From Magnetospira sp. QH-2 (GTDB lineage: Bacteria > Pseudomonadota > Alphaproteobacteria > Rhodospirillales > Magnetospiraceae), in assembly GCF_000968135.1 (NCBI RefSeq), contig NZ_FO538765.1:2988001-3052000 (forward strand): 64,000 nt of DNA, given 5' to 3'. The notes below the pieces were generated by a model. The model had not been told where the DNA came from, searched no databases, and saw nothing but the letters and a program-made list of their open reading frames with translations. Numbering within the stretch: position 1 is the first letter of the stretch; each line of letters opens with the position of its first letter. Positions 1 to 64,000 of the stretch are shown here, piece by piece. The translations under genes and the position numbers were made by a program.

Positions 1-1193
1 CATCACCAGTGGAAAAATCAAGATAGGCTGATTCTCCTCCCATCCCACCAGCTTTTTTCATTTTTTCAAGTGCGCGACCGGTTTTCCTCGGATCCAATCC
101 AAATTTCTCGGCAAAAGCTCGTGCTTGTTTTTTATCGTCTCCATTGGCCATTTCCTGGATATTCAATTGTTCAAGCTCATCAGACTGGTCCGGATTCACG
201 TGAGCCGTAGGCCCGGACTGATCGGATTGATCGGGATACACGGTCGTGCCATCGCCTTTATCAGGCCGAGGGGCGGGATTGGGTAGGGTTTGACCTGTCT
301 CGGGCGTCGGGGCCGGGGATGGCGGCACGGGCTTTTGCGGTTCGGCCATGTCGGTGCGAGGGGTGGCGTTGTCGCCGGGGCTCGGCGGCGGAACCGGGAG
401 CCCTTTGTAGCGAATGCCATTGGGGAAGGCTTGCTGGAGTTTCTCGCTGGCCCACTGACCGAGAGTATTCAGTTGCTCTGTCCGCTCCTTGTGTCCGGGA
501 ATCATCTCGGGTGGGACCGGCAAAGGCAATGGCCCCGGCACCGGGACGACGCCCCCGGCGTTGTGAATATTCGGGTCCTGGTTGGAGTTGGGCACCCTGC
601 GTCCCTGGGGATCGTAGGTTCTGCCCTGCTCATCCACGGGATGGCCGGGCGGAAGGGGAGATTGGGAGCCGGTTTTCGTCTCCGAGGATTGATCCAAAAG
701 CGCCAGCCAGGCCGACTCGTCGTCACGGCGTTGGGGCAAATTCTGAATATAGGTTGAGCCCATATGGAAACCGTATTCCCTGGTCTGGGGGCCGCCGCTC
801 CCTTCGAGCGTGTCGGTTCCGCTGCCACCGGAAACCCCATCCATCCCGTCAGGTGTCAGACCGGCATCCCCCTCCAGAAACCGGAGATAGGCCTCCTGAT
901 CCTTTCCGTCGAGGGCGTCGAACTGGTCCTTGAAGTCCTCGATCTCGCCGGGGGTCCAGTCCCTGTCGCGACCATGGGGGTCCAGTCCCTGTCGCGACCA
1001 TGGGTTTCCAGGCGCTTGGTGAGATCGGGCGCGCGGGTGGCATCGCCCGCCGAGGGCAGCAGAATGGCCGGATCATAGGGTGCCACGGCCTTGGCCCAGG
1101 TGCCGTTGGAAATCGCGCTTGTCGTCCTCTTCCGAGCCCACCGGCTTGAGGTCCTCGGGCCGGTTGGCCAGGGAGGGACGCAGGTTGAATCGC
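1..1193 (-). pseudogene. Orphan toxin-tip cassette D, frameshifted and cut by the window edge
   Basis: On the minus strand this region carries two separated blocks of the cassette A protein: a block equivalent to RPSLAN..VGSEED..KRDFQR (about 1094-1175) joined directly to the AKAVAPYDPAILLPSAGD block (about 1030-1085). The sequence between these blocks in A is missing and the join is out of frame. A 26-bp tandem duplication (953-1004) breaks the frame again. From about 950 to base 1 the frame is open: core end, DGVSGGSGTD, then a Pro-rich linker and a C-terminal domain including ARAFAEKFGLDPRKTGRALEKMKKAGG, which continues beyond base 1. I do not recognise that terminal domain. With no start codon of its own and two frame breaks the cassette should be silent as it stands, but it could donate a tip by recombination. 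Confidence 0.6.
953..1004. repeat. 26-bp tandem duplication
   Basis: Two identical 26-base units lie head to tail (953-978 and 979-1004). The other three core copies in the window have one unit. Because 26 is not a multiple of three, the duplication shifts the reading frame of cassette D. Confidence 0.9.
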
Positions 1194-1532
1194 TCAGTCC
1201 GGACGGGATGTCTTTCTAACACCCAGGTAGGCAGCACCCCATGCAACAAGCGCGATCAATTGCAAAGGAGTGCCACCAAAAAACATTATTGCTCCATAGA
1301 CCTTTAGGAACATGTCCGTCAATTGGCAGGGATCTCCGTTGTGCGTGGCATTGTGTGGCTGCCCTTCTTTTACATAGTGGCAAAATTCTGCATGGGAGTT
1401 TTCGAGAAACCCGACAGAGAGAACCAACGCGCCATAGGCTACCGGAACCAGGATCGACATAACGACTGCAAAGTGACATATTTTCAGCATAAGACTAGGT
1501 TTGAGTTTATGAATTTCCACATTTCTAGCCAT
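1194..1532 (-). CDS. Putative immunity protein of cassette C, two-helix membrane protein
   Basis: A protein of 112 residues. The ATG at 1532 overlaps the stop of the preceding toxin-like gene by 8 bp, so translation is probably coupled. A basic N-terminus (MARNVEIHKLKPS) precedes a hydrophobic helix at about 15-42, then a loop with two cysteines (EFCHYVKEG...DPC), then a second helix at about 70-105 and a basic tail. By the positive-inside rule the Cys loop is periplasmic. The loop motif C-x-[FY]-V-K recurs in the 7570-7905 protein, which is likewise the last gene of a toxin-like pair, so the two are probably homologous. A membrane protein with a periplasmic loop suits protection from a peptidoglycan-cleaving toxin. 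The last residues fall at the recombination junction with cassette D. The immunity function is inferred. Confidence 0.6.
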   Translation of the reverse strand: MARNVEIHKLKPSLMLKICHFAVVMSILVPVAYGALVLSVGFLENSHAEFCHYVKEGQPHNATHNGDPCQLTDMFLKVYGAIMFFGGTPLQLIALVAWGAAYLGVRKTSRPD

Positions 1533-2328
1533 CGGGGCGATCCTTGTTCCAAGGCCTATCTTTATAAAGCCTTCCAATATACTCACCGAAATCACTGGTT
1601 TTTTCTCTGCCTGAAAAATTCCAGATTGATCCTATTTTCGCAGCATCAGTTGGCCCTTCAATCCTTTGACCAATTCTTTTTATTAGAATTGTTGCAGCTT
1701 CTATATTATCCAACGGGTTTTCAAGCCTGTCTCCCTGTTTTTCAATAAGAGACGCCCATTCATCAGGGTTAATGTTCATTGGCATCACGGTGTCGGAAAA
1801 ACCAATGCGATCCAAGAAGTCATTCGCACCATACCAATGTCCACGTGCATTCTCCGCCCACATTACGGCACGAATAAGGTCTGGATCGACCTTGTGTTTT
1901 TCGGCCATTTTTTCGATGGTGCGGTCGTGTTCCTTCACAGCATCGTATCCGAGCGAGGGTTTCTCCCAAAATTTTCTTTCATTGTCAGCTTTTGGGTTTC
2001 GTTCGATCTGGAAAATTGCCGGATCCCCACTCTTAAGGGCATCAATCCGGTCTTTTTCCATGGTCACGATCGGAATCGATTGCCGGTCATTTTCGAGCGC
2101 CTGCTGGTCGCTGGCATATCCCGCGTCATAGCCATAGTGATCGTCATTCATAGGATTACGCTTGTTCTCGCCGCTTTCGGAAGAAATAGGTTCCTTTCGG
2201 TTATCAGGCATATCGCCCAAATTATCACCGACCACCTGCGTTTCCACGTCGCCATGTAAACCGAAGGTATCCTCCCCGGCGCCACCGACCAGACGGTTGG
2301 TTCCGCTGCCACCGGAAACCCCATCCAT
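1525..2328 (-). CDS. Orphan cassette C: lytic-transglycosylase-like toxin domain
   Basis: 267 residues counted from the internal ATG at 2328. The open frame extends upstream through a core-segment copy but has no ATG, GTG or TTG there before a TAA near 2595. After VSGGSGTNRLVGG and GEDTFG (RTX-like turns) comes a linker with YDAGYASDQQALENDR, then a domain containing VDPDLIRAVMWAENARG, VMPMNINPDEW, NIEAATILIKRI and KIGSIWNFSG. The order of motifs resembles GH23/soluble lytic transglycosylases (catalytic Glu before a short polar turn, an LMQI-like strand, a conserved NI..A helix); the proposed catalytic residue is the Glu of AENARG. The same architecture is present at the end of the cassette A protein. 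It lacks the N-terminal half needed for export, so it is probably a silent or reserve tip. Toxin activity is inferred. Confidence 0.6.
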   Translation of the reverse strand: MDGVSGGSGTNRLVGGAGEDTFGLHGDVETQVVGDNLGDMPDNRKEPISSESGENKRNPMNDDHYGYDAGYASDQQALENDRQSIPIVTMEKDRIDALKSGDPAIFQIERNPKADNERKFWEKPSLGYDAVKEHDRTIEKMAEKHKVDPDLIRAVMWAENARGHWYGANDFLDRIGFSDTVMPMNINPDEWASLIEKQGDRLENPLDNIEAATILIKRIGQRIEGPTDAAKIGSIWNFSGREKTSDFGEYIGRLYKDRPWNKDRPDG

Positions 2329-2575
2329 CCCGTCAGGTGTCGGACCGGCATCCCCCTCCAGAAACCGGAGATAGGACTCCTGGTCCTGCCTGTCGAGGGC
2401 GTCGAACTGGTCCTTGAAGTCCTCGATCTCGCCGGGGGTCCAGTCCCTGTCGCGACCATGGGTTTCCAGGCGCTTGGTGAGATCGGGCGCGCGGCTGGCA
2501 TCGCCCGCCGAGGGCAGCAGAATGGCCGGATCATAGGCCGCTTCCGCCTTGGCCCGGGTGCCTTTGCTGGTCGCG
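2305..2575 (-). repeat. Core segment copy C
   Basis: Near-identical at DNA level to 8690-8945, 7155-7390 and the frameshifted copy at 838-1085. It encodes GTRAKAEAAYDPAILLPS...DWTPGEIEDFKDQFDALD...YLRFLEGDAG and leads straight into the cassette C tip. Confidence 0.8.
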
Positions 2576-2884
2576 GACGGGTACTTGCGTTATGCGGGAT
2601 AATGATTGAGTATGCTCCCCATGGGGACATGGGTCATATCGCTAATTTTTCTGCTGGTTGCATCGCTCTTCCCGGCCACCGCGCAGGCCTACACGGCTGA
2701 AGAAGCGCACCAGATTTATTTGGAAGCCGTATCCCTCAGTGATGCGGGAAAACACGGTCAGGCCTACTCGCTGATCAAACCGGTGGCCGAAGCGGGATTT
2801 GCCGAGGCGCAACACCTCATGGGCTATATGCATGGCCAGGGCGAAGGTGTAGCGGAAAATCCGGCAAAGGCAGTGGAGTGGTTA

Positions 2885-3815
2885 GAGGCTGGCTGAAAAA
2901 GAGTTGAGTGGAATCAGTCACTTGTGATTCTATCGTTGTGACCAAACAATGAAGGAGACACAAGATGTGGACCGAGACCACTCGTCCCAAGTATGAGCGC
3001 AACAACAGCCGGTATGCAAGCGACCTGACACAAGAGGAATGGGAATGGATCGAGCCGCATTTACCCGAGGCGAACCGATTGGGTCGGCCACGCGAGACGG
3101 ATTTGCGGGAGGTTGTCAATGCGTTGCTCTATATCGCGGCGAGTGGATGTCAGTGGCGACTGTTGCCGAAATGCTTTCCGCCCTATTCGACGGTACAGGG
3201 ATATTTTTACGATTGGCGCGACGACGGTCGGTGGGCGACGATCAATCATCATCTTGTCATGGCGGCACGCGAGGCGATGGGCAGGGAGGCCTCCCCAAGT
3301 GCCGGAGTGATCGACAGCCAGAGCGTGAAAACCACGGAGAGCGGCGGCCCCCGGGGCTTTGACGCAGGCAAGAAGATCAAAGGCCGGAAGCGTCACATCG
3401 TCACCGATACCGAAGGCTTCATGGTTGCCGTCATGGTGCACGAGGCGGATATCCAGGATCGCGACGGTGCTCCCGGGATCCTCGCCTCCTTTCGCAGCCG
3501 CCTCCCTTGGCTACGCCATGTCTTCGCTGACGGAGGCTATGCTGGACAAAAGCTGCGCGGCGCGCTGGAAAAGATCGGACAATGGACCATTGAAGTGATC
3601 AAGCGCTCCGATGCGGCAAACGGTTTCGAGGTTCTACCCCGGCGCTGGGTCGTGGAGCGTACCTTCGCTTGGCTCGGTCGGTGTCGTAGACTGGCCAAGG
3701 ATTTCGAGGCGACCATCGAAAGCGCCGTCGCTTGGATTACCATCGCCAGTATACGCCAGCTCACCCGGCGTCTAGCAAGAGATTGAACTCGAAAGCTTCT
3801 TTCTGAGTCCGACTC
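2885..3815 (+). mobile_element. IS5-family (IS1031-type) insertion sequence, 931 bp
   Basis: The element is bounded by imperfect terminal inverted repeats: left end GAGGCTGGCTGAAAAAGA and right end, read inward, GAGTCGGACTCAGAAAGA. It is flanked by a 3-bp direct repeat TTA at 2882-2884 and 3816-3818. A TNA duplication and a length near 930 bp are typical of the IS1031 group of IS5. It carries one intact transposase gene and interrupts a Sel1-repeat gene, whose frame is perfect across the duplicated TTA, so this is a simple recent insertion. Confidence 0.92.
2965..3786 (+). CDS. IS5-family transposase
   Basis: 273 residues in a single frame. N-terminal part: DLTQEEWEWIEPHLPE followed by RETDLREVVNALLYIAASGCQWRLLP, the usual insertion-element DNA-binding region. 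DDE catalytic motifs: first Asp in GVIDSQSVKT, second Asp in VFADGGYAG, and the Glu in RRWVVERTFAWLGRCRRL with the Y/R(2)E-like spacing of the family. It appears intact, so the element could be active. The ATG at 2965 follows AAGGAGACACAAG, a good ribosome-binding site. The product should act on the element's own ends at 2885 and 3815. Confidence 0.93.
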   Translation: MWTETTRPKYERNNSRYASDLTQEEWEWIEPHLPEANRLGRPRETDLREVVNALLYIAASGCQWRLLPKCFPPYSTVQGYFYDWRDDGRWATINHHLVMAAREAMGREASPSAGVIDSQSVKTTESGGPRGFDAGKKIKGRKRHIVTDTEGFMVAVMVHEADIQDRDGAPGILASFRSRLPWLRHVFADGGYAGQKLRGALEKIGQWTIEVIKRSDAANGFEVLPRRWVVERTFAWLGRCRRLAKDFEATIESAVAWITIASIRQLTRRLARD

Positions 3816-4287
3816 TTAGAGAAAGCCGCTGCCCAAAATTATTCGAAATCAATATTTGCACTTGGCACGATGTATGAGCATGGAAAAATTGGAGCACCAA
3901 GTTACGGGGCTGCGTTCGACTTGTATAAGGTGGCATCGGAAAACGAATATTCGCGGGCTTATACAGCGTTGGGATCACTTTACCAGCGAGGTCTGGGTAC
4001 AAAAATAAATCTCTCTGAGGCGGAGAGATGGCTATTGAAGGGAGCAGAAGCAGGTTCGCGTGATGCCAAGGCGAAACTAGCTTTAGTCTACAAAGATTTA
4101 GGTAAGGACGACCTGTATCTCCATTGGCTAAAGGAAGCCGCAATGAGCGGGCACAGGGACTCGCTCATCCTGCTGTGGATGGCGGACGACCCAAATGCGT
4201 CCGAGCAACTGACTTTGGCGGAAAAAATATGTGCTTACGCGCTAACATTTTTTGGCACATCAGCTGAGGTAATATGCGGAAATTAAC

Positions 4288-4327
4288 GAGTGGTCTGCAT
4301 AGAGTATTTAACCAATGCAGACCACTC
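4288..4327. terminator. Hairpin between convergent genes
   Basis: A perfect 13-bp inverted repeat (GAGTGGTCTGCAT at 4288-4300, ATGCAGACCACTC at 4315-4327) with a 14-base loop lies between the end of the Sel1 gene (4286) and the end of the leftward gene (4338). It has no T-run, so a bidirectional terminator is only the likeliest reading. Confidence 0.5.
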
Positions 4328-4337
4328 GCATGCGAAT

Positions 4338-5084
4338 TTACCGATCCCAAGGTTCAGTTGTTTCGCTGGGCGTGCTGGATACAATCCTATTCTGGAAATG
4401 CTTACCCGCATACGCTTCCAGCATCCCAGAGACCTGGTCCCGCAATTCCGGGGCGGCGGTTTTCGGGTCGATCCCCATGTCGCGCAGGGCATCGTCGGTG
4501 GCCTTGCCGAGGAGTTTGGTGCCGCCCCTCGTGGTCAGGCTTGATCCGGCGGCGCCCCAGGCCCCTGTGCGGACATCCTCGGCGGATGCTCCTTTCTGTT
4601 CCAGTTCCCGCGCGGTACTGCCCGCCGACTTCAGGCTGTCCCGGGCCGCGACCAAAGCCTCACCGCTTTTCTCCAGGATGCCCATGACCCTTTCCGGATT
4701 CTTGCCGACGGTGTTGGCGATGGTTTTTGCCCCGGCCTTGAAACCGGCCCCGGCCAAGCCGCCAGCAGCCAAGCCGCCTGCCACGCCCATCGCCCGCCCG
4801 CCTTGGACAGCGCGGGTGGTCTCGTAGGCCTTGGGGACCGGGAAGGTCTGATCGGCATAGTCATTCATGGACTGCCCCGCTTCCCGCAGGGTCTCGGACC
4901 CGATCAATGTTCCGGCACCATAGGCCACATCGCCGGAATCCTTGACGATCTGGTTGCCGGCGGCCTCCAGGGCATACTTGGAGGCCGCCCCTTCGAAACC
5001 CGCCTGGCGGGCATTGCGCGCCCGCAGTTCCGGGCTGCCCTCGGTAACGGCCTGATAACCGCCCAAACCGACGTTCCCACCTCA
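4338..5084 (-). pseudogene. 5'-truncated gene of unknown function
   Basis: About 245 residues are open to the stop at 4338, but the 5' end is cut by IS110 sequence at about 5085. The visible protein is Ala/Gly-rich and mostly helical, with a hydrophobic glycine-rich stretch (AMGVAGGLAAGGLAGAGFKAG) and a C-terminal helical part (ATDDALRDMGIDPKTAAPELRDQVSGMLEAYAGKH). The family was not recognised. Its position inside the cassette island and its composition would fit another displaced tip or a phage-like structural gene, but nothing in the sequence decides this. A TTG at 5066 is the first possible start codon and lacks a convincing ribosome-binding site. Confidence 0.45.
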
Positions 5085-5149
5085 TCGGCCCCGTGAACTT
5101 GGAATACGGATTTGGCCAGATCCAGGCCAACTTTGGTAATCTCAGGCAT
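5085..5149 (-). mobile_element. IS110-family transposase remnant (N-terminus only)
   Basis: The frame from the ATG at 5149 reads MPEITKVGLDLAKSVFQVHG and a few more residues before continuity with the family is lost at about 5085. VG(L/I)DLAK..FQVHG is the signature start of IS110 transposases and contains the first Asp of the DEDD catalytic set. The other three acidic residues and the Ser motif are absent, so this is a scrap. The 5150-5328 stretch upstream holds no gene and may contain the rest of the element's end. Confidence 0.8.
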
Positions 5150-5328
5150 TGGGCGCTTCCTTTGCTGGAAAGTGCTGACAGCCTCCAGTATGGCTCATCA
5201 CGAAGCCGAAGGGGGCGTCCATGCCATTACCGTAACCCAAGTGAAGGGTGAGGAGTTCGAAGGATTAATTTGTAGTGCGTCAATGTAATACTGTACCTTT
5301 GGAGCGGGAAAGGAAGTATGGCGCTCGG

Positions 5329-6030
5329 TTATACCGCCTTCTTCGGATGCTCATTGTTCCTGCGTGGAAAGAAGGGAATGAAGGACTTATGAACCCATAG
5401 GTGGCGGGGAGCGCGACGCCATGGTTCGCAAAGGCCTCCCAGGAACCCGCGCCAACCCAATAGGCCCCGCCTGGGCGGGTCAAAAACCTTGACCCAAACT
5501 TTTGGACCGTCTTTCAATCTAAAGGCTAAGCTTTCGCTATTGCCTGTTTTCAGGGAATGTATGGGACTAGCTCCCGCGCTCAATACCCCATTTGTGTCCT
5601 GTGACTCGCCGTATGCCTGATATGCGGACCATCGGTAGAACTCGAATACGAAAAGGTGTATTTTGTCTTTGAGGACAAAGTCATTGGAAAAGAACGAAAT
5701 GATTATTTCTCCACAAGGCCCTAAAGGATCTTGGTAGTCATCTTCCCACGAAGTAATCAACAGGTAACCCGTATTGGTGCGGAACTGGGCAATAATTCCA
5801 TCGCCGAGAATGGAAATATGCTCTGCGAGCCTTTGGCCGTCATAGTAAACATCGCGGGGAAACGGCAGCAGGTATTCGAGAAAATCATCCGCCTTGGAAG
5901 GCCAACCCAGACTCATGATGTCACTAGGCTTGGGGAGGTAGAGGGAAAGTTCTTTCCCCTCGGGTTTCAATGTATAGGCGAGAAAGGATTCATCTGGGGA
6001 TCGAAAGGCAAAGCTGTCAATCGGCGTCAT
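5329..6030 (-). CDS. Putative soluble immunity protein of cassette B
   Basis: 233 residues from the ATG at 6030, which shares four bases (ATGA) with the stop of the preceding glycine-zipper protein. An earlier TTG (6042) is less likely. The product has no signal peptide and no membrane helix; it starts MTPIDSFAFRSPDESFLAYTL and is rich in aromatic and acidic residues with predicted beta strands. No family was recognised. The position, the strict translational coupling and the location downstream of a displaced toxin-like tip are the case for an immunity role. Unlike the partners of cassettes A and C it is cytoplasmic, which would fit a toxin acting in the cytoplasm or at the inner face of the membrane. 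The last 60 or so residues are basic and Trp/Pro-rich and may be junction sequence. Confidence 0.5.
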   Translation of the reverse strand: MTPIDSFAFRSPDESFLAYTLKPEGKELSLYLPKPSDIMSLGWPSKADDFLEYLLPFPRDVYYDGQRLAEHISILGDGIIAQFRTNTGYLLITSWEDDYQDPLGPCGEIIISFFSNDFVLKDKIHLFVFEFYRWSAYQAYGESQDTNGVLSAGASPIHSLKTGNSESLAFRLKDGPKVWVKVFDPPRRGLLGWRGFLGGLCEPWRRAPRHLWVHKSFIPFFPRRNNEHPKKAV

Positions 6031-7550
6031 GGCATCACCCAATCGCTGTCGATGGGCTCACCGTCGCGCCCGTATGTGCCATCGACCAGATCGGCGCCGC
6101 CCTCCGCGCCCAGGTAGCCGCCAATCAGCACGCCCAGGGGCGAGCAGATGAAGGCACCCGGACCGCAAGCCGTACCGACCAACCCTCCGGCAACGCCACC
6201 GGCCAATCCTCCGCCCACCGTTGCACCCTCCTTAATGGCCGCAAATTTCTTGTCCTCTGCAACTATAATATTGTGAGCCGACATGGCAACGGTCAATACC
6301 CAGAGGCTGCGGCCCGCGGCACCGGCGATTTTCACTCCTGTGGAAACCTTGGGGTTGGGGCTGCCTGCCTTTTCGAGAATTTTCTCGTGCACCTTGGTTT
6401 TTTGGGCATCGGTGAGCTCAGAAAAAGACTTTCCGCCAAAATCTTCCCTCGCATACTTGTTTTCAAAATACTCGAATGGCTGTCCTTTTCTTTTCATCCA
6501 TTTTGCGATTTCTTCACCCGCATGAGTGCCTTCCTTGCGGGCGGCATCCATCAGTTCATTGCGTGCCTGCGAGGCTTTCCGGGCTGCCTCTTCAGTAGTC
6601 AGGCCCTGGCTCTCATAGGCTTTTTTCATTTCTTCGGAATATTTTTTCGCTGAATCGACATATTGGGTGCGGACCTTGTCCTGTGCCGCGCCTTCTCGGG
6701 CCAAGGCTGCGATATCACCCTGGATACCCTCGGGAATAAAGCTTTCCGCAGAATTCTGCGAAATATTCGTCTTTTCTAGTCCCGGTTTGCCTGCCTTTGG
6801 GGCGGGGTTTTGCGGGGAACTGGTTCCACCAGCGCTCCGGGTTACCGGAGTGGAGTCCGGTGGCTGGTCGTCAGCGGACTGGAATCCGGCCTCGGAACGG
6901 CTGCCTGTCGAGGACTGCAAGACTTCGATTGCGGCCTGTTTCTGCTCTGGGATGGCCTGCCGGTAGATCTCGGAGAATGGCTTCCGCAAATCGACCCGTT
7001 GGCCACCGTCCAGGCCCATGTCATGGCCCAAACGGTCGAGCGCCTCCAGGGTTTCCGGTGGTTCGGCCTTGAAGTTTTCTCTTCCACTACCGTCGAGCAG
7101 GCGGTCGGATCCGCTGCCGCCGACCAGGGTGTCAGATCCATTCGACACCTGCTGGACCTCCCCCTCCAGAAACCGGAGATAGGACTCCTGGTCCTGCCTG
7201 TCGAGGGCGTCGAACTGGTCTTTGAAATCCTCGATCTCGCCGGGGGTCCAGTCTCTGTCCTGACCATGGGTTTCCAGGCGTTTGGTGAGATCGGGCGCGC
7301 GGGTGGCGTCACCCGCCGAGGGCAGCAGAATAGCCGGATCATAGGGTGCCACGGCCTTGGCCCAGGTGCCGGAACCTGCATTGATATGGGCATCCACCTG
7401 GCGCCGGTCATCGGCCTGCATGCCGCCGCCGCCCCGCGCCGATTGGCCGGAGGAGAGATCGATCTTGCCCGGGTAGGTGTTTTTGTACCATTGGTCCACT
7501 TTCGGGCGAACCTTGTTGTTGGCCGGGTGGCCGCTCTGGAAGCTGTAACC
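6027..7550 (-). CDS. Orphan cassette B: core segment plus glycine-zipper C-terminal domain
   Basis: The frame is open from within the upstream immunity gene but has no ATG near its beginning; a GTG at 7499 gives 490 residues. It begins with core sequence nearly identical to cassette A (FQSGHPANNKVRPKVDQWYKNTYPGKID through YLRFLEGE), then an RTX-like turn (GSDTLVGGSGSDRLLDGSG). The tip follows: a helical, charged stretch (about residues 250-390) and a C-terminal glycine zipper (TVGGGLAGGVAGGLVGTA, then GVLIGGYLGAEGG). Such zippers occur in membrane-inserting and pore-forming bacterial effectors and as linkers in polymorphic toxins. It is followed by its candidate immunity gene with a 4-bp overlap. 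Without the N-terminal half it is probably not exported; toxin activity is inferred. Confidence 0.55.
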   Translation of the reverse strand, partial: GYSFQSGHPANNKVRPKVDQWYKNTYPGKIDLSSGQSARGGGGMQADDRRQVDAHINAGSGTWAKAVAPYDPAILLPSAGDATRAPDLTKRLETHGQDRDWTPGEIEDFKDQFDALDRQDQESYLRFLEGEVQQVSNGSDTLVGGSGSDRLLDGSGRENFKAEPPETLEALDRLGHDMGLDGGQRVDLRKPFSEIYRQAIPEQKQAAIEVLQSSTGSRSEAGFQSADDQPPDSTPVTRSAGGTSSPQNPAPKAGKPGLEKTNISQNSAESFIPEGIQGDIAALAREGAAQDKVRTQYVDSAKKYSEEMKKAYESQGLTTEEAARKASQARNELMDAARKEGTHAGEEIAKWMKRKGQPFEYFENKYAREDFGGKSFSELTDAQKTKVHEKILEKAGSPNPKVSTGVKIAGAAGRSLWVLTVAMSAHNIIVAEDKKFAAIKEGATVGGGLAGGVAGGLVGTACGPGAFICSPLGVLIGGYLGAEGGADLVDGTYGRDGEPIDSDWVMP

Positions 7551-7553
7551 GCG
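7155..7553 (-). repeat. Core segment copy B
   Basis: About 400 bp, almost base-for-base the same as 8730-9113 in the full-length gene. The two diverge abruptly at the left, where the tip domain begins, and at the right, just before FQSGHPANNK (plus-strand position about 7553). Confidence 0.85.
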
Positions 7554-7569
7554 GAGTGTCGCCGTAACT

Positions 7570-7905
7570 CTATTTGGTTCTCCAGAGATTGACGGAAGGT
7601 AATGTTTTCAGAAACGCGATCAGAATGTAAAACATGCCGGAAAACACAACTCCAAAGGGCATGATATAGAAGGTTATTAGTAAGAAGTTGGGGATACATG
7701 AATAATCATTTTTCCCTCCCTCATTGGGATTAAACGCTGAAATGCCAGCGTCTCCTTTCACAAATTCACATATACCTCTCGGTTCCGTACCATCGCTTGA
7801 CATTAGTATTGACAGAAGCATGAGTACGCTCAATCCAAACCCGGTAACTAGGCTAGCAACCAAGTTATGCAGCCATCTCCTGTCTGCTGACTTCACTTGT
7901 TCCAT
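7570..7905 (-). CDS. Putative immunity protein of cassette A, two-helix membrane protein
   Basis: 111 residues from the ATG at 7905, which lies inside the last 13 bases of the toxin-like gene. Topology: basic N-terminus (KSADRRW), helix at about 15-37, a loop with two cysteines (RGICEFVKGDAG...NDYSC), helix at about 66-92 and a basic end (LWRTK). By the positive-inside rule the loop faces the periplasm. The CxFVK motif and the two-Cys loop match the 1194-1532 protein, which follows the other lytic-transglycosylase-like tip. Pairing of homologous tips with homologous partners is strong circumstantial evidence for a toxin/immunity relation. Blocking a peptidoglycan hydrolase at the periplasmic face is inferred. 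Confidence 0.62.
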   Translation of the reverse strand: MEQVKSADRRWLHNLVASLVTGFGLSVLMLLSILMSSDGTEPRGICEFVKGDAGISAFNPNEGGKNDYSCIPNFLLITFYIMPFGVVFSGMFYILIAFLKTLPSVNLWRTK

Positions 7906-10001
7906 CGGTATTGATCGCCCTCTGCCCAAGGTTTTTCGGAGTGGATGCGTCCGACATACGCACCGAAGTCATTTACTTTTTCTCGCCCCATATAGTTCCA
8001 TATGGACGCAATTTTTGCAGGATTTGGGTCCTCGATCCTTTCCTGAATCCGTCTAATCAACAAAACTCCTGCTTTAATATTTTTTGCTGGATCAAAAGCA
8101 TTCTCCATTGAAATTCCCAATTCTTTCCATGTTTCTGGTTGAATATTCATGGGTAAGATCGAATCCGCTATTCCAATGCCTTCGGCTGCCTTTGCGGCAC
8201 CGAAGTAGTTTCCTCTCGCGTTCTCTGAGTAAACAATCGCTTTAACGAGATCAGGGTCAACTCCTTGCTTTTTTGCCTCTCTATCAATGAGTGTACCGTA
8301 GGCCCAAATGGCTGTTTTTCCAGCGTCATCATTTGCATACCACGGAGCTGAGTTGTCAGCTTGCGGGTTGTCTGTAATTTCGAAGATCGCATTCTCATTG
8401 TTGACAATGGCTTTTTTGCGATCATTCGAATCGTTGATAATTGGCGCGTAGTGCCGATCATTTTCCTTGGCTTGTTGGTCATTGGCATAGCCTGCATCGT
8501 AATCAAAGTTGTCGTCATTCGGTCGATTATGCAGTTTGCTTCTGCCTTCAGAAGAAGGAGGGTCATAACGGTTTCCAGCCGAATCGCCGAAACCATCGCC
8601 GACAACCTGCGTTTCGACGCCGTCATACAGACCAAAAGTATCCTCCCCGCTGCCGCCGATGAGATGGTTGGTTCCGCTACCACCGGAAACCTCATCCATC
8701 GACACCGTTCCTCGGTTCGAACCGGCATCCCCCTCCAGGAACCGGAGGTAGGCCTCCTGATCCCTTCCGTCGAGGGCGTCGAACTGGTCTTTGAAGTCCT
8801 CGATCTCGCCGGGGGTCCAGTCTCTGTCCTGACCATGGGCTTCCAGGCGCTTGGTGAGATCGGGCGCGCGGCTGGCGTCGCCCGCCGAGGGCACTAGGAT
8901 TTCGGGATCATAGGGTGCCACGGCCTTGGCCCGGGTGCCGGAACCTGCATTGATATGCGCATCCACCTGGCGCCGGTCATCGGCCTGCATACCGCCGCCG
9001 CCCCGTGCCGATTGGCCGGAGGAGAGATCGATCTTGCCCGGGTAGGTGTTTTTGTACCATTGGTCCACTTTCGGGCGGACCTTGTTGTTGGCCGGGTGCC
9101 CGCTCTGGAAGTAGCCCGGCGAGGTTTGCGCCATCAGGGCCTGGGTGCTGGACCAATCTTCCACCGGGATGGTGTCGACGATCCGGTCGGCCTCGGCCTG
9201 GGCGGTCACCGGGTAGCGTTGGAAATCGCGCTTGTAGTCCTCTTCCGAGCCCACCGGCTTGGGGCCCTTGGGCTGGTTGGCCAGGGAGGGGCGGAGATTG
9301 GGCTGGGTCCAGCGGACCTGCCGGGCCTGGGCCTTATGGGCCTCGAAATTGCGGCGCTGCTGTTCCTTGATCGGGTTGACTTGTTGGGCCTGTTGGGCCT
9401 GTTGGGCCTTTTGGGCCTGCATGCGGGCCTGGTGGGTCTTGCGGGCCTGGGCCTCCTGTTGGCGTTCGGCGGCCTGGGCCTGGCGGCGGGCCTGGGTCCG
9501 CTGGCTGGCGGCTTTTTGCTCGGCGGCTTTCTTATCCTGATGGAACTTCCAGGCGGCATCGGAATCGGCCCGGGCCGCCTTGAGATTGGCCGCCTCCTGG
9601 CGCTTGTTGAAGGCCCGGGTCTGGCGGTCGGTGGGATCGGCGCCGAGGGTCGGGGCCGCCGAAGAGGACGGAGCCAGGGGATCGGCGAGGGTTGGCGCTG
9701 GCAAGGGCGCGGGGGCTCCTTCGATGGGCTCAGGATGAAGGGTTGGGGCCTCAGGATGAAGGGCCGGGGCGTCATCGAACAGCGACCCGCCACTCAGGGA
9801 GGTGTCCGAACCATAAGATGACAGGCCGCCGCCGAAATCGGGCGTCGTGCCGAAGTCCGGGGACGGGGCAGGCAAGGGCGCCGGGGCGCTGGGCGGGCTT
9901 TCGCCGAAGGAAAACAGGGAATTGTCCGACGAAGAGGCCCCCTTGGAGCCCTTGGCGCCCTTGGTGGCGGAATCTGGCATTGCGCTATTGAGGCTTCCCA
10001 T
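7893..10001 (-). CDS. Full-length cassette A protein: modular exported toxin candidate with GH23-like tip
   Basis: 702 residues from the ATG at 10001, chosen because AAGGAG lies six bases upstream; an earlier GTG at 10037 has no such site. Modules: Ser/Pro/Ala-rich disordered N-terminus (1-125), an Ala/Gln/Lys-rich coiled coil (about 128-228), the conserved core (about 229-425; ends DWTPGEIEDFKDQFDALD...YLRFLEGDAG), two RTX-like turns (SGGSGTNHLIGGSGEDTF, about 439-457), and a C-terminal domain (about 563-680) with VDPDLVKAIVYSENARG, ILPMNIQPETW, FDPAKNIKAGVLLI and KIASIWNYMG. The last resembles GH23 lytic transglycosylases, with Glu593 of SENARG the likely catalytic acid. There is no signal peptide, so export would need a dedicated secretion system not seen in this window. 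The core recurs three times downstream with other tips. The N-terminal family was not recognised. Confidence 0.65.
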   Translation of the reverse strand: MGSLNSAMPDSATKGAKGSKGASSSDNSLFSFGESPPSAPAPLPAPSPDFGTTPDFGGGLSSYGSDTSLSGGSLFDDAPALHPEAPTLHPEPIEGAPAPLPAPTLADPLAPSSSAAPTLGADPTDRQTRAFNKRQEAANLKAARADSDAAWKFHQDKKAAEQKAASQRTQARRQAQAAERQQEAQARKTHQARMQAQKAQQAQQAQQVNPIKEQQRRNFEAHKAQARQVRWTQPNLRPSLANQPKGPKPVGSEEDYKRDFQRYPVTAQAEADRIVDTIPVEDWSSTQALMAQTSPGYFQSGHPANNKVRPKVDQWYKNTYPGKIDLSSGQSARGGGGMQADDRRQVDAHINAGSGTRAKAVAPYDPEILVPSAGDASRAPDLTKRLEAHGQDRDWTPGEIEDFKDQFDALDGRDQEAYLRFLEGDAGSNRGTVSMDEVSGGSGTNHLIGGSGEDTFGLYDGVETQVVGDGFGDSAGNRYDPPSSEGRSKLHNRPNDDNFDYDAGYANDQQAKENDRHYAPIINDSNDRKKAIVNNENAIFEITDNPQADNSAPWYANDDAGKTAIWAYGTLIDREAKKQGVDPDLVKAIVYSENARGNYFGAAKAAEGIGIADSILPMNIQPETWKELGISMENAFDPAKNIKAGVLLIRRIQERIEDPNPAKIASIWNYMGREKVNDFGAYVGRIHSEKPWAEGDQYRWNK
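8690..9113 (-). repeat. Core segment copy A (parental)
   Basis: The copy inside the full-length gene. Stretches of it recur at 7155-7553, 2305-2575 and 838-1085, always in the same orientation and always immediately upstream of a different C-terminal domain. These are long direct repeats that could support recombination between the full-length gene and the orphan tips. Confidence 0.85.
9383..9418 (-). repeat. 9-bp tandem repeat in coiled-coil region
   Basis: Four successive 9-base units (GTTGGGCCT, last one TTTGGGCCT on the plus strand) encode the Gln-Ala-Gln-rich run of the cassette A coiled coil. Unit number could vary by slippage without a frame change. Confidence 0.75.
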
Positions 10002-10494
10002 GGGGAACTCCTTTGCATTGATGGTTTGTGACATCACCCCCCATTAAGGCCCACAAGCCCATCATGAGGCGTACTTTCACCGGCATATCAAACATAGGAG
10101 GCGCACGTCAAGAACAAAAAGGGTCAATATCGGTATTTATGGCGATTATAATGATATTAATACCGTATTGCTGGATAGTTAACGCTTTTATTCCTTTTTC
10201 CGCAGACCTTTCACTGGGCGGAAATCTGTCGACCAATCGGACACCGTGCCCCGCCGAAGGATTCCGTGCCTCGCCGAAGGCGTCCTTGTGGCCGGGGCGG
10301 CAATCCGGGAAAAGGGGGTGAGCCCTCCAATTCTCGACCCGGGCCATGTGCCAGAAGAGGTTCAAAGCCTCTGACGGAGACCTAGCCCCTCAAAACCGAT
10401 ATCCCTCTTCAGGCCCGCGCCATCTTCATTCTTCCCTTTGACCTTGACCGGGTTTCGGTTGGACCGTTGGATCTCCCGGCGTACACTGCCGCCC
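10002..10494. other. Intergenic region upstream of cassette A gene
   Basis: No convincing gene on either strand. An AT-rich stretch at about 10130-10200, unlike the GC-rich surroundings, contains TATAAT-like hexamers (10145-10152) and is the likely promoter region of the leftward toxin gene, though no good -35 box is spaced correctly. The right half is GC-rich and featureless apart from a repeated CGCCGAAGG (near 10250 and 10270). Confidence 0.4.
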
Positions 10495-11241
10495 ATGTGG
10501 AATGATATCGTCGATCTGCGGGATTTCTATGCCGGGGACCTGGGCCATGTGGCGCGGCGGGCCCTGCGCCGTCGATTGCGGCTCATGTGGCCCGACGTGA
10601 CCGGCATGAACATCCTCGGCCTGGGCTATGCATCGCCCTATCTCGGCCTGTTCCGTTCCGAGGCGCAGCGCATCGTCGCCGCCATGCCCGCACCCCAAGG
10701 TGTGCTGCACTGGCCCAGCGACGAAAGCAACCTGACCGCCCTGACCGAGGAACTGGACCTGCCCTTTCCCGATCTATCCATGGATCTGGTGCTGCTGGCC
10801 CATGGATTGGAAAGCTCGGAGAATGTCCGGCCGCTGCTGCGCGAGGTCTGGCGGGTGTTGAGCGGCAGTGGGCGGCTCTTGATCATGGTGCCCAACCGGC
10901 GCGGCCTGTGGGCGCAGACCGAACGCACCCCCTTTGGCCATGGCCACCCCTATTCCCCGTCACAAATCTCGCGGCTATTGCGTGAATGCCTGTTCACGCC
11001 CACCCGCACCGATCAGGCCCTGTTCATTCCGCCGTTTCGCTGGCGCATGATGCTGTCGGCGGCACCGGCCTGGGAGAAGCTCGGCGGGCGATGGTTTCCC
11101 GGCCTGGGCGGCGTGTTGCTGGTGGAAGCGGGCAAGCAACTCTATGCCGGGACCACGGTCCCCGCGAAGGCCCCGCGTCGTTCCTACCGCTTGTTGGCAC
11201 GGCCCAACAGTGGCGGACTGGGACGACAACACCGTAAGTAA
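10495..11241 (+). CDS. Class I SAM-dependent methyltransferase-like protein
   Basis: 248 residues from the ATG at 10495. Residues about 30-140 resemble the Rossmann-like methyltransferase core seen in alphaproteobacterial relatives usually found beside gloB: MNILGLGYASPYLGLFR in place of motif I, then DLPFPDLSMDLVLLAHGLESSENVRPLLREVWRVLSGSGRLLIMVPN, a typical motif II/III region. The Gly-rich loop lacks the usual acidic start, so SAM binding is likely but not certain. The C-terminal half (FIPPFRWRMMLSAAPAWEKLG...GGVLLVEAGKQLY) is typical of this subfamily. The substrate is unknown. It precedes the 3-hydroxybutyryl-CoA dehydrogenase gene on the same strand. Confidence 0.75.
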   Translation: MWNDIVDLRDFYAGDLGHVARRALRRRLRLMWPDVTGMNILGLGYASPYLGLFRSEAQRIVAAMPAPQGVLHWPSDESNLTALTEELDLPFPDLSMDLVLLAHGLESSENVRPLLREVWRVLSGSGRLLIMVPNRRGLWAQTERTPFGHGHPYSPSQISRLLRECLFTPTRTDQALFIPPFRWRMMLSAAPAWEKLGGRWFPGLGGVLLVEAGKQLYAGTTVPAKAPRRSYRLLARPNSGGLGRQHRK

Positions 11242-11283
11242 GGCTTTCGATCCAGTCTTTCGGAATATGAACGATTTCGCATG

Positions 11284-11314
11284 TGCAAAAAAATATTGCA
11301 GTTGCGAAATCCCG
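11284..11314. promoter_or_regulatory. Candidate PhaR-type box upstream of hbd
   Basis: The sequence holds TGCAA-N7-TTGCA (an inverted repeat, 11284-11300) followed by GCGAAAT and CCCG. A closely similar arrangement, ATTGCA-N2-GCGAAAT-N2-CCCG, occurs in the phaR/phaE-like intergenic region at 29621-29641. PhaR regulators are known to favour TGC/GCA-containing sites, so this may be an operator. Two occurrences are thin evidence. Confidence 0.35.
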
Positions 11315-11373
11315 CGTTATGGTCGGGGCATGCGCCGAGCGCGAGAAAAGGCATCGATATGGGAGACAGGGTC

Positions 11374-12270
11374 ATGAACATCAAGAAAGTCGGCATTATC
11401 GGCAGCGGCACCATGGGATTGGGCATTGCCCAAGTCTGTGCCCAGGCCGGATTGGAAACCGTTGTGGTCAAGGCGACCCCCGGCAACGTGGACAAGCCTC
11501 GCTCGAAATTCCAGGGTTCTTTGGACAAGGCCGTTGAACGCGGCAAGATGGAAGCCGAACTGCGCGACAGAATTCTCGGCAATCTCACCATCACCGATCA
11601 GGAAAGCGCCGTCGCCGATTGCGATCTGATCGTCGAGTCCATCGTCGAGGACATCGACATCAAAAAGGCCCTGTTCAAGCGTCTCGAAGGCATTTGCCGC
11701 GCGGACGCCATCCTGGCCACAAACACCTCGACCCTGTCGGTCACCGCCATGATGGCGGTCTGCGAACATCGCGACCGTTTTGCCGGTCTGCACTTCTTCA
11801 ACCCGGCGCCGGTCATGGCCCTTGTGGAAGTGATCCATGGTTTTGAGACTTCCGACGATATCGTCCGCGCCCTTATGGATTTCTGCAAGGAAATCGGCAA
11901 GAGCCCGGTGATGGTGCAAGATACCACCGGCTTCATCGTCAATCGTCTGCTTACCCCCTATATGCTGAATGCTATCCGCATGCTCGAACGTGGCACCGGC
12001 TCCATCGAGACCATTGATCAGGCCATGATGACCGGCGCGGGCATGCCCATGGGCCCCTTCGCCCTGGCCGACTACATCGGTCTTGATGTGGTGATGGCCA
12101 TGTCCCAGAACATTTACGAGGATGTCCGCCAGAGTCATCACGCTCCGCCGCATACTCTGGTGCGGCTGGCGCAGCTCGGTTACCTGGGCCGCAAGACCGG
12201 CAAGGGGTTCTATGACTATTCGGTCAAGCCCGCCATCGGCAACCCGGCGCTGGACCATCCGGTGATCTAG
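11374..12270 (+). CDS. hbd: 3-hydroxybutyryl-CoA dehydrogenase
   Basis: 298 residues. The ATG at 11374 is preferred because GGGAGA lies nine bases upstream and MNIKKVGIIGSGTMG is the normal family start; the ATG at 11359 is an alternative. The N-terminal Rossmann fold has GxGxMG (GSGTMGLGIAQ, about 9-20). The catalytic region includes TSTLSVTAM and GLHFFNPAPVMALVEVI, with the active-site His in HFFNP. The C-terminal dimerisation half contains DTTGFIVNRLLTPYM and a GLD motif (DYIGLDVV). The reaction is NAD(P)-dependent interconversion of acetoacetyl-CoA and (S)-3-hydroxybutyryl-CoA, in butanoate or fatty-acid metabolism. One residue in the nucleotide region is unusual (VVVKATPGNVDKPRSK, where relatives usually have D/R-rich sequence), which may alter cofactor preference. 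Confidence 0.9.
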   Translation: MNIKKVGIIGSGTMGLGIAQVCAQAGLETVVVKATPGNVDKPRSKFQGSLDKAVERGKMEAELRDRILGNLTITDQESAVADCDLIVESIVEDIDIKKALFKRLEGICRADAILATNTSTLSVTAMMAVCEHRDRFAGLHFFNPAPVMALVEVIHGFETSDDIVRALMDFCKEIGKSPVMVQDTTGFIVNRLLTPYMLNAIRMLERGTGSIETIDQAMMTGAGMPMGPFALADYIGLDVVMAMSQNIYEDVRQSHHAPPHTLVRLAQLGYLGRKTGKGFYDYSVKPAIGNPALDHPVI

Positions 12271-12293
12271 TCGAGAGCGGCAATCGGAATTGG

Positions 12294-12325
12294 AACGGGG
12301 GAGCGGACCGTCGCTTCCCCGTTTT
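12294..12325 (+). terminator. Rho-independent terminator after hbd
   Basis: A 12-bp stem (AACGGGGGAGCG with CGCTTCCCCGTT, one G-T pair), a six-base loop and a following TTTT lie 24 bases after the hbd stop. Confidence 0.8.
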
Positions 12326-12403
12326 CCATTGGGTCGGGTCGAACAGGTTCAAGCGAGCGCCACGCCGATCGAAGGGTCTCGGGGCTTCTAAAGTCTTTCG
12401 CGT

Positions 12404-13321
12404 TTAATCCTCCCCCGCCTCGGTCGGCAGGAAGGTCCCGGCCTGGTGCATCTCGACGACGCTACGGCGGATTTCGCGGGTCTTGGCGAAGTGGTCGTGC
12501 AGGACGTCGCCCTCGCCCCAGCGGATGGCCCGTTGCAAGGCGGTCAGGTCCTCGGTGAAGCGCTGCAACATCTCCAGCACCGCTTCCTTGTTGTTGAGGA
12601 ACACATCCCGCCACATGACGGGGTCCGAGGCGGCGATACGGGTGAAATCGCGGAAGCCGCCGGCGGAGAACTTGATCACCTCTTTCTTGATGTCGTCCTC
12701 CAACGCACAGGCGGTGCCGACGATGGTATAGGCGATCAGGTGTGGCAGGTGCGAGGTGATGCCCAGTACCTTGTCGTGATGCTCCGGCCCCATGGTCTCG
12801 ACCATCATGCCGACCTTTTCCCACAGGCTGCGGACCTTCTGCGTGGCGTCCGGGTCGGTGCCCGGACCCGGCGTGAGAATGCACCAGCGGTCTTGGAACA
12901 GTTCGGCAAAGCCCGCCTCGGGGCCCGAATGCTCGGTGCCCGCCACCGGATGGCCGGGCACCAGATGCACGCCCTCGGGAAGATACGGGCCCACGTCACG
13001 GATCACCGACATTTTGGTCGAGCCCACATCGCTGACGATGGCCCCGGGCATCAGCGCCGTGCCGATGGCCTGAGCAACGGATTCCTGCGCGCCGATGGGG
13101 GTGCAGATCATCACCAGATTGGCGCCTTGCACCGCTTCGGCGGGATCCAAATGATAGCTGTCACCCAGCCCCAGGTCCCGGGCCTTGTCCAGGGTTTCCG
13201 GGCGGCGGGTGCTGATGGCGATCTCGCGGGCCAGGCCGTCGCGGCGGATGGCCAGGGCCAGGGACGAACCAATCAGCCCGATGCCAATGAAGGCGACGCG
13301 ATCAAACAGGTGCTCGGACAT
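12404..13321 (-). CDS. tyrC: Prephenate/arogenate dehydrogenase
   Basis: 305 residues from the ATG at 13321. The N-terminal NAD(P)-binding fold has VAFIGIGLIGSSLALAIRR (GxGxxG). Family signatures follow: NLVMICTPIGA, VSDVGSTKMSVI, LVPGHPVAGTEHSGPEAG with the catalytic His of HPVAGTE, and the helical C-terminal dimerisation domain (GITSHLPHLIAYTIVGTA, FSAGGFRDFTRIAASDPVMWRDVFLNN). It oxidatively decarboxylates prephenate or arogenate toward tyrosine. It lies seven bases after the aminotransferase gene in a run chorismate mutase / aminotransferase / dehydrogenase, and no ACT domain is present. Confidence 0.93.
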   Translation of the reverse strand: MSEHLFDRVAFIGIGLIGSSLALAIRRDGLAREIAISTRRPETLDKARDLGLGDSYHLDPAEAVQGANLVMICTPIGAQESVAQAIGTALMPGAIVSDVGSTKMSVIRDVGPYLPEGVHLVPGHPVAGTEHSGPEAGFAELFQDRWCILTPGPGTDPDATQKVRSLWEKVGMMVETMGPEHHDKVLGITSHLPHLIAYTIVGTACALEDDIKKEVIKFSAGGFRDFTRIAASDPVMWRDVFLNNKEAVLEMLQRFTEDLTALQRAIRWGEGDVLHDHFAKTREIRRSVVEMHQAGTFLPTEAGED

Positions 13322-13328
13322 GGTCCGC

Positions 13329-14417
13329 TCACTCCCCTTGCATGTAGTCGGATAGGGCGTCGGCCAGAATCTCGTTCTCCTCGCCGCTGCCTATGGTGAT
13401 GCGCAGACTCTCGGGCAGGCCGTATCCGGCCATACGGCGGACGATCAGGCCGCGGTTGCGCAGATAGTCATCGGCCCGGCTCGCCTGATCGGCGTCCTTG
13501 AACCGGGCCAGAATGAAATTGCCCACCGAGGTCGGCACATCAATCCCCAAGGCACGCAGACGGGCACTGAGCTGATCCAGCCAATAATCGTTATGCTCTT
13601 TGGACAGGTCGATGAACGCAGGGTCTTCCACCGCCGCCTGCCCGGCCGCCAGGGCCGCCGCGTTGACATTGAACGGGCCGCGCACCCGGTTGATCACATC
13701 GATCACGCCCTCCGGCCCATAGGCCCAGCCAAGGCGCAGGGCGGGCAGGCCATAGGCCTTGGAGAAGGTCCGGGTCATCACCGTGTTGTCGGTGCTCTGG
13801 GCCAGTTCCAAGCCTGGTGAATAGTCATTGGAACCGACATATTCCGCATAGGCCGCGTCAATCACCAACAAGATATCATCGCGCAGGCCCTCACGCAGGC
13901 GCCGCAGGTCCTCGGCACTGACATACGTACCCGTCGGATTGTTCGGATTGGCTAGGAACAAGATCCGGGTCTTGTCGGTGACCGCCGCCAGCAGTTTGTC
14001 CACATCGGCCCGCAGGTCGGTCTCCGGCGCCTTCACCGGTGTTGCTCCGGCGCCCTTGGCATAGATGGGATACATGAGAAAGCCGTGCTCGGTGTAGAGC
14101 ACCTCGTCCCCCGGCCCGGCGTAGGCGTGGCACAGCAACCCGATCAGTTCGTCCGATCCGGAGCCGCAGACGATGCGCGCCGGGTCCAATCCATAACGCT
14201 TGCCCAGGGCCGCCCGCAGGCCCGAGGCGCCGCCGTCTGGATAGCGGTGCATTTCCCCGGCCATGGCCTTCAGGGCCTCGCGGGCCTTGGGGCTGCATCC
14301 TAACGGGTTTTCGTTGGAGGCCAGCTTGATGATGCGATCCACTCCATCAAGCTTGGATTCACCGCCCACATAGGGAGCAATGTCCAGAACGCCGGGTTGC
14401 GGTGTCGGATGGGTCAT
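13329..14417 (-). CDS. hisC: Histidinol-phosphate/aromatic aminotransferase
   Basis: 362 residues, fold-type I PLP aminotransferase. Visible motifs: LASNENPLGCSP near the N-terminus, YPDGGASGLRAAL, CGSGSDELIGLLCHAYAGPGD, FLANPNNPTGTYVS (Asn contacting PLP), DAAYAEYV (Asp/Tyr of the PLP site), RTFSKAYGLPALRLGWAYG with the Schiff-base Lys in TFSKAYGLPALR, and NFILARF near the end. HisC-family enzymes commonly also transaminate aromatic keto acids; a position between chorismate mutase and tyrC points to phenylalanine/tyrosine synthesis as at least one role. Specificity cannot be decided from sequence. Confidence 0.9.
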   Translation of the reverse strand: MTHPTPQPGVLDIAPYVGGESKLDGVDRIIKLASNENPLGCSPKAREALKAMAGEMHRYPDGGASGLRAALGKRYGLDPARIVCGSGSDELIGLLCHAYAGPGDEVLYTEHGFLMYPIYAKGAGATPVKAPETDLRADVDKLLAAVTDKTRILFLANPNNPTGTYVSAEDLRRLREGLRDDILLVIDAAYAEYVGSNDYSPGLELAQSTDNTVMTRTFSKAYGLPALRLGWAYGPEGVIDVINRVRGPFNVNAAALAAGQAAVEDPAFIDLSKEHNDYWLDQLSARLRALGIDVPTSVGNFILARFKDADQASRADDYLRNRGLIVRRMAGYGLPESLRITIGSGEENEILADALSDYMQGE

Positions 14418-14447
14418 GGTCCTGTCTCCTCGATTTACAGGTTGGCC

Positions 14448-15314
14448 CTATAGGTCGGCCAGGTCGCCGTGAGTCAAAGGCACTGCGTATCCGCCCAAGG
14501 CCACGACCCGCTTGACGGCGGTCCCCAGGAAGGCAGCGGCGGTTTGCAGGCGTTCATCGCCCGGTGTGGCAAAATCGTCTATCTCCACCAAATGCAGCCA
14601 TACCCGTGGCTTCTGGGTATCGTACCAAAGGGTGCTGAAAGTGGCGGTCAATCCGACCCGATATAGGGCGGCGTCGATACTGGCCCGGTTGAATTCTGCC
14701 TCGGCATCAAACACGAATAGCGATCGGTCCTGCCCCGAGGGCTCGTGGTTGAGATTGGCGATCACCACGGCTTCGGCTTCTTCATTCATCATGCCGCTGG
14801 GGGCACCAGCCCAAGGCAGGCGGCTGACCACCCGGGGCGTACCTTCGGCCTCGTTGACCATGAACCGCCACCAGGGATTGGGATCGCGCAGCAAGGGCAA
14901 GGGCAGGACGCCCACCGAGGCATCGCCCTTGGTCACCGCCTCGACCACGCGGCGGGCGGACTCGAAACCGGTGATCGGCGTGCGGGCGCCGAACTGGTCG
15001 CGGGCCAATACCCGGCAACCGCCGCCTTCGCAGACGGCAACGGAGAACGGCCCTTGTTGACGCACCGAGGAACCGAGTACCTCTTTCCAGATCTGCACCA
15101 GATCGGCCTTGGGCATGGCCCCGGAATGGCGCTCGGTCAGGCGGCGCAGGATCTGAGCTTCGCGGGCCGGACGCAGGGCCAGCCCGTCGTGTCCCTTGCG
15201 GTTGCCAACCTCGCGGCCAATCTCGACCCGACGCATCAACAGGTCATGGACCTTGTCGTCAATGCGGTCGATCTCCTCGCGCAGGTCATCCAGTTTTTCG
15301 CTGTTTCGGCTCAT
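14448..15314 (-). CDS. Chorismate mutase with C-terminal prephenate-dehydratase-like domain
   Basis: 288 residues. Residues 1-90 are an AroQ-type chorismate mutase domain: LDDLREEIDRIDDKVHDLLMRRVEIGREVGNRKG with the expected Arg/Lys positions, then RPAREAQILRRL. The remaining 200 residues loosely follow the fold of the two-lobed prephenate dehydratase (FSVAVCEGGG..., GFESARRVVEAVTKGDASVGVLPL...), but the Thr-Arg-Phe catalytic motif expected there is not evident and there is no clear ACT domain, so dehydratase activity is doubtful. It is the first gene of the leftward aromatic operon, divergent from metX with 119 bases between them. Confidence 0.85.
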   Translation of the reverse strand: MSRNSEKLDDLREEIDRIDDKVHDLLMRRVEIGREVGNRKGHDGLALRPAREAQILRRLTERHSGAMPKADLVQIWKEVLGSSVRQQGPFSVAVCEGGGCRVLARDQFGARTPITGFESARRVVEAVTKGDASVGVLPLPLLRDPNPWWRFMVNEAEGTPRVVSRLPWAGAPSGMMNEEAEAVVIANLNHEPSGQDRSLFVFDAEAEFNRASIDAALYRVGLTATFSTLWYDTQKPRVWLHLVEIDDFATPGDERLQTAAAFLGTAVKRVVALGGYAVPLTHGDLADL

Positions 15315-15377
15315 GGTTCCTGACCCTTATTGAAGGCCCTAGAGATATCCCGTCGCCCACCGGAAAGCAAAGAAAAC

Positions 15378-15423
15378 ATTGACACATAGGGGGGGCGCAC
15401 CTAAGTCAATCTGCCTATGGGAG
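15378..15423 (+). promoter_or_regulatory. metX leader: possible H-type pseudoknot overlapping a TTGACA box
   Basis: Two perfect 6-bp pairings are interleaved: ATTGAC (15378-15383) with GTCAAT (15405-15410), and CATAGG (15385-15390) with CCTATG (15414-15419). This is the order of an H-type pseudoknot, and the last strand abuts the GGGAG ribosome-binding site of metX. SAM-II, SAM-V and SAM/SAH riboswitches have this general shape, but their conserved bases were not recognised. The same bases include TTGACA (15379-15384), a good -35 box with a weak -10 (TAAGTC) 17 bases on, which would put the transcript start downstream and exclude an RNA role. Confidence 0.35.
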
Positions 15424-15433
15424 ACACATCCAA

Positions 15434-16615
15434 ATGAATGTCAGTGTGGTCGATCCGTATGGCCCCTCCAACGGGAAGGACAACTTTCCCGGTTTGCGCG
15501 TGACGCTGGGCGAGGACCGCCCATTGCCGCTTGATTGCGGCACCGAGCTGAGTCCCTTTAGCGTCGCCTATCAAACATACGGGTCCTTGAACGACGACAA
15601 GTCCAACGCGGTATTGATCTGCCACGCGCTGACCGGGGACCAGTTCGCCGCCGATGTTCATCCCATCACCGGCAAGCCGGGCTGGTGGGAAGCGCTGATC
15701 GGCCCCGGCAAGACTCTCGACACCGACCGCTACTTTGTTATTTGCAGCAACATCCTCGGCGGCTGCATGGGCACCACCGGGCCGCGCGAAGTCAATCCGG
15801 CCACTGGTCAGGCATGGGGCCTTGAATTCCCGGTCATCACCATCGCCGATATGGTCCGCGCACAGGTCCGGCTGATCGATCACTTGGGTATCGACCGGTT
15901 GTTCATGGTGCTCGGCGGGTCCATGGGCGGCATGCAAGTTCTGGAATGGGCGGCTGGCTATCCGGACCGGTTGTTCGCCGCGGTGCCCATCGCCACCGCC
16001 GCCCTACATTCAGCACAGAATATCGCCTTCCACGAAGTGGGGCGGCAGGCCATCATGGCCGATCCGGATTGGTCCCATGGGCGCTACGAAGCCGAGGGCG
16101 TGGTCCCGCACCGAGGCCTGTCGGTGGCCCGCATGGCAGCCCATATCACCTATTTGTCGGAACCCGCCCTGACCCGCAAATTCGGGCGCCGACTACAGGA
16201 CCGCCAAAGCGTCGCCTTTGGTTTCGATGCGGATTTCCAGGTGGAAAGTTATTTGCGCCACCAGGGTTCCACCTTTGTCGATCGCTTCGACGCCAATAGT
16301 TATCTCTATATCACCCGCGCCATGGATTACTTCGATCTGGCTCAGCGCCATGGGGGTATCCTGGCCGATGCCTTCCGCGATACGCCGGTGCGGTTTTGTG
16401 TCTTGTCGTTCACCAGCGACTGGCTCTATCCGACTTCGGAGAACCGGCGCATTGTCCACGCGCTCAACGCGGCGGCGGCCAATGTCAGCTTCGCCGAGAT
16501 CGAAAGCGACAAGGGCCATGACGCCTTTTTGCTGGAAGAGCCGGAGTTCCACCGGGTGCTGGCCGGATTCATCGCCGGCTCGGCGGAACGGCTGAGTCTG
16601 GAGTCAACCCGATGA
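15434..16615 (+). CDS. metX: Homoserine O-acetyltransferase
   Basis: 393 residues, alpha/beta-hydrolase of the MetX family. Motifs: [48 protein letters not shown], the nucleophile elbow [14 protein letters not shown] with the catalytic Ser, an Asp near [10 protein letters not shown], and His in [11 protein letters not shown] near the C-terminus. It acetylates (or, in some relatives, succinylates) homoserine at the start of methionine synthesis. metW overlaps its stop by four bases. The ATG at 15434 has GGGAG ten bases upstream inside the structured leader. Confidence 0.95.
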
Positions 16616-17235
16616 GCGCCCTGGGCCACAGCGATATCCGCGTCGACCTGCAACTGATCGCCGATATGATTCCTTCCGGATCGCGGGTGCTTGATATTGG
16701 CTGCGAAGACGGCACCTTGCTGGAATACCTGACCTTGTTCAAACAGGTGGACGGGCGCGGTATCGAGCTGTCCAACGAAGGGGTGCGGGCCTCGGTGGCC
16801 GCCGGTTTGTCGGTGATTCAAGGCGATGCTGATACGGATCTGGAAGCCTATCCGGACAAGGCCTTCGACTATGTCATTCTCAGCCAGACCTTGCAGGCCA
16901 CCCGGCGCCCGGACCAGGTTTTGGCCCATCTGGTGCGTATCGGCACCCATGCCATTGTCTCGGTGCCCAACTTCGGCCATTGGCGGGTCCGCTGGACCCT
17001 GTTCGCCAAGGGCCGCATGCCGGTTTCCCGCAACCTGCCCTATGAATGGTATGACACGCCGAATATTCACTTGTGCACACTGAAAGACATCATTCGGCTG
17101 TGCAACAAGCTGGGCATCACCATTGAGCGTTCCATATCGGTGAATGCCAGCGGAGTCCCTCACCGGATCGGCACCAGCCTGGCCGCCGCCAATCTGTTCG
17201 GCGAGCAGGGCGTATTCCTGCTGCGTAAGCTTTAG
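16612..17235 (+). CDS. metW: Methionine biosynthesis protein MetW
   Basis: 207 residues with ATG overlapping the metX stop (ATGA). Methyltransferase-like fold: [16 protein letters not shown] as motif [54 protein letters not shown]. The family marker [11 protein letters not shown]...[18 protein letters not shown] is present, as is the ending [13 protein letters not shown]. MetW is required with MetX for efficient homoserine acylation in many proteobacteria; it is thought to act with MetX rather than as a free methyltransferase. Confidence 0.93.
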
Positions 17236-17333
17236 ATGTGACGTCTCAGGAGGTTGTCCGCCAACAGCCTTGCATCCCCCCGGTCATCCCCTTATATGCC
17301 CTGCGGTGTTCCAATGAATAGAAGAGCCCGACC

Positions 17334-18128
17334 ATGACCCTCATCGAGCGGATCGGACGATTTGTCGAAAGCGGCCCGGTTCAAAGCTTCATCTCTGTCC
17401 TCATTGTCCTCAACGCCATCACCTTGGGTCTGCAAACAGTCCCCTCGGTGATCGAGGCCTTTGGCGCGGCCCTGGATGTTTTTGACCAGTTGGTTTTGAT
17501 CGTGTTCGTGTTGGAAATCGGCGGCAAGCTGGCCTGGCGCCGCGTCGATTTCTTCCGCAACGGATGGAATATCTTCGATTTCGCCATTGTCGCCATCGCC
17601 CTGATGCCCACCACTGGCGAGTTGAGCGTGCTGCGTGCCCTGCGGATCTTGCGGACCCTGCGCCTGATGAGCGTGGTACCGGCCATGCGGCGGGTAATCG
17701 GAGCCTTGTTCACCGCCATCCCCGGTATCGCCTCGGTGGGCGCGATCATCTTGTTGCTGTTCTATGTAAGCGCGGTGCTGACCACCAACTTCTTCGCCGC
17801 GACCTTCCCCGAATGGTTCGGTTCCATTGGCGCCTCCATGTATACCTTGTTCCAGATCATGACCCTGGAAAGCTGGTCCATGGGCATTGTGCGGCCGGTG
17901 ATGGAGCAGCATCCCTGGGCCTGGGTATTTTTCGTGCCTTTCATCCTGATTACCAGCTTCGCCATTCTCAACCTGTTCATCGGTATCATCGTCGATGCCA
18001 TGCAATCCCAGCACGCGCTGGAAGAGGAAGCCGCCTCTCACGAAGACGCCTTGAAGTTGGAAGCGGAACTGGCGGACATGAAGGACCAACTCAAGCAGAT
18101 TCGGGGATTGCTGGAACAGCGCTCCTAA
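17334..18128 (+). CDS. NavBac-type voltage-gated sodium channel
   Basis: 264 residues with six membrane helices. S1 is FISVLIVLNAITLGLQT, S2/S3 run through LVLIVFVLEIGGKLAW and WNIFDFAIVAIALMP, and S4 carries regularly spaced arginines (LRALRILRTLRLMSVVPAMRR). The pore helix and filter read LFQIMTLESWSMGIVRPVM; TLESW is the selectivity filter of bacterial sodium channels, and TLESWSM is the version in NavAb. S6 is followed by a C-terminal coiled coil (KLEAELADMKDQLKQIRGLLEQ) typical of the tetramer bundle. The family conducts Na+ into the cell on depolarisation and has been linked to motility and pH homeostasis. Its stop overlaps the stop of the convergent DUF2125 gene. Confidence 0.92.
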   Translation: MTLIERIGRFVESGPVQSFISVLIVLNAITLGLQTVPSVIEAFGAALDVFDQLVLIVFVLEIGGKLAWRRVDFFRNGWNIFDFAIVAIALMPTTGELSVLRALRILRTLRLMSVVPAMRRVIGALFTAIPGIASVGAIILLLFYVSAVLTTNFFAATFPEWFGSIGASMYTLFQIMTLESWSMGIVRPVMEQHPWAWVFFVPFILITSFAILNLFIGIIVDAMQSQHALEEEAASHEDALKLEAELADMKDQLKQIRGLLEQRS

Positions 18129-19342
18129 TTTTCGCTGTCAGGCGCATCCTCTTGCGGTGGCGGCAGGGGTTGCTGCAAGGGGGCCAGCCAGCCATTGAGC
18201 GAGGCCCAGTCCACCTCGGGGATAGTCAGCAGTCCGGCCGGTCCGGCGGAGAGAGTGCGATCGGCGACCTTGATCGGTACAGAGAGCGCTGGCGGCCCTT
18301 GTTTCTGCGGCTTGGCGAAGGCGGCGAGGATAATCCGCGCCATGGTCGCTTCACGGCTACGAATCACCCCGGCATTCCGCAAATTCTCTAGCATGTCATT
18401 GAAGCCGACCACCTTCGCCGTGGCGTCCCCCACCGGCGCCAGCTTGTCGTCCAGGGCAATCGTGCCGGTCGCCATTACGCGCGTACGCCCTTGGCCCAAG
18501 GTCAACTGCTCGATGGCCAGGGTCCCGTTGGCATCCCGCCATGCCATCAATGCCGGGGTCACGGGTCCGCCGGGCAGCCCCCCCAACAGAGACGCTTTGA
18601 TTTTGACTTCCTGCATCGGATCCAGGAATCCCGCGCCATCCAGGTTCCGCCCGTCAATGGTGAGGGTAAAGGTCGGGTCTTCGGAACCGCCTTCGGGGAA
18701 TCGCTCCGTGTTCAGAGTCAACTGGCCGATGGTCAGCAAAGGACGCCCGGCGGAAGGCGCGGCCAACAAGTTGGCCGCGGTCACGACAATATGGTCGGGC
18801 CATTCCCCATCGAACAAATCGAACTCCGCCCGAAGCGTCGTGGCCGTTACCTGCACCGGCCAGCGTCCGACCGCCGGTCCCGATAGGTCGTGGACACCAT
18901 CCAGGTCAAGGATGGCCGATCCCGGCCACCAGGGGGCGCCCAGCAGGCGGATCTCCGGCGAGGCCATGGCCCAGGCTCCCTGCCCCTTTCCACCGGACAG
19001 ATTGGCGTTTGTCACGCCGACCCTGAAATACCCGGGAAACCCTGTCAAAGTAACCTCATCATAGGAAATCTCGATGCCGCGGCTCTTCTGATAGGCGACC
19101 CAATTGCCCACCTCGTCGCGCATCAGGCTGCCCATGAAATACCAGTAGCCGGTATAGATCGCGGCAGCGATGAGGGTGATGGCCGTGGTGATCGCCAGCT
19201 GGGTAAAAACCCGCAACAACTTCGAAGGCTCATAGGTCATGGCCGGATGCGGTTGCCGCCCCGCCACAGGGGCACGACCTGGCGAGGGATTGAAGGTCTT
19301 GCGATTGGGCGCTGGAAGACGAAGGGGAGGTTGCTTAGCCAT
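18125..19342 (-). CDS. DUF2125 family protein
   Basis: 405 residues. After a basic Pro-rich N-terminal tail there is one membrane anchor (about 45-68, LAITTAITLIAAAIYTGYWYF). The large remainder is predicted to be periplasmic and beta-rich: ISYDEVTLTGFPGYFRVGVTN is the characteristic DUF2125 segment, followed by MASPEIRLLGAPWWPG. The family is AsmA/lipid-transfer-like in appearance but its function is unknown. In Rhodospirillales it is commonly found near tyrC/metX as here. A later ATG (residue 35) is possible, but AGGA precedes the chosen start. Confidence 0.85.
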   Translation of the reverse strand: MAKQPPLRLPAPNRKTFNPSPGRAPVAGRQPHPAMTYEPSKLLRVFTQLAITTAITLIAAAIYTGYWYFMGSLMRDEVGNWVAYQKSRGIEISYDEVTLTGFPGYFRVGVTNANLSGGKGQGAWAMASPEIRLLGAPWWPGSAILDLDGVHDLSGPAVGRWPVQVTATTLRAEFDLFDGEWPDHIVVTAANLLAAPSAGRPLLTIGQLTLNTERFPEGGSEDPTFTLTIDGRNLDGAGFLDPMQEVKIKASLLGGLPGGPVTPALMAWRDANGTLAIEQLTLGQGRTRVMATGTIALDDKLAPVGDATAKVVGFNDMLENLRNAGVIRSREATMARIILAAFAKPQKQGPPALSVPIKVADRTLSAGPAGLLTIPEVDWASLNGWLAPLQQPLPPPQEDAPDSEN

Positions 19343-19432
19343 CGACGATCCTGGTCACGGGACGAATGCATCCTATATAAACGCTCAGGCGATCCCTGGC
19401 GAGAGTCGCCCTTTTGCTTTTTGGACCCCATC

Positions 19433-20326
19433 ATGACATCCTCCACACCGGCCGCCGAGAATTCTCTGTTCATCAAGGCCATGCCCGGACTCTTCGTATT
19501 ATTGTGGAGCACCGGATTCATCGGCACCAAATCCGGCCTGCCTTTTGCCGAGCCTAACACCTTTTTATTCCTGCGCTTTGCGATCCTGGTGGTATTGCTG
19601 GTTCCTTTTACCCTGGCGATCAGGGCCCCCTGGCCCGCGACGAAGATGGCGGCCCTTCATATCGCGGTAGCGGGAATTCTGGTCCATGGAGGCTACCTGG
19701 GTGGCGTATTCGGCGCCATTGGTCAGGGACTCCCGGCCGGGCTGGTGGCCTTGATTGTCGGATTGCAGCCTTTGTTAACCGCTTTTGGGGCCTTTCTGTT
19801 CTTGCATGAATCCATCAACCGTTGGCAATGGACCGGGTTGGTCCTTGGGCTGGCAGGGGTTGGTTTGGTGCTCTCCGACCGCATGGACGTGACCCTGTGG
19901 AACTGGACCGGATTTGCCCTGAGCATCGTTGCCCTGTTCGGCATCACCACGGGAACCCTTTATCAAAAACGCTTTTGTGGCCATATGGACATGCGGAGCG
20001 GCCTTGCCATCCAATATGCCGCCGCGGCCATTCCCATCGGGTTTTTGGCCTTGCTGTTCGAGACCCGCGAGGTCCATTGGACCTGGGAGTTTGTCGGCGT
20101 GATGGCTTGGCTGGTGGTGGTCCTGTCCATGGGGACGGTGGCTCTGTTGTGGATCATGGTACGGCGGGGAGCGGTTTCCCGCGTGGCCAGCCTGTTCTAT
20201 CTGGTGCCGCCCTTTACCGCCTTGATGGCCTGGGGTCTGTTCGGAGAAGAGATGGGCCCCTTGGCTCTGATCGGCCTGGCGGTGGCCGCAACGGGGGTGG
20301 CTCTGGCCACCAAGGAGAACCGATGA
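19433..20326 (+). CDS. EamA/DMT-family transporter
   Basis: 297 residues, ten predicted membrane helices in two EamA repeats. First repeat: LFVLLWSTGFIGTKSGLPFAEPNTFLFLRF (the usual W.s.f...k and R in helix 2), GLVALIVGLQPLLTAFGAFLFLHESINRWQWTGLVLGLAGVGLVL. Second repeat: FALSIVALFGITTGTLYQKRF through VASLFYLVPPFTALMAWGLFGEEMGPLALIGLAVAATGVAL. These are drug/metabolite exporters; the substrate cannot be read from sequence. The ATG at 19433 was chosen; the longer open frame upstream is antisense to DUF2125. Its stop overlaps the chaC start (ATGA). Confidence 0.9.
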   Translation: MTSSTPAAENSLFIKAMPGLFVLLWSTGFIGTKSGLPFAEPNTFLFLRFAILVVLLVPFTLAIRAPWPATKMAALHIAVAGILVHGGYLGGVFGAIGQGLPAGLVALIVGLQPLLTAFGAFLFLHESINRWQWTGLVLGLAGVGLVLSDRMDVTLWNWTGFALSIVALFGITTGTLYQKRFCGHMDMRSGLAIQYAAAAIPIGFLALLFETREVHWTWEFVGVMAWLVVVLSMGTVALLWIMVRRGAVSRVASLFYLVPPFTALMAWGLFGEEMGPLALIGLAVAATGVALATKENR

Positions 20327-20868
20327 GCAATGATCGAGTCTGGGTCTTCGGGTATGGATCCCTCATGTGGAATCCTGGCTTTGCCCATGCCGAGCGGGCC
20401 CCGGCCTTGCTGCACGGTTATCACCGGGCTCTATGCATCTACTCCTACCATCACCGAGGCACACGAAAGAAACCGGGATTGGTCCTGGGCCTTGATCAGG
20501 GTGGCTCCTGTCGGGGCATTGCTTTTGCCGTGGAGAAGTGCCACTGGCCAGAGGTGCATGCCTATTTGGATGCGCGGGAGATGCCCGTTGTTCCCGGAAT
20601 CCCGCCGGAAGAAGGCGCCATCTACGAACCACGTCAACTCTCGCTGAGCTTGCCCGATCGCAAGGTCACCGCCTTGTGCTACGTGGTGCGCCGGGGACAT
20701 CCGCAGTATTCGGGACGGCTTTCACCGGATGAATCGGCGAGACTGGTCCGCCAAGGCGAAGGGCAGAGCGGCACATCGCGAGACTACCTGACCCAGACCG
20801 TGGCTCACCTGGACGCGTTGGGCATTCCCGACGGACCGCTGCACCAGTTGTTACGCCTCGTGGGCTGA
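20323..20868 (+). CDS. chaC: Glutathione-specific gamma-glutamylcyclotransferase (ChaC family)
   Basis: 181 residues. VFGYGSLMWNPGF is the substrate-binding YGSL motif; catalytic Glu is expected in YLDAREMPV, matching the REM motif of ChaC proteins; then CYVVRRGHPQYSGRLSPDESA and the C-terminal YLTQTVAHLDALGIPDGPLHQLL are family-typical. It cleaves glutathione to 5-oxoproline and Cys-Gly in the cytoplasm. It is translationally coupled to the EamA transporter, so the transporter may move a glutathione-derived or thiol compound (inference). The 3' end overlaps the end of the convergent TetR gene by 18 bases. Confidence 0.9.
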   Translation: MSNDRVWVFGYGSLMWNPGFAHAERAPALLHGYHRALCIYSYHHRGTRKKPGLVLGLDQGGSCRGIAFAVEKCHWPEVHAYLDAREMPVVPGIPPEEGAIYEPRQLSLSLPDRKVTALCYVVRRGHPQYSGRLSPDESARLVRQGEGQSGTSRDYLTQTVAHLDALGIPDGPLHQLLRLVG

Positions 20869-21480
20869 CGTTTCCGGAAACAGCATCTCCAGATACTGCC
20901 TGAAATGACGAAGGTGGATGCCCGTGAGCCCGGCTGTCTCATGGGTCCGTTCGAGAATGAAGCCACCTTCGTACAAGGACAGGACCATGTCGGCCAGATC
21001 CTCGGCTTTGGTATCGAAACGCGGCGGATGACCATCGATCACACGTTGAATCAGGGCTCCGAGTTCCTTGCGCCAGTACAGCAGGGCATCGACGATGGTG
21101 CCGGCTGTATTGTCATCGAAGAGCTGAACTTCGTAGCAGTAGGAGGCATATAGGCAACCAGGGTAAGGTTCGGTCATGCCTTCCATCTCGTCAGCCAGGA
21201 TTCCGACCAACAGCAGCAACTGTGCACGGGGTTCGCTGGTCAATGACTGCACTTTCGCCAGCGTGGAATCATAGTGGGCCTTGTCCAAAAGAGCATGCCG
21301 GTCGATCAGCGCCTGGGCCAATGCCGACTTGGCCTTGAAATGATAGAAAAAGGCACCCTTGGTGATGCCGGTCTTGGCAATGATCTGATCCACCGAGGTG
21401 GCGGCGAACCCCTGATCGAGTATCAGGCTCTGGGCGGCATCCATTATGGCGGTTCGGGTAATGCTTCCGTCGCGGGGCAT
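20851..21480 (-). CDS. TetR-family transcriptional regulator
   Basis: 209 residues from the ATG at 21480, preceded by AGAGGAG. N-terminal HTH: TRTAIMDAAQSLILDQGFAATSVDQIIAKTGITKGAFFYHFKAKSALAQALID, a classic TetR/AcrR domain. The C-terminal ligand domain is of the TetR_C type seen with GAFFYHF regulators (PGCLYASYCYEVQLFDD...). It is divergent from a methyltransferase/acetyltransferase pair, with two matching palindromes in the gap, so it very likely represses itself and that pair. Confidence 0.92.
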   Translation of the reverse strand: MPRDGSITRTAIMDAAQSLILDQGFAATSVDQIIAKTGITKGAFFYHFKAKSALAQALIDRHALLDKAHYDSTLAKVQSLTSEPRAQLLLLVGILADEMEGMTEPYPGCLYASYCYEVQLFDDNTAGTIVDALLYWRKELGALIQRVIDGHPPRFDTKAEDLADMVLSLYEGGFILERTHETAGLTGIHLRHFRQYLEMLFPETSAHEA

Positions 21481-21513
21481 GCAATCTCCTCTTTTTGATG
21501 TTGACTCCATCTT

Positions 21514-21531
21514 ATACCGACCAGACGGTAT
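21514..21531. promoter_or_regulatory. TetR operator 1
   Basis: The palindrome ATACCGACCAGACGGTAT lies 33 bases upstream of the TetR start codon, in the position for autorepression. It matches the 21675 site at 14 of 18 bases. Confidence 0.7.
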
Positions 21532-21674
21532 GTTTCAAGTTTATAATATGACCTCCGCAGGACTCCCCATAGAATCCACTAAAATATTGAAATATATGCA
21601 CTACGTATCCCTTTCGCAGACCCCATATCGCCCCCTTAAAAAACCGTTTGACAAATCCATCCCCAGGCGTAAAT

Positions 21675-21692
21675 ATACCGACTAGTTGGTTT
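21675..21692. promoter_or_regulatory. TetR operator 2
   Basis: ATACCGACTAGTTGGTTT lies 34 bases upstream of the methyltransferase start. The left half-site is identical to operator 1; the right half is degenerate. Confidence 0.62.
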
Positions 21693-21726
21693 AAATAAAA
21701 CCTCACCAGTCACTAGGAGACACGTT

Positions 21727-22830
21727 ATGGATATGCAGAATAGGAACCTGGAAGCCGAACCCGTTTTGGACCAGGCCCGCCAGGAAGCCTTTGAAAACCG
21801 GATGGTGGATGCCCTCAATGCCGGGGCCTTGTGCCTGATGACGTCGGTCGGTCATCGCACCGGGTTGTTCGACGCCATGGGAGACGGCGCCGCACGGACC
21901 ATCGACCAGTTGGCCACCGACGCTGGATTGAACAGCCGCTATGTGCGGGAATGGCTCGGAGCCATGGTCTCGGCGCAAGTCGTCGAACATGATCATGACG
22001 GCGGCACCTACCGCCTGCCCGTCGAACATGCCGCCTGCCTGACCCGGGATGCCACCCCCAACAACCTGGCGGTTTTTACTCAGTACATGCCACATCTGGG
22101 CACGGTGGAAGACGATATCGTCGCCTGCTTCAAAAACGGGGGGGGCGTGCCTTATGGTCGCTATGGACGGTTCCATGAAATCATGGCCGAAGATTCCGGA
22201 CAGACGGTCCTGCCCGCCCTGCGCGATCACATTTTGCCCCTGGTCCCCGACCTGACGACCCGATTGGAAAAAGGAATCCGGGTGCTGGATGCCGGGTGCG
22301 GTCGCGGGCGGGCCTTGATCATGATGGCCGAATGGTTCCCCAATTCCACTTTCGTTGGCTACGACCTGTCCGCCGATGCCGTCGCCCATGGCCGCGCACA
22401 GGCTGAAAAAAGAGGCCTCGCCAACGTGACCTTCGAGCAGCGCGACCTGACCGGGTTCGCCACCGAAGCCGACGCCCATTCCTTCGACCTGGTGACCACC
22501 TTCGACGCGGTGCACGATCAGGCCGACCCCTCTGCCCTGTTGCGCGGGATCCGTCACAGTCTGGCGCCGGGCGGCGTTTATCTGGCCCAGGACATCAAAG
22601 GCTCCGGCCATCACCACCATGACCGGGAGCACCCCATCGGCACGTTGCTCTATTCCCTGTCCTGCATGCATTGCATGCCGGTATCCTTGGCCCAGGACGG
22701 GGCTGGGTTGGGAGCCATGTGGGGCAAGGAAACAGCCCTGCGCATGTTCACCGAGGCCGGATTCGACAACGTCGAAGTGCATGAACTGGATCACGATATC
22801 CAAAACTATTACTACGTCTGCCGCCCTTAA
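21727..22830 (+). CDS. Class I SAM-dependent methyltransferase (Rv2258c-like)
   Basis: 367 residues. An N-terminal winged-helix/dimerisation part (ALCLMTSVGHRTGLFDAMGD...TIDQLATDAGLNSRYVREWLGAMVSAQVVEHD) resembles that of O-methyltransferase-type enzymes. The catalytic Rossmann domain begins IRVLDAGCGRGRALIMMAEWFPNSTFVGYDLS (motif I and acidic loop), then FDLVTTFDAVHDQADPSALLRGIRHSLAPGGVYLAQDI. It has a His-rich loop (GSGHHHHDREHP). The substrate is unknown. The gene follows a TetR operator, and the acetyltransferase gene starts 14 bases after its stop, so the two form one regulated unit. Confidence 0.88.
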   Translation: MDMQNRNLEAEPVLDQARQEAFENRMVDALNAGALCLMTSVGHRTGLFDAMGDGAARTIDQLATDAGLNSRYVREWLGAMVSAQVVEHDHDGGTYRLPVEHAACLTRDATPNNLAVFTQYMPHLGTVEDDIVACFKNGGGVPYGRYGRFHEIMAEDSGQTVLPALRDHILPLVPDLTTRLEKGIRVLDAGCGRGRALIMMAEWFPNSTFVGYDLSADAVAHGRAQAEKRGLANVTFEQRDLTGFATEADAHSFDLVTTFDAVHDQADPSALLRGIRHSLAPGGVYLAQDIKGSGHHHHDREHPIGTLLYSLSCMHCMPVSLAQDGAGLGAMWGKETALRMFTEAGFDNVEVHELDHDIQNYYYVCRP

Positions 22831-22844
22831 TCGGAGACCCATAA

Positions 22845-23621
22845 ATGGATCGGACTCATGACACCCTTGAAACCATCGAACGGGCAGCCCTCGCCGACCT
22901 GCAGGGAGCCGGGCTGCATCAAACCCTCATCGGCGGCGCCCTGGTCTCCATGGGCGGCCTCGACTCCAGCGTCGTCGTCAATCGAACGATTGGTCTTGGT
23001 CAGGCCAGCCCGGCCACTCGGCGGGACGTGGAAGCCATATGCGCCCATTACCGCGATGCCGGGATAGGCCGTTGGTTTGTCCAGGTGGCTCCCGACGCCC
23101 AACCGGCGGCGCTGCCCCAATGGCTGACCGACGAAGATCTGAAACCCATGCGGCGTTGGATGAAGTTCACCCATGACGGCCAGTCGCTACCCCAAGCCGC
23201 CACGGATTTGGCCATTCGTGAGATCGACCGAGATCACGCCGCCGATTTCGCCCGCATCGTCAACGAAAGCTTCGAAATGGATGCCGCCGCCGAGAGTGGA
23301 CTGGCCGGCCTGGTGGGCCGCCCCGGCTGGCATATCTTCATGGCGTTCGAAGGGGATACCCCCGCCGCCGCCGGAGCTTTATTCATTAAAGACGGCGTGG
23401 GCTGGTGTGATTGGGGAGCCACCGATCCAGCGTTTCGCTGTCGAGGAGCCCAATCGGCAATCCTGGCCCGACGAATCAAAACAGCTTTCGAAAACGGTTG
23501 CCGTCTCCTGGGCACCTGCACCGGCGAGGACGTGCCCGGCGACCCGCAGCATTCCTATCGCAATATCGAGCGATCCGGATTCAAGGCTGCTTATTTGAGG
23601 GACAACTACGCCCCCTATTGA
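22845..23621 (+). CDS. GNAT-family N-acetyltransferase
   Basis: 258 residues. The N-terminal half (VSMGGLDSSVVVNRTIGLG, RWFVQVAP) and the C-terminal GNAT core (LAIREIDRDHAADFARIVNESFEMD, HIFMAFEGDTPAAAGALFIKDGVGWCDWGATDPAFRCRGAQSAILARRI) are recognisable; the acetyl-CoA loop is RCRGAQ. The ending is GDPQHSYRNIERSGFKAAYLRDNY, a common GNAT C-terminus. The substrate is unknown. It is co-transcribed with the upstream methyltransferase under TetR control, so both probably modify the same or related compound (inference). Confidence 0.87.
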   Translation: MDRTHDTLETIERAALADLQGAGLHQTLIGGALVSMGGLDSSVVVNRTIGLGQASPATRRDVEAICAHYRDAGIGRWFVQVAPDAQPAALPQWLTDEDLKPMRRWMKFTHDGQSLPQAATDLAIREIDRDHAADFARIVNESFEMDAAAESGLAGLVGRPGWHIFMAFEGDTPAAAGALFIKDGVGWCDWGATDPAFRCRGAQSAILARRIKTAFENGCRLLGTCTGEDVPGDPQHSYRNIERSGFKAAYLRDNYAPY

Positions 23622-23671
23622 CGACCGCGTTCAGTTTGCCATGATGGCGCGCGAACAGGGGGAGCACGATC

Positions 23672-24172
23672 ATGGAAAAGCTGTATGGCAAGGCCAAGGA
23701 AGCCAACTGGAGATTCCATAACTTTTCCGACATCGCGGGCAATTTTCTGGTGGATGTGTTCCATATCGGCGCGCTGTTTGCCATTGGCGCGGCTGTGGTT
23801 TGGTCGGCGGCACAGGAGTTTTTTGCCCTGTTCGACAAGCCCCATGCCACCGTCGAAGATATCCTGCTGCTGTTCATCTATCTGGAACTGGGCGCCATGG
23901 TGGGGATTTACTTCCGCACCAAACACATGCCTGTACGTTTCCTGGTCTATGTGGCCATCACCGCCCTGACCCGCATGATGATCGGGCACATTGGCATGCA
24001 CCACATCCCCGACATGGGCATTGTTTATGTTTCCGGGGCCATTCTCATCCTGGCTTTCGCGGTTTTGATCCTGCGGTTCGGTTCGCACCAATACCCCTCC
24101 CAGGCATCGGTCACCGCGAGCAAGCAAACCGATGCGCCCGGCGAGGGAAAGTCAGGGCTTACCGAGGTCTGA
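23672..24172 (+). CDS. PsiE-like phosphate-starvation-inducible membrane protein
   Basis: 166 residues with four membrane helices (about 20-42, 60-80, 88-105, 113-135). The segment FIYLELGAMVGIYFRTKHMPVRFLVYVAITALTRMMI is characteristic of the PsiE family. The C-terminal 30 residues are a polar cytoplasmic tail. The function of the family is unknown; in E. coli psiE responds to phosphate limitation. No Pho box was identified here. The start ATG at 23672 has GGGGGAG upstream. Confidence 0.85.
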   Translation: MEKLYGKAKEANWRFHNFSDIAGNFLVDVFHIGALFAIGAAVVWSAAQEFFALFDKPHATVEDILLLFIYLELGAMVGIYFRTKHMPVRFLVYVAITALTRMMIGHIGMHHIPDMGIVYVSGAILILAFAVLILRFGSHQYPSQASVTASKQTDAPGEGKSGLTEV

Positions 24173-24407
24173 CGACCGCCTGCCCGCGCTATTTTCCGTC
24201 TCCGATCGACATGATGCTCTCCGGCGATTTTTCCGCCAGAAGTCCCGGCCCCGCAGCATTCGCAACAGGACCGGGCCGCCTCTTCACGTTAAGTAATCGG
24301 ATAAATATCCCCCCCTCCGGTTGACGATTCGGTCAATGAGCCCTAGTGTTCCTCCGGCTCCGAGGGGCTCTCAGAAAATATTAGATAAAACGATCAAGGA
24401 AACGGTC

Positions 24408-25967
24408 ATGAATGATCCGTATACAACGGAGTATGAGTTAGGGCAGGACAACCTGCGAAAATTTGGCATGGATATTCACCATCCGGTATTCTGGATATCC
24501 GCTATTTTGGTTCTTTTGTTCGTCATCACCACCATCGTCATGCCAACCGAAGCCAAAGGCGTCTTCGACGGCGCTAAGAGCTGGTCGATCAATAATTTTG
24601 ACTGGCTGTTCATGGTCGGTGGCAACATTTTTGTGCTGTTCTGCCTGGCGTTGATCTTTCTGCCCGTGGGCAAGATCCGTATCGGCGGCGACGGCGCCCG
24701 GCCCGAATTCACCACCTTGTCCTGGTTTGCCATGCTGTTCGCGGCGGGTATGGGCATTGGCCTGATGTTCTGGAGCGTCGCCGAACCCACGGCCTACTAC
24801 ACCAACTGGTGGGGCACGCCTTTGAACGCCGAGGCCAATACCCCGGAAGGCGCACATATGGCCATGGGCGCGACCATGTTCCACTGGGGTCTGCATCCCT
24901 GGGCCATTTATGCGGTGGTTGCCCTGTCGCTGGCCTTCTTTACCTATAACAAAGGCCTGCCGCTGACCATTCGCTCGGGCTTTTTCCCGCTGCTCAAGGA
25001 TCATTGCTGGGGCTGGTTCGGCCATGTGATCGATGTGGTGGCGGTGCTGGCGACCCTGTTCGGCCTGGCCACGTCCCTGGGATTCGGTGCCCAACAGGCG
25101 GCCAGTGGCCTGCATTTCCTGTTCGATATCCCCAACACCATCAATACTCAGATCGCCATCATCATCGGCGTCACCTCGTTGGCTTTGGTCTCCGTGGTGC
25201 GCGGGCTGGACGGTGGCGTAAAAGTGCTCAGCAACCTGAACATGGGCTTGGCGGTCATCCTGTTGATCTTCGTTTTCATCGCCGGACCGACCTTGGCCAT
25301 TCTGATCACCATGGGCGATACCGCTTTGGCCTATGTGGAAAACCTGATTCCGCTGAGCAACTGGATCGGTCGCGAGGACGAGAAGTTCTATCACGGCTGG
25401 ACCGTGTTTTATTGGGCCTGGTGGGTATCTTGGGCACCGTTTGTCGGCATGTTCATCGCCCGCATCTCCAAGGGCCGCACGGTACGGGAATTCGTCACCG
25501 CGGTGCTGCTGGTCCCGACCCTCGTGACCCTGGTATGGATGAGCGTCTTCGGTGGTACCGCCCTGGACCAAATTCAGAACAACGTCGGCCAGTTGGCCAA
25601 CGGCCTGGGCGAGGTCTCCCTGGCCATGTTCCAGATGCTGGAAAATCTGCCGCTGAGCTCCGTGGTCTCCTTCATCGCCATCGTCTTGGTGCTGGTGTTC
25701 TTCATTACCTCCTCGGATTCCGGGTCTTTGGTGATCGACAGCATCACCGCCGGCGGCAAGGTCGATGCCCCGGTACCGCAGCGGATCTTCTGGGCGGTGA
25801 TCGAAGGGGTGATCGCGGGCGCCTTGCTGTTTGGAGGCGGGGCCGATGCCCTGGGCGCCTTGCAGGCAGCGGCCATCGCAGTGGGCCTGCCCTTCACCCT
25901 GGTGCTGATCTTCATGTGCATCAGTCTCTACATGGGATTGAGCAGTGAGTTGAAGCTGCGCAAGTAA
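24408..25967 (+). CDS. BCCT-family betaine/choline/carnitine transporter
   Basis: 519 residues, about twelve membrane helices. ATG at 24408 follows AAGGAAACGGTC. Family signatures: LSWFAMLFAAGMGIGLMFWSVAEP (Gly-rich helix 3, MGIGL), MFHWGLHPWAIYAVV (the Trp-rich substrate box), GFGAQQAASGLHFLF, and FYWAWWVSWAPFVGMFIARISKGRTVREF, where the aromatic box and the RISKGRT signature are intact. It should import a quaternary ammonium osmolyte such as glycine betaine, coupled to Na+ or H+. The long C-terminal osmosensing tail of BetP is absent (it ends SSELKLRK), so activity may not be osmotically gated. Two strong terminators follow. Confidence 0.92.
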   Translation: MNDPYTTEYELGQDNLRKFGMDIHHPVFWISAILVLLFVITTIVMPTEAKGVFDGAKSWSINNFDWLFMVGGNIFVLFCLALIFLPVGKIRIGGDGARPEFTTLSWFAMLFAAGMGIGLMFWSVAEPTAYYTNWWGTPLNAEANTPEGAHMAMGATMFHWGLHPWAIYAVVALSLAFFTYNKGLPLTIRSGFFPLLKDHCWGWFGHVIDVVAVLATLFGLATSLGFGAQQAASGLHFLFDIPNTINTQIAIIIGVTSLALVSVVRGLDGGVKVLSNLNMGLAVILLIFVFIAGPTLAILITMGDTALAYVENLIPLSNWIGREDEKFYHGWTVFYWAWWVSWAPFVGMFIARISKGRTVREFVTAVLLVPTLVTLVWMSVFGGTALDQIQNNVGQLANGLGEVSLAMFQMLENLPLSSVVSFIAIVLVLVFFITSSDSGSLVIDSITAGGKVDAPVPQRIFWAVIEGVIAGALLFGGGADALGALQAAAIAVGLPFTLVLIFMCISLYMGLSSELKLRK

Positions 25968-25976
25968 TCGGCTCAA

Positions 25977-25997
25977 GGGGGGCTTTGTCAGCCCCCC
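25977..25997 (+). terminator. Terminator after BCCT gene
   Basis: GGGGGGCT and AGCCCCCC form a perfect 8-bp stem around a five-base loop ten bases after the BCCT stop. Confidence 0.75.
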
Positions 25998-26013
25998 CTC
26001 CACCCGAACGAGA

Positions 26014-26045
26014 ATCGGCCCCGCCTTGTTCAAGGCGGGGCCGAT
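26014..26045. terminator. Second, bidirectional hairpin between convergent genes
   Basis: A perfect 15-bp inverted repeat (ATCGGCCCCGCCTTG with its complement) around two bases lies between BCCT (plus) and phaB (minus) and could stop transcription from both sides. Confidence 0.75.
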
Positions 26046-26080
26046 GCAATAGGTAGCCCTGTTTCGGCAGGACCGAGGGC

Positions 26081-26803
26081 TCAGTACATGTGCTGGCCAC
26101 CATTGACCGAAATGGTCGACCCGGTGATGAAATCCGCATCATCCGCCACAAGGAAAGCCACGGTACGGGCAATATCCTCGGCATGGCCCAGGCGTCCCAC
26201 GGGGATCTTGGCAATGATCTTGTGCAGGACTTCTTCGGGCACCGAACGCACCATGTCCGTGTCCACATACCCAGGCGCAATGGCATTGACGGTGATGCCC
26301 TTGCGGGCGCCTTCCTGGGCCAGGGCCTTGGTAAAGCCATGGATGCCGGATTTGGCCGCGGCATAGTTGACCTGTCCGTACTGGCCGGCCTGACCGTTGA
26401 TGGAACCGATGTTGACCACCCGGCCGAATCCTCGGTCATTCATGGAATCCCACACCAGCTTGCACATATTGAAGCAGGAGGTGAGGTTGGTATGGACCAC
26501 ATCCTCCCAGTTCTCGTAGCTCATCCGCTTCATGGTGCCGTCGCGGGTGATCCCGGCATTGTTGACCAAGATCTCGATGGGCCCCAGGTCCTGGGTGATA
26601 TGGTGGATACCCTTTTGGCATTCCGCGAAATCTGCCACGTTGAAGCGGAAGATGGGAATTCCGGTTTCCTGATGGAAGGTTTCGGCCTTTTCTATGCTGC
26701 CCACATAAGTGGCGGCGACCTTATAGCCCTTTTCCTTCAGGTTTTCGGCAATGGCTCGGCCAATGCCCCGGGTTCCTCCGGTAACGACTGCGACACGATG
26801 CAT
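26081..26803 (-). CDS. phaB: Acetoacetyl-CoA reductase
   Basis: 240 residues, short-chain dehydrogenase. N-terminal cofactor loop VVTGGTRGIGRAIAENLKEKG; NNAG motif in ILVNNAGITRDGTMKRM; catalytic Ser in RVVNIGSINGQAGQYGQVNYAAAKSGIHGF with Tyr and Lys of the YxxxK equivalent (Y-AAA-K). PGYVDTDMV and the ending FITGSTISVNGGQHMY are typical of PhaB. NADPH-dependent reduction of acetoacetyl-CoA to (R)-3-hydroxybutyryl-CoA, the monomer for polyhydroxybutyrate. It is 28 bases downstream of phaA. Confidence 0.96.
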   Translation of the reverse strand: MHRVAVVTGGTRGIGRAIAENLKEKGYKVAATYVGSIEKAETFHQETGIPIFRFNVADFAECQKGIHHITQDLGPIEILVNNAGITRDGTMKRMSYENWEDVVHTNLTSCFNMCKLVWDSMNDRGFGRVVNIGSINGQAGQYGQVNYAAAKSGIHGFTKALAQEGARKGITVNAIAPGYVDTDMVRSVPEEVLHKIIAKIPVGRLGHAEDIARTVAFLVADDADFITGSTISVNGGQHMY

Positions 26804-26831
26804 GACGAATGCCTCCCTGTTTTCTTATGGA

Positions 26832-28007
26832 TTAGTCGCGGGCCACGCACATGGCGATACCCATGCCGCCACCGATGCATAGGGTCGCCAGACCCTTCTT
26901 GGCGTCGCGTCGCTTCATCTCGTGCAGCAAGGTGACCAGGACCCGGTTGCCCGAGGCACCGATGGGATGACCCAGGGCGATGGCGCCACCGTTGACATTC
27001 ACCTTGTCCAGGTCCCAGCCCATGTCCTTGTTGACGGCACAGGCCTGCGCGGCGAAGGCTTCGTTGGCTTCAACCAGGTCCAAATCGTCGGCAGTCCAAC
27101 CGGCCTTTTCCAAAGCCGCCTGGCTGGCCGGGATCGGCCCGGAGCCCATGATCGCCGGATCCACGCCGACGGTGGCCCACGAGACGATGCGAGCCAGCGG
27201 TTCCACGCCGCGCTTGGCGGCTTCCTCGGCGGTCATCAGCACACAGACCGAAGCGCCATCATTGATGCCCGAGGCATTGCCGGCGGTCACGGTACCGTCC
27301 TTGGAGAAGGCCGGACGCAGTTTGGCCATGCCTTCGATGGTGGCGCCATGGCGGATGTATTCATCCTTGTCGACCACCGTTTCGCCCTTGCGGGTCTTGA
27401 TGGTTACCGGCACGATTTCCTCGTCGAACTTGCCCGCTTTTTGAGCCGCTTCGGCTTTGTTTTGCGAGGCAACGGCAAAGGCGTCCTGTTCGTCGCGGGT
27501 CAGGCCCCACTTGGTGGCCACGTTCTCGGCCGTGGTTCCCATGTGATAGCCGTTGAAGGCATCCCACAGACCGTCCTTGATCATGGTGTCCACCAGATCG
27601 GTATTGCCCATCTTGGTGCCCGTGCGCAGATGCACACAATGGGCCGACAGACTCATGCTTTCCTGGCCACCGGCGACGACAACAGAGCTGTCTCCATTGC
27701 GAATCGCTTGCAGGCCCAAGGCCACGGCGCGCAGGCCGGAGCCACACACCTGGTTGATGGTATAGGCCGTGCTGCCGTGCGGAATACCGGCCGCGATAGC
27801 GGTCTGGCGAGCCGGGTTCTGGCCCGTGCCGGCGGTCAGGACCTGACCCAGGATGACCTCGGAAACCTCTTCGGGAGAGACCTTCGCCCGTTTCAGGGCC
27901 TCGGTTACGACGATTTCGCCCAACTCATGAGCGGCAAGGGTGCTGAGGCTGCCGCTGAAGGCCCCAATGGGTGTACGAGCGGCACCGGCGATAACAATCT
28001 CGGACAT
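26832..28007 (-). CDS. phaA: Acetyl-CoA acetyltransferase (beta-ketothiolase)
   Basis: 391 residues from the ATG at 28007 ([21 protein letters not shown], the normal start; AGGAGAGATC precedes it). Catalytic Cys in [21 protein letters not shown], the His of [29 protein letters not shown] and second Cys in [13 protein letters not shown]: a complete biosynthetic thiolase. It condenses two acetyl-CoA to acetoacetyl-CoA, feeding PhaB. phaA is upstream of phaB on the same strand, one operon. Confidence 0.96.
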
Positions 28008-28125
28008 GATCTCTCCTGCTTGGAAATGGGTGTTTAACGCGTGGGCATGGTTATAAGTAATGCCATTACCGACTCGCAAGGGAATTTGCCGCGCCGCACA
28101 ACGATTCAGCCGACGCGCTGGCCGA

Positions 28126-29361
28126 TCAAGCGGAGAGCTTGCCAATCCAGCGGCTCAAAGGGCCATAGAGCACCGTGCCGGCCCGCGATCCGGCGGTCAT
28201 ACCGATATGTCCGGCCGGGACGATCTGACTGGTGGCGCCAGGGACCGCGTCAGCCAAGGCACGGGCGGATCCAGGCGGCACGATTCGGTCCCGTTTGGGG
28301 ATCAAGGCCAGCGTCGGCACGCGCACCGCCGATGGATCCACGGGCTTTCCATCAATCTTCCATTGGCCTTGCGCCGGTTCATTGTCCCGATACCAACCCC
28401 GCAGGCATTCCAGGGCAACTTTTGGCACCAGCGGCACGCCGTCGTTGAGCCAATCCTCCAGGGCAACGAACAGCCTTGCCCGCGCACTCTTTGGATCAAG
28501 CCGGGCAAAGGAGCGGAATTTGGCCGGAATCTGCCAGGGATCGATCCCGGCAAACATGGCCTGCAAGCTGTCCACCGGCAGCTCTCCCGCCGCCTGAACT
28601 AATGTCTCCAGTTGCGGCATCAGCGCCTTCATATAGCGTCGTTGGGCTTCCAGCCCGCAGGAGAAGTCCCAGGGGGTTGCCAACAAGGCCAGTCCCGCCA
28701 CATCGTCGGGCCGCCGTTCGGCCAGGGGCAGGGCCAGCAGGCCGCCCATGCAGTAGCCCACCAAGGTCACCGGCCCCCTGGCACCGGCTCGGGCCTCGGT
28801 CAGAAAGTGGTCCAGAGTCCCGGCAATATAGTCATCCAATCCATACTTCTGCTCAGCCTCACCCGGCGTGCCCCAATCCACCAACAATGGTCTGAGGCCT
28901 CGCCTGGCCAGGTCGCGAACAAGGCTGCGCCGTTGAGTGAGATCCAGGATATAGCCCCTGTTGACCAATGACGGCACCACCAGGACCGTCGGCCCCTCGC
29001 CCCCGGTGCCATAGTCCAACAGCCGCGCCGATCCGATGCTCAGCAAAACAGGGGGATCACTCAACATCCGTCGATAGGGATGATCCCTGTAGGCCCGCAC
29101 CCCGTTGAGGAACTCCTGCAACTGGCGCCGGGCTTCCGCGTCCACCGCCTGGGTCAGCAGCGCCTGTTCAGGGCTTTCGAGGCTTTCGAGACTGGCCCTT
29201 AGGTGCGTCGCCCGCTCCTGAAGCTCCGGCCTCCAGGGTATCGAGCCGTTGCTCAATGCGGTCAAGCCGCCGCGCGATGTCAGCCAGGTCAGCACCGCCG
29301 TGCCCATGTGCAGCGGTAGCGGGCGCGGCCCCTGGCGCGCCGGGGGTTGCTGTTCCGTCAT
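28126..29361 (-). CDS. phaC: Short PhaC-type poly(3-hydroxyalkanoate) synthase
   Basis: 411 residues, alpha/beta-hydrolase of the PHA synthase type. The lipase-like box is VGYCMGG with the catalytic Cys; preceding [47 protein letters not shown] is the standard synthase segment. Catalytic Asp in [10 protein letters not shown] and His in [14 protein letters not shown]. At about 410 residues it is shorter than class I synthases and near class III PhaC, which needs a small partner. The start at 29361 gives the N-terminus [12 protein letters not shown]; this overlaps the end of the upstream small gene by 194 bp in another frame. Confidence 0.85.
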
Positions 29362-29548
29362 TGGTTTTCATCCCTCCGGTCCCGGCGGCGGCGGCCGACG
29401 CAAAGGCGGCGGCGCCCTGGTTCATCATTTCGATGGCTTGGCTCATGGTATTGGCCACCGTGGTATCATCGGCCTGTCCGGACAGCTGTTTTTGCCACAG
29501 GTCCAGATACCGCCGGGCCAGGTCCTCGTAGTCGGTCGGATCGGTCAC
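29168..29548 (-). CDS. Small PhaE-like partner of PHA synthase
   Basis: 126 residues from a GTG at 29548 preceded by AGAGGA; an ATG at 29563 is possible. Residues 1-50 are helical (PTDYEDLARRYLDLWQKQLSG), an Ala/Gly-rich middle follows, and the end is a coiled coil ([22 protein letters not shown]) with a basic tail. The composition and place directly upstream of a short phaC suggest a PhaE/PhaM-like subunit or granule-associated factor. It is too short for a classical PhaE (over 300 residues). Its 3' third shares bases with phaC in a different frame. Confidence 0.6.
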   Translation of the reverse strand: MTDPTDYEDLARRYLDLWQKQLSGQADDTTVANTMSQAIEMMNQGAAAFASAAAAGTGGMKTNDGTATPGAPGAAPATAAHGHGGADLADIARRLDRIEQRLDTLEAGASGAGDAPKGQSRKPRKP

Positions 29549-29620
29549 GGGTCGTCCTCTCATGGTGAACCGGCAGTCTATCGCCATTTGCGCTGCATCG
29601 AAAGTTTTTGCGGCGCGGCT

Positions 29621-29641
29621 ATTGCATCGCGAAATATCCCG
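29621..29641. promoter_or_regulatory. Candidate PhaR-type box between phaE-like gene and phaR
   Basis: ATTGCA-TC-GCGAAAT-AT-CCCG lies in the divergent promoter region. The hbd upstream region has ATTGCA-GTT-GCGAAAT-CCCG at 11295-11314. Further TGC/GCA elements (TTTGCGCTGCA near 29588, TTTTTGCGG near 29606) flank it. Confidence 0.35.
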
Positions 29642-29719
29642 AACTACTGTAGGGTCGGGAGAAAAGTTCCACTCCCCAACAACAGACGTGCCGACAAAAG
29701 AGCAGTGAGGAAGGATGAA

Positions 29720-30373
29720 ATGGCCAAGGATCCCGGGGCGATGAAGCCCCCGTTTACGATCAAGAAGTACGCCAATCGCCGCTTGTACAACACGGCGACT
29801 AGTAGCTATGTGACTCTCGATCATCTGGCGCAGATGGTAAAGGACGGCACGGAGTTCGTCGTCTATGACGCCAAGTCCGGCGACGATATCACCCGCTCGG
29901 TGCTGACGCAGATCATTGTCGAAGAGGAAAACAAAGGGCAGAACCTGTTGCCCATTGGCTTCCTGCGCCATCTGATTAGCTTCTATGGGGATTCCCTACA
30001 GGGCTTGGTGCCGCGGTATCTTGAGCATTCCATGCAGGCTTTTGCCCGCAATCAAGAACAGATGCGCCACTACATGCAGGACTCTCTCAACGGCCTGTTT
30101 CCGTTTGGCCAGTTCGAGGAGATGAACAAGCAGAACATGGTGTTGTTCGAAAATGCCATGCGCATGTTTGCCCCCTTTGCCGACGAAGACGGCAAAGCGG
30201 AAGATGGCAAGTCGGAAGATGGCTCGGGTGAACCCAACGGACCGAAGACCGAAGCGGGGACCGAGTCTCAGCCCCTCAATCTGGTGCAGTCGCAGTTGCA
30301 GGAAATGCAAAAGCAATTGGACGCGCTCGCCAAGGTGGCGACAGGCGGCACGGACGATACCAAGGACAAATAA
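29720..30373 (+). CDS. phaR: Polyhydroxyalkanoate synthesis repressor PhaR
   Basis: 217 residues from the ATG at 29720 (GAGGAAGG upstream). The N-terminal DNA-binding domain is nearly invariant in the family: IKKYANRRLYNTATSSYVTLDHLAQMVKDG. The PHB-binding region follows: EEENKGQNLLPIGFLRHLISFYGDSLQGLVPRYLEHSM. The rest is acidic with a C-terminal coiled coil (NLVQSQLQEMQKQLDALAKVA). PhaR senses polymer and represses phasin and its own gene until granules form. It is divergent from the synthase genes. Confidence 0.95.
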   Translation: MAKDPGAMKPPFTIKKYANRRLYNTATSSYVTLDHLAQMVKDGTEFVVYDAKSGDDITRSVLTQIIVEEENKGQNLLPIGFLRHLISFYGDSLQGLVPRYLEHSMQAFARNQEQMRHYMQDSLNGLFPFGQFEEMNKQNMVLFENAMRMFAPFADEDGKAEDGKSEDGSGEPNGPKTEAGTESQPLNLVQSQLQEMQKQLDALAKVATGGTDDTKDK

Positions 30374-30493
30374 CCGCTTTATTCCCGCAATGCCTATGTG
30401 GTATGAACGGCGCCCAAAGTAGGTTTTCCGCCAAACGAGAAGGCCGGTCAAGAACCATCCATACACCGTTTGGGATAAGGAAACCGGTATATC

Positions 30494-30883
30494 ATGAGCA
30501 GCCCCGCTTCTCCTTCTGAGACCTCCCGTTCGCGCGCCGGCGACATTGACCGGTTCGTGGGGAGCCGTATTCGTGAACGACGAGTCATGTTAGGTCTCAG
30601 CCAGCAGCAGATGGCCGACATGATCGGTGTAACCTATCAGCAAGCCCACAAGTACGAGCGCGGCATCAACCGCATCTCGGCGGGTCGGCTCTATGAAGTG
30701 GCACAGGCCCTGCAAGTCCCGGTGGGTTATTTCTACGAAGGCCTGGAAGAATCCGAGGCCGAGAACGAATTGCTGTCCCGCCAGCGCATGTGCCTGGAGC
30801 TGGCCCGCAACTTCACCCAGATCGACAACGAACGGCATCAAGAAGCCCTGAGCCAACTGGCCCGGGCGTTGGCGACGGAATAG
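30494..30883 (+). CDS. XRE-family helix-turn-helix regulator
   Basis: 129 residues. HTH_3 domain at about 20-80: IRERRVMLGLSQQQMADMIGVTYQQAHKYERGINRISAGRLYEVAQALQVPVGYFY. The C-terminal 45 residues are helical (ESEAENELLSRQRMCLELARNFTQIDNERHQEALSQLARALA). This is the widespread single-copy alphaproteobacterial regulator type, some of which control cell-cycle or symbiotic genes; the target here is unknown. GGGATAAGGAAACC lies before the ATG. Confidence 0.88.
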   Translation: MSSPASPSETSRSRAGDIDRFVGSRIRERRVMLGLSQQQMADMIGVTYQQAHKYERGINRISAGRLYEVAQALQVPVGYFYEGLEESEAENELLSRQRMCLELARNFTQIDNERHQEALSQLARALATE

Positions 30884-30981
30884 GCCGCGACCGGCAGCCC
30901 ATATCGAATGGTTTGCTCTTCCTCGTGCTTGGCTTACCAAGGCTTTAGGCGCGAAACCGCCTATTCGGCGACTCCCTCCCC

Positions 30982-31584
30982 TCAACCGCTCTTGTCAGCA
31001 TCGCCGTTACCACCCGATTTGGGCACCGGAAAGCAGTGCAGCATGACCATGAACTCCCGTGCGCCATCGGGGCCGGGGGTACCGGTCGGGGGTGAGCGGC
31101 GGGTTTCCTCCCAAAGCAGGGCGGTCAGCTTTTCCTTGAACGCCTCGGCCTGTTCCGCCGTCATCATCAAGGTGTAATCGCTGGCATTGGAGGCCCGCCG
31201 CCACTCCGGCGGCTGTTGCGGGAATTCTTCCACCGCCTGCCGCATCAGATCCATTTGCTGGGCGAGCACCGCCCGGATCATCGCCAACCCGGCTTCCATC
31301 TCTTCGTCCGAGAGCTCGGCGGGGTCATCGCCGACCACTTCGTCGCGCGCCCGCCACCATCGCTCGCGCTTGTTCCCCAACGCCGTATCCTGCGCGATGA
31401 AGCCGTATTCAGCCAGCTGGCGCAGGTGGTAGCTCGTCGCACCGGAATTGAGGCCCAGGCGCTTTGCTAGCCCCGTCGCCGTGGCCGGTCCGTCAAAGCG
31501 CAAGATCCCCAGAATACGGAGTCGATCCGCATGGGCGAGCGCCTTGAGGGCGCCGGTATCAGGTGTGGTGGAATCCTCTCGCAT
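30982..31584 (-). CDS. ArsR-family HTH regulator
   Basis: 200 residues. Winged helix at about 10-80: ALAHADRLRILGILRFDGPATATGLAKRLGLNSGATSYHLRQLAEYGFI, with the recognition helix in SGATSYHLRQL. The C-terminal part is a helical domain with no metal-binding cysteines, so it is not a classical metal sensor; it belongs to the group paired with MFS exporters. It is divergent from an MFS gene with a periodic TTGCAA array between, so it probably represses that transporter. Confidence 0.87.
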   Translation of the reverse strand: MREDSTTPDTGALKALAHADRLRILGILRFDGPATATGLAKRLGLNSGATSYHLRQLAEYGFIAQDTALGNKRERWWRARDEVVGDDPAELSDEEMEAGLAMIRAVLAQQMDLMRQAVEEFPQQPPEWRRASNASDYTLMMTAEQAEAFKEKLTALLWEETRRSPPTGTPGPDGAREFMVMLHCFPVPKSGGNGDADKSG

Positions 31585-31736
31585 TTATTCGAGATCTTCT
31601 CTTCGGTTGTGGGACCGCGCCAGTCTAGTGGATTGGTCCCAGCCTTTGGAATCAATCATTTTCGATCGGCTCAATCTGCTCTTTTGGCTCGGTCTGATTG
31701 CCTCGCTCTCAATATATGTCGCATTCAACGCCTATA

Positions 31737-31784
31737 TTGCAAACTTTTCTTTGCAAAAATTTCTTTGCAAATTATATTTTGCAA
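31737..31784. promoter_or_regulatory. Four TTGCAA palindromes at exact 14-bp spacing
   Basis: TTGCAA occurs at 31737, 31751, 31765 and 31779. The spacers are T/A-rich and partly alike (first two end TTTTCT/ATTTCT). The array lies between the ArsR gene and the MFS gene, 76 bases before the latter's start, and is the best candidate for the ArsR operator. Confidence 0.6.
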
Positions 31785-31859
31785 TATATAAGGCTGATCA
31801 TTGTGATGAGGCGGGACGGTGAGTCGCTCTGAAAGGCGCCCGCCCCGCAGAGCGAACGG

Positions 31860-33176
31860 ATGAAGATCAAGACCATGATTCCAGCCAGAACGTCGAACCC
31901 CATGCGCCGCATCCTGTCGATCCGTAACTTCCGCCTGCTGTTTGCCGGGACGAGCTTGTCGGTTCTTGGCGATCAGTTCGCGTTGATCGCCACCCCATGG
32001 CTGGCGCTGGCCCTCACCGGGGATGCCTTGACCCTGGGGATCGTGTTGGCCCTCGAAGGCCTGCCGCGCGCGGCCTTTCTGCTTGTCGGCGGTGCCGTGA
32101 CAGACCGACTTTCGCCGCGACGGATGATGGTGATTGCCGATGGCGCGAGGCTGGCGATGGTCATGACGATGGCCATTGCCGTCCTCACCGGGTCCATTGA
32201 CCCATGGATGCTCTACGCCTTCAGTCTCGGCTTGGGCATCGCCGCCGGAATGGCATTGCCCGCCGAGCGCAGCATCGTACCGACCTTGCTTTCGAAGACA
32301 GATCTCCAGGCCGGAAACGCGCTCATCATGGGGATGATGCATATCGCCGGGTTTGTCGGTCCGTCCTTGGCCGGAATCATGATTGGCACATCCGGGGGCA
32401 CGGCCTCGGGCGTTGGAACCGCCTTGGTGATTGATGCTGCAAGCTTTGCCGCCTCCCTTCTCTGTCTGATCCTGATTCGCGGACAAAACGACGCACGCCT
32501 CTCAACCAAAGCGCCCCGTGAAAGTGTGCTGGATTCGATCCATACGGCCTGGCGCCATGTATGGCGTGACCCGGCGCTGCGGCTGATGTTTCTGCTTCTG
32601 GCCGCCATCAACTTTCTGATGATCGGGCCGCTGTTGGTGGGAATCCCGCTTCTGGCCAGCACCCGTCTGCCGGAGGGCGTGGTGGCGTACGGAATGCTGA
32701 TGTCGGCTTTTTCGGGGGGCAATCTTATGGGGTTCGTGGCTGCGGGCGCCCTGCCCTGGCCCGGGGCTCTTGTCATCCGGATCATGGTGATCGGCCTGCT
32801 GGCGGGGTTCGGGATCGTCGTGGGTTGCTTGGGTCTCCCCACATCAACCCTGACCCTCATGGCCCTGCTGTTCGTACTCGGAGCGGGCAACGGATATTTG
32901 GCCATCCTGCTGGTCACATGGCTCCAGACCCGGACGCCGGAGCATATGCTCGGTCGCGTCATGAGCTTTCTGCTGCTCGCCAATACCGGCCTCATTCCCG
33001 CCTCCCAAGCGCTGTCCGGTGCCATCGGCCAGTGGAACCTGGACGCCCTGTTCGCCGGAGCGGGCGTCTTATCTCTCGCGGTCACCCTCTGGGCGGCCAC
33101 GCGCCAACATTTCACCCTTTTCACCACCAGCCTTGCGGCCAACGCCGCACACAACCTCAAAAAGGAAAGACCATGA
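31860..33176 (+). CDS. MFS transporter
   Basis: 438 residues, twelve predicted membrane helices, of the enterobactin-exporter/MFS_3-like type. NFRLLFAGTSLSVLGDQFALIATPWLALALTGDALTLGIVLALEGLPRAAFLLVGGAVTDRLSPRRMMV contains the typical first two helices and the G..tDR..rR loop. A second similar loop region lies near LGRVMSFLLLANTGLIP. It is likely to be an exporter; the substrate is unknown. The gene is divergent from the ArsR regulator and its stop overlaps mipA-like start by four bases (ATGA), implying a transport unit with an outer-membrane partner. Confidence 0.88.
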   Translation: MKIKTMIPARTSNPMRRILSIRNFRLLFAGTSLSVLGDQFALIATPWLALALTGDALTLGIVLALEGLPRAAFLLVGGAVTDRLSPRRMMVIADGARLAMVMTMAIAVLTGSIDPWMLYAFSLGLGIAAGMALPAERSIVPTLLSKTDLQAGNALIMGMMHIAGFVGPSLAGIMIGTSGGTASGVGTALVIDAASFAASLLCLILIRGQNDARLSTKAPRESVLDSIHTAWRHVWRDPALRLMFLLLAAINFLMIGPLLVGIPLLASTRLPEGVVAYGMLMSAFSGGNLMGFVAAGALPWPGALVIRIMVIGLLAGFGIVVGCLGLPTSTLTLMALLFVLGAGNGYLAILLVTWLQTRTPEHMLGRVMSFLLLANTGLIPASQALSGAIGQWNLDALFAGAGVLSLAVTLWAATRQHFTLFTTSLAANAAHNLKKERP

Positions 33177-33970
33177 ATACCGTCAAAACCTTGTTGGTCC
33201 TCGCCGTTCTCGCAGCGACATCCAGTGCAGTTATCGCTGAAGAAACCCCCAAAACCGTCGACGCCCCAGACTCGTCGGAAGCTCAAAGCAGTGTTGGTCT
33301 GGGCGTGGCGATGGTGCCGGAATATGACGGGTCGGAAGAGTATGAATTCCACCTGTTACCCACGGGGAAACTCGCCCTTGGCCGCCATTCGATCGCGCTC
33401 ACGGGATCCGACCTACGCGCAAACCTGCTCTGGGGTCCGGTCACCCTGGGACCCATTGTCAGCTACCGCGCTGGGCGGGATGCCGATGTGAAGCATGCGC
33501 AGGTCTCGCTACTGCCAGAGATTGATGGGGCGGTAGAGCTCGGTGCTCACCTTTCCGTCGCTCTGACCGACTCATTCGCCCTGTCGGGAGAGATGCTCGC
33601 TGATGTCTCCGATGTTCACAGGGGCTTTCATGGCAAACTATCTCTCGATATCCAGCAGCCCGTCACCGACCGGCTGGCGCTGATGGGGTCGGTCTCCTCC
33701 TCATTCATGGACAGCAACTTCGCCCAGACCTATTTCGGCGTGACGGCGACGGGTGCGGCGGCCAGTGGACTGTCAGCCTTCGACGCCGACAGCGGGTTCC
33801 GGGACGTGGGCCTGACCATCGGCGCGGCCTATCAACTGACCGAAAGTGTCTCGCTGAACGGCATGCTCGGCTACAGCCACCTGTTGGGCGAGGCCGGAGA
33901 CAGCCCCATCGTCAAAGCGGGATCCAGCGGACAGATGCAGGCGGTTGTCGGGCTGAGTTATTCGTTTTGA
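33173..33970 (+). CDS. MipA/OmpV-family outer-membrane protein
   Basis: 265 residues from the ATG at 33173. Signal peptide: MNTVKTLLVLAVLAATSSAVIAEE. The mature part alternates as a beta barrel: VGLGVAMVPEYDGSEEYEFHLLPTGKLALG is the family hallmark (vG.g....peY.Gs....), and it ends GQMQAVVGLSYSF with a terminal Phe, as required for barrel assembly. MipA/OmpV proteins sit in the outer membrane as scaffolds or small-molecule pores. Translational coupling to the MFS gene suggests shared substrate or joint induction. Confidence 0.88.
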   Translation: MNTVKTLLVLAVLAATSSAVIAEETPKTVDAPDSSEAQSSVGLGVAMVPEYDGSEEYEFHLLPTGKLALGRHSIALTGSDLRANLLWGPVTLGPIVSYRAGRDADVKHAQVSLLPEIDGAVELGAHLSVALTDSFALSGEMLADVSDVHRGFHGKLSLDIQQPVTDRLALMGSVSSSFMDSNFAQTYFGVTATGAAASGLSAFDADSGFRDVGLTIGAAYQLTESVSLNGMLGYSHLLGEAGDSPIVKAGSSGQMQAVVGLSYSF

Positions 33971-34026
33971 TTGAAAGAGGGGGAGAGCCTGATGGGGCGG
34001 ATCGTGGCGACGGTGCGCCCCCTCCC

Positions 34027-34818
34027 TCATTCCATATCCCGCGCCACCCTGAATCCAATGTTGTAGCTCTTGACCTCCACGCCATTGCGATAGCGGTAAG
34101 CCGAGGCGGCGAGTTTGGGGAAGTAGTACCAGGAGCCGCCACGGGTGACCGGCTGGTTGCATTGGCCGGTCATGCGGGCCGAACCATCGGCGGGGGCTTT
34201 CTTATGATCCTTGTTCCAACAGTCAGCGACCCATTCCCAGACATTGCCGTTCATGTCGTAAAAACCAAAGGGGTTGGGCTCGAAGGTAGCCACCGGGGCG
34301 GACTCGAAGCCACTCCACTCGGTGCCGCAGTCGCGGCAGTTGGCATTGCCCTCGCCGACCTTGTCGCCCCACCAATAGCGGGTCGACGTCCCGGCGCGGG
34401 CGGCATATTCCCATTCGGCCTCCGAAGGCAGGCGGTAAGGCTTGCCGGTAAACTCGGCCAGCCAGGCCACGTAGGTTTTGATCTCCGCATAGGTGACATT
34501 GATCACCGGGCGGGTGTCGCGGCCCCATTTATGGTCGTGGGGGATCTCGGCACAACCGCCCTTCTCGACGCAGAGCGCATAGTCGTTGAAGGTCACCTCT
34601 GTGCGGCCCAGGGCAAAGGGTTTGGCGAAAGTCACCTTGTGGGGCGGCTTCATATGCTTGCCCTTTTCCGCGCCCATGATAAAGGACCCGGCGGGCACCA
34701 CCACCATCTCGGGGCAGGTCTCGCAATCACGGAAGACCTCTCCCGGCTCCATGGCCCACGCCGGGACAAACAGCAGTACCGCTAGGAGCGGTCCGCTAAA
34801 TAGCAAATTTCGATTCAA
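34027..34818 (-). CDS. SUMF1/formylglycine-generating-enzyme-like secreted protein
   Basis: 263 residues from a TTG at 34818, which gives a signal peptide (LLFSGPLLAVLLFVPAWAM). Domain: EMVVVPAGSFIMGAEKG, LGRTEVTFNDYALCVEKGGC, RPVINVTYAEIKTYVAWLAEFTGKPYRLPSEAEWEYAARAGTSTRYWWG, PNPFGFYDMNGNVWEWVADCW and RGGSWYYFP...YRYRNGVEVKSYNIGFRVAR: all the FGE-sulfatase hallmarks. True FGE catalytic Cys pairs are not clearly present, so it may be a non-catalytic member. It overlaps the korB end by 23 bases on the same strand. No sulfatase was seen nearby, so the role is unknown. Confidence 0.85.
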   Translation of the reverse strand: MNRNLLFSGPLLAVLLFVPAWAMEPGEVFRDCETCPEMVVVPAGSFIMGAEKGKHMKPPHKVTFAKPFALGRTEVTFNDYALCVEKGGCAEIPHDHKWGRDTRPVINVTYAEIKTYVAWLAEFTGKPYRLPSEAEWEYAARAGTSTRYWWGDKVGEGNANCRDCGTEWSGFESAPVATFEPNPFGFYDMNGNVWEWVADCWNKDHKKAPADGSARMTGQCNQPVTRGGSWYYFPKLAASAYRYRNGVEVKSYNIGFRVARDME

Positions 34819-35632
34819 TGTCCGCCATCGGCGTCGCGCCGCTCAAATCCGGTTGATAGACAGGGCGATGGGTCTGATAGAGCACGCCCATATTGAAGCC
34901 GTCGTCGGTCATCAACAAACGCCCGGCCCGGCTGGTATCGTCGGTGCGTTCCATGGGCGCCTCGCGCACCATCTTTTTCCAATCCCGCTGTTCGGGGCGG
35001 AAGGTGACGCAGGGGCTGAGCACCTGAATCATGGAAAAACCGGGATGTTGAATGCCTTCCAAAATCAACTTGGCCAGACCGTTGGGGTCGCCGGAGAAGC
35101 CCCTGGCGATGAAAGTTGCACCCGCCGCCAAGGCAACGCCCAGCGGATTGAACGGCGACACGCCGGTGCCGTGGGGCGTGAGCTTGGAGGCGGTCCAGTC
35201 CGGTGCCGTGGTCGGCGAGGCCTGCCCTTTGGTCATGCCATAGACTTCGTTGTCCATGACCACATAGGTGAGATCCACATTGCGGCGGCAGGCATGGATG
35301 AAATGGTTGCCGCCAATGGAGAAGCCATCACCGTCGCCGCCCGTAGCAATAACGGTCAGGTCGGGACGCGCGACCTTGAGCCCCGTTGCCAGCGCCAAGG
35401 CGCGGCCATGCACGCCATGAAAGCCATAAACGCTGGTATAGGCGGGAATCCGCGACGAGCAACCGATGCCGGAAATAATCGCCACGTCTTCCTTGGGCCG
35501 CCCCCATTCGGCCAGCGCCTTGGTAAAGGCGGAAAGCACCGAGAAGTCACCACATCCGGGACACCAGACGGGCTTGTATTCGGATTTGAAATCCTTGGCG
35601 GTGGGGGCGTCGGTCTGTGGGCTGCCGTCCAT
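34796..35632 (-). CDS. korB: 2-oxoacid:ferredoxin oxidoreductase, beta subunit
   Basis: 278 residues. TPP-binding beta subunit: KPVWCPGCGDFSVLSAFTKAL with the CPGCG motif, ISGIGCSSRIPAY, GVHGRALALATGLKVARPDLTVIATGGDGDGFSIGGNHFIHACRRNVDLTYVVMDNEVYGMTKGQASPT; GDGDGFSIG...N is the TPP/Mg motif. It pairs with the alpha subunit gene four bases upstream. The enzyme oxidatively decarboxylates 2-oxoglutarate (or a related 2-oxoacid) to the acyl-CoA, reducing ferredoxin. No separate ferredoxin-type delta subunit is present, as usual for the two-subunit type. Confidence 0.92.
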   Translation of the reverse strand: MDGSPQTDAPTAKDFKSEYKPVWCPGCGDFSVLSAFTKALAEWGRPKEDVAIISGIGCSSRIPAYTSVYGFHGVHGRALALATGLKVARPDLTVIATGGDGDGFSIGGNHFIHACRRNVDLTYVVMDNEVYGMTKGQASPTTAPDWTASKLTPHGTGVSPFNPLGVALAAGATFIARGFSGDPNGLAKLILEGIQHPGFSMIQVLSPCVTFRPEQRDWKKMVREAPMERTDDTSRAGRLLMTDDGFNMGVLYQTHRPVYQPDLSGATPMADIESKFAI

Positions 35633-35636
35633 GGGA

Positions 35637-37349
35637 TCAGCTCCATTTCTTCAGATAAGCGTGAACCTGTGCCGGGCGAATGGCGATGGGGCCGGGTTGA
35701 TTGAACACCGCCACCTCGTCGGGCAAATCGTAGTGGGCGCGCAGATAGCGATAGAACTGTTTCGAATGGGTCTGTTCCACGATCAGCAGCTTTTTGACCC
35801 CGTCCAGGGCTTCGGCCATGGCCTCTTCCTGTACCGGCATCAACAGTCTTGGCGAAATCAGCCGCACTGAATGGCCTTCCAGTTCGTGACGCCGGATGGC
35901 CTCGCGGCAGGGACCGGTGGAAGAGCCCCAGGTAAGAATCGCGATCTCGCCCTCGCCCTGAATGGTCGCCCAATGGTCGCCAAAATCGAAATCGGCCAGC
36001 TTGCGATGGCGTTTGTCCAGTTGCACAGAGTGGTCCTCTGTCTGGCTGGAGGGTCGTCCGTTGGGGCTATGCTCCAGGCCGTCGGCCACATACTGCCCGC
36101 CCGCCGTGCCCGGAATGGCCATGGGCGAAACACCCTCGTCATTGACTGCATAGCGTAAATAATCTTCGGTCCCGGCGTCCATGGTCGCCCGCTTGCCCAC
36201 AAAGGCCAAATCAGCGGGCTTTTCGACCACTGCCCGGGATTGGCCCAAGGACTGATCGGTCAACAATATGGCGGCGGTCTGAAGCTGTTCGGCCAGATAG
36301 ACCGACCACTGGGCGGTAAACAGGCAATCGGCAATGGAGTTGGCTGCCGTGACAATATGCGGCGCGTCCCCGTGCAGACCATACAGGGCGATATTCAGGT
36401 CACTCTGTTCGGACTTTGTGGGAATACCGGTGGAAGGCCCGCCCCGTTGCACATCGACAATCATGATCGGGGTTTCCGACGCCACCGCCAGACCGATGGA
36501 TTCCATCATCAATGCCAGGCCAGGGCCCGAGGTGGCTGTCATGGCGGGCACGCCGCCAAAAGACCCGCCGATAATCATGCCGATGGAAGCCAGTTCGTCT
36601 TCCGCCTGCACCAGGCTGCCGCCGACCTTTTCCAAGTTCGGGGCCAACCATTCCAAAACCTCGGTGGCCGGGGTGATGGGATAGGCCGCGACAAAGCGCA
36701 CGCCGCCGCGCAGGGCACCCAGACCAGCGGCTTCATTGCCGCTCATGTTCCAGCGTTCGTTTTCCGCGCTTCCCCAATCACCATCCAAGGGATAGCGCAC
36801 ATCCAGGTCCGCGGCCAAAGCGATTCCGGCATTGATCGCCGCCTCGGAGGCCTTGATGGCTTCCTCGCCTTTGCGGGCCAGGGATTTGTGCACAATCTTC
36901 AAAAACTGTTCCGCCGGGACGCCGGTCAGCACACTGAGCATGCCGAGCCCGACCATATTGGGACGTCCACCTTGAATACCCTTGGCGACTTTCTTGAACG
37001 CTACTGGCACCAGCCGGGCGCCGCTGGATGCGATCACCTCGGGGACATCACCGGCCGAGGCTTCATAGAGCACTGTGCTGGTCTCGTTGAGGGGCAGTTC
37101 CGCCGAGAAGCGGTCCACGTTCATCCAGTCAAAGGCCAGGTGGATATCCACCAAATCTCCCACCCCATCAATGGCATGGGGCGCCAGCATGACAAAGGCC
37201 GCTGCCTCGCCGCCGCGAATTTGAGGACCCGATGATCGGGTCATTTGACCGAGCAAACCCGCGCCCGCCGCCGCATGCAGGAGCATCTGCCCCGCCGTCA
37301 TCACACCAGACCCGCCAGCACCGGTCATGGCAATCGACACAGTATCCAA
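35637..37349 (-). CDS. korA: 2-oxoacid:ferredoxin oxidoreductase, fused gamma-alpha subunit
   Basis: 570 residues. Residues 1-190 are the gamma domain (ITGAGGSGVMTAGQMLLHAA-like start, QMTRSSGPQIRGGEAAAFVML). Residues 200-570 are the pyrimidine-binding alpha domain: GNEAAGLGALRGGVRFVAAYPITPATEVLEWLA, VQAEDELASIGMIIGGSFGGVPAMTATSGPGLALM, GGPSTGIPTKSEQSDL, and a C-terminal transketolase-like part (ILTWGSSTGPCREAI). The YPITP motif is the CoA/substrate contact. Forms an operon with korB. An oxygen-tolerant KorAB could support a TCA-cycle variant or supply reduced ferredoxin. Confidence 0.92.
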   Translation of the reverse strand: MDTVSIAMTGAGGSGVMTAGQMLLHAAAGAGLLGQMTRSSGPQIRGGEAAAFVMLAPHAIDGVGDLVDIHLAFDWMNVDRFSAELPLNETSTVLYEASAGDVPEVIASSGARLVPVAFKKVAKGIQGGRPNMVGLGMLSVLTGVPAEQFLKIVHKSLARKGEEAIKASEAAINAGIALAADLDVRYPLDGDWGSAENERWNMSGNEAAGLGALRGGVRFVAAYPITPATEVLEWLAPNLEKVGGSLVQAEDELASIGMIIGGSFGGVPAMTATSGPGLALMMESIGLAVASETPIMIVDVQRGGPSTGIPTKSEQSDLNIALYGLHGDAPHIVTAANSIADCLFTAQWSVYLAEQLQTAAILLTDQSLGQSRAVVEKPADLAFVGKRATMDAGTEDYLRYAVNDEGVSPMAIPGTAGGQYVADGLEHSPNGRPSSQTEDHSVQLDKRHRKLADFDFGDHWATIQGEGEIAILTWGSSTGPCREAIRRHELEGHSVRLISPRLLMPVQEEAMAEALDGVKKLLIVEQTHSKQFYRYLRAHYDLPDEVAVFNQPGPIAIRPAQVHAYLKKWS

Positions 37350-37633
37350 AACCTGATCACTCCTTGCGCTTAAAAACCCCTTGATAAATAGGGTCTTCCA
37401 GGATTTCAGGGTACGCTCAGACCATTAATATCCCTCTAAGCGGGGAATGCAAATGATTCCGAAAACAGGCGCACGCCAGACTCGACCGAGGCCATCACGA
37501 TATCATATAACAGACACACACTGCCACAAGGGAACGCGGCCAATTCCACTTGGTGCTTGGCCTTTGCGACAAGATCATTATACTATTATATAGCCGTTAC
37601 ATATGGCTTGGCGTCACTGTAAAAAGAACAATC

Positions 37634-38107
37634 ATGCAGCCCAGAACCCGCCCAGTGAAGATCCTTTTCGCGGAAGCCGACGCGGACGATGCCAGGCGTC
37701 TAAGCGAAGCCTTTAAAGCCCTTCCGACCTCGACTGAAATCCATCATGTGGAGACAGGCGGAGCCCTGATCGATTTCGTCACGGGCAAGGATGATTCCGC
37801 GCCCCGACCGGATCTGATTTTGCTGGGATTGGAATTGCCGCCGGAATCCGGTCGCGAGGTTCTGATCGAACTGAAATCTTCCGAGGCCTTGCGCGCCATT
37901 CCGGTAATCGTTTTTTCCCGCTCCGCAAATGAAGCGGATCGCCGGACCTGTTACGATCTGGGTGCCAATGCCTTTGTTCGCAAACCCGATGATCCGGAAG
38001 CCTTTGTGCAGGCCGTGCAGGCTTTGGAGAAATTCTGGATGCAGACGGCCCGGCTGCCCGGTTTGCAGGAGATGAATTTCTTCTCCACCGGCGCCAGCTT
38101 CACCTGA
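37634..38107 (+). CDS. Single-domain response regulator
   Basis: 157 residues from ATG 37634. CheY-like receiver: ILFAEADADDARRLSEAF (acidic pocket), PDLILLGLELPPESGREVLIELK, where Leu-Gly-Leu replaces the usual L-x-D-x-x-(L/M)P with the phosphorylation Asp not in the standard place (LILLGLELP), VIVFSRSANEADRRTCYDLGANAFVRKP with the conserved Ser/Thr and Lys. The missing phospho-Asp (expected after LILL) makes it probably a pseudo-receiver. It resembles Rcp1-type regulators in layout. There is no output domain, and it converges on glgB with four bases between. Confidence 0.78.
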   Translation: MQPRTRPVKILFAEADADDARRLSEAFKALPTSTEIHHVETGGALIDFVTGKDDSAPRPDLILLGLELPPESGREVLIELKSSEALRAIPVIVFSRSANEADRRTCYDLGANAFVRKPDDPEAFVQAVQALEKFWMQTARLPGLQEMNFFSTGASFT

Positions 38108-38111
38108 AAAA

Positions 38112-40358
38112 CTACTCTGCTTCGTTCGGGCTCTCTTTGGCGTCACTCGCCGAGGCAGGCTTGGGGACGAACGTCACCGTCGCCAGCGGGGGAATAGTGA
38201 TGTTCAGGGAATAGGGCTGGTCGTGCCAAGCCAGATCCTCGGTCCAGAGGTCCCCTTCGTTCATCACGCCGGATCCACCGTATTCGGATTTATCCGTATT
38301 GACACACTCCACCCAGGCTCCCGGCACCGGCACACCGAGCCGGTATCCCTGGCGCACCACCGGGGTGAAACTGTTGATCACCAACATCACCGAACCGTCC
38401 TTGCCATAGCGCAAATAGGCGAACACGCTTTGGTCCACGTCATGGTTTTCGACCCAGCGGAAGCCTTCGGGCTCACAATCTTGCTGCGGCAACGAAGGAT
38501 GTTCGCGATAGACCTTGTTGAGATCGGCGATCAGCGTCTGCATGCCTTTGTGCAGCGGATTTTCGAGAAGGTGCCAATCCAGACTTTCGGCATAGGCCCA
38601 CTCGCGCTCCTGACCGAACTCGCCCCCCATGAACAACAGCTTTTTGCCAGGATAGACCCACATAAATCCGAAATAGGCGCGCAGACCGGCGAAACGCTGC
38701 CAGGTGTCGCCAGGCATGCGGCCAAGCAGTGAGCCCTTGCCATGCACCACCTCGTCATGGGACAGGGGCAGCACGTAGTTTTCGGAATAGGCATAGAGCA
38801 TGCCGAAAGTCATATCGTTGTGGTGATATCGCCGGTGCACCGGATCCTTGGACATATAAAGCAAGGTGTCGTGCATCCAGCCCATGTTCCACTTGTAGCC
38901 GAACCCAAGCCCCCCCAGGTAAGTGGGCCGCGAGACCATGGGCCAGGCCGTGGATTCCTCGGCCAGGGTGAAGGCCCCTTGCCCACGCTCATAGACCAAT
39001 TCGTTCAGACGCCGCAAAAAGGCGATCGCACCCAGGTTCTCGCGCCCGCCATGTTCGTTGGGGATCCATTCCCCTTCCTTACGGCTGTAATCCAGATACA
39101 GCATGGACGCCACCGCATCCACGCGCAGGCCGTCCAGATGGTACTCGTTGATCCAGAATAGCGCATTGACCAGAAGGAAGTTGGCCACTTCCTTGCGGTC
39201 GAAATTGTAGATCAGGGTGCCCCAATCCATGTGCCGGCCCTGACGCGGGTCCGCGTGCTCATAAAGGTGCGTACCGTCAAAGTATTCCAGACCATGGGTA
39301 TCGGTGGGGAAATGCCCCGGGACCCAATCCAGAATGACGCCGATGCCTTCTTTATGGCAGCGATCAACAAAATAGCGGAATTCGTCCGGCGTGCCGAAGC
39401 GGCTGGTCGGTGCGAACAGGCCGATGGGCTGATAGCCCCAGGAGCCGTCAAAGGGATGTTCGGTGATCGGCAGAAGTTCGATATGAGTGAACCCCAAATC
39501 CTTGACGTAGCTCACCAGCTGATCGGACAGTTCCTTATAGGTCAGGCTGCGATTGTCCTCGTCGGGAACGCGGCGCCATGAGCCCAGATGAACTTCGTAA
39601 ATGGAGATCGGCTGATCCACCAAGGTGGTCGCCTGACGGCTTTTCATCCAAGCCTTGTCGGCCCACTTGTAGGTGCCGGTTTTTTCAACGATGGAAGCCG
39701 TGGCGGGCGGGTGCTCACAGCGAAAGGCGTAAGGATCGGACTTCAAAGGCAGGATATTGCCGAAGCGGTCCTTGATTTCGTACTTATAGATTTCGCCTTC
39801 GCCCAACCCGGGAACAAACAATTCCCAGACGCCGATGCCATGGTGTTTGCGCATGGCATGGCAGCGACCGTCCCACTGGTTGAACGGCCCGACGATGCTG
39901 ACCCGCCGCGCATTCGGAGCCCAAACCGCGAAGCACACACCGGACACCCCATCCACCTTGTGCAGATGGGCGCCCATGACCTTGTAGGCTTCCAGGTGGT
40001 TGCCCTCGCCGATCAGGTGGCTGTCCAGTTCCCCCAACAAGGATCCGAACCGATAGGGATCTTCGATCACCACGGTATCCTTGCCGAAGGTCACGCGCAG
40101 GCGATAGGACAGATCTTCCTTTGAGTCTGAAAGCTCGCCTTCGAACAGACCATTGGGATGGATGCGGTGCAGCGGCGCGAGATCCTTGCCGGTATCGGAA
40201 TCCACCACCATCACTTCGCTGGCATCGGCCTGGAACGTGCGAATGATCACATGACCGTCACCGATCTCGTGCGGGCCCAAGAAAGCGAATGGATCTCCGT
40301 GGCTCCCGCTGGCCAGCGCGGTTGCGGTTTTGCTGTCCAAACTGCCCATCATGCTCAT
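38112..40358 (-). CDS. glgB: 1,4-alpha-glucan branching enzyme
   Basis: 748 residues from ATG 40358, preceded by AAGGAG. N-terminal CBM48 modules (DPFAFLGPHE, then FAVWAPNARRVSIVGPFNQWDGRCHAM), GH13 barrel: ELLPITEHPFDGSWGYQPIGLFAPTSRFGTP, GIGVILDWVPGHFPTD, nucleophile Asp in LDGLRVDAVASMLYLD, acid Glu in TLAEESTAWPMV, and the third Asp in LPLSHDEVVHGKGSL. It forms alpha-1,6 branches in glycogen. No other glycogen genes are adjacent. The C-terminal all-beta domain ends TVTFVPKPAS with a short extra tail. Confidence 0.96.
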   Translation of the reverse strand: MSMMGSLDSKTATALASGSHGDPFAFLGPHEIGDGHVIIRTFQADASEVMVVDSDTGKDLAPLHRIHPNGLFEGELSDSKEDLSYRLRVTFGKDTVVIEDPYRFGSLLGELDSHLIGEGNHLEAYKVMGAHLHKVDGVSGVCFAVWAPNARRVSIVGPFNQWDGRCHAMRKHHGIGVWELFVPGLGEGEIYKYEIKDRFGNILPLKSDPYAFRCEHPPATASIVEKTGTYKWADKAWMKSRQATTLVDQPISIYEVHLGSWRRVPDEDNRSLTYKELSDQLVSYVKDLGFTHIELLPITEHPFDGSWGYQPIGLFAPTSRFGTPDEFRYFVDRCHKEGIGVILDWVPGHFPTDTHGLEYFDGTHLYEHADPRQGRHMDWGTLIYNFDRKEVANFLLVNALFWINEYHLDGLRVDAVASMLYLDYSRKEGEWIPNEHGGRENLGAIAFLRRLNELVYERGQGAFTLAEESTAWPMVSRPTYLGGLGFGYKWNMGWMHDTLLYMSKDPVHRRYHHNDMTFGMLYAYSENYVLPLSHDEVVHGKGSLLGRMPGDTWQRFAGLRAYFGFMWVYPGKKLLFMGGEFGQEREWAYAESLDWHLLENPLHKGMQTLIADLNKVYREHPSLPQQDCEPEGFRWVENHDVDQSVFAYLRYGKDGSVMLVINSFTPVVRQGYRLGVPVPGAWVECVNTDKSEYGGSGVMNEGDLWTEDLAWHDQPYSLNITIPPLATVTFVPKPASASDAKESPNEAE

Positions 40359-40461
40359 TTCACTCTCCTTGGAAACCGTTCCCGGCTTTACGGTCGCTGC
40401 TTGTTGTGTAGGCCTTTCCGCCGTTAGCGGCAAGAACTGGTTGGAATACTATTGCTTTACC

Positions 40462-42366
40462 TCAGTAGGTGGCTCCACCCAATTCATCGATCAGGTCGCC
40501 CAGGTGATTCTCGTAGCGGCGCCAACGCCCCGACGACGATTGATAAATGGGGTTGCGGACCTGTGAACGGCTGGCGGTGCGAATGGCGCGGTGGGATTTA
40601 TGAAATTCCAGGCAGGCCGGATCCCAATCCAGACCGCAATGATCAAGCAGACGCCGCACCTCCGGTTCCGGATCGGCGACCAGTTTCTCATAGTCCACAT
40701 CAAGCACGGTCACCGGCAGGACCGCATGCCAATGGCGCATCAGATCCGCATAGAGTTTCCAGGCATGCCCCTGAGCCCGCAAATTGAAACTGGCGGCCAG
40801 GCCGTCTTGGAAGTTGGCAAAGAAGTTGGACAGGCTGTTGTCCATGGCATCGCGGCGGCAATGGATATAGGTCGCCTTGGGGAATAGCAGGGCCGCCATG
40901 CCCAGGAAGGCATAGTTCCCCGGCAGCTTATTGGTGACCTTCTCGGCCTTTGGCGCCCAATCATGCAGCCGCTGATCATAGGCCCGGCCCAATCGCAGGG
41001 CGCCATCGCGGGTCAGACTGGGAAGACAAGCAGGATAGGGTTTCCGTTCCGGGGTCAAGGCGGGCAGGATCATGGACAGGTGCGGCAGATCCATCAGTTC
41101 CCCGGCCCCCGCCGCTTTCGGGTGGGCGGCAATAATCTGCTCCACCAGCGTGGTTCCGGAACGCGGCATACCGGCGATCAGGATCGGGCGTGCCGACTCC
41201 ATGCCCCAGTTCTGCCGCTGTTTGAAAAACGTCGCATCGAAAATTGCCTTTAGCTGTTCCATGCGGTCTGTTTGGGCGTCGGGGTCATAGGCCCGTTTCA
41301 GGCGCTGCAATTCCCCATGGCGCAAATCGTTGGCCCGAGTCAGGGCCTCGAAGGCCTTGTCATAATCCTTGGCCTTGTCACGGATGGAGGCCAAGGCGAA
41401 ATTCATCGATGCCTTTTGCTTGACCGCCAAACTTTCGCGATTGGCCACTTCCTCCAGCCGTTTGGTTTCTTCATCACCAGGCTTCAAGGCCCCCATGGAG
41501 GCCAGTTCGGCAAGGGCCGGCGGATGGTTCGGCATGTCTTCGAGCAGATCGCGCAGGATCTCTTCGGCGTCTTCCCGGTGGCCGGTCGTCAGCAGCAAGG
41601 ACCCCAGGCGGACCCGCAAATTGGCGGCACTCGGTCTATGGGCGACCTGACCACAAAGGATGCGGCGCGCGTCTTCGCCCCGGCCCGCCATTTCAAAAAA
41701 ATCCACCTGCGCCATCAATGCCTCTGGATGATGCGGGTCGGCTTCCAACGCCTTTTCCAGGAATCCCCGGGCCCGGGTCAGAAAGCCTCCATCGATGAAA
41801 TGGGCGGACGCCTCGGCCAGGATGTCAGGGTTTTCCGGATTGAGTTTCAGTGCTTGTTGCAGGGCCTGACCGGCCATGCGTCCGCGCCCTTCGTGACGGT
41901 ACAGGCTCGCCAGGTGAGCATGGGCGCGGGCGTATTTCGGGTCGATTTCAATGGCTTTCTGATATGCCTCGAGAGCCTCTTCCCAGCTTTCGCGCATTTG
42001 CAGGGCCCGCCCCAGGCTATCCCAGGCCGGGGCCATTTCTGTCCTCAGATCCACCGCTTTGCGCAACAGCTCCGTCGCCGGCACCGGCAGACCCATGTTG
42101 AGCATCAAGGTCCCTTTGTTGGCCAGAAAGGCCGGATCGTCCGGACGCTGCTCCAATGCCTTGTCGAAACAGTCCATGGCTTTTCGCGCCTGCCCGTCCA
42201 ACATGGCGCAGCCGCCGAGCATATGCAGGGCGTCTGCTTGGTTGGGCACGGTATCAAGAATTTTTTGGCAGATGGCGGCCGCTTCCCCCCGGTTTCCGGC
42301 CATGATGTGCCGCCCCGCCACTTCCAGGGCCTGTTCGGGGGTCAGGGGGTGTTGCTTGTTTTCCAT
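40462..42366 (-). CDS. TPR-repeat sulfotransferase
   Basis: 634 residues. Residues 1-330 are tetratricopeptide repeats (for example AEVLDSLGRALQ-like units such as AWDSLGRALQMRESWEEALEAYQKAIEIDP). Residues 370-620 form a sulfotransferase: the PAPS P-loop is LIAGMPRSGTTLVEQIIAAHP, followed by YIHCRRDAMDNSLSNFFANF (3'-phosphate-binding Arg/Ser) and VLDVDYEKLVADPEPEVRRLLDHCGLDW. It transfers sulfate from PAPS to an unknown carbohydrate or protein acceptor, probably in the cytoplasm since there is no signal peptide. It sits 72 bases downstream of the giant surface-protein gene on the same strand and may be co-transcribed. Confidence 0.88.
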   Translation of the reverse strand: MENKQHPLTPEQALEVAGRHIMAGNRGEAAAICQKILDTVPNQADALHMLGGCAMLDGQARKAMDCFDKALEQRPDDPAFLANKGTLMLNMGLPVPATELLRKAVDLRTEMAPAWDSLGRALQMRESWEEALEAYQKAIEIDPKYARAHAHLASLYRHEGRGRMAGQALQQALKLNPENPDILAEASAHFIDGGFLTRARGFLEKALEADPHHPEALMAQVDFFEMAGRGEDARRILCGQVAHRPSAANLRVRLGSLLLTTGHREDAEEILRDLLEDMPNHPPALAELASMGALKPGDEETKRLEEVANRESLAVKQKASMNFALASIRDKAKDYDKAFEALTRANDLRHGELQRLKRAYDPDAQTDRMEQLKAIFDATFFKQRQNWGMESARPILIAGMPRSGTTLVEQIIAAHPKAAGAGELMDLPHLSMILPALTPERKPYPACLPSLTRDGALRLGRAYDQRLHDWAPKAEKVTNKLPGNYAFLGMAALLFPKATYIHCRRDAMDNSLSNFFANFQDGLAASFNLRAQGHAWKLYADLMRHWHAVLPVTVLDVDYEKLVADPEPEVRRLLDHCGLDWDPACLEFHKSHRAIRTASRSQVRNPIYQSSSGRWRRYENHLGDLIDELGGATY

Positions 42367-42438
42367 GAAATCCGCCGCAGAATCAGCTTCGGGACGCCCC
42401 GTTTCCGGATGCGTCCCGAGTATAGCCGATCCTTGGCG

Positions 42439-45400
42439 TTAGAACACCTGGATGTCGTCGGCGGTCAGGATCACCGCGCCACCGGTTCCAGATTGGATAG
42501 TGGCAATCTGGGAATAGGACCCCACGAGATTGGTATCGGTCTCCGCATACCACAGCTCGCCAACCGCCGTGTCCCCCGCATGGGTTAAGAACAGGAACAC
42601 CGGATTGCTGGTATCTGTGTCCCCGGCCCCGTTCAGCACGGAAACGGCGTTGTTCAGGTAATTGATGGTCCCGGTGGCGGTGGTGAAGTTGACGCTTCCG
42701 GCATCGAAGAAGTTGCCCTGAACTCCGTCGATGGTGGCGCCGATGGTCGTCAAGGCGCTGGAACCACCAAGAGCCAGATTGGCATCACCCAACGGATCGT
42801 AGAAGCGGAACAGGTCCCCAACGCCCCCAACGCCAAAGTCTTCGATGGTGTCCCCCCCTTCGTTGACCAAGTCATCCAGGACATAAACGAAGATGTCGCT
42901 GTCCGCCCCACCGCTTATGGAGTCGCTACCATAACCACCATGGATCAGGTCGTTTCCGCCGCCGCCGGATAGGATATCCACCCCATCGTCGCCGAACAGA
43001 ATGTCGTTGCCGTTGCCCCCGGACAGGGTGTCGTTGCCGTCCCGGCCATGATACTGGTCATTGAGCACGGTGCCGGTGAACACATCATCCAACCCATCGT
43101 CGCCCGCCTGGATCTCGCCATCGGCATTGCTGTTGGCGATGAAGATGGAGTCAGAGGCAAAGACACCGCCATCCCCATCCATATTCAGGCTGGTGATTTC
43201 ATCAAAACCCTGCGATCCATTGGCCTGCGCGGGGTTGTAGCTTTCCGTATAGAGCAGATGGCCCGTTCCCGACGCATCTTCATAGTGCAGGAACACCGGG
43301 CGGTAATCCCATGTCGCGGTTCCGGCATTGACGAAGCTGCGCAAGCCGTCCATGGCCGCCTGCGACGTGGTGAAAGCAGCCGAACCCCAGGCATTGCCGC
43401 CCCACATGGACTGGCTGATGGTGAGATCGTCTACCGAACCGTAAGCCATGGCCCCGTGCAACTGGTCGGTCCGAACGCCAATCACGTCGTCCATGGCATT
43501 GAAGTCGAGGATCGTGTCCCCGCCCTCGGCAGCATCGAAACTCAAGCCGCTCAGGGCGTAACCAAAGATATCCTCTCCGGCACCGCCGACCAAAACGTCC
43601 GCGCCATTGGAACCATAGAGTTGATCGTCCCCGTCCAGACCCACCAGGGTATCCGTCCCGACTCCCCCAGCCAGCAGGTCGGAACCGCTGGTGGCACCGG
43701 CCCCCACGGCATCAAAAGCCAGGGCGGCGGGCGTGGTGGAGATATCATCGAACATCAAGGTTTCGATACCCGTGATTACATCAATGCCGTCGGCCCCATA
43801 GACCGTATAGACCGACTGCGCGCCGCCGGTGCCTTCGACGACCACATAGTCTTCACTGTTACCGCTGAAGACCACCGTATCGCTGCCCACATCGCCGGAC
43901 CCTGTCCCTTCGTTATAACCATAGATCGTATCGTTGCCCGCGCCGCCGATTAGCATGTCGTCGCCATCGGAGCCGACCAGGGTGTCGTTGCCCGTGCCGC
44001 CGTCCAAAATGTCGTCGCCTGCTTTGCCTTCAAGTTTGTCAGCCCCGGCCCCGCCGAGCATGAAGTCCGCATCACCGCCGCCGACCAGACGATCATTGTC
44101 GTCGCCACCGTCAAGGATATTGTTGCCCGATCCGCCGAACAGGGTGTCATCTCCAGCCCCGCCGGAAACCATGTCGTCGCCAAACTCGCCGTGCAGATTG
44201 TCGTTGCCTGCCTCTCCGAAGATGGTGTCATCGCCCAGGCCTCCATGATAGTCATCATTGATGCCAACGGTATCGGTGTAGACGATTCCAGGTTCGGTGA
44301 TGAAAATATCAGACGCCGAAAGAGTGGGCTCCCCTTCAAGCGTTGCCACCAGATTGTACGAGGTCGCACTATTCGCCGCGCCATCCGCATAGTAGAGATG
44401 GCCATTCGCTCCATCGGTATAATAGAGGAATACCGGAAGCCCAGCGTTATTGGCCAGCATATCCGACAGATTGGAGAAGATCGTTTGTTGGAATGACCCT
44501 TCGAAGGTATAGGAGCCCGTCGGATAGCCGGAACTGGTCGCTAGAGTATAGGTCGCCGGTCCAACCATCATATAGGACCCGGATTGTGTGAGCGTGTAGA
44601 GCTCGACCGTCGTATAGCCCACCGAATAAGACTGAGCGAGCGCATTGCCAAGAGCCGCCGAGAAGCTCACCGCTGGACCGGCAAGAATGACATTGCCCGA
44701 AACGTTCCCTTCATAGGGCATCACCGTCAAGCTGTTGAGGAACGGTTGGCTGCCGGCCAACGAGAAGTTCCCGCCGTTGCTCACTTCCAAGCGGATCTGA
44801 TCGGACCCGGCGACGAAATCAGTGATCGAGTCGCCGACTTGACCATTGCCCAGCAATTCCTCTTCCACGTAATGGAAGATATCGGCGCCGCTGCCACCGG
44901 TCAGGATGTCAGCACCTTCCTTGCCGTCGATGACGTCGTTCCCCGCAAAGGCATTGATGGAGTCGACGCCCGAAGTTCCGTCGATCACGTCATCGCCCGA
45001 GGTTCCGTTGGTCCCGATTCCCAGGATGTCCAGCGCCTGATCGACCTTCAAGGTCACCGTCGCGCCGCCGGTTTCGGTGCCTTCATAGATGCTGTGCAGC
45101 CGTCCGTTAAGGGTGACGGTATTACCCGTGTCGGTCCATTCGTTTTCCGCCAGCATGACAGAGGCCCCGGCGTCGCCATTGTGGCTGGTCACGACCAGGA
45201 TCCCACCGGCAACTCCCAGGCTGGCCGCCACCAGATCGGCGGTCAGGCCGCTATTGCCGCCCTGTCCGGTCAGATCGCGGACGCCGTAGAGAGTGGCGCC
45301 GGTGGATATGGCAATTTCTTCCACGCCGGAAACCGTCGCCCATTGCGCCTGGCCATCGTTTCCTTGAAGACCCAGATCGCCGCTCCACAGGGACACCACG

Positions 45401-46287
45401 TCGGTTCCCGCGCCGCCGTCGATCTCGTCGTCACCATCGGCATAGATCGTGTCATCGCCGATACCGCCCTGGATCCAGTCGGCCCCGTCGCCGCCGTCCA
45501 AGGTATCGTTGCCCAAGCCGCCGAGCAGCACGTCATCCATGCTGCCGCCGGTCATGTCATCGTCGCCATCAAATCCAACCACCAGGCTAGGTGACGCGCC
45601 GGTACCGTTGAGGGTATTAGCCAGATCATCGCCATAGACCAGATCATAGGTCCCGTCGTCGAAAGCCAGCTTCTCAATACCGGTTAGCACGTCGGTGCCA
45701 TCGGCGCCCGTGACGGTGAAATAGCCGCTTCCCTCGGCAAAAGCATAGTCTTCCAGGTTTCCGGAAAACACCGCCGTATCGGTGCCAGTGCCGCCGTCGA
45801 TGGCGTCGTTTCCAGCGCCGCCGGTGATCGTGTCGTTGCCGACGCCGCCGTCGATCAAAGCATCGCCCACGGAGGAACCGACGATGACATCGCCGCCGCC
45901 ACCGCCATAAATACCACTGACGTTGGTCCAGGTGGTCACGGAGGAGAAGTCGAGTGTATTGGCACCGGCATCGCCGCTGAGGGCAAATCCGGACCCATCA
46001 ATCGTCTCCACGCTGGTGGGCGCGAAATGAGCCATGTAGAGGGTGGTGCCGGTGTCGTTGCGCAGGGTATCGGTCCCCAATCCGCCATCGAACACATCGC
46101 CCGCCTCGATATTGGCCGTCACCGCGAAGACATCGTCACCGTCCCCACCATAGAGGCTGTCGTAGCCCGTATAGCCGGTCAGGGTATCGGCGCCATCATT
46201 GCCATAGATCGTATCACTGCCCACCCCGCCATTGATCAGCGGATCGGCAAAGTCAGAGCCGTAAATGATGTCTGCCCCGCCATCGCC
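42439..46287 (-). pseudogene. Giant RTX protein, C-terminal part after the internal stop
   Basis: 1,282 codons that continue the 46288-56067 gene in the same frame, immediately after a TAA (46288-46290). It opens with the last 381-bp repeat, then long runs of GGxGxD-type RTX nonapeptides (for example GNDTLSGGNGNDILFGDDGVD) interleaved with beta-rich inserts. The C-terminus (YSQIATIQSGTGGAVILTADDIQVF) has the hydrophobic, Asp-containing end usual for type I secretion signals. If the TAA is real, this half would need reinitiation (a GTG at 46224 is the nearest start) and the upstream half would lose its secretion signal. If the TAA is a sequencing or assembly error, the two form one gene. Confidence 0.75.
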
Positions 46288-48127
46288 TTATTTTTCTGCC
46301 ACCCCCGCCCAGGTGGTCACACCGGAGAAGTCGAGTGTATTGGCACCGGCATCGCCGCTGAGGGCAAATCCGGACCCATCAATCGTCTCCACGCTGGTGG
46401 GCGCGAAATGAGCCATGTAGAGGGTGGTGCCGGTGTCGTTGCGCAGGGTATCGGTCCCCAATCCGCCATCGAACACATCGCCCGCCTCGATATTGGCCGT
46501 CACCGCGAAGACATCGTCACCGTCCCCACCATAGAGGCTGTCGTAGCCCGTATAGCCGGTCAGGGTATCGGCGCCATCATTGCCATAGATCGTATCACTG
46601 CCCACCCCGCCATTGATCAGCGGATCGGCAAAGTCAGAGCCGTAAATGATGTCTGCCCCGCCATCGCCATAAATGCCTGCAACGTTGGTCCAGGTGGTCA
46701 CACCGGAGAAGTCGAGTGTATTGGCACCGGCATCGCCGCTGAGGGCAAATCCGGACCCATCAATCGTCTCCACGCTGGTGGGCGCGAAATGAGCCATGTA
46801 GAGGGTGGTGCCGGTGTCGTTGCGCAGGGTATCGGTCCCCAATCCGCCATCGAACACATCGCCCGCCTCGATATTGGCCGTCACCGCGAAGACATCGTCT
46901 CTGTCTGCACCATACAGGCTGTCGTAGCCGGGGGAGCCGAAAAAAATATCGGAGCCATCATTGCCATAGATCGTATCATTGCCCACCCCGCCATTGATCA
47001 GCGGATCGGCAAAGTCAGAGCCGTAAATGATATCGGCCCCGCCATCGCCATAAATGCCTGTAACGTTGGTCCAGGTGGTCATCCCAGAGAAATCGAGGGT
47101 ATTGGCAGCGCCATCGCCACTCAAGGCAAAGCAGGAGCCGTCGATCTTTTCCACGCCGGTGGGCGCGAAACGAGCCATGTAGAGGGTGGTGCCGGTGTCG
47201 TTGCGCAGGATATCAGTGTCCGATCCGCCATCGAAAACATCGCCGACTTCGATATTGGCCGTCACGGCGAACACATCGTCACCGTCCCCACCATAGAGAG
47301 TGTCGTAGCCCGAGTAGCCGGTCAGGGTATCGGAGCCACCATTGCCATAGATCGTGTCATTGCCCACCCCGCCATTGATCAGCGGATCGGCAAAGTCAGA
47401 GCCGTAAATGATATCGGCCCCGCCATCGCCATAGATCGCTGTCACATTGGTCCAGGTGGTAATCCCAGAAAAATCGAGGGTATTGGCAGCGCCATCGCCA
47501 CTCAAGGCCTGGAAGTTGCCGTCGATCTCTTCCACACCCGTCGGCGCGAAACCTGCCATGTAGAGGGTGGTGCCGGTATCGTTGCGCAGGATGTCATGGT
47601 CCGCGCCACCATCGAAAACATCGCCGATTTCTATGTTCGCCGTCACGGCAAACACGTCATTCCCGGCGCCGCCGTAGAGAGTGTCATAGCCCGAGTAGCC
47701 GGTCAGCGTATCGGCTCCGCCATTGCCAAAGATCGTATCGTTGCCAACGCCGCCATCGATGACCGGGTCGGCGGCATCAGACCCGATAATCAGATCAGCT
47801 CCGCCGTTCCCATAGATGCCCGCGACGTTGGTCCAGGTGGTAATGCCGGAGAAATCGAGTGTATTGCCAGCGCCATCGCCACTGAAGGATTGGGAACCGC
47901 CGTCGATTTCTTCCACATCGGTGGCGGAGAATCCGGCGGCCCACATCGTCTGGCCCATGTCGTTGCGCAGCACGTCATGCCCCGCGCCACCATCGAAAAC
48001 ATCGCCGCTCTCGATGCTACTGGTCACGGCGAACACATCATCGCCATCGCCGCCATAGAGCTGATCCACACCGCTATGGCCGGTGAGGGTATCGGCCCCG
48101 CCATTGCCGTAAAGAATATCGTTGCCG
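45841..48127 (-). repeat. Six tandem 381-bp (127-residue) repeats in the RTX gene
   Basis: Equivalent bases recur at 45960, 46341, 46722, 47103, 47484 and 47865, exactly 381 bp apart. Each unit encodes NDTIYGN.G.DTLTGY.GYD.LYGG..DDVFAV, DVFDGG, LRND.G.T, A..FAPT.VE.IDG, LDFS..TTWTNV.GIYG.GGADIIYGSDFADP. The three leftmost (C-terminal) units are nearly identical at DNA level, so the array has expanded recently; the premature stop lies in one of them. Confidence 0.92.
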
Positions 48128-51100
48128 GTCCCACCGTTGAGCACGTCGTTACCGTCAGCCGAAACGAGGCTGACCGAGTCGAGACCGACAGTCTCGTTGC
48201 CGTAGACGAAGTCAGAGGAGAATCGGACTTCCGTCACATCGGCCAGGACCGCCGCGATCTCGTCTTGAGTGGCGGGATGATCACCATCGAGCACCCAGCC
48301 CTCCAGGTCATCCAATGTCAGGTCATAGGTGGTCCAGGCAGCGGCCGGGGACGCAATACTTAATGTCAAGGTGCCCGCCGTGGAAACGATGGTCACCACC
48401 GGCTGACCGCCATCGTTCAAATCGGACTTCATGGCGAAGGTCAGTTGCCCACCCAGGAAGCCGCCCAAGTCGCCGGACAAAGCCACGGGAGCCAGGAATT
48501 GAGGCGTGGATGTACCTGTATCCACGATCTTTAAGTAGCCCCCGCCATCAGCGCCACCGCTGCCCATGTACAAAACGGGAGACGATTGGCCGTCCGTTGA
48601 GACCCAGCCTTCCGCATCGGCGTCAAATCCGAAGTCGAGGCTGCCATCACCCACAAGAACGTCGCTACCAGAATAGCCAAAGATCACATCGTCACCGGCC
48701 AGACCGCTCAGGCTACTGGCTGCGCCGCTGCCATTCATGGAATCATCGCCAGCCGATCCGAAGTCGGAATCGCCCCAGATGGTCTGTCCGGCCAAGTAGC
48801 TGGACATGGAACCATCGGCAAATTCGAACACTTCCACGCCGTTGATGTAGTCGGTGCCATTGGTACCGGACACCGTATAGGTCCCGTGGGTGGCGGAAAT
48901 GACGTAATCGGCCCGGTTTCCGCTGAACACGGCGGTATCGGTTCCTTCGTCGCCATAGAGAAGATCGTTACCGGCAACAGGGGTGCTTTCGGTATATGCG
49001 AACACCGCGCCCTGCTGGCTATCAACGTAACCCGCGCCGACCACCAACTGCCCTTCGGCATAGGCCATGCTTTGGCCAAAGCCATCGCCACCGTCCGCCG
49101 CGTCGCGTTCGACCCGGTTGGTTTCGACCCAGGTGCCGCCTTGGTTCTCGAACATATAGACAGTGCCGCCATTGGCCACACCGCTTTCGGTTTCATTGCC
49201 CGGTGCGGTTACAACTACAACCCCGTTGCTGATGGATACATCGAAACCGAACTGGTCCGAGCCATCCGTATCACTGGCGGTGATCTCACCACTGTATTGC
49301 CAAGATCCGCCGACCCGCTCAAACACATACACCGCGCCACCGCCGGAAGCATCCCGGGAACTGGTGACCAGGAGATCGCCTTCGATGGCCAGGGCCTCGC
49401 CGAACTCATCGCTGCTGACCCGGCTCCCGGCCGGAATCATGTCGTGCAGACGCGCGGTCTCGGACCATGTGCCCCCGGACAGCTCGAACACATAGGCTTC
49501 GCCTTGCCCACCGTGGTTACCGAAGTTGCTGACCACGACCGTGTCGCCGTCCACTTCCACGTAGCCGCCGAAATAGTCATTGGAGCTGACCTGTGGATTA
49601 ACCAGGATGCTCTGATTCCAGTTGGTCCCGTCGAAGTCGTAAACATAGGCTTGGCCGGACCAGAATCCGGTTCCGTCGCCGCCGGCGCCGACCACCACGC
49701 GAGGCTGTCCACCCGCTGCGGCATCCGAATCAATGGCCACGCTGGAGCCGAAAATATCCTCGTAAGAAGGCGTTTCCGGAGACGAAGCCTGCAACGAGGT
49801 TGCCAAGTTCCAAGAACCGTTTTCGTAATGGTATACGTGCGCCGCCCCTTGGCGATAGGTGCCATACCATTCGTTGTTTAAGAAGTTGCCGTGCTGCTGT
49901 TCACCCACCACGGCCCAATCGCCATTGATGGAAACCGAACTGCCGAACTGGTGGTGGACGTTGCCCAATCCAAGGTTGGGCGCGGTCAGGGCCGCTTCCT
50001 GAACCCATTGGGTGCCGTCGAACGAATAGATAAAGGCCTGGCCCGCATCCGTGTCGCTACCCACGTCGTCAAAGGCCGCACTGGCGATAAACCGGGCGCC
50101 ATCCGCATCGATGAGCCCCGGCGCGCCCAATCCGCCAAAGCGGTCGGGAACATCCACCACCCCGGAAATGTTCAAATTGATCCCATCGGAAGCCTGAATC
50201 ATGGACTCCTGGAGCCCGAAGTCTCGGCTGTCACCGATCAGGGTATCGTTGCCCGCACCGCCTCGCAGCACATCATTGCCACCCATGCCAATGAGCACGT
50301 TGTCGCCGGAATTGCCGGTGATCGCATCCACGTAGTCAGAGCCTTCGACATTCTCGAAGTCCTTGATATCGTTGGACTGGCCCCAGCCATCGGTGAAGTT
50401 GCCGTATCCCCAGGTGCCGTCCTCGGCCAGGGTGACCGAACCTCCCGAGCCGGTGTCGCTGGCGATGGCCAGGGTATCGATGCCCGTGCCGCCGTCCATG
50501 ACATCGTTGCCTTCGTCACCCATCAGATAGTCGTCGCCGGTGCCACCGGTCATGGTGTCAGCACCCGCGCCGCCATACAATGCGTCATCGTCGGCGCCAC
50601 CGTCCATCTGGTCGGCTCCGTCCAGGCCTTCGAGGGCATCATTGCCGCCCAGACCCGTGATGACATCATCGGCATTGCTGCCACTGAGATCGTCGGGGCC
50701 GCTGGTTCCGGTCAGGGTCAGACCGATCGCCGTGAGAGCAAAGGTCGCGGACGAACTGGTGCCCAGATCCGGATCGCTCACGGTGACGATAAAACTGTCA
50801 TCTATCCCGAATTCACTGTTGTAGGTCAGCAGACCCGCCTCGATATCGGCCTGCGTGAAGCTCTCGCCAAAGGCAAGGGCCACGCCGTCGAGCATCAAGT
50901 CGCCTTCCGGCGCGCTGTTCAGGGTATAGGTCAGATCCGCCGCGCCATGATCAGCGTCGGCGGCGTTCAGCATGGCGGCCGTCACGGTGACGTCCGTTCC
51001 CGGCACATAGGTCGTGCCGGTATTGATGGTGACTTCGGGCAGATCGTTGGTGCCGTATATTTCGATGATCGCCGACTGAGATACCACGCCGCCATTGCCG

Positions 51101-54100
51101 TCGAGGACGTCATAGGTGAAGCTCAGGGTCTCCACCTCGGAATCACCCAGATAGTCGTACAGGTCCGTATCGATGGTCAGAAGATTGCCAACCATCGTGG
51201 CGCCGACATCATTGCCGGAATTGAGAACCACACTGCCGCCGTCGACGGTCAGTGTATCGCCTTCCAGGTCGCTCACGCCGTCTGTCAGGTCATAGGTGCG
51301 TGGTCCGGTATCCTCCGTTTCCATGCCGTCGATGGCATAGTCGATGGTCGGAGCATCGTTGCTGCCGATGATGGTGACGGTCGCCGTTTGCGGGGTCGAT
51401 CCACCTTGGCCGTCCTCGATGTCGTAGTTGACGGTGATGACCTCCTGGTCGCCGTCCCCCAAGGACTGATAGGCATCGGCGTCGATGGTCAGCAGGGAGC
51501 CGATGATGGACAAGCCGGAAGCATCGCCCGTGGTCGCCACATTGGCCACGCTCAAAGTGCCGCCATCGGGATCGCTGGATCCGTTCAGCAAATCGATATC
51601 GTAGCTGCCGCTGTCTTCCAAGCGCGTGGTGCTCAACGGGGAGCCGACTACCGGGTTATCGATGACCTCGGCCACGTCGATGGTGATGACCTCGGTATCG
51701 CTGTTGCCCGTGTCATCGGTCACGGTGACAGTGAAGAAGTCCTGCCCGAAGAAATTCTCATTGGGGATGTAGTTGAAGCTGCCGTCCGAATTGAGCGTAA
51801 CCGTCCCGTTGAACGGCCCGTTGTCGCCTTGGCCACCGCTGAATGTCAGCGTAGGATCGGCGGTGTTGTCAATGGCCCCGATCTGGCCGCTCAGGCTGCC
51901 ATCCTCATCCATGGTCACGGTTGTCGCATAGGTCTGCGCGTCAATTTCCACGCCAAGGATGGTCGGCGCCGCATCCAGCCCACTTTGCTGAATGGCCGTT
52001 TCCACCTTCAGGGTGACCGTATAGGCCCCGTTAACCGCTTCGTACACATTGAAGTCGCGACCGCTCAGAGTCACCTGCCCGGTAAGGGTCCAATCGTTGG
52101 CATCGCCGCCTTGGCCGAGGACGACCTGATCGTCTGCACCGCCTTGGATGATCAAGGTTCCGCTCGGGCTGCCGGTCGCGGCCGCCACGTCCCCCGGGCT
52201 GGTCAGGGATACCGTGGCCCCGGCTGTCTGATCCAGATCCACCATTTCGATCTGGGAAATTTCCCCGCCAAGACGCGCGGCACTCAGATCCAACATGGTT
52301 TCCGCACCGGTCACCAGGGTGTCAAAGCCCGCGCCGCCAATAATGGTGTCGGTGCCGAGGCCCCCCTCGATGATGTTGTCGTTGCCATCGCCGACCAGGA
52401 CATCGTTAAAGGACGTGCCGGTGAGATTTTCGATATTCGCCAGTGTATCGAAACCGTCGTCACCATTGTCGGCGGTTCCGGCTCCGAGGTCCGCATGGAC
52501 GCTGTCGTTGGCGGCGGAGTAATCTGCCGTATCGTTGCCCGCGCCACCGTCCAGATGATCGTCGCCGCCTAGGCCGATCAGAACATCGTCGCCCGCGCCG
52601 CCAAGGAGGGTCTCCGAATTGCTGGTCCCGATGATGGTTCCGTCACCCTCGATCACCAAGTCCAACTCACTGGCAAGCATGGTATCCAATCCGAATTGGA
52701 ACTGCTCGACACCGGTGACAATGTCGACACCGTCGCTGCCGACGGTATCCGTCACATGATAGATACCTTGGTCATCGGCCCAGACCGAATAATCGCTCAC
52801 CGAACCGGAGAACACCGCCGTATCGAAACCAGTACCGCCATCAAGGGTATCGTTTCCCGCGCCACCTTTCAGGATATCGTCACCCGCATTGCCTTGCAGA
52901 TCATCGTCGCCGCCCTTGCCCTGCAACTGGTTGTTGTCACTGTTGCCGGTGAGGCTGTCGTCGTCTTGGCTGCCGACCGCGCTCTCGATGCTGATCAAAG
53001 TGTCGGTGGCCCCGCCCGCATCAATGGCAAACCCGTTTTCCAGATCGATGCTGACTCCGCCTGGGGTGTCGTCCCACTGATAATCGATGGTATCGATGCC
53101 GCCGCCGCCATCCACGATGTCAGTGCCCTGATAGGCATAGATCAGGTTGTTGTTGCTGTCGCCGGTCAGGGTGTCGTCATAGCTGGTGCCGCCAATGACT
53201 TCAAAATTGCTCAGGCTGTCGGTACCGCCAAATTCGTCGATGGCGATCCCCGTCGCGAGGTTGACGCTCACTCCGATGCCGCCGTCATCCGAGTAGTAGA
53301 CTTGATCCCAGTTGCCAGCCCGACCATTCAGGATGTCGTTGCCCGCACCACCGGAAAGGATATCTCCATTGGCTCCACCCGTGAGGTCGGTGCCAAGAAT
53401 GGTATCGTCATAAGCCGAGCCGTAGACCCATTTGAAATGGTTGACCGCATCATGGTTGCCCCAGCCATCGGTGGCAGAGCCACTAACCAGATTGACGCTC
53501 ACCCCGTTGGGGTCGTTGCTGAAATCCAGCAGGTTGTCACCAGATCCGCCATGCATGACATCATCGCCAGGAGAACTGTGGATGATATCGAAGCCGCCCA
53601 GGCCCTGAATGTCGTCGGAACCGGCCGTGCCGAATAGTTCATCGTTGCCGCTGGTACCTTGAATAAGGCCTCCGGCGAAACTGCCGACCGCGAAATCGCC
53701 CTCGTTGAAGCGGACGGTTTCCACGTCGATCACCGTATCGACCCCATTCTCGGAGATGTCGGCTACCGTCAAGGTGCCGTTGCTGTAGGTAAAGCTATAG
53801 TCGCTGAAACTGCCATCAAAGATAGCCAAGTCGTTTCCGTCACCGCCGTTCAACAGGTCGCTACCGGCGCCCCCCCGCAAGATATCATTGCCCGCGCCGC
53901 CAAATAGCTGATCGTTGCCGCCCAGACCGCTAATATCGTCATTGCCGCCGCGGCCATTGATCACGTCGACCGTGCCCATGCCTTGGAGGTCACCGACGAG
54001 AACCTGATCCGCCGGGGTGCCGCGCAAGGCGGCTTCTTCGGCCAGGAAATCGCCCCGGCCCTGGAGGGCCCCGAAGCCCTGTCCACCGCGCGCGGCGGAG

Positions 54101-56067
54101 ATATCACCGGCCAAATCCCCTTGCAGGAAGGCCCCCATTTGGGCGATCTGTTCGAGACTGCCCGCCCCGGCCACCAAACCGTTGCCGGTGGCCATCAGGG
54201 CCGCCAAGTCTCCGCCGCCGCTATCGGGCACGCCCGCCGCGCCGAGCAAGGCGCCCAGGTCGGTTTCGTTGGTCAGATCCACCGGTCCGAGGCCGGCCAA
54301 AGCGGCAAAACCACTTTCAAAACTGCCGCCACTGGCCGCTTGCAGTTGCACCATGGTGTTCATGATCATGGAAGTCTTGGCCATCAGGCTCAGATTGCCA
54401 TGCGGATCGACATTGAGGATATCGACCCCGCCCAAATCGAAATTGCTCGCCACCGTGGCGGCGGCCACAGAGGAACTCATCCCGGGATTGGCATCCATGT
54501 AGGCATCGACGAGGGTGGTCAGGGGCGTCACGACACTCGCGCCAGGAGGCGCCGTCAAGGTACCGGTGAAGTCCAATCCGGTGGCCGTATCATAGGCACC
54601 GTTCAGCGCGACGGCGATGATGTCGCCCGTGGACCCGGCAGCCAGGGTATAAGCCCCGTCGGTGCCGGTGATATCCATCTGCTCGTCGCCGTCCTCGGCA
54701 TCGTAAATGCCGTTGCCGTTGACATCATCCCAAATGCCGTCGCCGTCATTGTCGGCGAATACGCGCATATTGGCCATATAGCCATCAACCACATGGCCGG
54801 TCAGGGGTGAAGCCCCACCACCTGCTTCGCCGTCACCCGTCTCTTCATCATCGCCTAACCCGCCGTCACCTGTCTCTTCTCCGTCGCCCCCAGGAGAGAC
54901 TTCATCCCCTTGAGAGGCGTCGTCGGAAGAGGGGTCTTCCGGCGCAACAACTACAGTGGCTTCTTCGGCCACTTCCTCGATTTCTTCGGCCTGATCTTCT
55001 TCGTTTGCAACGGTGACGGAGGGGCCGCCATCTTCTGTCACTTCCTGAGACCGGATGATGTCCAAACCGGTCCTGCCACCCGTTCCACCGTCGCCATCGC
55101 CAAGCGGATCATTGCCGCCACCGGCGGTCTCGAAGTCACCCAGGCCATCTTCCAGTCCCAGGTCAGCTTCTTCGCTAATATTGACTTCGTAGCCGAGGTT
55201 CTTTTCAACATCTTCCAGCGCCGTTTCCAGCTTTTCAGCGAGATCCTCGGCTTCTTCCTCGAGCCTCTCGGCCTTGTCCTCTTCCCCGCTCTCCCGGGCT
55301 TCCTTGGCCTCGGCACGGATTCGCTGCAAGCGATCCATGACATCCAGAGCCTTCTCTTCCAGGGTGCGCGGCAGGATGGTGCCAACCTGCTGGATGATAT
55401 TTTGGATCTGAGAGGCATCCATCTGGAAACTGCTGGGGGTCGCACTTACCGACGGCGTCCACTGCCAGCCGCCGCCATAGGTGTTGACCGTGCCAAGCAT
55501 CTCGCCACTGGGGCTCATCAGCACGATTTCGCCGACCGTCTCACCGCGCAGGGTGTTCTCGGGCAGATTCACCGCCTGGATGGACTCACCGTCGGTCTCC
55601 AGGAAAACCTTGGTGCCGCGAATACCGATGGTGGCCACGGGGGTCCGAACCACCATGGCGTCCTGGCTGAACTTGGCAATCTGACCGGAAACAAACGTTG
55701 CCGCGCCGGTAACCAGCGAGATGACCGCCTCGCCCTCGGTGCCGCCGGGGTCATAGACCATCTCGTCGAGCACCATCTTGCCGCTTTGACCAAGGGAGAA
55801 GACTGAATTATCGGCCAGCACGATGCCGACACCGCCGCTTTCGCCGGTGGCCAATTCATCGCCCCGATAGACCGGATCGCCGGCCCGCAATTCCACGCGG
55901 GTGCCGTCGGCGCGGGTCGCGATTACCGTGCCTTGGGTTCTTTCCACCTGGCCAATGGGTTCCGCAGCGGAACTCGCCGCCTGAGCAAGCTGTTGCAGCT
56001 CATCCAAGGCCTGATTTTGCTGATCCGATGGCCCGTCCATGCCCTGATTCGGCGACTTGGCATCCAT
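46288..56067 (-). CDS. Giant FecR/RTX/cadherin-like/FG-GAP surface protein, N-terminal part
   Basis: 3,259 residues from ATG 56067 (GGAAGGA upstream) to an in-frame TAA. Order: a FecR-like domain (about 38-200, with VRTPVATIGIRGTKVFLE), an acidic coiled coil (about 225-300), a low-complexity acidic stretch, a Ca-loop segment (DNDGDGIWDDVNGNGIYDAEDGDEQ type), RTX repeats, then tandem cadherin/VCBS-like domains (plus-strand about 51960-50700; TDDTGNSDTEVITIDV, SNDAPTIDYAIDG), a seven-blade FG-GAP-like part (about 50200-48960; FGSSVSINGDWAVVGE, FGEALAIEGDLLVTS), a carbohydrate-binding-like insert (about 48640-48130), and the 381-bp repeats. There is no Sec signal, as expected for type I secretion. 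It is likely an adhesin or surface-layer protein; no T1SS genes are in the window. The reading frame continues past the stop to 42439. Confidence 0.85.
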   Translation of the reverse strand: MDAKSPNQGMDGPSDQQNQALDELQQLAQAASSAAEPIGQVERTQGTVIATRADGTRVELRAGDPVYRGDELATGESGGVGIVLADNSVFSLGQSGKMVLDEMVYDPGGTEGEAVISLVTGAATFVSGQIAKFSQDAMVVRTPVATIGIRGTKVFLETDGESIQAVNLPENTLRGETVGEIVLMSPSGEMLGTVNTYGGGWQWTPSVSATPSSFQMDASQIQNIIQQVGTILPRTLEEKALDVMDRLQRIRAEAKEARESGEEDKAERLEEEAEDLAEKLETALEDVEKNLGYEVNISEEADLGLEDGLGDFETAGGGNDPLGDGDGGTGGRTGLDIIRSQEVTEDGGPSVTVANEEDQAEEIEEVAEEATVVVAPEDPSSDDASQGDEVSPGGDGEETGDGGLGDDEETGDGEAGGGASPLTGHVVDGYMANMRVFADNDGDGIWDDVNGNGIYDAEDGDEQMDITGTDGAYTLAAGSTGDIIAVALNGAYDTATGLDFTGTLTAPPGASVVTPLTTLVDAYMDANPGMSSSVAAATVASNFDLGGVDILNVDPHGNLSLMAKTSMIMNTMVQLQAASGGSFESGFAALAGLGPVDLTNETDLGALLGAAGVPDSGGGDLAALMATGNGLVAGAGSLEQIAQMGAFLQGDLAGDISAARGGQGFGALQGRGDFLAEEAALRGTPADQVLVGDLQGMGTVDVINGRGGNDDISGLGGNDQLFGGAGNDILRGGAGSDLLNGGDGNDLAIFDGSFSDYSFTYSNGTLTVADISENGVDTVIDVETVRFNEGDFAVGSFAGGLIQGTSGNDELFGTAGSDDIQGLGGFDIIHSSPGDDVMHGGSGDNLLDFSNDPNGVSVNLVSGSATDGWGNHDAVNHFKWVYGSAYDDTILGTDLTGGANGDILSGGAGNDILNGRAGNWDQVYYSDDGGIGVSVNLATGIAIDEFGGTDSLSNFEVIGGTSYDDTLTGDSNNNLIYAYQGTDIVDGGGGIDTIDYQWDDTPGGVSIDLENGFAIDAGGATDTLISIESAVGSQDDDSLTGNSDNNQLQGKGGDDDLQGNAGDDILKGGAGNDTLDGGTGFDTAVFSGSVSDYSVWADDQGIYHVTDTVGSDGVDIVTGVEQFQFGLDTMLASELDLVIEGDGTIIGTSNSETLLGGAGDDVLIGLGGDDHLDGGAGNDTADYSAANDSVHADLGAGTADNGDDGFDTLANIENLTGTSFNDVLVGDGNDNIIEGGLGTDTIIGGAGFDTLVTGAETMLDLSAARLGGEISQIEMVDLDQTAGATVSLTSPGDVAAATGSPSGTLIIQGGADDQVVLGQGGDANDWTLTGQVTLSGRDFNVYEAVNGAYTVTLKVETAIQQSGLDAAPTILGVEIDAQTYATTVTMDEDGSLSGQIGAIDNTADPTLTFSGGQGDNGPFNGTVTLNSDGSFNYIPNENFFGQDFFTVTVTDDTGNSDTEVITIDVAEVIDNPVVGSPLSTTRLEDSGSYDIDLLNGSSDPDGGTLSVANVATTGDASGLSIIGSLLTIDADAYQSLGDGDQEVITVNYDIEDGQGGSTPQTATVTIIGSNDAPTIDYAIDGMETEDTGPRTYDLTDGVSDLEGDTLTVDGGSVVLNSGNDVGATMVGNLLTIDTDLYDYLGDSEVETLSFTYDVLDGNGGVVSQSAIIEIYGTNDLPEVTINTGTTYVPGTDVTVTAAMLNAADADHGAADLTYTLNSAPEGDLMLDGVALAFGESFTQADIEAGLLTYNSEFGIDDSFIVTVSDPDLGTSSSATFALTAIGLTLTGTSGPDDLSGSNADDVITGLGGNDALEGLDGADQMDGGADDDALYGGAGADTMTGGTGDDYLMGDEGNDVMDGGTGIDTLAIASDTGSGGSVTLAEDGTWGYGNFTDGWGQSNDIKDFENVEGSDYVDAITGNSGDNVLIGMGGNDVLRGGAGNDTLIGDSRDFGLQESMIQASDGINLNISGVVDVPDRFGGLGAPGLIDADGARFIASAAFDDVGSDTDAGQAFIYSFDGTQWVQEAALTAPNLGLGNVHHQFGSSVSINGDWAVVGEQQHGNFLNNEWYGTYRQGAAHVYHYENGSWNLATSLQASSPETPSYEDIFGSSVAIDSDAAAGGQPRVVVGAGGDGTGFWSGQAYVYDFDGTNWNQSILVNPQVSSNDYFGGYVEVDGDTVVVSNFGNHGGQGEAYVFELSGGTWSETARLHDMIPAGSRVSSDEFGEALAIEGDLLVTSSRDASGGGAVYVFERVGGSWQYSGEITASDTDGSDQFGFDVSISNGVVVVTAPGNETESGVANGGTVYMFENQGGTWVETNRVERDAADGGDGFGQSMAYAEGQLVVGAGYVDSQQGAVFAYTESTPVAGNDLLYGDEGTDTAVFSGNRADYVISATHGTYTVSGTNGTDYINGVEVFEFADGSMSSYLAGQTIWGDSDFGSAGDDSMNGSGAASSLSGLAGDDVIFGYSGSDVLVGDGSLDFGFDADAEGWVSTDGQSSPVLYMGSGGADGGGYLKIVDTGTSTPQFLAPVALSGDLGGFLGGQLTFAMKSDLNDGGQPVVTIVSTAGTLTLSIASPAAAWTTYDLTLDDLEGWVLDGDHPATQDEIAAVLADVTEVRFSSDFVYGNETVGLDSVSLVSADGNDVLNGGTGNDILYGNGGADTLTGHSGVDQLYGGDGDDVFAVTSSIESGDVFDGGAGHDVLRNDMGQTMWAAGFSATDVEEIDGGSQSFSGDGAGNTLDFSGITTWTNVAGIYGNGGADLIIGSDAADPVIDGGVGNDTIFGNGGADTLTGYSGYDTLYGGAGNDVFAVTANIEIGDVFDGGADHDILRNDTGTTLYMAGFAPTGVEEIDGNFQALSGDGAANTLDFSGITTWTNVTAIYGDGGADIIYGSDFADPLINGGVGNDTIYGNGGSDTLTGYSGYDTLYGGDGDDVFAVTANIEVGDVFDGGSDTDILRNDTGTTLYMARFAPTGVEKIDGSCFALSGDGAANTLDFSGMTTWTNVTGIYGDGGADIIYGSDFADPLINGGVGNDTIYGNDGSDIFFGSPGYDSLYGADRDDVFAVTANIEAGDVFDGGLGTDTLRNDTGTTLYMAHFAPTSVETIDGSGFALSGDAGANTLDFSGVTTWTNVAGIYGDGGADIIYGSDFADPLINGGVGSDTIYGNDGADTLTGYTGYDSLYGGDGDDVFAVTANIEAGDVFDGGLGTDTLRNDTGTTLYMAHFAPTSVETIDGSGFALSGDAGANTLDFSGVTTWAGVAEK

Positions 56068-56436
56068 GGCGGTTTCCTTCCCCATAACCCACGTGCACTA
56101 CAACCTGCTGAAATCATACAGATTTCATGCAAATTTACCCCACCCATGCGGGGTTGGGATATCCAACACTGCCCGAGCTGGAATTTCCCATGAAAAAGTG
56201 TACCGGATCCGGCGAATCCCTGTCATCCGCCATTGGGGGGACTCCACCTAAAGAAGGGGTCCAAAATACCTCCAATGTATAGCGATGTTCGCTCTTTTTT
56301 CCGCTTTTGCCAGGACTGATTTGCGTAAGCTTTATGGTGGCCCCCGGCAAGAAAGTCATTTACCATACCCCACGCACGCATGGGATTGTTAACCTCCCTT
56401 GTGCATTGGAGAAACTACATTCGGAACCGAGCCGCC
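56068..56436. other. Divergent regulatory region between giant adhesin and siaB-like operon
   Basis: About 370 bases with no gene. It holds the promoters of both transcription units. Small palindromes are visible (CCGGATCCGG at 56203-56212; ACCC/GGGT hairpin near 56145), but no recognised operator. The siaB-like start is not fixed by a good ribosome-binding site, so part of this region could be coding. Confidence 0.5.
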
Positions 56437-56988
56437 ATGCTTGTTGACAGCATGTACGATTTTCGGAACTACCTGCAGAACCATGGCATCATGTTCTGCT
56501 ACAGCGGGTATGTGACCGAAGATATCCTGACGGGCATCGGCGACGCCATTAAGCGCAAGCTGGCGATGGATGACGCCGATACCAAGACCACCCGGGCGGT
56601 GTTCTCGGTCTTTATCGAGCAGATGCAGAATGTCATCCGCTACTCGGCGGAAAAGGAAGTCACGGGGGAACCCGATAACGATGAACTGCGCTACGGCGTT
56701 CTGATTGTTGGCAAGCGGGACGATCAGTTCTTCGTCACCTGCGCCAATATGATACGCTCGGCTGATGTATCCCGGCTGTCCAGTTCGCTGGAAGCCATCC
56801 GAAATATGGATAAGAAGCAGCTCAAGGATACCTACAAGCGCAAACTGCGCGATGATCCACCAGAAGGCAGCAAGGGAGCAGGGGTCGGTTTCATTGACAT
56901 TGCCCGGCGCGCCTCCCGCCCCATTGATTTTACCTTTGAGGACGTTCAGGAAGGATTTTCGTTTTTCACGCTCAAGGCCTTCGTTTAG
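56437..56988 (+). CDS. SiaB-like kinase (DUF6272)
   Basis: 183 residues counted from ATG 56437; other in-frame ATGs lie at 56380 and 56452 and none has a clear ribosome-binding site. YDFRNYLQNHGIMFCYSGYVTEDILTGIGDAIKRKL matches the start of SiaB-family proteins, followed by VFIEQMQNVIRYSAEKE (an N-box-like helix with Asn) and GVGFIDIARRASRPIDFTFE (a GxG-containing segment with IDIARR typical of the family). SiaB phosphorylates SiaC in the Pseudomonas SiaABCD partner-switch that controls aggregation. It is followed by the siaC-like gene after 27 bases. Confidence 0.82.
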   Translation: MLVDSMYDFRNYLQNHGIMFCYSGYVTEDILTGIGDAIKRKLAMDDADTKTTRAVFSVFIEQMQNVIRYSAEKEVTGEPDNDELRYGVLIVGKRDDQFFVTCANMIRSADVSRLSSSLEAIRNMDKKQLKDTYKRKLRDDPPEGSKGAGVGFIDIARRASRPIDFTFEDVQEGFSFFTLKAFV

Positions 56989-57015
56989 GCCGCAATATAG
57001 GACGTTTGGGGAAGC

Positions 57016-57402
57016 ATGGAGAATATCAAAATCGAAGCGACGGATCGGTCCCCTGAGATTGATTTCGATTTCGCCAACAACAAGTTCAATCTGCGGGGTG
57101 AATCTTACCCGGAGGATGTCACCGCCTTTTACGGGCCGGTTGTTGCCAAGTTGGAGGAGCATCTGGGCAACCAGGACGGCGCCGCCATCGCCTTCAACTT
57201 CGAACTGATCTATTTCAATAGTTCCAGCGCCAAGATCCTGATGGGCCTGTTCGACCTTTTGGACGATACGGCGGACGACGGCAACGAAGTCACCATTACC
57301 TGGGCTTACGAAGAAGAAGACGATAACATGCAGGAACTGGGCGAGGAATTCGGCGAGGACCTGGAAAACGCCAAATTCGTACTAAAGGAAATCGCGACCT
57401 GA
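57016..57402 (+). CDS. SiaC-like regulatory phosphoprotein (DUF1987)
   Basis: 128 residues. DFDFANNKFNLRGESYPEDVTAFYGPVVAKLEEHL and FNFELIYFNSSSAKILMGLFDLLDD are family hallmarks; the phosphorylated Ser/Thr of SiaC homologs sits in the YFN(S/T)SS segment, here Ser. The protein is very acidic and STAS-like in fold. In Pseudomonas, unphosphorylated SiaC activates the diguanylate cyclase SiaD. Here the next gene, overlapping by one base, is an HD-GYP protein and the one after is an adenylate cyclase, so the partner may differ. Confidence 0.85.
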   Translation: MENIKIEATDRSPEIDFDFANNKFNLRGESYPEDVTAFYGPVVAKLEEHLGNQDGAAIAFNFELIYFNSSSAKILMGLFDLLDDTADDGNEVTITWAYEEEDDNMQELGEEFGEDLENAKFVLKEIAT

Positions 57403-59465
57403 TGGCTGAGGAACTTTTCAGAGCTGATCACGACGCTCTGGAAAGGGCCAAGCACATCCTTGAGGAAACGGTGGCCGATAAGGACCACCTGCGTTCCGAA
57501 CTCACCACCCTGTGCCATTCCTATGAAAAGCTGACAAAGGTGGCAGAGCGCTTGGTGCGCCTCAGCGACCGCAGCAGCAGCAGTCTGTTCAAGGACAACA
57601 AAAAACTCGTGGCCGCTCAGGCCGACCTGGCGGAACTGAACAGCACCCTGGCCCAGCATATTATCGACCATAAGGCCGAATTGGACCAGGAACAGGCCAA
57701 GCTGGCCAAGTTGGTGGAACTGGGCATCGGCCTGTCGGCGGAGAAGGACGTCAGTCACCTGATGGAACTGATCCTGATCGGGGCCAAGGACCTGACCAAT
57801 GCCGACGGCGGCACTCTGTATATCCGTACCGATGATGACCACTTGTCATTCGAGATCATGCGCACGGATTCCCTGGATATCGCCATGGGCGGTTCCACCG
57901 GCAAGGATATTCCCCTGCCGCCCGTCGCCATGTTCAACGCGGACTCCGGTGAAGGCAACCACCACAACGTGGTCAGCCATTCGGTGCTGACCGAAACCAC
58001 GGTCAATATCACGGATGCCTACGAGGACGACCGGTTCGATTTTAGTGGCACCAAGGCCTTTGACGAAAAGATCGGCTATCGCTCCACATCGTTTTTGACC
58101 GTTCCGCTAAAACCGCGCGGTGGCGACGTCATCGGCGCCCTGCAACTCCTCAATGCTCAGGACCCGACCGGCGAGCGCGTCATTCCCTTCTCCGAAAACG
58201 TGGTGGATTTTGTCGAGGCCCTGGCCGCCCAGGCCGCGGTTGCCCTGGACAACAGAAATCTGGTGGAAGCCCAGCGGGTCTTGCTGGACTCCTTCATCCA
58301 GCTGATTGCCGGCGCCATTGATGCCAAGTCGCCATATACCGGCGGCCATTGCGCCAGAGTTCCGGAACTATCGGCCAAACTGGTGAAAGCCGCCAGCGAC
58401 GCCAACCATGGTCCGTTTGCCGATTTCCAGCTCGATACCGACGACGAATGGCGGGAATTCCACATTGCGGCCTGGCTGCACGACTGCGGCAAGGTCACCA
58501 CGCCGGAATACGTGGTCGACAAGGCCACCAAGCTGGAAACCATTTACAACCGCATCCACGAAGTGCGCACCCGGTTCGAGGTGCTGCGCCGGGACGCGGA
58601 GATCGCCTATCTCAATGCCCGCCTCGAAGGCACCCGAGACGAGGCTGACCTGAAAGCCGAGTACGAGGCCGAGTTGGCCCGCCTGGAAGATGATTTTATC
58701 TTTGTCGCCGAAAGCAATGTGGGTGGCGAGTTTATGGCGCCGGAAAAGGTGGAACGCCTGAACGGCATTGCCGCGCGCACCTGGACCCGGCATTTCGACG
58801 ACCGCCTGGGACTGTCGCAAGGCGAACGGGATCGCTGCGCCGACCACGCACCGACGCCGGTCCCCGCCGAAGAAAAACTGCTTGGCGACAAACCCGAGCA
58901 CATCGTGCCACGCCCCAACCGCGACAATCCCTTCGACGGCGACAATCCTTTCGGCTTCCAGATCGATATGCCCGAAGCGCTCTACAATTACGGCGAACTG
59001 TACAATCTCTCCATCGGTCGCGGTACGCTGACCGCCGAAGAGCGCTACAAGATCAACGAACATATCGTGCAAACCATCATGATGCTCGAACGCCTGCCGT
59101 TCCCCAAACAGCTGCGGCGCATCCCCGAGTACGCCGGGGCTCACCACGAGACCATGCTGGGCACCGGCTATCCGCGCAAACTGACCAAGGAAGACATGTC
59201 GATCCCGGCGCGGATCATGGCTATCGCCGATATCTTCGAAGCCCTGACCGCCACCGACCGACCCTACAAGGCGCCGAAGACTTTGAGCGAAGCGATCCGC
59301 ATTCTAAGCTTCTTCAAGAAAGATCAGCATATCGATGGGGACCTGTTCGATCTGTTCCTGAGCAGCGGGGTCTATAAGGAATACGCTTCGGAGTTCATGA
59401 CACCCGAGCAGATTGACGAAGTAGATATTTCGCAGTACCTCTCGGCGGAACAGGCAGAACGTTAA
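57402..59465 (+). CDS. GAF/HD-GYP signalling protein
   Basis: 687 residues. An N-terminal coiled coil (1-115) is followed by a GAF domain (about 115-280, LMELILIGAKDLTNADGGTLYI). The HD domain starts SFIQLIAGAIDAKSPYTGGHCARVPELS and includes AWLHDCGKVTTPEYV (HD pair). An insertion of about 180 residues separates this from the GYP motif HHETMLGTGYPRKL, where canonical HHExxDGxGYP has Asp; later MAIADIFEALTATDRPYK is the expected RIxxIADxFDALT-like segment. HD-GYP proteins hydrolyse c-di-GMP; the changed GYP motif (Leu for Asp) and the insertion make activity uncertain. It overlaps siaC by one base and is spaced ten bases before the cyclase gene. Confidence 0.87.
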   Translation: MAEELFRADHDALERAKHILEETVADKDHLRSELTTLCHSYEKLTKVAERLVRLSDRSSSSLFKDNKKLVAAQADLAELNSTLAQHIIDHKAELDQEQAKLAKLVELGIGLSAEKDVSHLMELILIGAKDLTNADGGTLYIRTDDDHLSFEIMRTDSLDIAMGGSTGKDIPLPPVAMFNADSGEGNHHNVVSHSVLTETTVNITDAYEDDRFDFSGTKAFDEKIGYRSTSFLTVPLKPRGGDVIGALQLLNAQDPTGERVIPFSENVVDFVEALAAQAAVALDNRNLVEAQRVLLDSFIQLIAGAIDAKSPYTGGHCARVPELSAKLVKAASDANHGPFADFQLDTDDEWREFHIAAWLHDCGKVTTPEYVVDKATKLETIYNRIHEVRTRFEVLRRDAEIAYLNARLEGTRDEADLKAEYEAELARLEDDFIFVAESNVGGEFMAPEKVERLNGIAARTWTRHFDDRLGLSQGERDRCADHAPTPVPAEEKLLGDKPEHIVPRPNRDNPFDGDNPFGFQIDMPEALYNYGELYNLSIGRGTLTAEERYKINEHIVQTIMMLERLPFPKQLRRIPEYAGAHHETMLGTGYPRKLTKEDMSIPARIMAIADIFEALTATDRPYKAPKTLSEAIRILSFFKKDQHIDGDLFDLFLSSGVYKEYASEFMTPEQIDEVDISQYLSAEQAER

Positions 59466-59475
59466 GGGGGCGGCG

Positions 59476-60510
59476 ATGAGTTTCGAACTCTACAAAAAAG
59501 AACAAGCAGTTATCGACAAGGCCAAGGAGCTGCTGTCCGAGGGCCTCATCGTCGACGAAGAAGCTGCCGCCAAATTCGAAGCCTTGCTCAAGGACTATCA
59601 GAAGCTCTTCAAGTCCACCAAGCGGTTGGTGCGCATGAGCGACCGCAACGAGGAAGAGCTCAACGCACTGGCCAAATCCCTGGACGAAAAGAATCTGATG
59701 CTGGAAGGGCTCTCCACCAAGCTTTCCAAATATCTTTCTCCGCAGGTCTACAACTCGATTTTCGAGGGCGACCGGGATGTGGCCCTTGCCACCGAGCGCA
59801 AGAAGTTGACGGTGTTCTTCTCCGACATCAAGAATTTCACCCAGACCACCGAAGACATGCAGCCGGAAGACCTGACGGATCTGCTGAACAAGTATTTCAC
59901 CGAGATGTCCGCCATTGCCCTGAAACACGGCGCGACCATCGACAAGTTCATCGGCGATGCGATCCTGGCCTTTTTCGGGGACCCGGAAACCAAGGGCGTT
60001 GAAGAAGACGCCAAGGCCTGTGTCCGCATGGCTTTGGATATGCAGCGCAAGCTGGCGGATCTGGAAGTGGAATGGCATGCGCAAGGCTTCGAAAAGCCGT
60101 TCAAAATGCGCGTCGGCCTCAACACCGGCTATTGCAACGTGGGCAACTTCGGCAGCGAAGACCGCATGGACTACACCATTATCGGCGGCGAAGTGAACCT
60201 GGCGGCCCGACTGGAAAGTCAGGCTGATCCGGGCGGCATCTTGATGTCCGCGGAAACCCATGCGCTGGTTTCCGACATCGTCGATGCCGAGGCACGAGAC
60301 GCCATCTCGGTGAAGGGGATCCGCCGCGAAGTGCGTCCCTTTGCCGTTAAGGGAATCTACGAGGGCGAAGAGGGCCAAAGCCGTTATATCCGCAAAAAGG
60401 AAGACGGCCTGACCCTGCTACTGGACAAGGAAAAACTCACCGGCGATGCGGCCAAGGAAGCCATTTCCCATATGGAAGAGGCCATCTCGGAACTCTCCAA
60501 GCGGCTGTAA
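59476..60510 (+). CDS. Class III adenylate cyclase
   Basis: 344 residues. Residues 1-85 are helical and resemble the coiled coil of the upstream HD-GYP protein (STKRLVRMSDRNEEEL against KVAERLVRLSDRSSSSL), suggesting partner recognition. The catalytic domain (about 108-290) has both metal aspartates (Asp117 in FSDIKNFT, Asp161 in FIGDAILAFFGDP), Lys157 and Asp232 as the adenine-selecting pair (TIDKFIGD, RMDYTIIG), and Asn241/Arg245 (VNLAARL), so it should be an active adenylate, not guanylate, cyclase. No membrane helices. Placed in the siaBC-like operon. Confidence 0.93.
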   Translation: MSFELYKKEQAVIDKAKELLSEGLIVDEEAAAKFEALLKDYQKLFKSTKRLVRMSDRNEEELNALAKSLDEKNLMLEGLSTKLSKYLSPQVYNSIFEGDRDVALATERKKLTVFFSDIKNFTQTTEDMQPEDLTDLLNKYFTEMSAIALKHGATIDKFIGDAILAFFGDPETKGVEEDAKACVRMALDMQRKLADLEVEWHAQGFEKPFKMRVGLNTGYCNVGNFGSEDRMDYTIIGGEVNLAARLESQADPGGILMSAETHALVSDIVDAEARDAISVKGIRREVRPFAVKGIYEGEEGQSRYIRKKEDGLTLLLDKEKLTGDAAKEAISHMEEAISELSKRL

Positions 60511-60522
60511 CGGGAGGCGATC

Positions 60523-61014
60523 ATGTTGCTTCGACTATTATTGTTGGCCGGTGTCCTGCTCTTTGCTCTTCCCGCCCAGGCCGTCAGCATGGGTGGCATG
60601 ACCATGCCCATGCATGGCAATTGGTGCGGGCCGGGCCACCCGAAGAACGCCTTGCGGGCCAGCCTGCCACCCATCGATGCCCTGGACGACGCCTGTCGCC
60701 GACATGACTATTGCTATATTCAGCAAGGCGAAATGGATTGCGGTTGCGATATTGCTTTCATGAACGAACTGCGCAACATGCGCTACCCGTTCAATGATCA
60801 GCGGATCAAGGCACGGGCCATGTATGACGCCATCGCCATGATGCCCTGCGACAACCCCATGGGTATGGCCTATAAGCAGTCCTGCGTCTGGGGCGACTTG
60901 ATGAAGGACATGATGACCGGGCGCGCCGGGCCGTGGGAAATGCCTCTGCGCTGGATGTATCTGGGCGATAAAACCATGGACAACAAGGATTGGTTGGACC
61001 GATGGGGTTGGTAA
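60523..61014 (+). CDS. Secreted phospholipase-A2-like protein
   Basis: 163 residues. A signal peptide (LLRLLLLAGVLLFALPAQA) precedes a Cys-rich mature region: HGNWCGPGHPKN, then PIDALDDACRRHDYCYIQQGEMDCGCD. D-x-C-x-x-HD-x-C with the His-Asp pair is the PLA2 active-site motif and the NWCGPGHP segment resembles the calcium loop. The rest (AFMNELRNMRYPF) is a helical family extension. It may act on phospholipids outside the cytoplasmic membrane; activity is inferred. It starts 12 bases after the cyclase gene; the next gene overlaps its end by 13 bases. Confidence 0.78.
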   Translation: MLLRLLLLAGVLLFALPAQAVSMGGMTMPMHGNWCGPGHPKNALRASLPPIDALDDACRRHDYCYIQQGEMDCGCDIAFMNELRNMRYPFNDQRIKARAMYDAIAMMPCDNPMGMAYKQSCVWGDLMKDMMTGRAGPWEMPLRWMYLGDKTMDNKDWLDRWGW

Positions 61015-61634
61015 GATTATTCGTTCTTGTCTGGGTAATCGCCTTCGGCGGACTACCTATCACCGCCTGGGCCGGACAGCCCGGTGAACCGGCGGGGAAG
61101 GTCCTGCGGGTGCAAGGCAGTGCCGTCGCGTTGCTCGATGCCCAGCCCCGAACGCTGGCCGTGGGGACGGAAGTCCGCGTTGGCGATATTCTTTCCACCG
61201 GCGCGAATTCCCGGCTGGAAGTGGAACTGGGGGACGGCTCCACTTTGTTCCTGGGCGAACGCGCAAGCTTCAATGTCATCGCCTTCAGCAGTCCCAAAGA
61301 CGGTGGCGAAATGGTCTTACGCCTTCTATCGGGCGCTTTTTCAGCCGTTTCCGGGGCCATCGCCAAACAGGGCGGACGCATGGACATCGAAACGCCGGTA
61401 GCCACCATCGGTATTCGCGGCACCACCGTTTGGGGCGGCCAGCTGGATGGCGATTTCCAGGTGGCGCTGCTGGACGGCACCCGCGCCGTGGTCACCACCC
61501 GCGGCGGTCGCGTGGACCTGATGAAGGTCGGTGACGGCACCCTGATCAAGAACCAAGACACCGCTCCGGCCCCGCCCAAGAAATGGGGCGGCAACAAGCT
61601 TGAGCGCGCCAAGGCGACCGTCGCCTTCCGATAA
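61002..61634 (+). CDS. Secreted FecR-domain protein
   Basis: 210 residues from ATG 61002. A signal peptide (LVRLFVLVWVIAFGGLPITAWA) precedes a FecR-like domain: GKVLRVQGSAVALLDAQPRTLAVGTEVRVGDILSTGANSRLEVELGDGSTLFLGERASFNV, ending TPVATIGIRGTTVWGG. The same TPVATIGIRGT stretch is in the N-terminal domain of the giant surface protein encoded on the other side of the divergent promoter. These domains are not FecR regulators but periplasmic/surface modules. It is the last gene of the siaBC-like operon. A role in holding or presenting the giant protein is a guess. Confidence 0.8.
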   Translation: MGLVRLFVLVWVIAFGGLPITAWAGQPGEPAGKVLRVQGSAVALLDAQPRTLAVGTEVRVGDILSTGANSRLEVELGDGSTLFLGERASFNVIAFSSPKDGGEMVLRLLSGAFSAVSGAIAKQGGRMDIETPVATIGIRGTTVWGGQLDGDFQVALLDGTRAVVTTRGGRVDLMKVGDGTLIKNQDTAPAPPKKWGGNKLERAKATVAFR

Positions 61635-61731
61635 CGCATCCCAGGCTTCACCAAGATGTGTTCCCAAGTGCCCTGGGAAGCCTATATATAAGAAGCCTGA
61701 CCCCGTAACCCCTAGCGAAGAGGCCTGCGCC

Positions 61732-63294
61732 ATGGCTCCGGATACCCCGCGCCCGGTCGTTTTATGCATTCTCGATGGTTGGGGCAATCGCGCCGACAGT
61801 GACAACAACGCCGTCGCCCTTGCCGAAACCCCCAATTGGGACCGCCTGACTCGCGATTGTCCCACCGCCCACCTGGACGCCTCGGCTCTCGAGGTCGGCC
61901 TCCCCGAAGGCCAGATGGGCAATTCGGAGGTGGGGCACATGAACTTGGGCGCCGGGCGGGTGGTCATGCAGGACCTGCCGCGCATCGACAGTTCCGTCGC
62001 CGACGGCTCCATGGCCCAACTGCCCGCGCTGACCAAGCTGATTGATGCGCTGAAAGACAGTGGCGGCGCCTGTCATCTCATGGGTCTGATGTCTCCGGGG
62101 GGCGTGCATTCGCACCAAGATCAGATGGCCGCCATTGCCCAGGTGGTGTCCGAGGCCGGGGTACCGGTGATCGTCCACGCCCTGCTGGATGGCCGCGACA
62201 CACCGCCTTCCAGCGCCTTGGGGTACCTGGAGAAATTCCTCGGCGATTGCGCGGGCCTGAAGGTGAGCGTCGGGGTGGTTTCCGGTCGCTATTACGCCAT
62301 GGACCGGGACAAGCGGTGGGAACGGGTGGAACTGGCCCACAAGGCCCTGGTCGACGCCGACGGTGAACGGGCCGACGATGCCCTGGCCGCCATCCGCCAG
62401 AGCTATGACAATGGCAAGACCGACGAATTCATGCTGCCAACGGTGATCGGTGGATATACGGGCATGCAAGACGGCGACGGCCTGATCATGGGTAATTTCC
62501 GCGCCGATCGGGCCCGCGAGATCCTCGCCGCCCTGGTCGATCCGGCCTTTGATGGCTTTGCCCGCCCTCGGCAGATCACCTGGGCTGGAAAGCTGGGTCT
62601 GGTGGAATACTCCAAGGACCTGAACGCCTATTTGGACATCATGTTCCCGCCGGAGGAACTGCACCATATCTTGGGTCAGGTGGTTTCCGAGGCCGGACGC
62701 ACTCAATTGCGCATCGCCGAGACCGAGAAGTATGCCCATGTGACCTTCTTCCTCAACGGTGGTACCGAACTGGTATTCCCCGGCGAAGAGCGGATCCTGA
62801 TCCCCTCGCCCAAGGTGGCTACTTATGATCTACAACCGGAAATGTCCGCTCCGGAAGTGACAGACCGGTTGGTGGAAGCCATTGATGGTGGGACCTTTGA
62901 TCTTGTCATCGTCAACTTCGCCAACGGCGATATGGTTGGCCACACCGGCATTCTCGAAGCCGCCATGACGGCGGCTCGGACCGTTGATGCCAGCCTGGCA
63001 CGGCTGGAAGATGCGGTGATCCGCGCTGGAGGTACCCTGTTCATCACTGCCGACCACGGCAATTGCGAGCAGATGGTGGACCTGGAAAGCGGCCAGCCCC
63101 ATACGGCTCATACCCTCAATCCGGTCCCGGCAATCCTGGTCAACGCGCCCGCTTGGGCCAATGGACTGCGCAGCGGACGCCTGGCCGACGTGGCTCCGAC
63201 CTTGCTGCGGCTGTTGGATTTGCCCCAGCCGGAAGCCATGACCGGGCAGTCGCTGATTGTCGAAACGGGAGAGCAGGTTGCCGCTGCTCAATAG
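61732..63294 (+). CDS. gpmI: 2,3-bisphosphoglycerate-independent phosphoglycerate mutase
   Basis: 520 residues from ATG 61732. Alkaline-phosphatase fold: LCILDGWGNRADSDNNAVALAETPNWDRL (metal Asp), LPEGQMGNSEVGHMNLGAGRVV with the phosphorylated Ser of MGNSEVGH, SPGGVHSHQDQM, HALLDGRDTPPSSAL, VSGRYYAMDRDKRWERV, GNFRADRARE, FANGDMVGHTG and FITADHGNCEQMVD. Interconverts 3- and 2-phosphoglycerate in glycolysis using two Mn ions. The next gene, envC-like, overlaps it by 17 bases, a usual order in alphaproteobacteria. Confidence 0.97.
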   Translation: MAPDTPRPVVLCILDGWGNRADSDNNAVALAETPNWDRLTRDCPTAHLDASALEVGLPEGQMGNSEVGHMNLGAGRVVMQDLPRIDSSVADGSMAQLPALTKLIDALKDSGGACHLMGLMSPGGVHSHQDQMAAIAQVVSEAGVPVIVHALLDGRDTPPSSALGYLEKFLGDCAGLKVSVGVVSGRYYAMDRDKRWERVELAHKALVDADGERADDALAAIRQSYDNGKTDEFMLPTVIGGYTGMQDGDGLIMGNFRADRAREILAALVDPAFDGFARPRQITWAGKLGLVEYSKDLNAYLDIMFPPEELHHILGQVVSEAGRTQLRIAETEKYAHVTFFLNGGTELVFPGEERILIPSPKVATYDLQPEMSAPEVTDRLVEAIDGGTFDLVIVNFANGDMVGHTGILEAAMTAARTVDASLARLEDAVIRAGGTLFITADHGNCEQMVDLESGQPHTAHTLNPVPAILVNAPAWANGLRSGRLADVAPTLLRLLDLPQPEAMTGQSLIVETGEQVAAAQ

Positions 63295-64000
63295 GTCCAT
63301 CCTGCTTGCATTCCTGGTCCCGGCTCTGGTCTTGGGGATATGGGGGATCGCTATGGCGGCCCCCGCCGAGCAGGAATTGGAGCAGACCCAAAAGGCGTTG
63401 GAGCAGGACCGGGAACGGCAGAAATCCCTGCAAATCAAGGCCGAACAGGTTAAGCAGGAACTGGAAACCCTGCGCCGCACCTTGGTCAAGGCCGGCAGCA
63501 AGACCCAGGGCCAGGAAAAGGCGGTGGAGAAGATCGAGGACCGCTTGGCCGACCTGGAAACCGAGGAAGCCATCAAGCGCGACGACCTACTGCGCCAGCG
63601 CAAACAATTCGATGGCCTGCTGCTCGCCGTCCAGCGCCTCGCCCGCTATCCACCGGAAGCCTTGCTTGCCCTGCCCAACAAGCCCGCCGAGACAGTGCGC
63701 GCCGCCATCTTGTTGCGCGCCACGCTACCGGAAGTGCGCCAACGGACCGAAGTATTGCGCCAGCAGGTGGCCTCGCTGACCGATACCCGTGCGGCGCTGG
63801 AACGGGAAAAGACCGAACTGCAACGGGCCAATGAAAGCCTGGGGCGCGAACAGCGGGATCTGGACAAGTTGCTCCGCCGCAAGGCCGAGCTCTACAACAG
63901 CCTGAGCCGGGAAAGCGCCGCCGCGGCCAAACGGGTCGCCGCCCTGGCCCGCAAATCGAAAGATCTGCACGATCTCGTCAATAGCCTCGACAAGGAACGC
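63278..64000 (+). CDS. envC: EnvC-like murein hydrolase activator (partial, cut by the window edge)
   Basis: 241 codons are visible to the window end. The start is placed at TTG 63278 behind GGAGAGCAGG; a signal peptide follows (SILLAFLVPALVLGIWGIAMAA). The rest is an extended coiled coil rich in Glu, Gln, Arg and Lys (ELEQTQKALEQDRERQKSLQIKAEQVKQELE..., then RRKAELYNSLSRESAAAAKRV). The typical C-terminal LytM/M23 domain would lie beyond 64000. EnvC-type proteins activate amidases during septum splitting. The overlap with gpmI fits the common gpmI-envC-ctpA order. Confidence 0.85.
   Translation, partial: MPLLNRSILLAFLVPALVLGIWGIAMAAPAEQELEQTQKALEQDRERQKSLQIKAEQVKQELETLRRTLVKAGSKTQGQEKAVEKIEDRLADLETEEAIKRDDLLRQRKQFDGLLLAVQRLARYPPEALLALPNKPAETVRAAILLRATLPEVRQRTEVLRQQVASLTDTRAALEREKTELQRANESLGREQRDLDKLLRRKAELYNSLSRESAAAAKRVAALARKSKDLHDLVNSLDKER

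Follow-up and report, generated by a model that had tools for sequence, protein, structure and literature searches.

What protein reads the run of four TTGCAA hexamers that lies between divergent regulator and transporter genes in Magnetospira sp. QH-2, and how does it do so? An earlier note on this DNA had reported the hexamers at an exact 14-bp period and called them very unlikely by chance. We find that the boxes begin at 31737, 31751, 31765, and 31779 of the window (the whole 64,000-nucleotide stretch that we analyzed), precisely 14 bp apart, within the 275-bp intergenic region (31585-31859) that separates a regulator gene on the minus strand from an MFS gene on the plus strand. The gene pair had been named correctly in kind: domain profiles identify an HTH_20 regulator and an MFS exporter. 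TTGCAA occurs eight times in the 64-kb window, four of which belong to the array, and TTGCAAN8TTGCAA has three matches, every one inside the array; dinucleotide-shuffled versions of the window contain a mean of 0.00. G+C content across 31730-31795 is 26%, and among 5,000 dinucleotide shuffles of 31701-31800, none contained a hexamer in four copies with an unvarying period between 7 and 24. A chance origin is therefore rejected, because shuffles of neither the window nor the local island ever reproduced the box series, and the earlier judgment of its improbability is borne out. Coordinates of the array and of the features discussed below are collected in Table 1.

Table 1. Features of the array and its flanking genes (window coordinates)
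Feature	Position	Strand	Basis or remark
Four TTGCAA boxes at 14-bp steps, forming three fused dyads	31737..31784	.	Sequence; architecture conserved upstream of homologous regulators
Dyad 1, GCAAACTTTTCTTTGC	31739..31754	.	Sequence; family consensus GCAAAGANNTCTTTGC
Dyad 2, GCAAAAATTTCTTTGC	31753..31768	.	Sequence; family consensus
Dyad 3, GCAAATTATATTTTGC, least consensus-like	31767..31782	.	Sequence; family consensus
Third (penultimate) TTGCAA, putative −35 of the MFS promoter	31765..31770	+	Register as in 60/71 homologous arrays (TANNNT criterion)
Putative −10 TATAAG, 5/6 to TATAAT, spacer 16	31787..31792	+	
HTH_20/ArsR-like regulator, 200 aa, divergent; proposed repressor acting on the array	30982..31584	−	Domain profiles, structure model
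MFS exporter, 438 aa; proposed target	31860..33176	+	ORF, domain profiles
MipA/OmpV-family outer-membrane protein	33173..33970	+	4-bp overlap of its start with the MFS stop; probably same operon

Elsewhere in the 4.05-Mb genome, TTGCAAN8TTGCAA occurs at one further place, C1:2187347 (L001 1501-1520), which lies ∼94 bp ahead of a small uncharacterized ORF (L001 1141-1407, minus strand) and may be either a weak second site or a coincidence. The longer double-dyad pattern described below, with ≤3 mismatches allowed, has a single match in the genome, the array itself. Because relaxed patterns match only the array and the one weak intergenic place (C1:2187346), we rejected a regulon in this genome, none being evident.

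The regulator scores 42.6 bits against Pfam PF12840 (HTH_20), above the gathering cutoff of 27 and thus as a member, and 33.2 bits against PF01022 (HTH_5, arsR family), above the cutoff of 22, but its 44.1 bits against NCBIfam NF033788 (ArsR/SmtB metalloregulators) fall below the cutoff of 55. Its 200 residues include a single cysteine, Cys184, and a search for a cysteine-based metal or metalloid site of the α3/α3N or a similar type found none. Because of this low metalloregulator score and the single cysteine, the protein, although ArsR-like by fold, does not look like an arsenic or metal ArsR; the label "ArsR" given earlier holds for the fold but probably not for the metal-responsive kind. 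An AlphaFold model (mean pLDDT 71, pTM 0.52) predicts a winged helix-turn-helix (wHTH), then a long helix, then a C-terminal half that is also helical. In structure comparisons its top match, and the one match spanning nearly the whole chain, is PDB 4G6Q (Kfla_6221 of Kribbella flavida, a protein of unknown function), with a Foldseek E value of 2.1e-06, TM scores of 0.58/0.64, and a VIA-align Z of 13.0 at 3.8 Å over 167 residues. Given the modest confidence of the model, the regulator is a possible wHTH of the 4G6Q/LugJ type with a C-terminal ligand domain. 4G6Q is 14 to 18% identical to the regulator and is absent from the family-profile sequence matches at E ≤ 0.01; we know of no operator for it. 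The ArsR/SmtB metalloregulators (ArsR, CadC, CzrA, and SmtB) resemble the N-terminal wHTH (VIA-align Z up to 12.2 over ∼80 residues), and sequence matches of the regulator or its family include NmtR, YgaV, and ArsR; however, ArsR/SmtB metalloregulators have ∼100 to 120 residues, whereas the window regulator has 200, with an added C-terminal half and one cysteine. ArsR/SmtB operators are usually described as a single 12-2-12 imperfect inverted repeat. Just past the 3′ end of the ArsR-like gene lies a convergent gene for a small HTH_3 (Cro/CI-type) regulator (30494-30883).

The array recurs beside related regulators. Searching genome contigs with the protein yielded 15 relatives, of which two are from Rhodobacteraceae (∼60% identity) and thirteen from Actinobacteria (35 to 48%), and 14 of the 15 have upstream a 14-bp ladder readable as CRCAAAGANNTCTTTGCAAAGANNTCTYTGYG; the exception is L018, whose match starts at residue 31 and so permits no verdict on the array. 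The earlier note had suggested looking in orthologous regions for the same periodicity and had linked the array to the ArsR-like protein: the periodicity is there, and these orthologues, together with the wider relatives that carry a 14-bp array upstream, support the link. A 28-base double-dyad pattern (≤3 mismatches) matched 13 of the 15 orthologue genomes and did so only once in 12 of these; its reversed control matched none of the 15. One Kribbella genome (G608) has the pattern at two places, the second of which (L030) is CAAAGGAATCTTTGCAAAGCTATCTTTG.

For a broader view, we scored 136 upstream regions: those of the 15 orthologues and the window, a set of 30 matches with loci from a survey of the order of Herbihabitans, a set of 80 other matches from that survey (60 next in rank and 20 lower), and 10 plasmid loci taken from 53 plasmid records. 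L011 and L036 are the same place, counted twice in this total, and G783:C209, which has no upstream DNA, was left out. A two-dyad score of ≥19/24 at the 14-bp step was reached by 73 of 136 regions, window included, and by 0 of 2,720 shuffles; other steps from 8 to 24 bp reached this cutoff in 0 to 12 regions. By set, the 14-bp counts were 14/15 for the orthologues (the source of the pattern) and, in the later sets, 21/30, 8/10, 23/60, and 6/20. The remaining 63 regions fall below this strict score, in part owing to paralogues whose step is 13 bp or whose letters differ. A pattern-free test took the strongest 20-base match of each region to itself at lags 8 to 24 and set it against the 99% shuffle level. 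Of the 136 regions, 98 attained that level; their best lag was 14 (55 regions), 13 (38), a tie in which 14 took part (2), or another value (3). The window itself has lag 14, with 18 of 20 bases identical. The window pairs a family protein with an array at the 14-bp step, the same architecture that stands upstream of this regulator family in two phyla. The family is common, with members in 155 of the 298 genomes surveyed within the order of Herbihabitans.

The repeating element exceeds the hexamer: it is a 16-bp dyad (GCAAANNNNNNTTTGC) that recurs each 14 bp, adjacent dyads having two bases in common. Within a dyad, the centers of the half-sites (GCAAA/TTTGC) are 11 bp apart, and the aligned 14-bp arrays of the family give the dyad consensus GCAAAGA-NN-TCTTTGC, which window dyad 3 matches poorly at the GA/TC positions. 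Two dyads make up 58 of the 73 arrays and three make up the other 15, window included. Alignment of the arrays shows TCTTTGCAAAGA at the inner seam, where neither arm has been lost, whereas the outermost boxes keep GC and the inward arm and have lost the outward one. Because the outer boxes retain the inward-facing half only, the unit is best read as the dyad between hexamers, with TTGCAA a predicted seam where two dyads have GC in common. The boxes and their 14-bp step thus stand as the earlier note had them, but TTGCAA is probably not the binding unit.

Nor is the step fixed across the family, since 13-bp arrays are found upstream of paralogues. The 14 such regions that we inspected (L056, L058, L060, L062, L064, L081, L087, L090, L098, L103, L111, L119, L121, and L126) have three to five TGCA-centered, TGTGCA-type boxes at exact 13-bp steps. 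These ladders often end ≤∼10 bp from a start codon. On a tree of 53 proteins (L018, L020, L036, and the window duplicate were left out), regulators with the sequence QRSGTTSWHLR have CTTGG boxes, those with VNSGTASYHLR have TTCGCGAA boxes, and those with TNTGATSYHLR and an altered wing have 13-bp TGTGCA ladders; a strongly supported branch sets off each of these three box-letter groups from the rest of the tree. Assignment to groups was made by eye, and L066 was placed with the TTCGCGAA group without inspection of its helix sequence. Because clades and letters have a common history, their agreement shows an association, not contact.

The array also appears to contain promoter elements. Of 71 homologous arrays (L036, being L011, was dropped), 60 carry TANNNT downstream of the penultimate box, with 16 to 18 bp between the two, compared with 0, 0, 0, and 1 of 71 for four control spacer sets, which argues that the penultimate box is likely a −35 element and that the last box lies within the promoter spacer. 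The −10 candidate in the window lacks the final T demanded by the family TANNNT count, and an alternative plus-strand promoter can be drawn from the box at 31751 and TATATT at 31773-31778, with a spacer of 16. On the minus strand, toward the regulator, no hexamer in the array exceeds 3/6 at spacers 15 to 18, and TATATT is found only at spacer 20; a regulator promoter inside the array on that strand was rejected on these grounds. Because the plus-strand geometry is present and the minus strand has nothing comparable at spacers 15 to 18, the array is most likely the operator-promoter of an MFS-MipA operon, a dyad-symmetric operator that, judged by sequence, overlaps promoter elements facing the MFS gene. 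In actinobacterial relatives, the array is directly upstream of the regulator gene. In the two nearest orthologues (L006 and L007, read by eye), the last box is TTGTAA, followed 17 bp on by TAGTCT or TAGGTT, so that their promoter register lies one box further on than in Actinobacteria.

As for the proposed target, the MFS and MipA genes probably form one operon, and an exporter is thereby paired with an outer-membrane partner. Matches of the MFS protein to TIGR00900 (a proton-antiporter model) and to Tet(V) both fall below cutoff. An MFS gene adjoins the regulator gene in 8 of the 10 plasmid loci (one of the remaining two is unannotated); the order is divergent in the window and same-strand in the actinobacterial loci that have an MFS gene. 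The window MFS protein is mostly 24 to 30% identical to MFS proteins neighboring the relatives' regulators. Searched in four genomes, it had a match at E ≤ 1e-20 in three (26 to 31% identity) and none at that threshold in G602 (Maritimibacter), and it is not an evident orthologue of the relatives' neighboring MFS proteins. Because no MFS gene is adjacent to the two nearest orthologues, both from Rhodobacteraceae, the MFS gene is assigned as target from its position and from promoter geometry.

The array is thus a conserved, real operator array as predicted from these comparisons, and it very probably serves the divergently encoded HTH_20/ArsR-like regulator; we are less sure that several dimers would bind it simultaneously. 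For binding, dimer stoichiometry, repression, and ligand release at the array, we infer the following scheme. The regulator, a putative homodimer, would read the 16-bp dyad GCAAA-N6-TTTGC, whose half-sites are about one helical turn apart. Three dyads, fused at 14-bp steps with GC in common at each seam, would take up to three dimers side by side, each rotated ∼120° from the previous one. By arithmetic (14 bp is ∼1.33 turns, or 120°), each site points to another side of the helix than the one before it, as the earlier note had it; from this the note proposed a protein that may wrap or oligomerize along the array. With one TTGCAA box as −35 and the last box in the spacer before the −10, the array would double as a promoter, and bound dimers would for that reason keep RNA polymerase off. 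A ligand, probably a substrate of the MFS pump, would free the repressor, allowing the MFS-MipA operon to be made.

Other readings of the same DNA differ greatly in how well they fare. It is very improbable that some other DNA-binding protein, such as a nucleoid protein or a global regulator, owns the array, or that the array is a functionless slippage repeat: its AT-rich composition (26% G+C) and the further TTGCAAN8TTGCAA place in the genome would suit such an origin, but the architecture stands at 14-bp steps upstream of one regulator family in two phyla, genomes seldom have it at more than one place, and regulator clades differ in box letters and step. Somewhat less remote, yet still unlikely, is a palindromic box (TTTGCAAA or TCTTTGCAAAGA) as the binding unit, with one dimer per box and four on the array. 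TTGCAA is palindromic, no block varies less at the central seam, and each of the four window boxes is a complete hexamer; however, the loss of the outward arm and conservation of the inward arm in the outermost boxes are as expected for a dyad between boxes, and the window's own outer arms (CCTATA and TATATA) lack the TCT/AGA of the inner boxes.

A more serious competitor, although we judge it well short of an even chance, keeps the regulator-operator link and is a variant of the scheme above: the overlapping dyads would be occupied one at a time, the array raising local affinity by statistical rebinding without forming a multi-dimer complex. By arithmetic, recognition helices on adjacent dyads with two common bp would be ∼3 bp apart and could clash, and the family tolerates two steps, 13 and 14 bp. 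Conservation of the exact step over many loci and the presence of three dyads in 15 of 73 arrays are harder to explain by single occupancy, though common seam bases alone could fix the step. Simultaneous binding can also be extended, tentatively, to a joint picture that we regard as possible and no better than that. It would comprise a large ArsR-like repressor family whose operators form a regular lattice, along which dimers polymerize with a subfamily step of 14 bp (∼120° per dimer) or 13 bp (∼86°), with two dyads in most 14-bp arrays and as many as five boxes where the step is 13 bp; a promoter enclosed by a short helical sleeve of protein, giving cooperative, switch-like repression; and one 14/13 change on the 53-protein tree, alongside changes in recognition helix and wing. 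That the family uses two steps speaks against a single rigid lattice common to all its members.

In the protein tree, the window regulator groups with two Rhodobacteraceae and three Janibacter proteins (support 98/96). Searches for relatives found only its own genome among 317 of the same order (single-protein query, E ≤ 1e-10) and only its own among 289 of the class (profile, E ≤ 1e-15), thresholds at which divergent copies may be missed. Because none was found in other sampled genomes of the order or class, and because of the tree grouping, horizontal acquisition by transfer from Actinobacteria is the simplest reading. The regulator's target may have been swapped, since the Rhodobacteraceae copies have no adjacent MFS gene and the window MFS protein is distant from actinobacterial ones.

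Operators of several dimers have precedents. In IdeR operators, Fur arrays, and omega repressor heptads, the sites of several dimers overlap or abut and take in promoter elements. One operator accommodates two DtxR dimers, and another a pair of QacR dimers, according to PMC4486848. The DtxR/IdeR, QacR, Fur, and omega systems work alike in this multi-dimer, promoter-covering manner, but they are other protein families with other operator letters and not members of this one. LugJ of Staphylococcus lugdunensis, as presented in PMC11980582, is a homodimeric wHTH repressor encoded divergently from transporter/immunity genes; it binds a palindrome at the lugI promoter, from which a small exported antimicrobial releases it, it was modeled on PDB 4G6Q, and it gives a second shifted band at high protein. 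The two systems are alike in having a divergent wHTH protein next to transporter genes and in 4G6Q, to which the window regulator likewise shows its closest structural match; this likeness is one of gene arrangement and structural counterpart. They differ in that the LugJ operator, as published, is one long AT-rich palindrome and is not described as a 13-/14-bp dyad array. By analogy with LugJ, we infer ligand-released repression of the exporter. The multi-dimer repressor operator is therefore of a known kind; within the accessible portions of the open-licence PMC literature, we found no description of its regular 13-/14-bp fused-dyad form for an ArsR-like/HTH_20 protein (in PMC7764795, the part seen has ArsR only in a table line).

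For the family, the predicted operator can be read from sequence, as a ladder of boxes at 13- or 14-bp steps upstream, and such ladders would provide testable targets for many uncharacterized exporter regulators. The two discrete steps, together with box letters that vary with the recognition helix, would amount to a natural experiment on dimer-dimer geometry and on the evolution of DNA specificity.
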